Shown one piece after another: positions 1 through 33,417 of a DNA stretch of 33,417 nt (positions are counted from its first letter, which is position 1; every line of letters starts with the position of its first letter). The notes under the pieces were generated by a model. The model ran no database searches. It was not told the origin of the DNA and saw nothing but the letters and a program-made list of their open reading frames with translations. The stretch is taken from assembly GCA_017651265.1 (NCBI GenBank), contig JAGCDO010000037.1, positions 1 to 33,417 of the forward strand. The letters are read 5' to 3'. The position numbers and the translations under genes are program-made. This stretch comes from Prevotella sp. (GTDB taxonomy: Bacteria; Bacteroidota; Bacteroidia; Bacteroidales; Bacteroidaceae).

Positions 1-10
1 AAATGAGGAA

Positions 11-41
11 GCCCCTGCAGCGACGAATCACTGACAGGGGC
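11..41 (-). terminator. Possible hairpin terminator after tRNA-Phe
   Basis: A 7-bp GC-rich inverted repeat (gcccctg at 11-17, caggggc at 35-41) lies 16 bp beyond the 3' end of tRNA-Phe. On the minus strand it is followed by a weak T-rich run. A further 3 bp (cag/ctg) can pair inside after one bulged base. The poor T-tract makes this only a tentative terminator. Confidence 0.4.
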
Positions 42-57
42 CAAATGAAAGGAGGAG

Positions 58-130
<73 letters not shown>

Positions 131-151
131 ATTGGTTTTGATTAGCGGGTG

Positions 152-159
152 CAAAGGTA
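152..159 (-). promoter_or_regulatory. -7 box for tRNA-Phe
   Basis: The plus-strand sequence CAAAGGTA is TACCTTTG on the minus strand, a perfect match to the Bacteroidetes TAnnTTTG element, 22 bp upstream of the mature tRNA 5' end. No clear -33 TTG is seen at the usual spacing. Confidence 0.6.
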
Positions 160-237
160 CAATATTTTCTTGAATGGAAAAAACTTTTCCATGAAAACTT
201 CCCTCATTTAACGTTTAGTAACAAACGCCAGCGCCGC

Positions 238-1356
238 TCATCCCTCATCTTTCAAAGGGTTCCACCCTTGTGCAGTGATTGCAAATTCCTGACCGTCACG
301 GCTCACCAGCATGGTGCCGAGTTCCTTGCGGGTGATGTGACCGATGAGTTTCACATCTTCCATGGCCTCGATCTTCTCATGGTCGCCAATGGGCACGGTG
401 AAGAGCAGCTCATAGTCCTCACCGCCGTTCATGGCGCAGGTGGTGACATTCATGTTCAGCTCCTCGGCCATCACGGCTGTCTGGTAGTCGATAGGTATAT
501 TCTTCTCGTAGATGCGGCAGCCTGTGCCCGACTGCTTGCAGATGTGCAGCAGCTCGCTGGAAAGACCGTCGCTGATGTCCATCATGGCCGTAGGACGGAT
601 ATTGGCCTCGCGCAGCTGCTTGATGATATCCCCACGTGCCTCAGGCTTCAGCTGTCGTTGCAGCAGATACTCCTTTCCTGAGAAGTCGGGCTGAAAATCC
701 TTGGTGAGTGCCCACTGTTTCTGGAACATCTCCCTTTTCTGCTCATAGGTACCATCGGCCTTGGCCGCCTTTATTTTCTGGTTGAGCTCGTCGATCTGCT
801 GGTAATAAACGGTCTTTTCGCGCTCCAGCAGCTGGAGTCCCATATAGGCCGCACCGAGGTCGCCACTGACACAGATCAGATCGGTGTCCTGGGCGCCGCT
901 GCGATACACGATATCCTCCTTGCGCGCCTCGCCGATACAGGTGATGCTGATGGCCATGCCCGTGAGCGACGACGTGGTGTCGCCTCCCACAATGTCAACA
1001 TTCCATTTGTCGCACGCCATCCGCAGTCCGCTGTAGAACTGCTCCATGTCCTCCACAGAGAACCGTTTACTGAGTGCGAGGCTGACCGTCATCTGGCGGG
1101 GTATTCCGTTCATGGCGAAGATATCAGAGATGTTCACCATGGCCGACTTATACCCTAAGTGCTGGAGGTCGATATAGGTAAGGTCGAAGTGCACGCCCTC
1201 CATGAGCATGTCGGTGGTTACCAGTACCTCCGAATCGGGATAGTGCATCACAGCACAGTCGTCGCCCACTCCTTTCAAAGTGGAGGCGTTTTGGGGTTTG
1301 ATTCCTTCGGTGAGTCGGTCGATAAGACCGAACTCGCCGATTTTAGCTATATCCAT
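238..1356 (-). CDS. thiL: Thiamine-monophosphate kinase ThiL
   Basis: This enzyme phosphorylates thiamine monophosphate with ATP to give thiamine diphosphate, the last step of thiamine cofactor synthesis in the cytoplasm. The PurM/ThiL fold is visible: an N-terminal GVGDDCAV at about residues 29-36, the VTTDMLMEGVHF segment, VNISDIFAMNG, the metal-binding VGGDTTSS, and the C-terminal MDISDGLSSELLHI and GGEDYELLFTVP motifs. At 372 aa it is longer than the roughly 325-345 aa typical of the family. The excess is a charged, probably helical insert between about residues 175 and 240. The ATG at 1356 places the conserved GEFGLIDRL at the N-terminus. It is the last protein gene of the sppA-lpxK-punA-thiL chain and starts 19 nt after punA. 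Confidence 0.95.
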   Translation of the reverse strand: MDIAKIGEFGLIDRLTEGIKPQNASTLKGVGDDCAVMHYPDSEVLVTTDMLMEGVHFDLTYIDLQHLGYKSAMVNISDIFAMNGIPRQMTVSLALSKRFSVEDMEQFYSGLRMACDKWNVDIVGGDTTSSLTGMAISITCIGEARKEDIVYRSGAQDTDLICVSGDLGAAYMGLQLLEREKTVYYQQIDELNQKIKAAKADGTYEQKREMFQKQWALTKDFQPDFSGKEYLLQRQLKPEARGDIIKQLREANIRPTAMMDISDGLSSELLHICKQSGTGCRIYEKNIPIDYQTAVMAEELNMNVTTCAMNGGEDYELLFTVPIGDHEKIEAMEDVKLIGHITRKELGTMLVSRDGQEFAITAQGWNPLKDEG

Positions 1357-1375
1357 GTCTTGATTATTTCTATTG

Positions 1376-2191
1376 TTATGCCCTGTTGATCATCTCGCGC
1401 ATGATCTCGGTCATGAGCGGCTGGGCCTTGTTGGCAGCTTCCTGCACCTCCTCATGACTCACGGCTACTGGCACATCGAAGCCACCGAGGTCGGTGATGA
1501 CCGACACACCGAAGGTCTTGATGCCGCAATGATGGGCCACGATGACCTCAGGAACGGTACTCATGCCTACTGCATCACCACCCAGCGTGCGGTACATCCT
1601 GTATTCGGCCGGCGTCTCAAAGGTTGGTCCTTGTACGCCTACATACACACCATGCACCACCTGGATGCCCTTCTCCTGAGCAATCTTGTCGGCCTCGGCA
1701 ATCAAAGCAAGGTCGTACGGCTCGTGCATATCAGGGAATCGCGGACCGGTGGGGAAGTTCTTCCCGCGCAGCGGATGCTCGGGGAAGAAATTGATATGGT
1801 CGGTGATGATCATCAAATCGCCAATCTTAAACGAAGGATTCATGCCACCCGAGGCGTTGCTCACGAAGAGGGTCTTGATGCCCAGCTCGTACATCACGCG
1901 GATGGGGAAGGTGACCTCCTTCATGGAGTAGCCTTCGTAGAAGTGGAAACGGCCCTGCATGGCCATGATATCCTTGTTGCCGAGCTTACCGAAGATGAGT
2001 TTCCCGGAATGGCCCTCTACCGTTGATACAGGGAAGTTGGGAATCTCTGAATAAGGAAACTCATACGTATCAGTTATTTCTGAAGCTAATTGTCCGAGGC
2101 CCGTTCCCAGAATGATCGCGGTTGTTGGACTTGTGCTCATCCTTTGCTTTAGCCAGGATGCTGTTTCTTGAATTTTTTCGTACATAGCCAA
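1376..2191 (-). CDS. punA: Purine nucleoside phosphorylase (trimeric, PNP-I type)
   Basis: This enzyme cleaves purine (deoxy)ribonucleosides with phosphate to give a free base and (deoxy)ribose-1-phosphate for purine salvage. Family motifs are present: GTGLGQLA for phosphate binding near residue 28, the phosphate-contacting VEGHSGKL, MQGRFHFYEGY, VSNASGGMNP with the base-contacting Asn, and GPTFETPAEYRM followed by GDAVGMSTVPEVI. The length of 271 aa is normal. Two in-frame starts exist (MAMYEKI at 2191 and MYEKI at 2185); family N-termini favour either of these over later ATGs. Both starts lie inside the C-terminal coding region of lpxK, with about 120 bp of overlap, so translational coupling is likely. 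Confidence 0.95.
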   Translation of the reverse strand: MAMYEKIQETASWLKQRMSTSPTTAIILGTGLGQLASEITDTYEFPYSEIPNFPVSTVEGHSGKLIFGKLGNKDIMAMQGRFHFYEGYSMKEVTFPIRVMYELGIKTLFVSNASGGMNPSFKIGDLMIITDHINFFPEHPLRGKNFPTGPRFPDMHEPYDLALIAEADKIAQEKGIQVVHGVYVGVQGPTFETPAEYRMYRTLGGDAVGMSTVPEVIVAHHCGIKTFGVSVITDLGGFDVPVAVSHEEVQEAANKAQPLMTEIMREMINRA

Positions 2192-3242
2192 TGATCTTTT
2201 CGTTAAACTCTTCTTGTTGATTCAGCAAGAACTCCACCTCGATGGGGAGCATGTAGATATGCTGTCTTACCTCATCGGAAAGTCCTTCCACCCCAAACAG
2301 TCGCGCATTGTCTTTCTCGGTGGTGATCACCATCTTGGGTTCAGGCATAGCGGCGAAGGTTTCGTTGATGAGCTCGATATCCTTCTTCTTGAAACGATGA
2401 TGATCGGGATAGGTGAGCGGCGTGATGTTCTTGGTGTAAGGCTCCAGGTCGATCATCATCTGCTTGGGTGAGGCGATACCTGTAAGCAGCAGGATATTCA
2501 TATCCGACTGGATGTCGCTCAGCGGTCGGTCATCACCGTAATACAGCGGTTTCAGCTTGTTGTATTTCAGTGTGGTGAAGAACAGCTTCTGATAAGGGTA
2601 GAGGTTCATGGCCCTGGTGAGCACGCGGAACTCCATAGGCTTGAGGTCGCGCGGACATTTCGTGATGATCACGATGTCGGCCCGGTTCTTACCCTGCTTG
2701 GGCTCGCGCAGCATACCCGCAGGCAACAGCTTGTCGTAGATAATCAGACGGTGGTAGTCAACCAGCAGGATATTGATGCCCGGCTTGACGTAACGGTGCT
2801 GGAAAGCATCATCCAGCAGAACCACATCAGTGTCCTTGGTCTCCTCGTCGCCAGTAAGACGGTCGATACCATGACAACGGTTCCTGTCAACGGCGATATG
2901 GATATCAGGATACTTCTTCTTCATCTGGTAAGGCTCATCACCAATCATACGCGACGTGGAGTCCTTGTCGGCCAGCACATAGCCCGAGCTCTTGCGCTTG
3001 TAGCCCCTGCTGAGTACTGCCACTTTCGTCTTGTCTTGAAGCAGACGAACCAGATACTCTACGTGTGGTGTCTTTCCAGAGCCGCCCACTGTGATGTTCC
3101 CCACCGAGATGATGGGAGTTTTGAAGGAACGGCTTTTCAGCACGCCCATCTCGAACAGCTGGTTGCGGAATCTTACACCGATACCGTAGAGCCAGCTGAC
3201 GGGCAGCAGCCATTCGCGTATCTTGATGAAATCACCTTCCAT
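2070..3242 (-). CDS. lpxK: Tetraacyldisaccharide 4'-kinase LpxK
   Basis: LpxK phosphorylates the 4' position of the lipid A disaccharide at the inner face of the cytoplasmic membrane. The Walker A region SVGNITVGGSGKTPHVEYL lies at about residues 46-64, followed by VLSRGYKRKSSGY, the Walker B-like VLLDDAFQHRYV with the conserved DDAFQHR, and the C-terminal TYPDHHRF motif. It starts 2 nt after sppA stops. The last 40 or so residues (after NSRNSILAKAK) are read in a different frame from the start of punA over 122 bp. The terminal stretch rich in N, R and S looks unconserved, so either the true end is a neutral extension over punA or an ancestral stop was lost. Confidence 0.94.
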   Translation of the reverse strand: MEGDFIKIREWLLPVSWLYGIGVRFRNQLFEMGVLKSRSFKTPIISVGNITVGGSGKTPHVEYLVRLLQDKTKVAVLSRGYKRKSSGYVLADKDSTSRMIGDEPYQMKKKYPDIHIAVDRNRCHGIDRLTGDEETKDTDVVLLDDAFQHRYVKPGINILLVDYHRLIIYDKLLPAGMLREPKQGKNRADIVIITKCPRDLKPMEFRVLTRAMNLYPYQKLFFTTLKYNKLKPLYYGDDRPLSDIQSDMNILLLTGIASPKQMMIDLEPYTKNITPLTYPDHHRFKKKDIELINETFAAMPEPKMVITTEKDNARLFGVEGLSDEVRQHIYMLPIEVEFLLNQQEEFNEKIIGYVRKNSRNSILAKAKDEHKSNNRDHSGNGPRTISFRNN

Positions 3243-3244
3243 GG

Positions 3245-5020
3245 TTAACGGATATTCAGATAGAACGGTAATCTTGCCTGGATGGCATTCTGATTGTTGA
3301 TATTCTTAAGCAGCACGAACGGCTCGTAGAAATCTCCCAAGGTGGCACGCATCTGTGCATCGAGGTAGTTGCCGCCAGTGTCTGACATGCTGTCCATGAT
3401 CTGGTCGAAGAAGTCTGCCTCGCCAGGATAGGAAGAGGTGAAGTATTTGTCGAGCTTGGCCAGTTCGGCTGCTTTCTTCACTGCATCATCGATATTACCC
3501 AGCTGGTCAACCAACTTGATGCCCAGGGCATCCTTGCCCAGCCATACATGACCTTGTGCTATCTCTTCGATGGCCTCTGTGCTCTGCTTTCTTCCATCGG
3601 CCACACGCTGACGGAACAGCTTATAGCCACGGTCGATATAGGCATTGAGATAAGCCATCTCTTCCTCGTTGAACGGACGCGCCAAGGTGCCGAAGCCAGC
3701 GTTCTTGTTGGTCTTCACCTCGTCGAACTTCACACCCAGCTTCTGCGTAAGCAGTCCGCTGAAATCGGGGAACATACCAAAGATACCGATGCTACCCGTG
3801 ATGGTGGTGGGCTCAGCGACAATCCAGTTGGCAGGACAGCTGATATAATAGCCACCAGAGGCAGCCATGCCACCCATGGATACTACGACGGGTTTCTTGG
3901 CCTTCAGGTTCATCATAGCATGCCAGATCTGCTCAGAAGCATAGGCAGAACCACCACCGCTGTTGACACGCAGTACGACGGCCTTCACCTTATCGTCGGA
4001 AGCCAGTTCCTCAAGGTCCTTGCTCACTTCCTTACCCACAATCAGATGGTCGGTTGAACCCAAGGAACCCGTTCCTCGGTCATCTACAATACTACCATAG
4101 GCATAATAGACGGCAATCTTATCGCCCTTGCGGTTCTCTTTCACGTTCTGCATCTGCTCCACATTGATCTGGTTGATATCCTTGTCCTCGTCAATGCCCA
4201 GCAGTTTCTTCACTTCACCTTTCACTTCCTCACTATAGAGCAGCTTGTCAACCAGCTTGTTCTTGACGTAATCCTGCTGGTCGGCCAGCATCACCATACC
4301 GTCGGCAAGGGTGTTCAGGGTTTCCTTACTGATCTTACGACTGGCGGAGACATCATTCAGCATGGTGTCCCAGATACCGGTGATATACGCCGTGATCTGC
4401 TCGCGGTTGGGCTCGCTCATGTGGTCGGAGGTATAGGTCTCGGGAGCACTCTTGTATGCGCCCACCTTGGCCAGCTGCACTTTCACGCCGAACTTCTCCA
4501 GCAGGTCCTTCAGGTAGTAGGGCTGAGAAGCCAAGCCGTGCCAATCCACCATACCCTGCGGGTTGAGCCAGATCTTATCAGCCACACTGGCCACGTAATA
4601 AGAGCTCTGCGAATACTGGTCGGCATAAGCCACAATCCACTTACCGCTTTTCTTGAAATCGACGAGCGCATCGCGCAGCTCCTGTGTGGAGGCAGGGATT
4701 CCGCTGAACATGCCACCTTCTATATAGATACCCTTTACATTGTCATTCTCCTTAGCTTTCTTGATGGCGTTGAGGGTCTCCTCAAGACCGATGGTCTGAC
4801 CCACCACGCCGGAGAGTTGACTCATGATATTGTCTTCAGCCCGCTCTTCCAGCGAACCATCCATTTTCAATACCAACACACTATTGTCCTTCACCTTAGT
4901 TGTGGCATCGGATGAGGCTACCATACCTACGATACTCATCACACCAAAGAAGCCGATCAACAGCAAAAACACCAAGATGCCCACCACTGTGGCGAGCACG
5001 TTCAAAAAGAAATTTTTCAT
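3245..5020 (-). CDS. sppA: Signal peptide peptidase SppA, 67K type
   Basis: This is a membrane-bound serine/lysine protease that degrades cleaved signal peptides. At 591 aa it has the double-length two-domain form also seen in E. coli. An N-terminal membrane anchor covers about residues 5-34. The catalytic lysine is Lys190 in GAYKSAPE, aligned with E. coli Lys209. The nucleophile is Ser388 in GGMAASGGYY. The family motif RVNSGGGSAYASE and the ITGSIGIFG segment after the nucleophile are also present. It is the first gene of the chain leading to lpxK, punA and thiL, with a divergent promoter region shared with the SDR gene. Confidence 0.95.
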   Translation of the reverse strand: MKNFFLNVLATVVGILVFLLLIGFFGVMSIVGMVASSDATTKVKDNSVLVLKMDGSLEERAEDNIMSQLSGVVGQTIGLEETLNAIKKAKENDNVKGIYIEGGMFSGIPASTQELRDALVDFKKSGKWIVAYADQYSQSSYYVASVADKIWLNPQGMVDWHGLASQPYYLKDLLEKFGVKVQLAKVGAYKSAPETYTSDHMSEPNREQITAYITGIWDTMLNDVSASRKISKETLNTLADGMVMLADQQDYVKNKLVDKLLYSEEVKGEVKKLLGIDEDKDINQINVEQMQNVKENRKGDKIAVYYAYGSIVDDRGTGSLGSTDHLIVGKEVSKDLEELASDDKVKAVVLRVNSGGGSAYASEQIWHAMMNLKAKKPVVVSMGGMAASGGYYISCPANWIVAEPTTITGSIGIFGMFPDFSGLLTQKLGVKFDEVKTNKNAGFGTLARPFNEEEMAYLNAYIDRGYKLFRQRVADGRKQSTEAIEEIAQGHVWLGKDALGIKLVDQLGNIDDAVKKAAELAKLDKYFTSSYPGEADFFDQIMDSMSDTGGNYLDAQMRATLGDFYEPFVLLKNINNQNAIQARLPFYLNIR

Positions 5021-5087
5021 ATACAGTTTTATGACAACTTGTTAAACATCGTGATTGTAAAACAAAAAAGGCATAGCCAATTCTTTG

Positions 5088-5095
5088 CAAAGATA
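5088..5095 (-). promoter_or_regulatory. -7 box for the sppA-lpxK-punA-thiL chain
   Basis: Plus-strand CAAAGATA reads TATCTTTG on the minus strand, a perfect TAnnTTTG element 68 bp upstream of the sppA ATG. A -33 TTG at the normal spacing is not evident. Confidence 0.55.
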
Positions 5096-5179
5096 GACAA
5101 AAAAGTTGATAACAGTCATCTATGAGCCGTTATTTTTCAAAAAAAAGCCCAAATAGCGCCTTCTTTCGCCATTTTTTTG

Positions 5180-5187
5180 TATTTTTG
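5180..5187 (+). promoter_or_regulatory. -7 box immediately before the SDR gene
   Basis: TATTTTTG matches TAnnTTTG and ends only 7 bp before the ATG at 5195. Transcription would begin within a few bases of the start codon, which implies a leaderless or nearly leaderless mRNA. A TTG codon at 5177 overlaps this box and is therefore not a credible start. Confidence 0.6.
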
Positions 5188-5194
5188 CCCTATC

Positions 5195-5923
5195 ATGAAA
5201 CAGGCAATTGTGTTGGGAGCCTCATCTGGCATGGGGCGAAAAGTGAGTGAGATGCTACTGAAAGAAGGGTGGCATGTGGGTGTTGCGGCACGAAGAATGG
5301 ATGCGTTGAACGAACTGGCAGAAGACTTCCCCGACAGGGTGGAGGTGATGCAGATTGACGTGATGGCGGAAGAGGCGCCGCAGCGACTACTGGAACTCAT
5401 CGAAAAGATGGGGGGTATCGACCTGTATTTCCATGCTTCGGGAATCGGGAAGCAGAACATGCTGCTGGATGAGGAGGTGGAACAGAAGACGGTGATGACC
5501 AATGCCCTGGGATTCACGCGGATGGTGGATACCGTCTTTACGTATATGGCCGACCATCAGGGCGGTCATATTGCGGTGATCTCTTCGATTGCAGGAACCA
5601 AAGGATTGGGTGCCGCCCCGTCGTACAGCGCCACCAAGGCTTTTCAGAACGTGTACATCCAGTCGTTAGAGCAACAGGCTAACATGCGGAAACTACCCAT
5701 TCGCTTTACGGATATCCGACCCGGTTTCGTGGATACGCCGCTGTTGGGCGACGGGAAGAAATATCCTTTGCTGATGGATGCAGACAAGGTGTCACGGGAA
5801 ATCCTACAGGCCATCAAGCAGCAACGCCATGTGCGGGTTATCGACTGGCGTTACCGTCTGCTGGTTCCTTTCTGGCGAATGATTCCCAACTGGTTGTGGC
5901 GAAGACTACCTATTAGAAATTGA
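5195..5923 (+). CDS. SDR-family NAD(P)-dependent oxidoreductase
   Basis: This is a classical short-chain dehydrogenase/reductase of 242 aa. The nucleotide-binding glycine motif GASSGMG is at residues 8-14. The NADP-preferring basic pair AARRMD follows the second strand. The active site has serine in VISSIAG and the Tyr144-xxx-Lys148 pair in YSATK. RPGFVDTPLL follows, as is typical of the cofactor loop. The C-terminal RVIDWRYRLLVPFWRMIPNW is aromatic and basic and could associate with membrane. The substrate cannot be inferred. The start is ATG 5195, because an upstream TTG would lie in the promoter. The gene stands alone and converges on tex. Confidence 0.9.
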   Translation: MKQAIVLGASSGMGRKVSEMLLKEGWHVGVAARRMDALNELAEDFPDRVEVMQIDVMAEEAPQRLLELIEKMGGIDLYFHASGIGKQNMLLDEEVEQKTVMTNALGFTRMVDTVFTYMADHQGGHIAVISSIAGTKGLGAAPSYSATKAFQNVYIQSLEQQANMRKLPIRFTDIRPGFVDTPLLGDGKKYPLLMDADKVSREILQAIKQQRHVRVIDWRYRLLVPFWRMIPNWLWRRLPIRN

Positions 5924-5928
5924 AGCCA

Positions 5929-5955
5929 CCCCTCGCCCCTCCATGAGGAGGGGAA
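5929..5955. repeat. Dispersed C-rich palindrome in the SDR/tex convergent gap
   Basis: The gap between the two convergent stop codons holds a perfect 7-bp inverted repeat (cccctcc at 5936-5942, ggagggg at 5947-5953) with an ATGA loop, preceded by CCACCCCTCG. The composition matches the G/C-rich repeat inside the kelch-AraC gene near 16835-16869 and the end of the U32 gene. It may serve as a bidirectional transcription barrier, but no T-tract follows on either side. Confidence 0.5.
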
Positions 5956-5965
5956 CTGTGGAGTG

Positions 5966-8116
5966 TTATATACGCATGGTGAGGGAGATGCGGTTTCTCC
6001 TTCTGTCTATTTCCACCACCTTTACCTTCACATGCTGATGCAGGTGAACAACATCGTTAGGATCTTTCACGAACTTGTTGGCTAACTGAGAGATATGCAC
6101 CAGTCCGTCTTGATGTACACCAATGTCCACAAAGGCGCCGAAGTTAGTGATGTTCGTCACAATACCGGGTAAAATCATCCCTTCCTCCAGGTCATCTACC
6201 TCTTTCACATTCGGGTCGAACTCGAAGACCTCCACCTGCTCTCTGGGGTCCCTTCCGGGTTTCTCCAGCTCTTTCATGATATCCGTCAGCGTGGGAATTC
6301 CCACCTCGTCGGTCACATACTGATGGATATCGATGGCCTCCCTTCTGTTTTTCTCCTCAATGAGCTGTTTGACGGTGCAATGCTGATCCTTAGCCATCTG
6401 TTCCACCAGGTGATAGCGTTCAGGATGCACAGCCGAGTTATCAAGTGGGTTCTCAGCCCCAGGAATGCGGAGGAAGCCGGCACACTGCTCAAAAGCCGCC
6501 GGTCCTAAGCGAGGCACCTTCTTGAGTTGGGAACGGGAGGTGAAGGCACCGTTGTCACTGCGGTAGTCAACAATGTTCTTGGCCAACGTAGGACCTAATC
6601 CGCTGACGTAGGTAAGGAGGTGATGACTGGCGGTATTCAGGTTCACACCCACGAGGTTCACACAGCTCTCTACGGTCTGGTCAAGACTCCTCTTCAGCTT
6701 CCCTTGGTCCACATCATGCTGATACTGTCCTACACCAATGCTCTTCGGGTCGATCTTCACCAGTTCGGCCAAGGGATCCATCAATCTACGACCGATGCTT
6801 ACTGCCCCACGCACCGTTACATCCTCATCGGGGAACTCCTCGCGGGCGGTCTTGGAAGCGGAATAGACAGAGGCACCGTCTTCGCTCACGACGAATACTT
6901 GTGGAGTGGTGTTCGTGGAGGGAGAAGTGTGGAGGGAGGAGATGACATCCTGCATGAACTCCTTGGTTTCACGACTGGCTGTACCATTACCAATGGCAAT
7001 GGCCTCGATATGGTAGTCTTTCAACATCTGAAGCACGTGCATGGTGGCTTGCATACGGTGGTTGACAGGCGGGTGGGGGAAGATGGCCTCGTGGTGCAGC
7101 AGGTTACCCTGTGCATCGAGACATACCACCTTACAGCCTGTGCGGAAGCCGGGATCTACACCCATCACCCTTTTCTGTCCTAACGGCGCATCCATCAGCA
7201 GTTGTCTTAGGTTAGACGTGAATACCTGGATGGCCTCATCATCAGCTTGTTCCTTACTCAAGGCAGCAAACTCAGTCTCAATACTTGGTTCCAGCAGACG
7301 CTTGTAGCCGTCTTCCACAGCCTCGCCTACCAGACGCTGACATTTGCCGTAGCCACGAACATAGTTCCGTTGCAACCGTTCGATACAGAAATCATCGTCG
7401 GTGGTGATACTCACTCTCAGGATACCTTCGCTCTCACCGCGTCGCATAGCTAATAGTCGGTGCGAAGAACACCTTTTGAGCGGCTCGTGCCAATCGAAAT
7501 AGTCGGAATACTTCGCTGCTTCTTCCGTTTCCTTCTTCGCCTTCACCACCTTACTGGTAATGAGAGCATTGCGACGAAACGACTGACGTACGATGTTACG
7601 ACTACGTTCGTCTTCACTCACCATCTCGGCGATAATATCCTGTGCACCCTTGAGGGCAGCATCTGCATCAGCTACTTCACCTTTCACGAACCGTTGGGCA
7701 GCCTGCTTGGGATTAGGTTCTCGCTGCATGAGCAGAAGGGTGGCCAGCGGCTCCAGTCCTTGTTCCTTTGCCACAGAAGCCCTTGTCCTGCGCTTAGGAC
7801 GGAAAGGAAGGTAGATATCTTCCAGTTCCGTAGCGTCCCAGCAGTCGTCAATGCGTTTCTGCAGCTCGGCGGTCATCTTCTCCTGTTCGGTAATGGTCTT
7901 GACGATGGTTTCCTTCCGCTTGACCAGCTCTTTCAGCTTTTCGTTCATATCGGCAATGCGGGTGATCTGAACCTCGTCGAGTCCTCCTGTGCGTTCCTTT
8001 CTATATCTTGAGATGAAAGGGATGGTACAGCCGTCGTCCAGCAGTGCTAACGTATTGTCAACGCCTTTTTCAGGAAGTCCTAATACTTGTGCTATTCTCT
8101 TGGTGAATGGATTCAT
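5966..8116 (-). CDS. tex: RNA-binding protein Tex (S1 domain)
   Basis: Tex is a cytoplasmic nucleic-acid-binding protein linked to transcription. All domains are present in order: the N-terminal helical part (PFISRYRKERTGGLDEVQI), the YqgF/RNase H-like domain (MGVDPGFRTGCKVVCLD and AIGNGTASRETKEF), SEDGASVYSASKTAREEFP, the VRGAVSIGRRLMDPLAELVKI region, helix-hairpin-helix motifs (YVSGLGPTLAKNIV and VPRLGPAAFEQCAGF), and a C-terminal S1 domain ending ISLTMRI. The start is ATG 8116 (MNPFTKRI), giving 716 aa; an upstream in-frame extension to 8173 runs across the promoter. A short extra segment, SSLHTSPSTNTTP (about 6901-6941), precedes VFVVSEDG and may be repeat-derived. Confidence 0.96.
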   Translation of the reverse strand: MNPFTKRIAQVLGLPEKGVDNTLALLDDGCTIPFISRYRKERTGGLDEVQITRIADMNEKLKELVKRKETIVKTITEQEKMTAELQKRIDDCWDATELEDIYLPFRPKRRTRASVAKEQGLEPLATLLLMQREPNPKQAAQRFVKGEVADADAALKGAQDIIAEMVSEDERSRNIVRQSFRRNALITSKVVKAKKETEEAAKYSDYFDWHEPLKRCSSHRLLAMRRGESEGILRVSITTDDDFCIERLQRNYVRGYGKCQRLVGEAVEDGYKRLLEPSIETEFAALSKEQADDEAIQVFTSNLRQLLMDAPLGQKRVMGVDPGFRTGCKVVCLDAQGNLLHHEAIFPHPPVNHRMQATMHVLQMLKDYHIEAIAIGNGTASRETKEFMQDVISSLHTSPSTNTTPQVFVVSEDGASVYSASKTAREEFPDEDVTVRGAVSIGRRLMDPLAELVKIDPKSIGVGQYQHDVDQGKLKRSLDQTVESCVNLVGVNLNTASHHLLTYVSGLGPTLAKNIVDYRSDNGAFTSRSQLKKVPRLGPAAFEQCAGFLRIPGAENPLDNSAVHPERYHLVEQMAKDQHCTVKQLIEEKNRREAIDIHQYVTDEVGIPTLTDIMKELEKPGRDPREQVEVFEFDPNVKEVDDLEEGMILPGIVTNITNFGAFVDIGVHQDGLVHISQLANKFVKDPNDVVHLHQHVKVKVVEIDRRRNRISLTMRI

Positions 8117-8142
8117 GTCATAGGTATTTTTGTTTCCGACGA

Positions 8143-8173
8143 CAAAGATAATGTGTTTTGTCCAAACAACCAA
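8143..8173 (-). promoter_or_regulatory. Promoter of tex
   Basis: On the minus strand, TTG (complement of 8171-8173), 20 bp and TATCTTTG (complement of 8143-8150) form a full -33/-7 pair. It lies 27-57 bp upstream of the chosen ATG. It excludes the longer upstream reading-frame extension. Confidence 0.7.
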
Positions 8174-8183
8174 ACGATGTTGA

Positions 8184-8223
8184 CAAAAACAGAGAGGGCG
8201 ACCCGCTTTGTGGTCACCCCCTC
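8184..8223 (-). terminator. Terminator after the tyrosine-rich lipoprotein gene
   Basis: On the minus strand a GC-rich stem (GAGGG..GACC arm from 8223-8212, GGTC.CCCTC arm from 8203-8194) has a loop of about 8 nt and a small internal mismatch. It is followed by TCTGTTTTTG. It starts about 36 bp after the lipoprotein stop and isolates that gene from tex. Confidence 0.65.
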
Positions 8224-8258
8224 CTTCTTATGCTATCCCTAATAAACTTGAATGTATA

Positions 8259-8825
8259 TCATTTTGCAAACGCTCCCTTGGCAGCGGTCTTCAACTTGCT
8301 GTCACCAGCTGCGCGGGTCTGCGGCTTGGCATAGTAATAATAATCGTAGTCGTACCAGTAAGGATCCCAGTCGAAGTTGTTGATGGCATGCAGGCGGAAG
8401 GAGATGTCTGATGCCGTTCCATCATCGAAGTATCCCTCGAAGTAGTTGCTACTCAGCGTGTAGTCGTAGATATATACAGGGTCGTAATAGGTATCCGCAT
8501 AACGGATGGTGATGGTGCCGCCATATACACTCCAGTCGAACTCGCAGTAGTAGTAGCTTCCGTACGGATCGTCGAGATCGTAGTCCACCTCATAACCAGT
8601 ACCTGATGTGTAGCCTTCGCCATTGAACTGCATCACGGTGCGGTAGTGGTTTCCGGTGAGACCCCAACGGTCGTGGTAGTACTGACGAATAGTTCCCTGC
8701 CATGTCTTTCCGTAGAAAGTACCGCCGCTCAGGTTATCGGCGATATACTCATCCTCGCAAGAGGTGAAAGTAAATGCCATCGCTGCGATGAGCATCAGGG
8801 TGATGATAGAAGTAAACTTTTTCAT
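8259..8825 (-). CDS. Tyrosine/aspartate-rich secreted lipoprotein, function unknown
   Basis: This is a 188-aa predicted lipoprotein. A signal peptide (MKKFTSIITLMLIAAMAF) ends in the lipobox FTSC with Cys at about residue 23. The mature part opens with EDEYIADNLSGGTFYGKTWQG, then alternating short strands rich in Tyr, Asp and Trp. A run with seven tyrosines (DYDYYYYAK) lies near the C-terminus, followed by a basic tail (SKLKTAAKGAFAK). The pattern suggests a small beta-barrel or lipocalin-like fold, but I recognise no family. It is monocistronic, with its own -7 box and a terminator. The organism's lipoproteins may be exported to the surface; no clear export signal is seen after the cysteine beyond acidic EDE. 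Confidence 0.8.
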   Translation of the reverse strand: MKKFTSIITLMLIAAMAFTFTSCEDEYIADNLSGGTFYGKTWQGTIRQYYHDRWGLTGNHYRTVMQFNGEGYTSGTGYEVDYDLDDPYGSYYYCEFDWSVYGGTITIRYADTYYDPVYIYDYTLSSNYFEGYFDDGTASDISFRLHAINNFDWDPYWYDYDYYYYAKPQTRAAGDSKLKTAAKGAFAK

Positions 8826-8870
8826 AATCGTATGGTTTTAAATGGTTCAACTTATTATCTTTTCTCGCTG

Positions 8871-8878
8871 CAAAGATA
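8871..8878 (-). promoter_or_regulatory. -7 box for the tyrosine-rich lipoprotein
   Basis: Plus-strand CAAAGATA is TATCTTTG on the minus strand, 46 bp upstream of the ATG. No -33 TTG is apparent. Confidence 0.55.
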
Positions 8879-8985
8879 GTCCAAGAATCGGTCTCTTGAA
8901 AAGGAATATCCATAAATCGAGGTGGGAAAAACCCTAAAGTTAGGAGGGGATTTCCTATGCGGTAAGTTTTTTTCACTATATCCTT

Positions 8986-9016
8986 TTGCGGGAATGGTGG
9001 AAAATGATTACTTTTG
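8986..9016 (+). promoter_or_regulatory. Promoter of the ABC-F gene
   Basis: TTG (8986-8988), a 20-bp spacer and TACTTTTG (9009-9016) form a full Bacteroidetes promoter 23 bp upstream of the ATG at 9039. Confidence 0.7.
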
Positions 9017-9038
9017 CACGATTTATTGAGAATGAAAG

Positions 9039-11018
9039 ATGATATCAGTTGAAGGTCTGACCGTGGAATTCAGTGTGGTGCCGCTTTTTTCCGGCGCCAG
9101 TTTCGTCGTGAACGACCGTGACCGCATTGCCTTGGTGGGTAAGAACGGGGCGGGCAAATCGACGTTGCTGAAGATTCTGTGTGGGAAACAGCGTCCCACA
9201 TCGGGCGTTGTGTCTGTGCCGAACGATACCACCATCGGTTATCTGCCGCAGGTGATGATCCTGCAGGATGATACCACGGTGAGGGAAGAGGCGCGGAAGG
9301 CCTTTGCGGGGATGCTACAGCTGAAGGAGCGTCTCGACAGGATGAACAATGAGCTGGCAGTCCGCACCGACTATGAATCTGACGAATATATGTCGTTGGT
9401 GGAGCGCTATACCGAAGAGCATGAGCGTTACCTGATGATGGGAGCAGAGAACTACGAGGCGGAGATTGAGCGTACACTGATGGGTTTGGGTTTTACCCGT
9501 GCTGATCTGGAGCGCCCCACGAATGAGTTCTCTGGCGGCTGGCGCATGCGTGTCGAACTGGCGAAGATCCTGTTGCAGAAGCCTGATGTGCTCTTGCTCG
9601 ACGAGCCCACGAACCATCTTGACATTGAGAGTATCCAGTGGCTGGAGCAGTTCCTGATACAATCGGCCAAGGCTGTTGTACTGGTCAGTCACGACCGTGC
9701 CTTTATCAATAATGTAACGAACCGTACGCTGGAGATCTCCTGCGGGAAGATCATCGACTATCAGGTAAAGTACGACGAATATGTACAGCTCAGGAAGGAA
9801 CGCCGCGAGCAACAGATACGTGCCTACGAGAACCAGCAGAAGGAGATAGCCGAGATGAAGGCTTTCATTGAGCGTTTCCGTTACAAACCCACGAAAGCGG
9901 TGCAGGTGCAGCAGAAGATCAAGCAGCTGGAGAAGATCGTACCTATAGAGATTGATGAGGTTGACCGCAGTGCCATGCGACTGAAGTTCCCGCCTTGCTT
10001 GCGCAGTGGTGATTATCCTGTGATCTGTGAGGAGGTGGGGAAGAGCTACGGGGAACACACCGTGTTCACAGACGTGAGCTTCACCATCAAACGAGGGGAG
10101 AAAGTGGCCTTCGTGGGTAAGAACGGTGAGGGTAAGTCCACGCTGGTGAAATGTATCATGGGCGAGATTCCTTTTACGGGTAATCTGAAGATCGGTCATA
10201 ACATACAGATTGGCTATTTCGCCCAGAACCAGGCACAGCTGTTGGATGAGTCATTGTCGGTCTTTGATACAATCGATCGTGTAGCGAAAGGAGATATCCG
10301 ACTGAGGATCAATGATATACTCGGTGCCTTTATGTTCGGTGGAGAGAATGCCGATAAGAAGGTGAAGGTGTTGAGCGGTGGTGAAAGGAGTCGTCTGGCA
10401 ATGATCCGACTGCTACTCGAACCGGTGAACCTGCTGATTCTCGATGAGCCCACCAACCACCTCGACATGCAGTCGAAGGATGTGCTGAAGGAAGCCATCA
10501 AGGCGTTCGACGGTACGGTGATTGTGGTGAGTCACGACCGTGAGTTCCTCGACGGACTGGTAACGAAGGTTTATGAGTTCGGTGGCGGAATGGTCAAAGA
10601 GCATCTCGGTGGTATCTACGACTTCCTCCGCCGTAAGCAGATAGCATCGTTGGATGAATTATCAGTACGAAGTAATAGTGCTGAATCACAGAGCAATTCT
10701 CCTTCCTCCTTCGTCCTTCCTCCTTCCTCGAATACTTCCACAAGCACAACTCCGGATGTCTCATCCAAACTCGCCTATCTGGAGCGCAAGGAGCAGCAGA
10801 AGAAGGTGAAGCGGGTGGAGAAGAGTATCAAGGAGCAGGAGGAGAAGATCATGAAGCTGGAAGACCGCATCAAAGAGCTGGATGCGATTCTCTGTACGCC
10901 TGAGGGTGCATCGGACATGACCGTCGTTACGGAATACACCAGTATCAAGAAACTCATTGATCAGGAAACCGAGCGCTGGGAACACCTCTGCGAGGAACTC
11001 GATCAGCTTTCCCAATAA
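9039..11018 (+). CDS. ABC-F family ATPase (tandem ABC, ribosome-associated type)
   Basis: This is a soluble protein with two ABC cassettes and no membrane segments, as in the ABC-F group (Uup/YheS-like). Cassette 1 has Walker A GKNGAGKST at residues 34-42, signature FSGGWRMR and Walker B LLLDEPTNHLD. Cassette 2 has Walker A GKNGEGKST at 360-368, signature LSGGERSR and a second LLILDEPTNHLD. A basic coiled linker (YVQLRKERREQQIRAYENQQ onward) lies between them. The C-terminal coiled coil covers about 580-659. Such proteins bind ribosomes or aid translation, and some confer antibiotic resistance. The linker before the coiled coil (about residues 545-575, SNSPSSFVLPPSSNTSTSTTP) is encoded by a dispersed pyrimidine-rich repeat. 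The exact subfamily is unresolved. Confidence 0.93.
   Translation: MISVEGLTVEFSVVPLFSGASFVVNDRDRIALVGKNGAGKSTLLKILCGKQRPTSGVVSVPNDTTIGYLPQVMILQDDTTVREEARKAFAGMLQLKERLDRMNNELAVRTDYESDEYMSLVERYTEEHERYLMMGAENYEAEIERTLMGLGFTRADLERPTNEFSGGWRMRVELAKILLQKPDVLLLDEPTNHLDIESIQWLEQFLIQSAKAVVLVSHDRAFINNVTNRTLEISCGKIIDYQVKYDEYVQLRKERREQQIRAYENQQKEIAEMKAFIERFRYKPTKAVQVQQKIKQLEKIVPIEIDEVDRSAMRLKFPPCLRSGDYPVICEEVGKSYGEHTVFTDVSFTIKRGEKVAFVGKNGEGKSTLVKCIMGEIPFTGNLKIGHNIQIGYFAQNQAQLLDESLSVFDTIDRVAKGDIRLRINDILGAFMFGGENADKKVKVLSGGERSRLAMIRLLLEPVNLLILDEPTNHLDMQSKDVLKEAIKAFDGTVIVVSHDREFLDGLVTKVYEFGGGMVKEHLGGIYDFLRRKQIASLDELSVRSNSAESQSNSPSSFVLPPSSNTSTSTTPDVSSKLAYLERKEQQKKVKRVEKSIKEQEEKIMKLEDRIKELDAILCTPEGASDMTVVTEYTSIKKLIDQETERWEHLCEELDQLSQ
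10699..10730 (+). repeat. Pyrimidine-rich dispersed repeat inside the ABC-F gene
   Basis: Runs of CCTTCCT and CCTTCGT encode the PSSFVLPPSS linker. The first 24 bp (10699-10722) are the exact reverse complement of 20411-20434 inside the U32 gene. A related tract lies in hemW at 30096-30136. The frame is kept. Confidence 0.75.
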
Positions 11019-11060
11019 CCCATTAGGCCTATTAAGCCTATAATGCCCATTAAGCCCATA
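11019..11060. repeat. Degenerate 10-bp tandem repeat between ABC-F and M13 genes
   Basis: Immediately after the ABC-F stop, about four copies of a 9-10 bp unit (cccattaggc, ctattaagcc, tataatgcc, cattaagccc) occupy 42 bp. The sequence is AT/GGCC-alternating and non-coding. It resembles short intergenic repeats I associate with Prevotella genomes; its function is unknown. Confidence 0.6.
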
Positions 11061-11083
11061 TCACTCAAAAAAACAATACAACA

Positions 11084-13126
11084 ATGAAAATCAGAACAAT
11101 GATGAGCATCATGCTTATCGCCTCCGCCACCATGGGCGTTGAGGCACAGCAACTGAAGTCAGGTATCGACATCACCAATCTCAACCAGACGGTGAAGCCA
11201 GGAAATGACTTCTATCAGTATGCGTGCGGCGGCTGGATGAAGAAGAATCCGCTGCCTGCTGCTTATTCACGCTTCGGTAGCTTCGATCAGCTGCAGGAGG
11301 ATAACAACAAACGAATCAATACGATTCTGAAAGACCTGACCAGCGGAAAGAAGAAGTATCAGAAAGGCTCCGTGGAGCAGAAACTGGGCGACTTCTACAA
11401 GCTCGCCATGGACCAGAAGCGTCGTAACCGCGAGGGCATTGCTCCTGTACTGCCTTACCTCAAGGAATTGGAGCAGGCTGCAACGAAAGATGACCTGTTT
11501 GCTGTTCAGCAGCGACTGCTGCAGTATGGCGACCAGGAGTTCATGCGTTTCGGATTCGGTGCCGACGAGAAAGACAGTAAGAACAATATCCTGAATGTGA
11601 GTCAGGGTGGTATCGCCTTGGGACAGAAGGAGTATTATCTGGACACCGACTCGATTACTACCAGCATCCGCGATGCTTACCGTTCGCATATCTACCGTAT
11701 GTTCCGTCTCTTCGGCTATGATGAGGTGCGTGCCAAGGAGAAGATGGATCAGGTGATGAGGGTGGAAACCGCGTTGGCAAAGGTTAGTAAGAGCAGAACG
11801 GAACTGCGCGATGTAGAGGCAAACTACAACAAGATGACCATGCAGGAGTTCCAGCGTAACTATCCGCACCTGCGTCTGGCACAGCAGATGGAAACACTGG
11901 GTGTGAAGGCCGACGACTATCGTGAGCTGGTGGTTGGACAGCCTGATTTCCTTGCCGGCGCTGAGCAACTGGTGAAGAGTATGTCGGCTGGTGAGTACCG
12001 TGCTTATATGCAGTGGGGCGTGATCCTGGGTGCTTCCAGCTATCTCTCTGAGGAGATTGCTGCTGCAAACTTCGATTTCTTCGGTAAGACACTGCGTGGA
12101 CGTCAGGAGGACTATCCGCTTTGGAAGCGTGCCACCCAGCAGGTGGAAAGTCAGATGGGTGAGGCCCTGGGTAAGATCTACTGCGAGCGTTACTTCCCCG
12201 CAACCTCCAAGCAGCGCATGGAGCAGCTGGTGAAGAACCTGCAGGTTGCCCTTGGTGAGCGCATTGAGGCTCAGACTTGGATGAGCGCAGAGACCAAACG
12301 TGCTGCTCTCGACAAGCTGGGTACGTTCTATGTGAAGATTGGTTATCCGAACAAGTGGAAGGACCTGAGCGGAATGGATATCGATCCGAAGAAGACTTAC
12401 TTTGAGAACGTGATGGAGTGCAACCGTTTCTGGACAGCTAAGGAGATTGAGGAGAAGGCTGGTAAGCCGGTGGATAATGATGAGTGGTATATGACTCCTC
12501 AAACCGTGAATGCTTACTATAACCCTACCACCAACGAAATCTGCTTCCCCGCAGGAATCCTTCAGCCCCCGTTCTTTGATCCTACTGCTGATGATGCCTT
12601 TAACTATGGTGCCATCGGTGTGGTTATCGGTCATGAGATGACTCACGGCTTCGACGACCAGGGTCGCCATTATGATAAGGTGGGTAATATGACCGACTGG
12701 TGGACTGAGGCTGACGCCAAGGGCTTTGAGGAGCGTACTGGTCGTTATGCCGACTTCTTCTCAAACATCAAGGTGCTGCCCGACCTGAATGCTAACGGTA
12801 AGCTCACACTGGGTGAGAACCTCGCCGACCATGGCGGTCTGCAGGTGGCTTGGTATGCTTATAAGAACGCAACCAAGAATGGCGGTCTGCCTACCATCGA
12901 CGGACTGACTGCCGACCAGCGTTTCTTCCTGGCTTATGCCGGCGTTTGGGGACAGAACATTACAGAGAAGGAAATTCGCAACCGTACCAAGAGCGATCCT
13001 CACTCACTGGGTGAGTGGCGCGTAAACGGTGCGCTGCCACATATCGATATGTGGTACGATGCCTTCGGCATCAAGCAGGGTGACAAGATGTTCATCCCGA
13101 AGAGCGAACGACTGGAACTGTGGTAA
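11084..13126 (+). CDS. M13 family zinc metallopeptidase (neprilysin/PepO-like)
   Basis: This is a secreted or periplasmic endopeptidase of 680 aa. A signal peptide (MKIRTMMSIMLIASATMGVEA, then QQ) is followed by the M13 N-terminal domain, with the characteristic PGNDFYQYACGGWMKKNPLP. The catalytic domain shows NAYYNPTTNEICFPAGILQ, the zinc motif HEMTH at His517-Glu518-His521, and the third ligand Glu578 in ENLADHGG with Asp582. The C-terminal part holds the conserved FFLAYAGVW and DPHSLGEWRVNGAL segments. All catalytic residues are intact. No -7 box is obvious in the 65 bp upstream, so it may be read through from the ABC-F gene. Confidence 0.95.
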   Translation: MKIRTMMSIMLIASATMGVEAQQLKSGIDITNLNQTVKPGNDFYQYACGGWMKKNPLPAAYSRFGSFDQLQEDNNKRINTILKDLTSGKKKYQKGSVEQKLGDFYKLAMDQKRRNREGIAPVLPYLKELEQAATKDDLFAVQQRLLQYGDQEFMRFGFGADEKDSKNNILNVSQGGIALGQKEYYLDTDSITTSIRDAYRSHIYRMFRLFGYDEVRAKEKMDQVMRVETALAKVSKSRTELRDVEANYNKMTMQEFQRNYPHLRLAQQMETLGVKADDYRELVVGQPDFLAGAEQLVKSMSAGEYRAYMQWGVILGASSYLSEEIAAANFDFFGKTLRGRQEDYPLWKRATQQVESQMGEALGKIYCERYFPATSKQRMEQLVKNLQVALGERIEAQTWMSAETKRAALDKLGTFYVKIGYPNKWKDLSGMDIDPKKTYFENVMECNRFWTAKEIEEKAGKPVDNDEWYMTPQTVNAYYNPTTNEICFPAGILQPPFFDPTADDAFNYGAIGVVIGHEMTHGFDDQGRHYDKVGNMTDWWTEADAKGFEERTGRYADFFSNIKVLPDLNANGKLTLGENLADHGGLQVAWYAYKNATKNGGLPTIDGLTADQRFFLAYAGVWGQNITEKEIRNRTKSDPHSLGEWRVNGALPHIDMWYDAFGIKQGDKMFIPKSERLELW

Positions 13127-13152
13127 TAAGCTCAAGTAGTAAGTGATAAGTA

Positions 13153-13228
13153 AGAAGTGACAAGTATGATTACCTTCAGGTCCAATCTCTAGGGCCAATA
13201 CACGAAGGTAATCATACTTGTCACTTCT
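13153..13228. repeat. Perfect 25-bp inverted repeat after the M13 gene
   Basis: Arms 13153-13177 and 13204-13228 are exact reverse complements separated by a 26-bp loop. Imperfect pairing continues outward (aagtgata left, tatcactt right), extending the structure to about 13141-13247. It could act as a terminator between the convergent M13 and beta-helix genes. No T-tract directly follows the perfect stem, and the arms resemble dispersed repeat sequence. Confidence 0.8.
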
Positions 13229-13241
13229 CTCTTGTTACATA

Positions 13242-13300
13242 TCACTTAATTACAACCTTTTCCCCATTGACAATCCATGGCAGTCACGGCTATCATGATT
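13242..13300 (-). pseudogene. Relic of a type IX-like C-terminal coding sequence
   Basis: On the minus strand 13242-13274 reads IVNGEKVVIK followed by a stop. This closely matches the C-terminus of the WFDND-repeat protein (GLYIVNGKIVIK) and the usual end of Prevotella T9SS cargo. Upstream, the frame soon decays (TGA within about 20 bp) and no gene is attached. It is probably the leftover 3' end of a duplicated or longer cargo gene. Confidence 0.55.
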
Positions 13301-13355
13301 ACTTTAATCCTACTCATTATAACTATGAATTAAGCATTATGAATAATGTATTAAA

Positions 13356-14378
13356 TTACCTCACCTCTGCCTCGTAGCTCACGTTCAGATGAGCACCATT
13401 AGGTGTAACGCTCAGATTCTTTACAACAGGTGTTGCAGGCACCTTGCTCCAGCCGTTACCACCACGGATACCGATTTCAGAACCATCGGTAGCAATCCAG
13501 GTCTCGGGTTGCTTTAATTCAAAGGTACGAGTAGCAGAATAGGTCATGTCGGATTCATCATCAAAGATGTCACCCAATACCACATGATATGAGTTCTCTA
13601 AAACGTAAGAGGATGAATTACTAGTACATATACAGTTCTTGAATTTTGATCCTACTGGTGCCCCATCATAGTTAGCATACATAACGAAGATGGAGTTGGT
13701 AAAAAGGACCGGAACGTTGCATTGGTAAAAAGGATTTGATTCATCAGCCTTTCCACAAATGCAATGGTCGAACTTGATTGTACTGTTTGTATTCCAAAAA
13801 TAATTGAATGTTCCTCCACAATAACAATTGGAGAAGAATAGCTCTGAAGCATACGATGAATTATAACCACCTTGCATACCATTTGTTAATATACACTGAT
13901 CGAACATCATATTGGTAATTGACGTGCACGTAGTGGCTACCCTTGGCAAATATAATTTCACCAAACGCGCCCCGTCGATAGAGGAGCCACGGAACACCAG
14001 TCTTTTATCTATAGTACTATTTGTTAGTTCTAGGTAAAGTCCTTCGAGATGTATATTAGACAGGCTGCCATTATTCTCTCCTATATACCATGAGCTACCA
14101 ATAATCTTGGTAACACCCGTTCCTGTTGTCTCGTTGGATTCGAAGCCTGCGCCATAAATGGCGATAGACTTAGTAATGTCGCAGGCATTGAACGATCCTT
14201 CGCTGAGTGTGATGACATCTCCATCAGATGCGGCTTCATGTGCAGCAGCAAGACCGCCATTTCCCTTAAAAACACTCACATTATTGCCACTTTGCAACAC
14301 TGCTATGGGAACATCACTCTGTGCCTTGGCGACTACTAAGCAGCAAAGGGCAATCATTGTTAATACTATTCTTTTCAT
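13356..14378 (-). CDS. Secreted right-handed beta-helix protein (paralog B)
   Basis: This is a 340-aa secreted protein. The signal peptide MKRIVLTMIALCCLVVAKA is followed by QSDVPIAVLQ. Next come GNNVSVFKG, DVITLSEGSFNACDITKSIAIYGAGFE, and repeated short strands with Asn, Cys and Phe ladders (FDQCILTNG, FSNCYCGG, FDHCICG) typical of pectate-lyase-like parallel beta-helices. It ends with TPVVKNLSVTP and EAEVR. It shares the same architecture and nearly the same N- and C-terminal motifs as the protein at 15249-16331. ATG 14378 is preferred over two upstream in-frame ATGs because it gives a compact signal peptide. It starts 34 nt downstream of the WFDND gene's stop and is probably cotranscribed. 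Substrate or ligand is unknown. Confidence 0.8.
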   Translation of the reverse strand: MKRIVLTMIALCCLVVAKAQSDVPIAVLQSGNNVSVFKGNGGLAAAHEAASDGDVITLSEGSFNACDITKSIAIYGAGFESNETTGTGVTKIIGSSWYIGENNGSLSNIHLEGLYLELTNSTIDKRLVFRGSSIDGARLVKLYLPRVATTCTSITNMMFDQCILTNGMQGGYNSSYASELFFSNCYCGGTFNYFWNTNSTIKFDHCICGKADESNPFYQCNVPVLFTNSIFVMYANYDGAPVGSKFKNCICTSNSSSYVLENSYHVVLGDIFDDESDMTYSATRTFELKQPETWIATDGSEIGIRGGNGWSKVPATPVVKNLSVTPNGAHLNVSYEAEVR

Positions 14379-14412
14379 ATTCATTTCAAATATCATTTAT
14401 ATAATATCATTC

Positions 14413-15216
14413 TCACTTAATCACAATCTTTCCATTGACAATATACAGTCCCTTAACGGGTTTGTTGATCTTCCGTCCTTGTAAGTCGTAATACACATAC
14501 TTGCGGGAATCCGCCTCAACATCGTCAACGCCCGTCGTAATCATCGAAGGATCATAGATAAACGGCTCGGTATAAACCTGACTCCATGCACCTTTCGAGT
14601 CGCCTACCATCCATGTCAGCACGTGCTCACCTGCTTCCACTGAACTCAGGTCAACAGTTATGATATCATCAGCAGACGACAACATGCCCGACACTACCTC
14701 GCTTTCATCAATCCAGTACATGTAATGCGAAACGGCGAGTCCGTTCTCCATGAAAGCATCAGCAGGAACTAGGAAGTACTTTGTCATTGTACTGCTCCAC
14801 ACTCCTGCATCATTCTTCACTCGCATGGTGAAGGCATGCAGTCCTTGGTTCAGACCGCTCATTTCAACCGTTGCCACCGACTCGCCCAACGTTTTGCTGT
14901 TTGCCACATCGTTATCGAACCAATACTCGCAGGCAGCCACCGTAGTGGTGGTGGGTGTTGGCTTCACCACGAAATATTTGGTCATCGGACAGCTCCAAAA
15001 GCCCTTAGAGTCCTTCACTCGAATGGTAAAGGAATGCAAACCTTGAGATAGGGCTGATATATCTACGGCTGTCGTAACAGCATCAAGTGTCTGGAGCGTA
15101 CTGACATCGTTATCGAACCAATACTCACGCTCTACGATGCTCTTCTCATCCTCCGCCAATACTGTCATGCTGATCATGGCAACCACTGCCATCAAGAGAA
15201 TCCTTATCTTATCCAT
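14413..15216 (-). CDS. Secreted WFDND-repeat protein with T9SS-like C-terminus
   Basis: This is a 267-aa secreted protein. After the signal peptide (MDKIRILLMAVVAMISMTVLA) it has three related modules of about 70 residues. The first two begin EYWFDND, and the third begins HYMYWIDESEV. Each continues with a hydrophobic strand, then GLHSFTIRVKD or GEHVLTWMVGD and W(S) near the module end. The C-terminus, YYDLQGRKINKPVKGLYIVNGKIVIK in outline (residues about 240-267), resembles the sorting domain of type IX secretion cargo in Prevotella. It is therefore probably exported across the outer membrane. It lies between the two beta-helix paralogs on the same strand with gaps of about 31 and 34 nt. Its function is not recognised. 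Confidence 0.8.
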   Translation of the reverse strand: MDKIRILLMAVVAMISMTVLAEDEKSIVEREYWFDNDVSTLQTLDAVTTAVDISALSQGLHSFTIRVKDSKGFWSCPMTKYFVVKPTPTTTTVAACEYWFDNDVANSKTLGESVATVEMSGLNQGLHAFTMRVKNDAGVWSSTMTKYFLVPADAFMENGLAVSHYMYWIDESEVVSGMLSSADDIITVDLSSVEAGEHVLTWMVGDSKGAWSQVYTEPFIYDPSMITTGVDDVEADSRKYVYYDLQGRKINKPVKGLYIVNGKIVIK

Positions 15217-15248
15217 ATAACTTTTAACTATGAATTATTAACTATGAA

Positions 15249-16331
15249 CTATCTCACCTCCGCCTCGTAAGTAACACTCAGGTTCGTTCCGTCAGGCGTA
15301 ACGCTCAGGTTCTTCACCACAGGGGTGCTGGGCACCTTGCTCCAACCGTGGCCACCATGGATGCCAATCTCCGTGTTGTCAGTACCAATCCATGAAGAGG
15401 AAAGCTCTGATTTCAGAACGTAGGTACGATCGGAGGAATAGGTTCCATCTTCACCATCTTCAAATATTCCATCTTTTCCCATCTGAAAGCAGTTGTCATA
15501 GTTAACTATGTTAGGTTCTTGCGAGATACAGTTACTAATCATGGTTCCAGAAGGCCATAAATGATAGCTATCTGATTGACTCTTTGAGGAATTTGAATAA
15601 ATGTAAATAGAATTCCTAAGTGTCAATATTGTGTTGTGTGAACCCTGTAATGGACTATAATTTAAACCACCAGGATAATTGTAATAGGCATTGAAGATAC
15701 AATGGTCTAACACGATGGAACAGCCGGTATTAGAATAAAACCTGAAAGCTCCAAGATTCATGATACAATTGCTGAAAAACATATCAGCGATAACACTTTC
15801 GTATGCAGTATTGTCATTCCCACGATTCATCATACCCATAAAAACACACTGGTCGAAACTGGTGTTTGAATTGGTACTCTGAACGAGCATTGATTTCAAT
15901 TTGGTTTTGACAACGCGTAAATTCTCTAACGGTCCTGTGATTTTTATTCCGCCAACCTTAAACTCTCCATCTAGATAGAAACCTTCGAGATGGACGTTTG
16001 ACAATGTCGTATTATCAGTTCTTCCTACAGTCAGGTCACCAGAGATCGTTGTCAGCAGTGTACTGCTGGCATTGTCCGTCTCGAAACCTGCTCCGTAAAT
16101 GGAAACGGGTTTAGTGATGGCGGCAGCCGTGAAGGTGCCCTGACTAAGGGTAATCACATCTCCTCCTTCTTCATCTGCTGCTGCAAGTGCACTGGCAAGC
16201 GCACTCGGTCCTTTGAACACACTCACATTATTACCATGTTGCAAGGTGGCGATGGCCACATCGTTTTGGGCTTTGACTGCCATAGCGCAGCAAAGCACCA
16301 TCAGGGAAATAATCACTCTTTTTGCTTTCAT
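15249..16331 (-). CDS. Secreted right-handed beta-helix protein (paralog A)
   Basis: This is a 360-aa secreted protein with signal peptide MKAKRVIISLMVLCCAMAVKA. The mature region starts QNDVAIATLQHGNNVSVFKG. It then has DVITLSQGTFTAAAITKPVSIYGAGFE, a beta-helix ladder (FDQCVFMG, FFSNCIMN, LDHCIFNA, LRNSIYIY, ISNCIS) and the tail GIHGGHGWSKVP, TPVVKNLSVTP, EAEVR. No catalytic residues of a known polysaccharide lyase stand out, so adhesion or glycan binding is as likely as enzymatic action. It is the first gene of a three-gene run. Its upstream region contains a -7 box and the tandem ATTCGTAC repeats, which suggests control by the neighbouring regulator. An AT-rich tract (TTCATAGTTAAT) follows the stop, and a related tract follows paralog B. 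Confidence 0.82.
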   Translation of the reverse strand: MKAKRVIISLMVLCCAMAVKAQNDVAIATLQHGNNVSVFKGPSALASALAAADEEGGDVITLSQGTFTAAAITKPVSIYGAGFETDNASSTLLTTISGDLTVGRTDNTTLSNVHLEGFYLDGEFKVGGIKITGPLENLRVVKTKLKSMLVQSTNSNTSFDQCVFMGMMNRGNDNTAYESVIADMFFSNCIMNLGAFRFYSNTGCSIVLDHCIFNAYYNYPGGLNYSPLQGSHNTILTLRNSIYIYSNSSKSQSDSYHLWPSGTMISNCISQEPNIVNYDNCFQMGKDGIFEDGEDGTYSSDRTYVLKSELSSSWIGTDNTEIGIHGGHGWSKVPSTPVVKNLSVTPDGTNLSVTYEAEVR

Positions 16332-16368
16332 TTTCTTCTTCGTTCATTTTGTTATACTTAATTTGCTA

Positions 16369-16376
16369 CAAAATTA
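16369..16376 (-). promoter_or_regulatory. -7 box for the beta-helix/WFDND operon
   Basis: Plus-strand CAAAATTA is TAATTTTG on the minus strand, 37 bp upstream of the ATG at 16331. The -33 position shows no TTG. Instead the direct-repeat operator begins about 20 bp upstream of this box, as expected for activator-dependent transcription. Confidence 0.6.
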
Positions 16377-16396
16377 AGGGAAAAGAAGAATGACAG

Positions 16397-16439
16397 TACT
16401 TACAATTCGTACGAATCTTACTTACAATTCGTACAAATC
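16397..16439. promoter_or_regulatory. Tandem operator-like direct repeats, 22-bp period
   Basis: Two 21-bp direct repeats (16397-16417 and 16419-16439) match at 20 of 21 positions, with a period of 22 bp, about two helical turns. Each carries the core ATTCGTAC. In the first the core extends to the perfect palindrome ATTCGTACGAAT (16405-16416), while the second has one mismatch. The second repeat overlaps the stop codon of the kelch-AraC gene. Paired direct repeats next to a -7 box are the usual layout of AraC-family activator sites, so the neighbouring regulator is the natural candidate ligand. Confidence 0.65.
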
Positions 16440-18186
16440 AGTTAACTGCCTTGGCTTTCCATTCATTGGGCGTCATACCCGTAACGGACTTGAAGGTGCG
16501 GAAGAAGGAGGTTTCGTTGGCGAAGCCAGATGCCAACCATATCTCTGGAATCTTCTTGTCGGTTTCCTTCATCAGCTTCTGGGCATACGCCACACGGTAG
16601 GTATTGATGAACTGCATGAATGTGCAGTTTCTTTGGTTGTTGATGCAGTTGGAGACGTAGGTGCGGTTCGTATGCAACATGGCAGCCACATCGGTAATCT
16701 TCAGGTTACTGTTCAGGAATGGCTGCTCATTCTCCATCAGTTCACAGATGCGGTTCAAAAGTATGGTATCTTCAAGGGTTTCACCCTCGTTCGGTGTTCC
16801 CCTCCCTTCAAGGGTTTTACCTTCGCTCAGCGTTCCCCTCCCTTCAAGGGGAGGGGCCAGGGGTGGGGTCTGATACTTCCGATACAGCCATGCAGCAACA
16901 ACCACCAGTGCCAAAGCCAATACAAGCCACCACCAACTCATCTTCTTACTACTTATAAGCGCATCTTTTCCGTTTACAAGTAGCAGATAGACCGCCTTTG
17001 ACGGTGTGAAATTATTGTTCCGTTGCGGTAGTACACCACCCGTCAGAACGATGTTCCCATCGTTAGTGATGGTAAAGGAGCCCATTCCCACTTCTGGTAA
17101 CGGGTCGGTATGATAGAGTGTCAGCTTACAGGGCTTTTGGTCATACTCCATACAGAGCAGATAAAGACGGGTGCTGTCATTCTTCCTTTGGAGATAGTCA
17201 TCATCAAACCCTGCAAGATAAGCCCGTTTCGCTTCTCTGTCGGTCATCACCATCCCATAGTAATGAATCCCTCCCCACGGACCTTTCATGGGAACAGCTG
17301 TAGTCGTAGGCAGGAGTGAGAATACCGTATCGCACGCTTCTATGATGGCCACCTGACCGCTATTGTTCACAACGGGTAACAAATAGGTGTAGATAGGTTT
17401 CGTTTCATCACTGATGAGGCAGTTTGTGAGGGGAGCTTGGATATCGTCTTTCAACAGATGCCAGGTCTCGAAAAGCGGCTCGTGAAACGACTTCCCGTAA
17501 AGACGGTCAATCAAGGTCTCATCAATCGTTTCCCCTTTTGATCCCGTATTACCTATAACCAACACATCGTGGTTGGATGTTTGGAGCAGATAAGGCGAAC
17601 AGCGAGGTATTGTAACTTCTCTGACCAATGAGAAACTGTCCTTACCGTTAAACACTTCAATACCGTCATCATGATACCAGTTACCAGCAATCACCACTCG
17701 TCCGCTGTCTATCTCCAAAGCAGTAGCCCTGGTTCTTTTCAGGGCTAAACAGCCAAAGCCCTCGAAGGAGTGGGTGGGTGGATCGTACATCTCCACCTCA
17801 TGACTCTGTCCGATGCCGAGGTTCTTCTCATGACCGCCGCCAATGAGTACCTTTCCCGATTGAAGGGGAAGGGCGAAACCATCATCATGATGATACACCA
17901 TCTGCATCTGCTGCCATTTACTGCCGCTGAAATACTCGGCTGTGGATAGAGAGACAAAGCCGTTGGTATGACCGCCTACTACTGTGAGTTCCCCATTGGC
18001 AAACAGGACTGTATGACCGGTTCGGGCGGTATTCATGTCGGACAGGCGCTTCACATCTATCCTTTCGGTGCGACAGGCTGTTCCATTGCTATTGGACACA
18101 ACGGTAGCTTGGGCTGACACAGAAACAGGGATGAGCATACTGTATAGCCAAACTAGTATAGACGGTATGTGCTTGGGGTGTGACAT
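16438..18186 (-). CDS. Membrane-spanning regulator: periplasmic kelch-like sensor plus AraC-type HTH
   Basis: This is a 582-aa one-component regulator. A signal peptide or anchor (residues about 7-27) leads to a periplasmic region of about 380 residues with repeated propeller-like blade motifs (ARTGHTVLFANGELTVVGGH, LPLQSGKVLIGGGH, ALEIDSGRVVIAGN, ITNDGNIVLTGG), as in kelch or galactose-oxidase propellers. One transmembrane helix (WWWLVLALALVVVAAWLY) spans about 416-438. A cytoplasmic AraC HTH pair fills about 490-582 (ITDVAAMLHTNRTYVSNCIN and IPEIWLASGFANETSFFRTFKSVTG). Between the membrane and the HTH, about 33 residues are encoded by dispersed repeats and contain two 12-residue units starting LEGRGT. 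ATG 18186 is chosen because an upstream TTG lies in the -7 box. The secreted-protein genes follow directly, making them likely targets. No kinase domain is present. Confidence 0.85.
   Translation of the reverse strand: MSHPKHIPSILVWLYSMLIPVSVSAQATVVSNSNGTACRTERIDVKRLSDMNTARTGHTVLFANGELTVVGGHTNGFVSLSTAEYFSGSKWQQMQMVYHHDDGFALPLQSGKVLIGGGHEKNLGIGQSHEVEMYDPPTHSFEGFGCLALKRTRATALEIDSGRVVIAGNWYHDDGIEVFNGKDSFSLVREVTIPRCSPYLLQTSNHDVLVIGNTGSKGETIDETLIDRLYGKSFHEPLFETWHLLKDDIQAPLTNCLISDETKPIYTYLLPVVNNSGQVAIIEACDTVFSLLPTTTAVPMKGPWGGIHYYGMVMTDREAKRAYLAGFDDDYLQRKNDSTRLYLLCMEYDQKPCKLTLYHTDPLPEVGMGSFTITNDGNIVLTGGVLPQRNNNFTPSKAVYLLLVNGKDALISSKKMSWWWLVLALALVVVAAWLYRKYQTPPLAPPLEGRGTLSEGKTLEGRGTPNEGETLEDTILLNRICELMENEQPFLNSNLKITDVAAMLHTNRTYVSNCINNQRNCTFMQFINTYRVAYAQKLMKETDKKIPEIWLASGFANETSFFRTFKSVTGMTPNEWKAKAVN
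16771..16869 (+). repeat. Tandem 36-bp repeat plus G/C-rich dispersed element within the regulator gene
   Basis: Units 16771-16806 and 16807-16842 are 36-bp imperfect direct repeats. A third partial unit runs into the palindromic G-rich tract (16843-16869). In protein they give LEGRGTPNEGET and LEGRGTLSEGKT followed by PPLAPP. The related palindromes at 5936-5953 and 21343-21373 suggest a dispersed family. Confidence 0.75.
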
Positions 18187-18201
18187 GCGTTGAATTTTCG
18201 A

Positions 18202-18230
18202 CAAAGATAATCATTTTTTACCGACTCCAA
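18202..18230 (-). promoter_or_regulatory. Promoter of the kelch-AraC regulator
   Basis: On the minus strand, TTG (complement of 18228-18230), 18 bp and TATCTTTG (complement of 18202-18209) lie 16 bp upstream of the ATG at 18186. The transcript leader would be very short. Confidence 0.6.
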
Positions 18231-18272
18231 AGAATAATAGGTAGGAAAATGAACGATTCTAAGTATTTTTAT

Positions 18273-18303
18273 TTGCTTTTGTTCTCTCTTATTCGTACCT
18301 TTG
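18273..18303 (+). promoter_or_regulatory. Upstream copy of the duplicated metA promoter (P1)
   Basis: TTG (18273-18275), 20 bp and TACCTTTG (18296-18303). The segment CTTATTCGTACCTTTG is repeated 83 bp downstream as P2. Confidence 0.6.
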
Positions 18304-18356
18304 ACTCCGTCGAAGGTACTCACGTTCGGAAATGAAAAGAAAAACGAGTTTTCCTT

Positions 18357-18386
18357 TTGCATTTCTCTCACTTATTCGTACCTTTG
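18357..18386 (+). promoter_or_regulatory. Downstream copy of the duplicated metA promoter (P2)
   Basis: TTG (18357-18359), 19 bp and TACCTTTG (18379-18386), 28 bp upstream of the metA ATG. It is the better-placed copy for metA. Confidence 0.72.
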
Positions 18387-18414
18387 CACTCAAATTGCAA
18401 AGGTAGAGAGAATT

Positions 18415-19332
18415 ATGCCATTAAGAATACCAGATCTGTTACCTGCGATAGATATTCTGAAACAGGAGAATATCTTCGTGATGGATGATACCAGGGCGCA
18501 TACCCAGGATATCCGTCCGCTGAAGATTGCCATTCTGAACCTGATGCCGCTGAAGATTACGACAGAGACCGATCTGATCCGTCTGCTGTCGAACACTCCT
18601 CTGCAGCTGGACATCACGTTCATGAAACTGAAGAGTCATACCCCGAAGAACACCCCCATCGAGCACATGATGTTGTTCTACAAGGATTTCGACGAGCTCC
18701 GCAACAAGAAGTTCGACGGGATGATTATTACGGGAGCTCCTGTGGAACAGTTTGATTTCAAGGAGGTGACCTATTGGGACGAGGTGTCAGGAATCTTTGA
18801 ATGGGCAAAGACGCATGTAACCAGTACGTTCTATATCTGCTGGGCAGCACAGGCAGGACTCTTCTACCACTATGGCATACAGAAATATCCTTTGCAGAAG
18901 AAGATGTTCGGCATCTTCGAACAGCATATTCTCTATCCCCGCATGCCGATTTTCCGTGGCTTCGATGATGTGTTCTTCATGCCTCATAGTCGTCATACTG
19001 AGCTTCACCGCGAAGATATCCTTGCCAACGATCAGCTCACACTGCTGGTTGAGGGCAAAGAGAGCGGCGTGAGTATCGTGATGGCCCGGGATGGTCGTGA
19101 GTTCTTCATCACAGGACATCTGGAATATGCGCCTGATACGCTCGACAACGAGTATCGTCGTGATATGGGGAAACGGGATGATGTGGAGATGCCTAAGAAT
19201 TACTACCGCGATGATGATCCGGACAAAGGACCCGTGGTGCGCTGGCGAGCCCATGCGAACCTCCTGTTCTCCAACTGGATCAACTACTACGTTTACCAGA
19301 CCACTCCGTATAATATCGAGGAGATTGGATAA
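18415..19332 (+). CDS. metA: Homoserine O-acetyltransferase (MetA family)
   Basis: MetA acylates homoserine for methionine synthesis in the cytoplasm. From ATG 18415 the protein has 305 aa, and its numbering coincides with E. coli MetA. The nucleophile is Cys142 in FYICWAAQAG, and the His235/Glu237 pair is in FFITGHLEYAPDTL. Residue 111 is Glu (GAPVEQF). In this family Glu at 111 goes with acetyl-CoA use and Gly with succinyl-CoA, so acetyl transfer is inferred. The reading frame continues upstream to a TTG at 18301, but that would cross both promoter copies. The stop overlaps the start of the U32 gene by 8 bp. Confidence 0.95.
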   Translation: MPLRIPDLLPAIDILKQENIFVMDDTRAHTQDIRPLKIAILNLMPLKITTETDLIRLLSNTPLQLDITFMKLKSHTPKNTPIEHMMLFYKDFDELRNKKFDGMIITGAPVEQFDFKEVTYWDEVSGIFEWAKTHVTSTFYICWAAQAGLFYHYGIQKYPLQKKMFGIFEQHILYPRMPIFRGFDDVFFMPHSRHTELHREDILANDQLTLLVEGKESGVSIVMARDGREFFITGHLEYAPDTLDNEYRRDMGKRDDVEMPKNYYRDDDPDKGPVVRWRAHANLLFSNWINYYVYQTTPYNIEEIG

Positions 19333-21382
19333 AATCGAACTACTGGCTCCCGCCAAGAACCTGGAATGTGGAATCGCCGCCATTGATCATGGCGCTGATG
19401 CCGTGTATATCGGAGCACAACGCTTTGGTGCAAGGGTGGCTGCCGGTAATTCGGTAGAAGATATAGCACAGCTCTGTACCTATGCCCATCAGTTTGGCGC
19501 AAAGGTGTATGTCACTGTCAACACCATCATCTACGATGAGGAACTGGAGGAAACACAGCGGTTGCTGCAGGATTTGCAGACTGCAAACGTTGATGCCATC
19601 CTCGTTCAGGATATGGGTCTCTTTCAACTATCCGCTCGGCTCAGCCGCTTCGCTACGCGAAGAACTATCAACTGTCAACTGTCAACTGACTTTCATGCTT
19701 CCACCCAGACCGATAACCGCACCATCGAGAAGGTGCAGTGGTTACGTTCCATTGGCTTCCGCCGGGTGGTACTGGCGCGGGAACTGTCGTTGAAAGAGAT
19801 TGCAGCCATTCATCAAGCCGTTCCAGATGTGGAACTGGAGGTGTTCGTGCATGGTGCCCTGTGTGTGAGTTATTCCGGTCAGTGCTATGCCTCGCAGTAT
19901 TGTTTCGGCAGAAGTGCCAACAGAGGAGCCTGTGCACAGTTCTGTAGGTTACCGTTCGACTTGGAAGATGCTGACGGGAACGTGATAGAACGCGGTCGTC
20001 ATCTGCTCTCCTTGAAGGATATGTGCCGAATCGATCAGCTGGAGGAACTGATGGAGGCAGGCGCTGTGTCGTTCAAGATTGAAGGTAGGTTGAAGGATAT
20101 CGACTATGTGAAGAACGTCACGGCAGCTTATAGTCAGCGACTCAACGAGATTATTGCCCGTCATCCCGACAAATATTGTCGTGCTTCTCTGGGAACATGC
20201 ACGTATTCGTTTACCCCGAACTTACAGAAAACCTTCAATCGTGGCTTTACCGATTATTTCCTGTACGGACGGAAACCCAACATCTTCTCTCCAGATACCC
20301 CCAAAGCATTGGGCGAGTATGTGGGAAAGGTGAAGGAGATCCGAGGCAACTCATTCAATGTGGCCGGAACAGCTTCGTTTGCCAATGGAGATGGGTTGTG
20401 CTTTTTTAGAGAGGAAGGACGAAGGAGGAAGGAGGAAGAAGATGTGTCTCGTAAAAACGTAAGGGATGGAAGATCTTTAGTATTGGAAGGCTTTCGCGTG
20501 AACAGGGCGGAAGGGAACCGATTGTATCCTTATCAGATGCCAGTCGACCTTAAGCCGGGAACGGCATTATATAGGAACTTCGACCAGGAGTTTCAGCGTG
20601 TGATGATGGGTAAGACGGCCGTGCGGAAGATTCCTGTGGAGATGACTTTACGGGAGTTGGAGAACGGCTTCGAACTGCAGATGGGTTCTCAAAGCGTCTG
20701 TTTCCCCATGGAGAAACAGTTGGCTCAGAAGCCGCAGCATGAGAACATCATCCGACAGTTGTCGAAACTGGGTAATACCCCTTACGAGTGTACTTCCGTG
20801 CATTTCGTTCCACAAGACTTCCCATTCTTCATTCCATCAAGTGTGTTGACAGAGATGAGAAGGGAGGTAAGTGAAAAGTTAATAGTGAATAGTGAAGAAT
20901 TCGCTACTGCTATGGCATTTACGCCAAGTGATCATATTCCAAGTGACTTTGTGCCAGCGTACTGTGCGGAAGAAAACTCTCAACTGTCCGCTATCAATTC
21001 TCAACTGTCAACTCTCCGCTCGGCTTTGCCGCTTCGCTACGCGAAGAACTGTCAACTACACAACAAGTATCCTTATTTGCTCAATATTGCCAACCAACAG
21101 GCGCGGGCATTTTACGAGCAGCAAGGACTGAAAGAGATTGCTCCTGCCTTTGAGCTCTCGCCAGTGAAGAATCCACTCATCATGCAGTGCCGGCACTGTC
21201 TGAAATACAGTCTGGGCTACTGCGTGAAAAATGGTGGGGAGATGTCTCCTTGGAAGGAACCGTTGTATCTGAAGCTGGATGATGGCAGACGTTTCCGTCT
21301 GGAGTTCCAATGCAGTGAGTGTCAGATGAATGTGTATGGAGCCCACCCCGACCCTCCCAAAGGGAGGGAGGAAGAAAGATAG
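19325..21382 (+). CDS. Peptidase U32-family protein with repeat-derived insertions
   Basis: The U32 family includes collagenase-like proteases and the RNA-modification proteins RlhA and TrhP. Conserved segments: IELLAPAKNLECGIAAIDHGADAVYIG at the N-terminus, VYVTVNTIIYDEEL, LEVFVHGALCVSYSGQCYAS, SANRGACAQFCRLPF, SLKDMCRIDQLEEL and FKIEGRLKDIDYVKNVT. A C-terminal cysteine set (CRHCLKYSLGYC, CSECQMNVYG) may bind metal. The frame is open but is interrupted by four stretches that match dispersed repeats: about residues 102-122, 360-375, 514-578 and 672-685. Their removal gives about the length expected of Bacteroidales homologs. The start is probably TTG 19325, overlapping the metA stop. The frame runs further upstream inside metA, which is not believable. 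Confidence 0.88.
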   Translation: MDKIELLAPAKNLECGIAAIDHGADAVYIGAQRFGARVAAGNSVEDIAQLCTYAHQFGAKVYVTVNTIIYDEELEETQRLLQDLQTANVDAILVQDMGLFQLSARLSRFATRRTINCQLSTDFHASTQTDNRTIEKVQWLRSIGFRRVVLARELSLKEIAAIHQAVPDVELEVFVHGALCVSYSGQCYASQYCFGRSANRGACAQFCRLPFDLEDADGNVIERGRHLLSLKDMCRIDQLEELMEAGAVSFKIEGRLKDIDYVKNVTAAYSQRLNEIIARHPDKYCRASLGTCTYSFTPNLQKTFNRGFTDYFLYGRKPNIFSPDTPKALGEYVGKVKEIRGNSFNVAGTASFANGDGLCFFREEGRRRKEEEDVSRKNVRDGRSLVLEGFRVNRAEGNRLYPYQMPVDLKPGTALYRNFDQEFQRVMMGKTAVRKIPVEMTLRELENGFELQMGSQSVCFPMEKQLAQKPQHENIIRQLSKLGNTPYECTSVHFVPQDFPFFIPSSVLTEMRREVSEKLIVNSEEFATAMAFTPSDHIPSDFVPAYCAEENSQLSAINSQLSTLRSALPLRYAKNCQLHNKYPYLLNIANQQARAFYEQQGLKEIAPAFELSPVKNPLIMQCRHCLKYSLGYCVKNGGEMSPWKEPLYLKLDDGRRFRLEFQCSECQMNVYGAHPDPPKGREEER
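19631..19690 (+). repeat. Dispersed repeat insertion 1 in the U32 gene
   Basis: CCGCTCGGCT, then GCCGCTTCGCTACGCGAAGAACT, then three TCAACTG-type 7-mers. The segment forms hairpins (cttcgc/gcgaag). Its core matches 21016-21057. In protein it reads SARLSRFATRRTINCQLSTD and sits between VQDMGLFQL and FHASTQTDN, which are adjacent in ordinary family members as I recall them. The frame is preserved. Confidence 0.8.
20405..20440 (+). repeat. Dispersed purine-rich repeat in the U32 gene
   Basis: GAGGAAGGACGAAGG and neighbouring GGAGGAA units encode EEGRRRKEEE. A 24-bp stretch (20411-20434) is identical to the reverse complement of 10699-10722 in the ABC-F gene. The frame is preserved. Confidence 0.75.
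20868..21057 (+). repeat. Composite dispersed repeat insertion in the U32 gene
   Basis: The segment starts with a GTGAATAGTGAAGAA-type tract (encoding KLIVNSEEFA) and continues into TCAACTG 7-mers. It ends with a second copy of the CCGCTCGGCTTTGCCGCTTC hairpin element (from 21016), matching that at 19632-19676. It encodes a low-complexity stretch (SQLSAINSQLSTLRSALPLR) inside an otherwise conserved protein, without breaking the frame. Confidence 0.75.
21343..21373 (+). repeat. Dispersed C/G-rich palindrome at the end of the U32 gene
   Basis: CCCACCCCGACCCTCCCAAA followed by GGGAGGGAGG is a palindrome of the same kind as at 5936-5953 and 16835-16869. It encodes the last residues of the U32 protein (HPDPPKGREEER), beyond the conserved NVYG end. 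Confidence 0.65.
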
Positions 21383-21422
21383 CTGTTGTAATCATAAAGT
21401 TCAATGTTCAAAGTTCAAAGTT

Positions 21423-22499
21423 ATGTCACTTCGTTCCATGACTTTTCTCACGACTCGGCCAAACGTGCAAACACGATGGCACTCACTGCTCCAAAAGTTC
21501 AAAGTAGTGGTCCTGCTTTCTCTTCTGATGTTGTCAGGGTGTTACGACAGGAAGGGTAGGGGCGAAGCCGATGTGCTGCGCGCCGAGGAGGTGTTGGACT
21601 CTGCCGACATGGCGCGCCGACAGGACTCTGTTCTCTTTGCTCGTAAGCATCATTACTCGGAGAACTTCAACTTCGTAGTGAAGGCCGATACTCTTTACCT
21701 AATGCGCTCGCAGCCAGAAGAGGCGGTGAGCATGATGCCCATCGATACCTTCCCTGTGAATCGTCACGACCATTTGGTGGTGGCCGATATCCGTATCATG
21801 CCCAACGACAGTATCGACTCGGTGTGGGTGCAGGTGGCACGCGATCAGATGACGTTCGGCTGGGCACATGAGTCGGAGCTGTTGCCCAAGGTGGTGCCCG
21901 ACGATCCTATCTCGCAGTTTATCTCCACCTTCTCAGATACCCACCTGCTGATCTTCCTGGTAGTCATCAGCTTCATTGCCGTGGCTTATCTGCTGTATAT
22001 CATCCGAAGGAAGAATGCCAAGATTGTGCATTTCAACGATATCGACAGTATCTATCCCACACTGCTGGCGCTCACCGTGGCCATATCAGCCACCTTGTAT
22101 GCCAGTATCCAGCTTTTCGCTCCAGATGTGTGGCAGCAGTTCTATTTCCATCCAACCTTGAATCCCTTCGGCGTTCCCCCGATACTTACGGTATTCCTGG
22201 TCTGTGTATGGCTGATGCTCATCTTAGGACTGGCTTGCGTGGATGTAGTGCGTCAACATCTTCCTTTCAATGATGCCATGCTGTACCTTTGCGGATTAGG
22301 AGGTGTATGCGCCATCAACTACATTGTATTCAGTCTTACCACCTTATATTATATAGGATATATACTCTTGGCGGTGTATATTTATTATGCGCTGAAGCAT
22401 TATTACTACAGTTCCCATTGTCGGTATGTTTGTGGACAATGCGGTACGCCCATTCGTCAGAAAGGGCGTTGTCCTAACTGTGGAGCCATGAATGAATAA
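21423..22499 (+). CDS. Lipid-anchored SH3-like/multi-span membrane protein with C-terminal zinc ribbon
   Basis: The hydrophobic stretch KVVVLLSLLMLSGC ends in a lipobox (LSGC). A periplasmic region of about 130 residues follows and may be an SH3-like domain (NFVVKADTLYLM, RIMPNDSIDSVWVQVARDQMTFGWAHESEL). There are about five membrane helices (LLIFLVVISFIAVAYLLYII, LLALTVAISATLYASIQLF, ILTVFLVCVWLMLILGLACV, LYLCGLGGVCAINYIVFSL and YIGYILLAVYIYYALKHYYY). A cytoplasmic zinc ribbon closes it, with two CxxC pairs (CGQCGTPIRQKGRCPNC). An odd number of spans puts the ribbon in the cytoplasm, consistent with a lipidated periplasmic N-terminus. The start is uncertain: ATG 21423 or 21438, or GTG 21465. 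The leading residues (SKFKV, QKFKV) come from AAAGTTCAAAGT repeats, and the open frame overlaps the U32 gene end. Function unknown. Confidence 0.78.
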   Translation: MSLRSMTFLTTRPNVQTRWHSLLQKFKVVVLLSLLMLSGCYDRKGRGEADVLRAEEVLDSADMARRQDSVLFARKHHYSENFNFVVKADTLYLMRSQPEEAVSMMPIDTFPVNRHDHLVVADIRIMPNDSIDSVWVQVARDQMTFGWAHESELLPKVVPDDPISQFISTFSDTHLLIFLVVISFIAVAYLLYIIRRKNAKIVHFNDIDSIYPTLLALTVAISATLYASIQLFAPDVWQQFYFHPTLNPFGVPPILTVFLVCVWLMLILGLACVDVVRQHLPFNDAMLYLCGLGGVCAINYIVFSLTTLYYIGYILLAVYIYYALKHYYYSSHCRYVCGQCGTPIRQKGRCPNCGAMNE

Positions 22500-22521
22500 C
22501 CGAAATCCTCATAAATAAGGA

Positions 22522-22552
22522 TTGTGCGAACGGTCTTTTTTCTGTACCTTTG
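22522..22552 (+). promoter_or_regulatory. Promoter of the hemG-TonB receptor pair
   Basis: TTG (22522-22524), 20 bp and TACCTTTG (22545-22552) form an ideal promoter 13 bp before the first ATG at 22566. The predicted leader is under 10 nt. Confidence 0.78.
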
Positions 22553-22565
22553 CACCCGATTATAT

Positions 22566-23978
22566 ATGATGATAAAAGAACAGATACTTGATAGGATAGA
22601 TGTAATGGTAGTCGGTGCAGGTCTTACCGGTCTTACTACTGCTTATCATCTGTCGCAATCAGGGAAAAGGGTACATGTTGTAGAACAGCAAAAGCGCGTG
22701 GGAGGACAGATTCGTACTTTCCGCGAAGATGGTTTCGTCTTCGAAAGCGGTCCTACAACAGGTTCAGTATCAACACCCGAAGTAGCAGAACTGATGTCAG
22801 CTCTTGCCATCAGTTCCAACGGTGAATGTCAGTTGGAGACGGCTCCTGATTCCGCCAAGCGACGTTTGATATGGAAAGGTGACTGGTTCCACGATTTACC
22901 TTCAGGACCGTTGAGTGCTGTTACTACTCCGCTGTTCCGTTTTTCTGATAAGATACGAATCCTGGGTGAGCCCTGGAGGAAGAAAGGCACTGATCCCGAC
23001 GAGAGCGTGGGCAGTCTGGCTCGCCGCCGATTGGGCAAGTCGTTCGTGGATTATGCCGTTGATCCATTCCTTTCAGGAGTCTATGCAGGTAATCCCGACA
23101 CCTTGATAACACGGTATGCACTCCCCAAACTGTATAACCTGGAGCAGAATTACGGCAGTTTTATCCGCGGCAGTATTGCCAAGGCCAAGGAACCCAAGAC
23201 CGACCGTGACCGTCTGGCTACCAAGAAAGTGTTTTCAGCCAAAGGTGGATTGAGTCAGATTCCCGAGGCAGAAGCTGCAGCCATTGGTCATGAGCATATC
23301 TCTCTTGGCGTGAAAGACGTGCGGGTAAAGCCGAGTGAAGAAGGATGGCTCACCACTTTTGTGGACAGCGAAGGACAGTCACGACAGATACTTAGTCGTT
23401 ATGTGGTGACCACTTGCGGCGCATACAGTCTGCCTGAACTCCTGCCATTTGTAGAGAAGGAGCAGATGGATACGATTGCTTCCCTCCATTATGCACCCGT
23501 GATGGAAGTGGCCGTAGGTGTTCGTAATGACTGGGGTGGTGACTATCGTGCCTTTGGCGGATTGGTTCCGACGTGTGAGCACAAGCGCATCTTAGGCATC
23601 CTCTACCCCTCATCCTGTTTCCAAGGACGTGCTCCCCAAGGTGGTGTCCTGTTCTCCTATTTCATGGGAGGCGTGAAGCAGCCCGAGCTGCTCGACCTTT
23701 CCGATCAGGAAGTAGAGCGTTATGTGGTGGATTATTTCCACGAGATGCTGAAGTTCCCCTCAAATGTGGAACCTGATCTGATCCGTATCTTCCGTCATCA
23801 GCGAGCCATTCCGCAATATGAGGCGACCAGTGGCGCCCGATTTGCCGCAGTAGAGAAACTGCAGAATCAGTATCCCGGACTGATTATCGGTGGAAATCTC
23901 CGCGATGGTATCGGTATGGCCCATCGTATCACACAGGCTGCGAACATATCAGCAGAAATAAAACAACAAGATAAATAA
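22566..23978 (+). CDS. hemG: Protoporphyrinogen oxidase (HemY/HemG flavin type)
   Basis: This is an FAD-dependent oxidase that converts protoporphyrinogen IX to protoporphyrin IX in haem synthesis. It has 470 aa from ATG 22566 (MMIKEQ), or 469 from the next ATG. The dinucleotide-binding motif is VVGAGLTGLTTAYHL near residue 14, followed by VVEQQKRVGGQIRT. FESGPTTGS and the PPOX-specific region (SFVDYAVDPFLSGVYAGNPDTL) follow. The FAD-contacting C-terminal IIGGNLRDGIGMAHRI closes the protein. A longer frame to 22524 crosses the promoter and is rejected. The TonB receptor gene follows after 9 bp, which points to cotranscription and perhaps a link to haem or iron handling. Confidence 0.92.
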   Translation: MMIKEQILDRIDVMVVGAGLTGLTTAYHLSQSGKRVHVVEQQKRVGGQIRTFREDGFVFESGPTTGSVSTPEVAELMSALAISSNGECQLETAPDSAKRRLIWKGDWFHDLPSGPLSAVTTPLFRFSDKIRILGEPWRKKGTDPDESVGSLARRRLGKSFVDYAVDPFLSGVYAGNPDTLITRYALPKLYNLEQNYGSFIRGSIAKAKEPKTDRDRLATKKVFSAKGGLSQIPEAEAAAIGHEHISLGVKDVRVKPSEEGWLTTFVDSEGQSRQILSRYVVTTCGAYSLPELLPFVEKEQMDTIASLHYAPVMEVAVGVRNDWGGDYRAFGGLVPTCEHKRILGILYPSSCFQGRAPQGGVLFSYFMGGVKQPELLDLSDQEVERYVVDYFHEMLKFPSNVEPDLIRIFRHQRAIPQYEATSGARFAAVEKLQNQYPGLIIGGNLRDGIGMAHRITQAANISAEIKQQDK

Positions 23979-23987
23979 GGTAAAAGA

Positions 23988-26366
23988 ATGAAAAAAAGAT
24001 TGTTAATGGTAGCACTGGCCATAGGTTCGGCTTTTCCCGTCATGGCTTATGAAGACGAGAACGTGGCCGATTCAGCCCGTGTTTATGACCTTGATGAAGT
24101 GGTAGTGGTGTCTCAGGCAAAGGAGTTCTTCCGCCTGCGTCAACAGCCTATCAGTTCAACGGTGTTGACGAATAATGAGATCAACCGTTTGGGTGTGCGC
24201 GACCTTCGTGAGTTATCGCAGTACGTACCCTCGTTCGTCATGCCTAACTATGGTTCCCGCTTCACATCCTCCATCTATGTCCGTGGTATTGGATCTCGTG
24301 TGAACAGTCCTTCGATGGGTGTGTATATCGACGATATGCCGCTTGTCAACAAAACGGCTTTCAACACCCACCTCTACGAAACTGAGCGTGTGGACGTGCT
24401 CCGCGGTCCGCAGGGAACGCTCTATGGTATCAATACCGAGGGAGGAATGGTAAGAATGTACACGCGCAACCCGATGAACTATCAGGGAACGGATGTCAAC
24501 CTCTCCCTGGGTAGTCATCTCCATCGTAAGGCTGAGGTGGCCCATTATAATAAGCTAAGCGATCAGTTCGCCTTCTCTGTGGCTGCTTTCTATACCGGCG
24601 AGAACGGATTCTTCCGTAATCAGACTACTGGTGAGCGTGCCGACAATAGTGATGAGGCCGGCGGACGTCTACGCCTGGTATTCCAGCCAACAGACCGTCT
24701 TTCGCTCAACTATATAGCCGACTATCAGTTCGTGAAGCAGAAGGCATATCCTTATGGGGTGCTCAACGAGGATAAGACAGAGATTGTGGGATTGCCTAAT
24801 CAGGACTCGCAGAGCAACTACAAGCGAAACCTCTTCAATACGGGTCTTGGTATCAAGTATGCCGCTAACGGCTTTGACTTCAATTCCACCACGAGTTATC
24901 AGTTCCTTCGTGATAACCTGCTGATGGATAACGACTATTCAGCCATTGATTTCATCGTGGTTGACCAGTTCCAGCTGTCGAACGCTCTGACACAAGAGTT
25001 CTCTTTCAAGAGCAACAACACCAGTCGCTGGCATTGGACATCAGGTGCCTTCGGCAGTTATTCGTGGCTGAAGACCGTTGCTCCCAATACCTTCGGTACT
25101 GCTTTCTCACGTATGATGGGTGGTATGGTGACCAATCAGATCTACAATGCGATGTTCAACTCTATGGCTGCCCGAATGGGAGAGGAGGGAGCCAGGGCTG
25201 CTATTGAGCGTGCCGGTGGTATCAACGTGAACATGGGACTTTTCGTTCCCTGCACATTCCGCACGCCGCAGTACAACCTGGGTATCTATCATGAGTCGGA
25301 TATTGACATCACGGATCACCTCACGGCCACACTCGGTCTGCGTTACGACTTTACCCATGCTGAGATTGACTATGACACACGTGGTGATGCCAATCTCGAC
25401 TTCAACATCATGGGCGTGGCTGCCAAGGCAAAACTGCTGAGTATCTTCCAGCATGAGGAAAAGGCAGATTTCAGTCAGCTGCTTCCCAAGTTCGGTCTTA
25501 CGTATAAGTTCAACGGTGGTAGTAACGTCTATGCTACAGTGGCCAAGGGTTATCGTGCCGGTGGCTTCAACGTGCAGCTTTTCGGCGACTATATCAATAC
25601 CGATGTGCAGAGGAATCTTCAGACCGTTATGGGAGAGGCACAGCAGTCACGTCAGGATGTTTACAAGGAAATCGAACACACCGATGCTGAGTATGAGGGA
25701 TTGCTCGATGCGATTAAGTTCAAGCCCGAGGAGAGCTGGAACTATGAGTTTGGTACTCACCTGAATCTCTTGGGTGATGCACTTCATGCCGACCTCTCTT
25801 TCTTCTATATGCAGATTCGCAACCAACAGCTCTCTGTCTTCAATCAGGAGTTTGGCTTTGGTCGCCGTATGATCAATGCTGGAAAGAGCTACAGTTGTGG
25901 TATGGAAATCTCACTCCGCGGTAGTCTGGTGAATAATCACCTTACCTGGGCGGCTAACTATGGCTACACCAATGCCAAGTTCAAGGAATACGTTGACCAG
26001 GGAACCGACTATAAGGACAACAATGTTCCCTTTATTCCTGCTCACACCTTCTCGGCAATGGCCGATTATCGCTTTGATTTCAGCGACTCTCTGTTGAAGG
26101 ATATTACGATTGGTGCCAACGTGAACGGTCAGGGTAAGATATGGTGGGATGATGCAAACACCTTCTCACAGAAACTGTATGCCGTTTTAGGAGCCCATGC
26201 CGCTGCTAATTTCGGATGTGTGAATGTTGACCTTTGGGCCCGTAACATCACAGATGCAAAATATGCCACCTTTGCTTTCCGTAGTGCAGCCACTGGTCAG
26301 GCTGTCTATTCAGCCCAGCGTGGCATGCCCTTCCAAATGGGAGTAGATTTAAGGATACACTTTTAA
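23988..26366 (+). CDS. TonB-dependent outer-membrane receptor
   Basis: This is a 792-aa outer-membrane beta-barrel importer. The signal peptide MKKRLLMVALAIGSAFPVMA precedes a TonB-box-like LDEVVVV (about residue 35). A plug domain follows (PISSTVLTNNEINRLGVRDLRELSQYVPSF, SIYVRGIGSRVNSPSMGVYIDDMPL, VDVLRGPQGTLYG). The barrel ends in FQMGVDLRIHF with the expected terminal Phe. There is no SusC-type N-terminal carboxypeptidase-like domain and no SusD neighbour, so it resembles siderophore or cofactor receptors more than a glycan importer. Operon placement with protoporphyrinogen oxidase suggests porphyrin, haem or iron ligands; this is inference. Confidence 0.9.
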   Translation: MKKRLLMVALAIGSAFPVMAYEDENVADSARVYDLDEVVVVSQAKEFFRLRQQPISSTVLTNNEINRLGVRDLRELSQYVPSFVMPNYGSRFTSSIYVRGIGSRVNSPSMGVYIDDMPLVNKTAFNTHLYETERVDVLRGPQGTLYGINTEGGMVRMYTRNPMNYQGTDVNLSLGSHLHRKAEVAHYNKLSDQFAFSVAAFYTGENGFFRNQTTGERADNSDEAGGRLRLVFQPTDRLSLNYIADYQFVKQKAYPYGVLNEDKTEIVGLPNQDSQSNYKRNLFNTGLGIKYAANGFDFNSTTSYQFLRDNLLMDNDYSAIDFIVVDQFQLSNALTQEFSFKSNNTSRWHWTSGAFGSYSWLKTVAPNTFGTAFSRMMGGMVTNQIYNAMFNSMAARMGEEGARAAIERAGGINVNMGLFVPCTFRTPQYNLGIYHESDIDITDHLTATLGLRYDFTHAEIDYDTRGDANLDFNIMGVAAKAKLLSIFQHEEKADFSQLLPKFGLTYKFNGGSNVYATVAKGYRAGGFNVQLFGDYINTDVQRNLQTVMGEAQQSRQDVYKEIEHTDAEYEGLLDAIKFKPEESWNYEFGTHLNLLGDALHADLSFFYMQIRNQQLSVFNQEFGFGRRMINAGKSYSCGMEISLRGSLVNNHLTWAANYGYTNAKFKEYVDQGTDYKDNNVPFIPAHTFSAMADYRFDFSDSLLKDITIGANVNGQGKIWWDDANTFSQKLYAVLGAHAAANFGCVNVDLWARNITDAKYATFAFRSAATGQAVYSAQRGMPFQMGVDLRIHF

Positions 26367-26368
26367 AA

Positions 26369-26496
26369 GTTGATAGTTGAAAGTTGACAGTTGATAGTTC
26401 CCTACCGTAAAGGTGGTTGGCGCAAAGCCTAACTCTCAACTGTCAACTGTCAACTTTCAACTGTCAATTGTCAACTGTCAATTGTCAACTGTCAAC
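26369..26496. repeat. TCAACTG 7-bp tandem array with inverted left arm
   Basis: Between the convergent TonB receptor and lactate permease genes, 26436-26496 holds about 8.7 copies of a 7-bp unit (TCAACTG with TCAATTG and TCAACTT variants). A left arm at 26369-26399 carries the inverse units (GTTGATA, GTTGACA), so the two arms can pair around about 35 bp. The array runs straight into the permease stop codon. The same 7-mers occur inside the U32 gene. A role in transcription termination is possible. Confidence 0.8.
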
Positions 26497-28100
26497 TAAA
26501 ACACGTGCAGTCCTAAGAATACCATCAGACCGTTCATTAGGATCCAGAAGATGGCGAACGGCATGGTCTTGCGCATGATATCTCCGTCCTGACCTTCCAT
26601 ATCGCAGGCGGCGGTAGCAATGGCAATGCTCTGCGGTGAGAGTAGCTTACCACCTTCAGAACCAGCACAGTTGGCGGCGGCGAGCCAGTTGGTCTCGTTA
26701 CCACTCACACCGAAGAAGGTGCTCTGGTTCACCAAACCGAGGTCGCTCGCAGCAGTAGCCTGCAGCTTACCGAAGAGGATATTGGCATTCGTGGCACTAC
26801 CTGTTACAAACGTTCCGATAGAACCGATGAGCGGAGCGAAGAACGGGAAGAAGGTGCCGGTAAGGGCAACCAGGCCCTTGGCAATATCGTTCGTCATACC
26901 CGTATTGTTCATCAGCATGGCCATGGCCACCAAGCAGCAGATGGTGACGGCGGTCTTCTGCAGGTTCAGGGTTGTCTTAGCCAGCAGCTTCATCAGTCTG
27001 CCGAAGCTCATGCCCTGAATCAAACCACCGATCATGGCGCCTAAGAAGATCATCAGACCCGCATTCGACAGCCAGCCGAACTTAAAGGCGTTACCAGTTA
27101 CTGGTAAGCTGAACTGGGTAACCAGCGTACTGTTCAGTGCGGAGTTGATGGCAGGAACGATCTTACTTGAGATAAGGATGAAGAAGATGATGAGTCCGTA
27201 AACACTCCAAGCCTTCAGGGTCTTTGTCAAACCGAACTTCTTCTTCTCCACGATCACCTCGTCGGCAGGATTCTCATCACGGATGAACAGCTTGTTATAT
27301 ATCAGCATAGCGATGATGGCTGCCACGGAACCTAAGATAGCAGGTGTCTCCGGACCGATGAAGTGGGCGCAGCAGAACTGAACGATGATGGAGAATGTTC
27401 CCACGAACAACGCCAGCGAGATATTCTTCAAAATCTTCTTTCGGTCGGTCATCATCAGAATCAGAAACGGGGTGATGTAGAACATCAGCGCAAGCTGGAT
27501 GATGATGAAGGTGGCAACCTCGCAGAGCATCTCGGGAGAGGCCACTCCTTCTGCAGCAACCTGGTTAGCCAGTGTAGTGGCAGGAAGTCCTACGGCGCCA
27601 AAGCCCACGGCCACGGTGTTGGCAATCAAACAGATCACAGCTGAGAACATCGGTTTGAAACCTAATCCGATAAGGATAGCTGCAGGAATAGCCACGGCCG
27701 TACCGAAGCCGGCCATACCTTCGAGCACACCACCTAAACCCCAGGTAAGGAGCAGTACCAGCAGACCCTTGTCGGAGGTCATCTGGATGAACTGCGTCTT
27801 GATGGTCTCAATCTCCTTGGTCTCGCAAAGGATGTTATAACTGAAAATGGCGCAGATAATAATCAGGATAATCGGGAAACAGGCCTTCAGTAATCCTTCA
27901 ACGATCGACCACCACGAGAGACCGAAGATGGATGCTTCGGCAAATTTCTCAGGAATGATGCCCATGGCGGGAGCAGCAAACAAAGCCAGAAGGATAGTAA
28001 CGATAAGTGTCACGATGGCACTCTTGTAGCCCGACACCTTGAAACCCATCATTAACACGATGAGTAGTACAATTGGGATAACTGATACTAATGCTGACAT
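26496..28100 (-). CDS. lldP: L-lactate permease family transporter (LctP/LldP)
   Basis: This is a 534-aa polytopic inner-membrane protein, with about 12-14 hydrophobic helices, that probably takes up lactate or a related 2-hydroxy acid with protons. Family segments seen: ACFPIILIIICAIFSYNI, the glycine-rich GGVLEGMAGFGTAVAIPAAILIGLGF typical of LctP, NTVAVGFGAVGLPATTL, and the C-terminal GTFVTGSATNANILFGKLQ and AANCAGSEGGKLLSPQSIAIATAA. Length is normal for the family. The gene has its own -7 box upstream and is isolated, with no lactate dehydrogenase in the window. Substrate specificity (lactate or glycolate) cannot be set from sequence. Confidence 0.9.
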   Translation of the reverse strand: MSALVSVIPIVLLIVLMMGFKVSGYKSAIVTLIVTILLALFAAPAMGIIPEKFAEASIFGLSWWSIVEGLLKACFPIILIIICAIFSYNILCETKEIETIKTQFIQMTSDKGLLVLLLTWGLGGVLEGMAGFGTAVAIPAAILIGLGFKPMFSAVICLIANTVAVGFGAVGLPATTLANQVAAEGVASPEMLCEVATFIIIQLALMFYITPFLILMMTDRKKILKNISLALFVGTFSIIVQFCCAHFIGPETPAILGSVAAIIAMLIYNKLFIRDENPADEVIVEKKKFGLTKTLKAWSVYGLIIFFILISSKIVPAINSALNSTLVTQFSLPVTGNAFKFGWLSNAGLMIFLGAMIGGLIQGMSFGRLMKLLAKTTLNLQKTAVTICCLVAMAMLMNNTGMTNDIAKGLVALTGTFFPFFAPLIGSIGTFVTGSATNANILFGKLQATAASDLGLVNQSTFFGVSGNETNWLAAANCAGSEGGKLLSPQSIAIATAACDMEGQDGDIMRKTMPFAIFWILMNGLMVFLGLHVF

Positions 28101-28162
28101 AAAAATGATTTTTAGTTATGATTGTTGTAATTATATAAGTTTCATAGGTAAATAAAACAGCA

Positions 28163-28170
28163 CAAATATA
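28163..28170 (-). promoter_or_regulatory. -7 box for the lactate permease gene
   Basis: Plus-strand CAAATATA reads TATATTTG on the minus strand, 62 bp upstream of the ATG. A -33 TTG is not evident. Confidence 0.5.
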
Positions 28171-28229
28171 CGCAATTCTTTTTAAAGTAATGTAAAAAAA
28201 CATGTAAAAAATTCATAAAAGGTAAATTT

Positions 28230-28262
28230 TTGAACAATTATCTACCTTTTTGTTTATCTTTG
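28230..28262 (+). promoter_or_regulatory. Promoter of the leucine-rich repeat protein gene
   Basis: TTG (28230-28232), 22 bp and TATCTTTG (28255-28262), 34 bp upstream of ATG 28297. The spacing is slightly long. Confidence 0.6.
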
Positions 28263-28296
28263 TCTTCCAATAGTAATCATTTAACTCAACTTGACG

Positions 28297-29097
28297 ATGA
28301 AAAGAATCTTTCTTTCAATGATTTGTCTGCTTTCCCTGTCGGTGGCATGGGCGCAGAAGAGTGTGACAGTAAGTACAGCCGGAACGCTGGGAAACCAGAT
28401 TTCTGCTGCAGAGCGTGCTTCGTTAACCAGTCTGAAGGTAACCGGTCCGCTCAATGGTAATGATATCAAAGTGATTCGTGAGATGGGTAAGGCCAAGTTG
28501 GCCGAGCTCGACCTGTCGGATGCTACCATCGTGAAGGGTGGCGACAGCTATTATCCGCTTGAAGAGGACAAGAGTGCCTATACCGAGGATAACCGCTTGT
28601 CAACCCTGTTCTTCTATGGTTGTGGGGCTTTCCGTAGCATTACAATCCCTAACAGTGTACAGTCCATCTCCAATGATGCCTTCTCCTCTTGTCCGAACCT
28701 GGCAGAGATCAAGGTGAAGAACAGTCCGTTCTTCCTCTCTGAAGATGGTATTCTGTTCAACTCCGAGAAGGAACGCTTGGTACGTTGCCCACAGGCCAAG
28801 AAACTGGAGTCGTACGAGGTGCCGCGTGGCGTCATCGAGATCTATCCGAGTGCCTTCCGTGGCGTTTCTACCTTGAAGAGCGTAACACTTCCGGCAAGTA
28901 TTTGGAGCATTAGCGACTTCTCCTTCTATGGCTGTCCGCTACAGACCATCCGTTGTAACATGACTCGTGCCAGCATCGGTATGGCCTTCGAAGAGGGTGT
29001 GCTCAACAGTGCCCGTGTGATTGTTCCGAGAGGTTCCGCCGAAGACTTCAAATCGGTGGATGGCTGGAACAAGTTCAAGACTATCGTGGAGGAATAA
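28297..29097 (+). CDS. Secreted BspA-like leucine-rich repeat protein
   Basis: This is a 266-aa secreted protein. The signal peptide MKRIFLSMICLLSLSVAWA is followed by QKSVTVSTAGTLGNQI. The N-terminal part (LTSLKVTGPLNGNDIKVIREM, LAELDLSDATIVKGG) is typical of Bacteroidales BspA-like proteins. Treponema-type leucine-rich repeats follow (FYGCGAFRSITIPNSVQSIS, AFSSCPNLAEIKV, IEIYPSAFRGVSTLKSVTLP, ISDFSFYGCPLQTI). The C-terminus (FKSVDGWNKFKTIVEE) is the usual end for this family. The role is probably surface adhesion or protein binding. ATG 28297 is preferred over TTG 28291. Its stop lies 3 bp from the stop of the opposing hemW gene, with no terminator between them. Confidence 0.88.
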   Translation: MKRIFLSMICLLSLSVAWAQKSVTVSTAGTLGNQISAAERASLTSLKVTGPLNGNDIKVIREMGKAKLAELDLSDATIVKGGDSYYPLEEDKSAYTEDNRLSTLFFYGCGAFRSITIPNSVQSISNDAFSSCPNLAEIKVKNSPFFLSEDGILFNSEKERLVRCPQAKKLESYEVPRGVIEIYPSAFRGVSTLKSVTLPASIWSISDFSFYGCPLQTIRCNMTRASIGMAFEEGVLNSARVIVPRGSAEDFKSVDGWNKFKTIVEE

Positions 29098-29100
29098 GAA

Positions 29101-30271
29101 TTAGCAATTCATCAGTTCCGTCATGATCATATCGCTGACGAACAGTCCGCCCCTGGTAAGGTGAAGACGGTTGTCAGTGAGCTCGAGTAGCCCGTCGTTG
29201 ATGAAGCGACGGGCATTTTTGATGGCATACGTCCTGTGCTTCTCTGACAATATCGACAAATCAAGACCTTCCCGGGTGCGCAAGGCAACGGTCACCAAAT
29301 CATTATAATGCGTGTCGGCATCAATGGTCTCTTCCTCGAAGACACGCTTCCCTTGTTTCATTCCCTCGATATACTGACTGATATCCGCTACGTTCCAGCT
29401 TCGCTTTCCCAACCCTTGGGGATGAAGTGCGGGCGGACTGTAGCTATGGGCTGCGGCACCAATGCCGATATACGGCGTGTCGTTCCAGTAACTGCTGTTA
29501 TGACGGGAACGGAAGCCGTTCTTGGCGAAGTTCGAGATCTCGTAGTGTTCGTATCCCGCAGCAGTGAGTTGGTCGATGAGTAGCTCATACATCTCCCGTT
29601 CCAGCTCCTCTTTACTGTTCTCGTACTCCCGTACACCCGCATCTCCGTATCTCTGATACAACTCGGTTCCCTCCTCAATCATCAGGGAATAAGCCGACAG
29701 GTGTTCCACATCCAGTGCGAGGGCATCGTGGATGTCCTGCTCCCAATCCTGCAATGTCTCCCCGGGGAAACCGAACATCAGGTCGATACTGATATTCTGT
29801 ATGCCGTTCTTACGTAGCAGGTCAACCGCCTCCCTTACCTGACTGCTGGTATGCCTACGGTGCAGAAAACGTAGTCGCTCATCCGAGAAGGTCTGGGCAC
29901 CCATGCTTACCCGGTTAATGGGCAGTTCACCAATCACTTGCGCATAGTCGGGCGTGATGTCATCAGGGTTGCACTCCATGGTGATTTCCGCATCGGCCGC
30001 CACCTCATATACCTTATATATATTATGAAACAGACGATGGAGCAGGGCTGGGGGAAGCTGAGAGGGCGTACCGCCGCCGAGGTAGATCGTTGTTAGGGAG
30101 GAAGGAGGAAGGAAAAGGGAGAGAGGAGGAAGGTGGGGTGTTCCTCATTTCCATTTCCTTGCAGAGGGCATTCACATAGTCGTCCATCAGTCCATGTTGG
30201 GTGGTGGAGTAAAAAGCACAGTAGATGCACCTGCTTTTGCAAAAAGGAAGATGGATATAGAGACCTGCCAT
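29101..30271 (-). pseudogene. hemW: Radical SAM haem chaperone HemW, frameshifted in a repeat tract
   Basis: HemW is a radical-SAM protein of the HemN-like family, implicated in haem trafficking. The N-terminal 80 or so residues (MAGLYIHLPFCKSRCIYCAF, with the CxxxCxxC cluster motif) read in one frame from 30271. The conserved TIYLGGGTPSQL and everything after it, to MTELMNC, read in the +1 frame. The N-terminal frame runs on to a stop at 30023. The downstream frame is blocked upstream by TGA at 30145-30147, so the shift lies between 30147 and about 30083, which is occupied by a purine-rich repeat (30096-30136). Loss of one base or gain of two would restore one frame of about 390 codons. Both halves are otherwise conserved. 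It may be a recent mutation, a length-variable switch or an assembly error. Confidence 0.85.
30096..30136. repeat. Purine-rich dispersed repeat in hemW
   Basis: GGAGGAAGGAGGAAGG and GAGAGGAGGAAGG form a low-complexity tract related to those in the ABC-F and U32 genes. It interrupts hemW between EMEMR and TIYLGGG and coincides with the reading-frame break. Confidence 0.75.
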
Positions 30272-30288
30272 TTCTTATTATTTGGCAA

Positions 30289-30296
30289 CAAAATTA
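30289..30296 (-). promoter_or_regulatory. -7 box for hemW
   Basis: Plus-strand CAAAATTA reads TAATTTTG on the minus strand, 17 bp upstream of the hemW ATG. No -33 TTG is clear. Confidence 0.5.
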
Positions 30297-30337
30297 CTAA
30301 TAAGTTTAAAAAAATCACACCTTTTCATATTTTTCTT

Positions 30338-30367
30338 TTGCCGTTTTCATAAAAATGCGTAACTTAG
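30338..30367 (+). promoter_or_regulatory. Probable promoter of the EF-G2 gene
   Basis: TTG (30338-30340), 19 bp and TAACTTAG (30360-30367), a one-base variant of TAnnTTTG, lie about 45 bp upstream of the ATG at 30412. The weak -7 box is consistent with a gene needing an activator, but no activator site is recognised. Confidence 0.5.
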
Positions 30368-30411
30368 CACCCCTATTAACGTGTCTAATATCAACTAAAA
30401 ACCTGATAGAT

Positions 30412-32571
30412 ATGAAAGTATATCAAACGAACGAAATCAAGAACATTGCCTTGCTTGGCAGTGCGGGTAGCGGCAAGACCACACTTGCCGAGAGTTTACT
30501 TTATGGAGCTGGAATCATCAAGCGCCGTGGCTCAGTTGAGCAGAAGAACACCGTGAGCGACTACTTCCCTGTGGAACAGGAGTATGGCTACAGCGTGTTC
30601 TCCACCGTTTTCCATGTGGAATGGAACGGTAAGAAGCTCAACATCATCGACTGTCCGGGATCAGACGACTTCGTAGGTGGTGCCATCACCGCCCTGAACG
30701 TCACTGATCAGGCCGTCATTCTTGTTAATGGCCAGTACGGACCTGAGGTCGGCACGATGAATGCATTCCGCAACACTGAGAAGCTTAAGAAGCCCGTTAT
30801 CTTCCTGGTGAACCAACTTGACCGCGACAACTGCGACTTCGATTCCATCCTGAATCAGCTGAGGGAGGTGTATGGACCGAATTGCGTGCCCGTACAGTAT
30901 CCTATCGCCACAGGTCCTGGCTTCAATGCCGTGATTGACGTGCTGCTGATGAAGAAGTATTCATGGAAGCCCGAAGGTGGAGCTCCTATCATTGAGGATA
31001 TCCCCGCAGAAGAGCTCGAGAAGGCCAAGGAGATGAAAGCTGCCCTCGTAGAGGCTGCCGCCGCTGGTGATGATACGCTGATGGAGAAGTTCTTCGAGAC
31101 CGAAGATCTTTCTGAGGATGAGATGCGCGAAGGTATTCGCAAGGGTCTTGTAACCCGTTCCATCTTCCCCGTATTCTGCGTATGCGCCGGTCGCGACATG
31201 GGTGTCCGTCGATTGATGGAATTCCTAGGTAATGTAGTTCCTTTCGTGAGCGACATGCCCGTGGTACAGAACGCTGCAGGCAAGGACGTTCCTGCCGAGG
31301 TGAATGCACCCGCATCCCTGTATTTCTTCAAGACTGGTGTGGAGCCCCACATCGGTGAGGTGTCTTACTTCAAGGTAATGAGCGGTTCTGTGAAGAGCGG
31401 TGACGACCTGACCAATGCCGACCGTGGCTCGAAGGAGCGCATCGGTACATTGTATGCTTGTGCAGGTGCCAACCGTGTTCAGGTAGATCAGCTCAACGCC
31501 GGTGATATCGGTTGTACCGTGAAGCTGAAGGACGTGAAGACAGGTAACACGCTTAACGGAAAGGATTGCGACAACAAGTTCGACTTCATCAAGTATCCGA
31601 ACTCCAAGTTCTCTCGTGCCATCAAGGCAGTGAACGAGGCAGAGACGGAGAAGATGATGGCTGCACTGTCCAAGATGCGACAGGAGGATCCCACTTGGGT
31701 GGTTGAGCAGTCAAAGGAGTTGCGCCAGATTATCGTTCACGGACAGGGTGAGTTCCACCTGCGTACACTGAAGTGGCGCATGGAGAACAACGAGAAGATC
31801 ATGATCGAGTTCCAGGAGCCGAAGATTCCGTATCGTGAGACCATCACGAAGATGGCACGTGCCGACTACCGTCACAAGAAGCAGTCGGGTGGTGCAGGAC
31901 AGTTCGGTGAGGTTCACTTGATCGTTGAGCCGTATTCAGAAGGAATGCCTGATCCTACATCGTTCAAGATTAACGGTCAGGAGTTCAAGATGAATATCAA
32001 GGGCAAGGAAGAGATCGATCTGGAGTGGGGCGGAAAGCTCGTCTTCATCAACTCCGTTGTGGGTGGTGCTATCGACGTGCGCTTCATGCCTGCTATCTTG
32101 AAGGGTGTGATGGAGAGAATGGAGCAGGGACCGCTTACCGGTTCGTATGCCCGTGATGTCCGCGTTATCGTCTATGACGGTAAGATGCACCCGGTTGACT
32201 CTAACGAACTCTCGTTCATGCTCGCTGCTCGTAACGCCTTCTCCGCAGCCTTCAAGGAGGCAGGACCAAAGGTGCTGGAGCCTATCTACGACCTCGAAGT
32301 ACTCGTACCCGCTGATTACATGGGTGACGTGATGAGTGACCTCCAGGGTCGCCGCGCCATCATCATGGGTATGGACTCAGAGGCTGGCTATCAGAAACTG
32401 TCTGCCAAGATTCCTCTGAAGGAGCTGGCCAGCTATTCCATCGCACTCAGCTCGCTGACCGGTGGCCGCGCTTCGTTCACAACGAGCTTCTCAAGCTATG
32501 AGCTCGTGCCGAACGATATCCAGCAGGCATTGATCAAGCAGCATGAGGAAGAGATGAAGGACGAAGATTAA
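30412..32571 (+). CDS. Elongation factor G paralog EF-G2 lacking the catalytic histidine
   Basis: This is a five-domain translation factor of 719 aa from ATG 30412 (MKVYQTNEIKNIALLG); the frame upstream to 30355 crosses the promoter. The P-loop GSAGSGKTT (16-24) replaces the usual AHIDAGKTT. The switch I region reads EYGYS where EF-G has ERGIT. Switch II reads DCPGSDDF, with Ser84 where canonical EF-G has the catalytic His of PGH. The G4 motif is NQLD (134-137) instead of NKMD. Domains II-V are typical (YFFKTGVEPHIGEVSYFKV, QIIVHGQGEFHLRTLKW, SGGAGQFGEVHLIVEP, YDLEVLVPADYMGDVMSDLQGRR). This matches the EF-G2 group reported in Bacteroides thetaiotaomicron, which supports translation without GTP hydrolysis during carbon limitation. 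A strong terminator follows. Confidence 0.93.
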   Translation: MKVYQTNEIKNIALLGSAGSGKTTLAESLLYGAGIIKRRGSVEQKNTVSDYFPVEQEYGYSVFSTVFHVEWNGKKLNIIDCPGSDDFVGGAITALNVTDQAVILVNGQYGPEVGTMNAFRNTEKLKKPVIFLVNQLDRDNCDFDSILNQLREVYGPNCVPVQYPIATGPGFNAVIDVLLMKKYSWKPEGGAPIIEDIPAEELEKAKEMKAALVEAAAAGDDTLMEKFFETEDLSEDEMREGIRKGLVTRSIFPVFCVCAGRDMGVRRLMEFLGNVVPFVSDMPVVQNAAGKDVPAEVNAPASLYFFKTGVEPHIGEVSYFKVMSGSVKSGDDLTNADRGSKERIGTLYACAGANRVQVDQLNAGDIGCTVKLKDVKTGNTLNGKDCDNKFDFIKYPNSKFSRAIKAVNEAETEKMMAALSKMRQEDPTWVVEQSKELRQIIVHGQGEFHLRTLKWRMENNEKIMIEFQEPKIPYRETITKMARADYRHKKQSGGAGQFGEVHLIVEPYSEGMPDPTSFKINGQEFKMNIKGKEEIDLEWGGKLVFINSVVGGAIDVRFMPAILKGVMERMEQGPLTGSYARDVRVIVYDGKMHPVDSNELSFMLAARNAFSAAFKEAGPKVLEPIYDLEVLVPADYMGDVMSDLQGRRAIIMGMDSEAGYQKLSAKIPLKELASYSIALSSLTGGRASFTTSFSSYELVPNDIQQALIKQHEEEMKDED

Positions 32572-32590
32572 GTTCGATTGATCTTTCATG

Positions 32591-32617
32591 GGGCGGGATT
32601 TTTCCCGCCCTTTTTTG
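32591..32617 (+). terminator. Rho-independent terminator after EF-G2
   Basis: A perfect 8-bp stem (gggcggga at 32591-32598, tcccgccc at 32603-32610) with a TTTT loop is followed by TTTTTTG, 19 bp after the EF-G2 stop. Confidence 0.9.
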
Positions 32618-32624
32618 TTGCCTC

Positions 32625-32870
32625 CTATGCATTGGTCAGAATACCATCTACCAGTATGACTAAAACAGCAAACCAGCATAGACAGAATATAGCAGAATAC
32701 TTGATTTTACGCTTCTTTAGCTTCATTCGTTGATGTAGTTCTTGGTTGACATATCATAATACAAAGTCTTTGTCTGTCTTTACCACCTTAGCCAGTCTCT
32801 GGTACATCAGCACGGCATTTAATTCGCCTTGCTGACTACGCAATAGTTCTTTGAATTGTTTTTGTGTCAT
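32625..32870 (-). pseudogene. Remnant of a rubrerythrin/ferritin-like gene fused to a small membrane ORF
   Basis: From ATG 32870 a 38-codon frame (MTQKQFKELLRSQQGEL, then VLMYQRLAKVV) resembles the N-terminus of Bacteroidales rubrerythrin-like ferritin-fold proteins, but stops at TGA 32754-32756. The same frame continues after the stop as YVNQELHQR into a potential 33-aa membrane peptide starting at ATG 32726 (MKLKKRKIKYSAIFCLCWFA onward, ending LTNA). The iron-ligand helices of the ferritin fold are missing, so it is most likely a deletion relic. The small membrane peptide could be an independent gene. The plus-strand CAAATTTA (32898-32905) reads TAAATTTG on the minus strand, a possible -7 box 28 bp before ATG 32870. 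Confidence 0.5.
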
Positions 32871-32927
32871 TTTACTAAACTATTCTAAATTTGGACGCAA
32901 ATTTACAAAAAAACGGGGAATTATGAG

Positions 32928-32935
32928 TAACTTTG
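32928..32935 (+). promoter_or_regulatory. -7 box before the methyltransferase remnant
   Basis: TAACTTTG matches TAnnTTTG and lies 10 bp before the GTG at 32946. No -33 TTG is visible. Confidence 0.45.
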
Positions 32936-32945
32936 CCAATAAAAC

Positions 32946-33185
32946 GTGTATAAATGCCAAAGTTACTATTACACCCTCGACTGGCAGAAGGATGATATTG
33001 AGTATGCCATTGCGTCCTATGCAGATGACATGAGTCGGGATTTATATGATGTCATCATGTTGCTCTACGTGCTAATCGTAGTCAAGCGCATACATAACGA
33101 GGAAATGGTTCTGAAGCAGGAACTCAGCGGCTACAAAGAGTATATACAGCGTATTCGCTATCGGCTCATTCCCTTTATCTGGTAA
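32946..33185 (+). CDS. Short ORF with C-terminus of an isoprenylcysteine methyltransferase-like protein (probable fragment)
   Basis: This is a 79-aa frame starting at GTG 32946. Its second half (VVKRIHNEEMVLKQELSGYK, then YIQRIRYRLIPFIW at the end) matches the characteristic C-terminus of bacterial isoprenylcysteine carboxyl methyltransferase (ICMT)-like membrane enzymes. The membrane-spanning body and SAM-binding region of that family are absent. The first half (SYYYTLDWQKDDIEYAIASYADDM) is not part of that family as I know it and is unrecognised. It is probably a deletion fusion. A -7 box lies directly upstream, so it may be transcribed. Confidence 0.5.
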   Translation: MYKCQSYYYTLDWQKDDIEYAIASYADDMSRDLYDVIMLLYVLIVVKRIHNEEMVLKQELSGYKEYIQRIRYRLIPFIW

Positions 33186-33211
33186 AAATAAAATGATATG
33201 TGAGGTGGAAG

Positions 33212-33292
33212 ATGAATAGCAAAATGGATCCGATGGGAAGAGCGATTGCCGACTACCATAAGTCTAAAAAGGTCGTGCGGAACAACCAATAA
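33212..33292 (+). pseudogene. Remnant of a SAM-dependent methyltransferase N-terminus
   Basis: A 26-codon frame with MDPMGRAIADYHKSKK resembles the N-terminus of a Bacteroidales class I SAM-dependent methyltransferase, where a similar DPMGRAI..HKTGKA motif opens a protein of about 240 aa. Here a stop comes at 33290-33292 and the next gene begins 24 bp later, so only the first residues remain. Because it is so short, the assignment is weak. Confidence 0.4.
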
Positions 33293-33316
33293 CAATAAGG
33301 CAAACAAAAACGAAGT

Positions 33317-33417
33317 ATGAACATCGAACAAGTACGAGAATACACTTTGTCACTCTTTGGCGTAACAGAAGACCAGCCATTTGGCGATGACAATATTACC
33401 TTCCGTCTGGAAGGGAA
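33317..33417 (+). CDS. MmcQ/YjbR family protein (partial, runs off the window)
   Basis: ATG 33317 opens a frame reading MNIEQVREYTLSLFGVTEDQ and PFGDDNITFRLEG, which is typical of the N-terminus of MmcQ/YjbR proteins (CyaY-like fold, about 115-120 aa, proposed DNA binding). Only the first 33 codons are in the window, so completeness and downstream context cannot be judged. Confidence 0.75.
   Translation, partial: MNIEQVREYTLSLFGVTEDQPFGDDNITFRLEG

Follow-up and report, generated by a model that had tools for sequence, protein, structure and literature searches.

Short DNA repeats of several kinds occupy in-frame positions inside conserved protein genes of a Prevotella genome, and the corresponding protein loops of related genomes are filled with different repeats. 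The window studied here, a stretch of 33,417 nucleotides forming contig C34 of genome G000 (a 3.16-Mb draft in 69 contigs), carries a gene of the U32 family (19325–21382, + strand; assigned by translation and Pfam) with four repeat places, all in frame and comprising two double-hairpin cores, arrays of 7-base units (hereafter heptads) and a G/C palindrome. Our best reading is that these are nearly neutral translated repeat DNA, similar to Rickettsia palindromic elements (RPEs) and intragenic REPs and probably constituting a separate, heptad-based Prevotella family.

Such a reading would extend the conversion of DNA repeats into protein from intracellular Rickettsia and scattered REP cases to a common gut genus, which has many species for comparison. 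One enzyme loop holding unrelated repeats in sister species offers a natural series for studying the route from non-coding DNA to protein, its speed and its cost; an old puzzle, the frequent 7-unit in bacterial tandem repeats, also becomes testable.

The U32 gene and its repeat sites

The U32 protein has 685 amino acids from an inferred TTG start and matches PF01136 (Peptidase_U32, 242 bits) and PF12392 (DUF3656, 75 bits), both above the cut-off; this combination of the U32 core domain with DUF3656 is the make-up of long U32 proteins, RlhA among them. It is probably an enzyme that modifies RNA and not a peptidase. The best NCBIfam model, the equivalog TrhP, was rejected at 189 bits against a cut-off of 534, and because this score lies so far under the cut-off we use the name ‘U32-family protein’. 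An AlphaFold2 model built from the window protein and that of locus L062 alone had a mean pLDDT of 32 and was discarded, and neither phmmer nor a 10-sequence profile found a relative with a solved structure.

The window protein is 93% identical to that of the sister genome G094 and 92% identical to that of L062, the same locus in Prevotella sp. isolate Tb.RUG.501 (JAEEWT010000008.1). Outside the repeat sites, aligned codons are about 96% identical between G000 and G094, and pN/pS, likewise calculated with these sites excluded, is 0.077; the gene is under purifying selection.

Translation shows the reading frame to be open across all four repeat sites, each on the + strand. Site 1 (19621–19692) consists of a double-hairpin core (19632–19666) followed by TCAACTG heptads and is read LSARLSRFATRRTINCQLST; G094 has the same element with a single base different. 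Site 2 (20408–20443) is an array of GAGGAAG heptads read REEGRRRKEEED, and in G094 a stretch resembling another dispersed repeat (about 21425–21500; also present in L015) comes after the array. The first part of site 3 (20868–20898) is made of AGTTAAT/AGTGAAT heptads read VSEKLIVNSEE, and the second (20975–21057) of AACTCTC/AACTGTC heptads, a core (21016–21050) and further heptads, together read NSQLSAINSQLSTLRSALPLRYAKNCQL. At site 3, G000 has a core and TCAACTG, and G094 has TCATCTT-type heptads without a core. The end site (21344–21374), a CCCTCCC-AAA-GGGAGGG palindrome read HPDPPKGREEE, has a predicted hairpin fold of −15.9 kcal/mol (z −2.65).

The sequence relations that the first-pass annotation had pointed out among these sites are borne out. 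Positions 19621–19673 and 21005–21057 agree at 91% of 53 nt and both contain the core; the TCAACTG heptads at 19658–19692 and 20975–21016 match an intergenic array at 26427–26499; 20411–20434 is the reverse complement of 10699–10722 at 24 of 24 nt, both being heptad arrays (GAGGAAG and CTTCCTC); and the gene ends in a member of a G/C palindrome family found at nine places in the genome at one mismatch or fewer, with a member also inside a P-type ATPase gene (G000:C27:74499). The partner of site 2 is itself genic: the CCTTCCT heptads at 10696–10731 (+ strand) lie in frame in an ABC-F ATPase gene (9039–11018).

Elsewhere in the window, AAAGTTC heptads (21394–21424, + strand) directly follow the U32 stop codon on its 3' side. 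Two intergenic hairpins lie between convergent ORF ends. One (26363–26500) is built of two inverted TCAACTG-type heptad arms (predicted fold −59.6 kcal/mol, z −10.3); the other (13134–13247; predicted fold −59.6 kcal/mol, z −12.0) has arms that look heptad-like by eye (AAGTNNN), yet it failed the period-7 test. A degenerate heptad tract is found in hemW (30095–30136, − strand), where this assembly has an interrupted reading frame. The U32 repeats thus all preserve the frame, as the annotation stated, but the hemW tract does not. Seven tandem tracts of period 7 occur in the window, none of periods 4–6 or 8–13, and four of period 14 (the double of 7); the period-7 tracts exceed chance. An Rfam scan of the window returned one tRNA and nothing else.

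Variable loops among U32 relatives

We compared 30 U32 genes, a non-random set consisting of the 30 best matches from 150 genomes, with L042 incomplete. The window protein has 26 residues at site 1, 29 at site 2, 71 at site 3 and 16 at the end site, against 12–24, 9–34, 28–92 and 4–16 in relatives other than G094, for which the lengths are 26, 44, 44 and 16. Overall, the window protein exceeds the median length of 27 relatives by 54 residues and the shortest relative by 94, so that the earlier figure of roughly 110 added residues is too high. Clean gaps in homologs at the four sites, which the same annotation had expected, were looked for and are absent; the relatives carry other residues there. 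Several of them have heptads of their own at the U32 repeat sites.

Tandem tracts of period 7 number 27 in nine of the 30 genes, as against 0–3 for the remaining periods between 4 and 13 and 14 for period 14, and codon shuffles of the U32 genes contain about none. At least half of the residues of 18 of the 27 tracts fall in gapped alignment columns, which hold 7% of all residues; five tracts, the first arms of site 3, have no residues in such columns. Inverted pairs of arrays occur at site 3 in five genes (L021, L022, L026, L029 and L047), which between them use three unit types; one example pairs CGAGGTA with TACCTCG, a design shared by the intergenic hairpin at 26363–26500. Judged by these alignments, the U32 sites are variable-length loops whose heptads change from species to species, and even from one sister genome to the other.

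The core element and its spread

The core is a predicted 30-nt double hairpin, CGGC-NNN-GCCG followed by CTTCGC-NNN-GCGAAG. G000 contains it at 18 places at three mismatches or fewer, and a backward control at none, in agreement with the earlier claim that the elements recur in the genome. A relaxed pattern that leaves the stem free at one position per side finds the core in 62 of 150 genomes within the genus (17 of 150 with the stem fixed) and in one of 294 genomes from other genera of the order, our own genome being set aside. All 80 matches listed, from at least 106 matching stretches, are titled Prevotella, Prevotellaceae, Bacteroidaceae or Bacteroidales. The highest copy numbers in the 150-genome set include 65 in G139 (first), 28 in G000 (second) and 21 in G094 (fourth). 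Chance similarity or an assembly artefact might be suspected in a draft of 69 contigs, and is extremely improbable given these copy numbers, the empty control, the spread through the genus, and a sister genome in which U32 site 1 and the end site are nearly identical and lie at the same places.

Across 168 core copies in the retrieved loci, the free stem positions read C-G in 136, T-A in 19, G-C in 10, G-A in two and T-G in one, the excess of C-G being due in part to search patterns that fixed this pair. At this position the second stem has a Watson–Crick pair other than C-G in 29 copies and no such pair in three. The fold energy of the core by itself is unremarkable (z −1.0 and −1.2), and support for the predicted structure comes from these pairing changes in the stem rather than from fold energy.

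Most cores are flanked by heptads such as TCAACTG, although the L010 copy stands alone; because of these flanks, target duplications are not definable. Nine of 13 neighbouring core pairs at most 110 bases apart are spaced by 37 + 7k bases. For the heptads, the backward control gave 79 + 89 overlapping matches and the heptads themselves 135 + 140, a control that is not clean because the reversed heptad nearly equals the heptad itself.

Copies inside protein genes

Among 155 distinct core copies in the retrieved loci (up to four mismatches accepted), 47 lie deep in long ORFs, that is, at least 30 codons inside ORFs of at least 250 codons; they fall in 39 ORFs, orthologous copies of different species being counted apart. 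No ORF of 100 codons runs through 52 of the 155. Of the TCAACTG-type arrays sampled from G000, one of 16 is deep in a long ORF and 15 are not, and genic arrays are therefore a minority.

Each of 20 ORFs chosen from the 39 for scanning contained a Pfam family (E ≤ 1e-5). The hosts, some of whose names are interpretations of Pfam matches, are a P-type ATPase, PrmC (two copies), GT2, CbiJ-CbiD (two), UvrA (two), GH115 (two), an ABC transporter, amidohydrolases, CbiA, a TonB receptor, GH32 (two), Polysacc_synt_2, MenC, GH3, TrmO, a PurL-type FGAR amidotransferase, a fucose pyrophosphorylase/kinase, a two-component propeller protein and GH95. The annotation had inferred that several repeat families insert into genes and survive as surface loops. 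This interpretation is partly supported: several families do lie in frame in many genes, but against homologs they are not clean insertions.

Genic core copies use all six reading frames (forward 12, 7 and 6; reverse 8, 2 and 12), which yield six unrelated peptides. The idea that the core is open in all six frames by design was rejected, as 16% of composition shuffles are equally open; the G000 core variant has a stop in one of the six frames, and a TCAACTG array lacks stops in every frame of one strand but not of the other. These observations bear on the suggestion that the inserts are selected, either as RNA hairpins that adjust mRNA stability or translation, or as partner-binding peptides. 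The second stem of the core stays paired while its sequence changes, and the two intergenic hairpins of the window sit at convergent ORF ends, both of which speak for such a role. Six unrelated peptides and an openness that is not special speak against it, as do relatives whose same loops hold unrelated inserts or none, and we regard selection for the inserts as quite unlikely.

Refilling of loops in other proteins

The loops of three further proteins were followed in other genomes, the period test reading 13 of 13 P-type ATPase, 14 of 16 hemW and 10 of 13 PrmC loci (the rest were dropped, the search motif being absent). The ATPase loop holds a core and TCAACTG in G000 and TCATCTC heptads in G094, and is short and without repeats in L265, L267, L269 and L271. 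A G/C palindrome and an AATTCTC/AATTTTC array, both in frame, are common to the ATPase genes of the two sisters, whose aligned ATPase codons are about 90% identical. With inserts included, pN/pS between the sisters is 0.14 for the ATPase and 0.18 for PrmC; given these low values and that of U32, the proteins are evidently kept with their inserts. The period-7 excess is weaker in these two sets: eight tracts against 0–5 at other periods from 4 to 13 for the ATPase, and three against 0–1 for PrmC.

In hemW, six period-7 tracts, two of which lie outside the loop, are spread over six of 14 genes; no tract has another period between 4 and 13, and seven have period 14. The hemW loop holds CCTTCCT-type, CACTCCA or AGAGAGG-type heptads depending on the genome, with further heptads in G022, G067 and G033 (L298, L300 and L302). 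G094 has CACTCCA heptads in an open frame of 402 residues; in G000 that position holds different heptads and the frame is broken, from which it follows that turnover is not always harmless. Since 7 is not a multiple of 3, this pair of genes could also be taken to mean that the heptads are contingency loci, in which proteins like HemW are turned off and on by the frameshift when a 7-base unit is gained or lost. We think this very unlikely: hemW is the single clear case, in a draft assembly, and switching is unlikely to benefit housekeeping genes, purL, uvrA and prmC for instance.

We consider it probable that the repeats are mainly a non-coding load whose genic copies survive in tolerant loops, are translated there at nearly neutral effect, and have their loops subsequently rewritten. 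Genomes of this Prevotella group carry a load of small, mainly non-coding repeats (the core, heptad arrays and G/C palindromes), the 7-base arrays in places forming inverted pairs. New copies may arise, in genes as well as outside them, through slippage, template switching or recombination, with slippage or template-switched copying the candidate source. A copy that happened to fall in a length-tolerant loop, kept the frame and added no stop would survive and be translated as a nearly neutral insert, so that the positions seen today may reflect selective survival at tolerant loops. Such loops would then be rewritten, heptads changing in sequence and number and cores being gained or lost, until orthologous loops differ by species.

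A dedicated process that writes 7-base units is a rather unlikely alternative account of the same loops. The length of the unit would be fixed and its sequence rewritten whole at orthologous sites, yielding hairpin arrays between genes and, where tolerated, translated inserts in enzymes. This account cites U32 site 3, the ATPase and hemW as they differ between the sisters, together with units that match on both inverted arms.

Relation to known repeat families

Intragenic REPs are described as palindromes of 20–40 bp that are mostly intergenic and sometimes genic, uvrA having two inserts; GTAG/CGTC REPs within genes show compensatory changes at stem positions, and RPEs, including RPE-4 and RPE-6, are palindromic repeats lying in frame in many unrelated genes (PMC3733652). 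In the main text of the paper, Bacteroidetes come up a single time, in connection with CGTC repeats, and Prevotella is absent (PMC3733652).

The first-pass comparison with RPEs is apt. Here too a palindromic repeat has many genome copies (18 core copies, each with two hairpins) and forms in-frame inserts in unrelated protein genes, and insert-free relatives exist. RPEs differ in their host, the Rickettsiales, which belong to another phylum, whereas the core matches listed all carry titles from within the Bacteroidales; the elements described here also combine a double hairpin with heptad arrays and fill orthologous loops with different repeats. As far as known, RPE sequences differ from that of the core, the comparison with RPEs being one of descriptions only.

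With GTAG/CGTC REPs, the core shares a small palindromic form, a mostly intergenic location with some genic copies, and compensatory stem changes; it differs in lacking the end tag and in having heptads attached. Its ends read CGCTC... and ...GAAGAACT, with no GTAG or CGTC tag at the element end, and although CTAC/GTAG occurs in the loop of the G000 core variant and, in a different variant, CGTC in the loop region, neither is terminal. The core might nonetheless be a mobile element of REP type, its mover being a tyrosine transposase (Y1, RAYT or IS200-like) of the sort proposed to mobilise GTAG REPs. The core is a small palindrome present in both orientations and in tandem copies, intragenic REPs are known (PMC3733652), and Y1 genes occur more often where the core is present (44 of 62 core-bearing genomes versus 43 of 88 others; Fisher p 0.008), a positive association over the 150 genomes. 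However, no linked RAYT and no PF01797 match was found in G139, G000 or G094, three of the four copy-richest genomes; the genomes are incomplete (G139 at about 70%), so that an enzyme may have been missed. The end tag is absent and the heptads are left unexplained, and we judge movement by such a transposase to be unlikely.

Among the matches listed in the open-access literature, by title and the start of the abstract, no paper concerns elements of this sort in Prevotella genes. Heptanucleotide repeats have been reported elsewhere: TAACTGA in Beggiatoaceae, Cyanobacteria and five Bacteroidetes (PMC4679880), and GGGAATC-type units in Xanthomonas and Nostoc (PMC4692102). These repeats resemble ours in forming dispersed tandem 7-base arrays that are mostly intergenic, with few in genes, and TAACTGA resembles TCAACTG in being stop-free in one orientation only. 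The published studies follow one unit sequence or motif each (PMC4679880, PMC4692102), whereas in Prevotella many unit sequences with a common length of 7 refill the same protein loops across species.

Repeats within and beside the U32 gene

In the U32 gene of a further genome, G018 (locus L047), gene positions 1468-1504 hold an array of ATAATGG heptads (tandem 7-base units) in which one unit reads ACAATGG, and this unit occupies the sole position of the array at which an in-frame TAA stop would arise; the substitution looks as if stops had been removed by selection. Just beyond the window's own U32 gene (19325-21382, plus strand), an additional dispersed repeat family lies at about 21425-21500, reading TTTGGCCGAGTCGTGA on the reverse strand. 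The same family also occurs within the U32 gene of the sister genome G094, at site 2 (the site of GAGGAAG heptads in the window, 20408-20443), and adjoins a core, the dispersed 30-nt double-hairpin repeat, in locus L015.

Repeats in other protein-coding genes

The P-type ATPase loop reads PTPSPSQREG in the draft genome to which the window belongs (G000) vs three TSPNPSKGGG-like units in L273 (genome G085); a different repeat occupies the same place. UvrA of L067 contains, in addition to two cores, a ‘PQPPNLGG’ stretch that looks like another translated palindrome. A PrmC ortholog with 53% identity (L248, genome G047) carries in-frame TCAACTC heptads, read ITLNPQLSTLNSS, at a position near the core site of G000 PrmC.

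The hemW gene of the window (29101-30271, minus strand) has its start, with CxxxCxxC, in an 83-residue frame and the remainder in a different frame, the break coinciding with a heptad tract; in G094, hemW is open at this point and its heptads there differ from those of the window.

Other features of the window

A metA-like ORF (18301-19332) overlaps the inferred U32 gene start at 19325 by 8 bases, and a tRNA gene (Rfam RF00005) lies at 58-130 on the minus strand.
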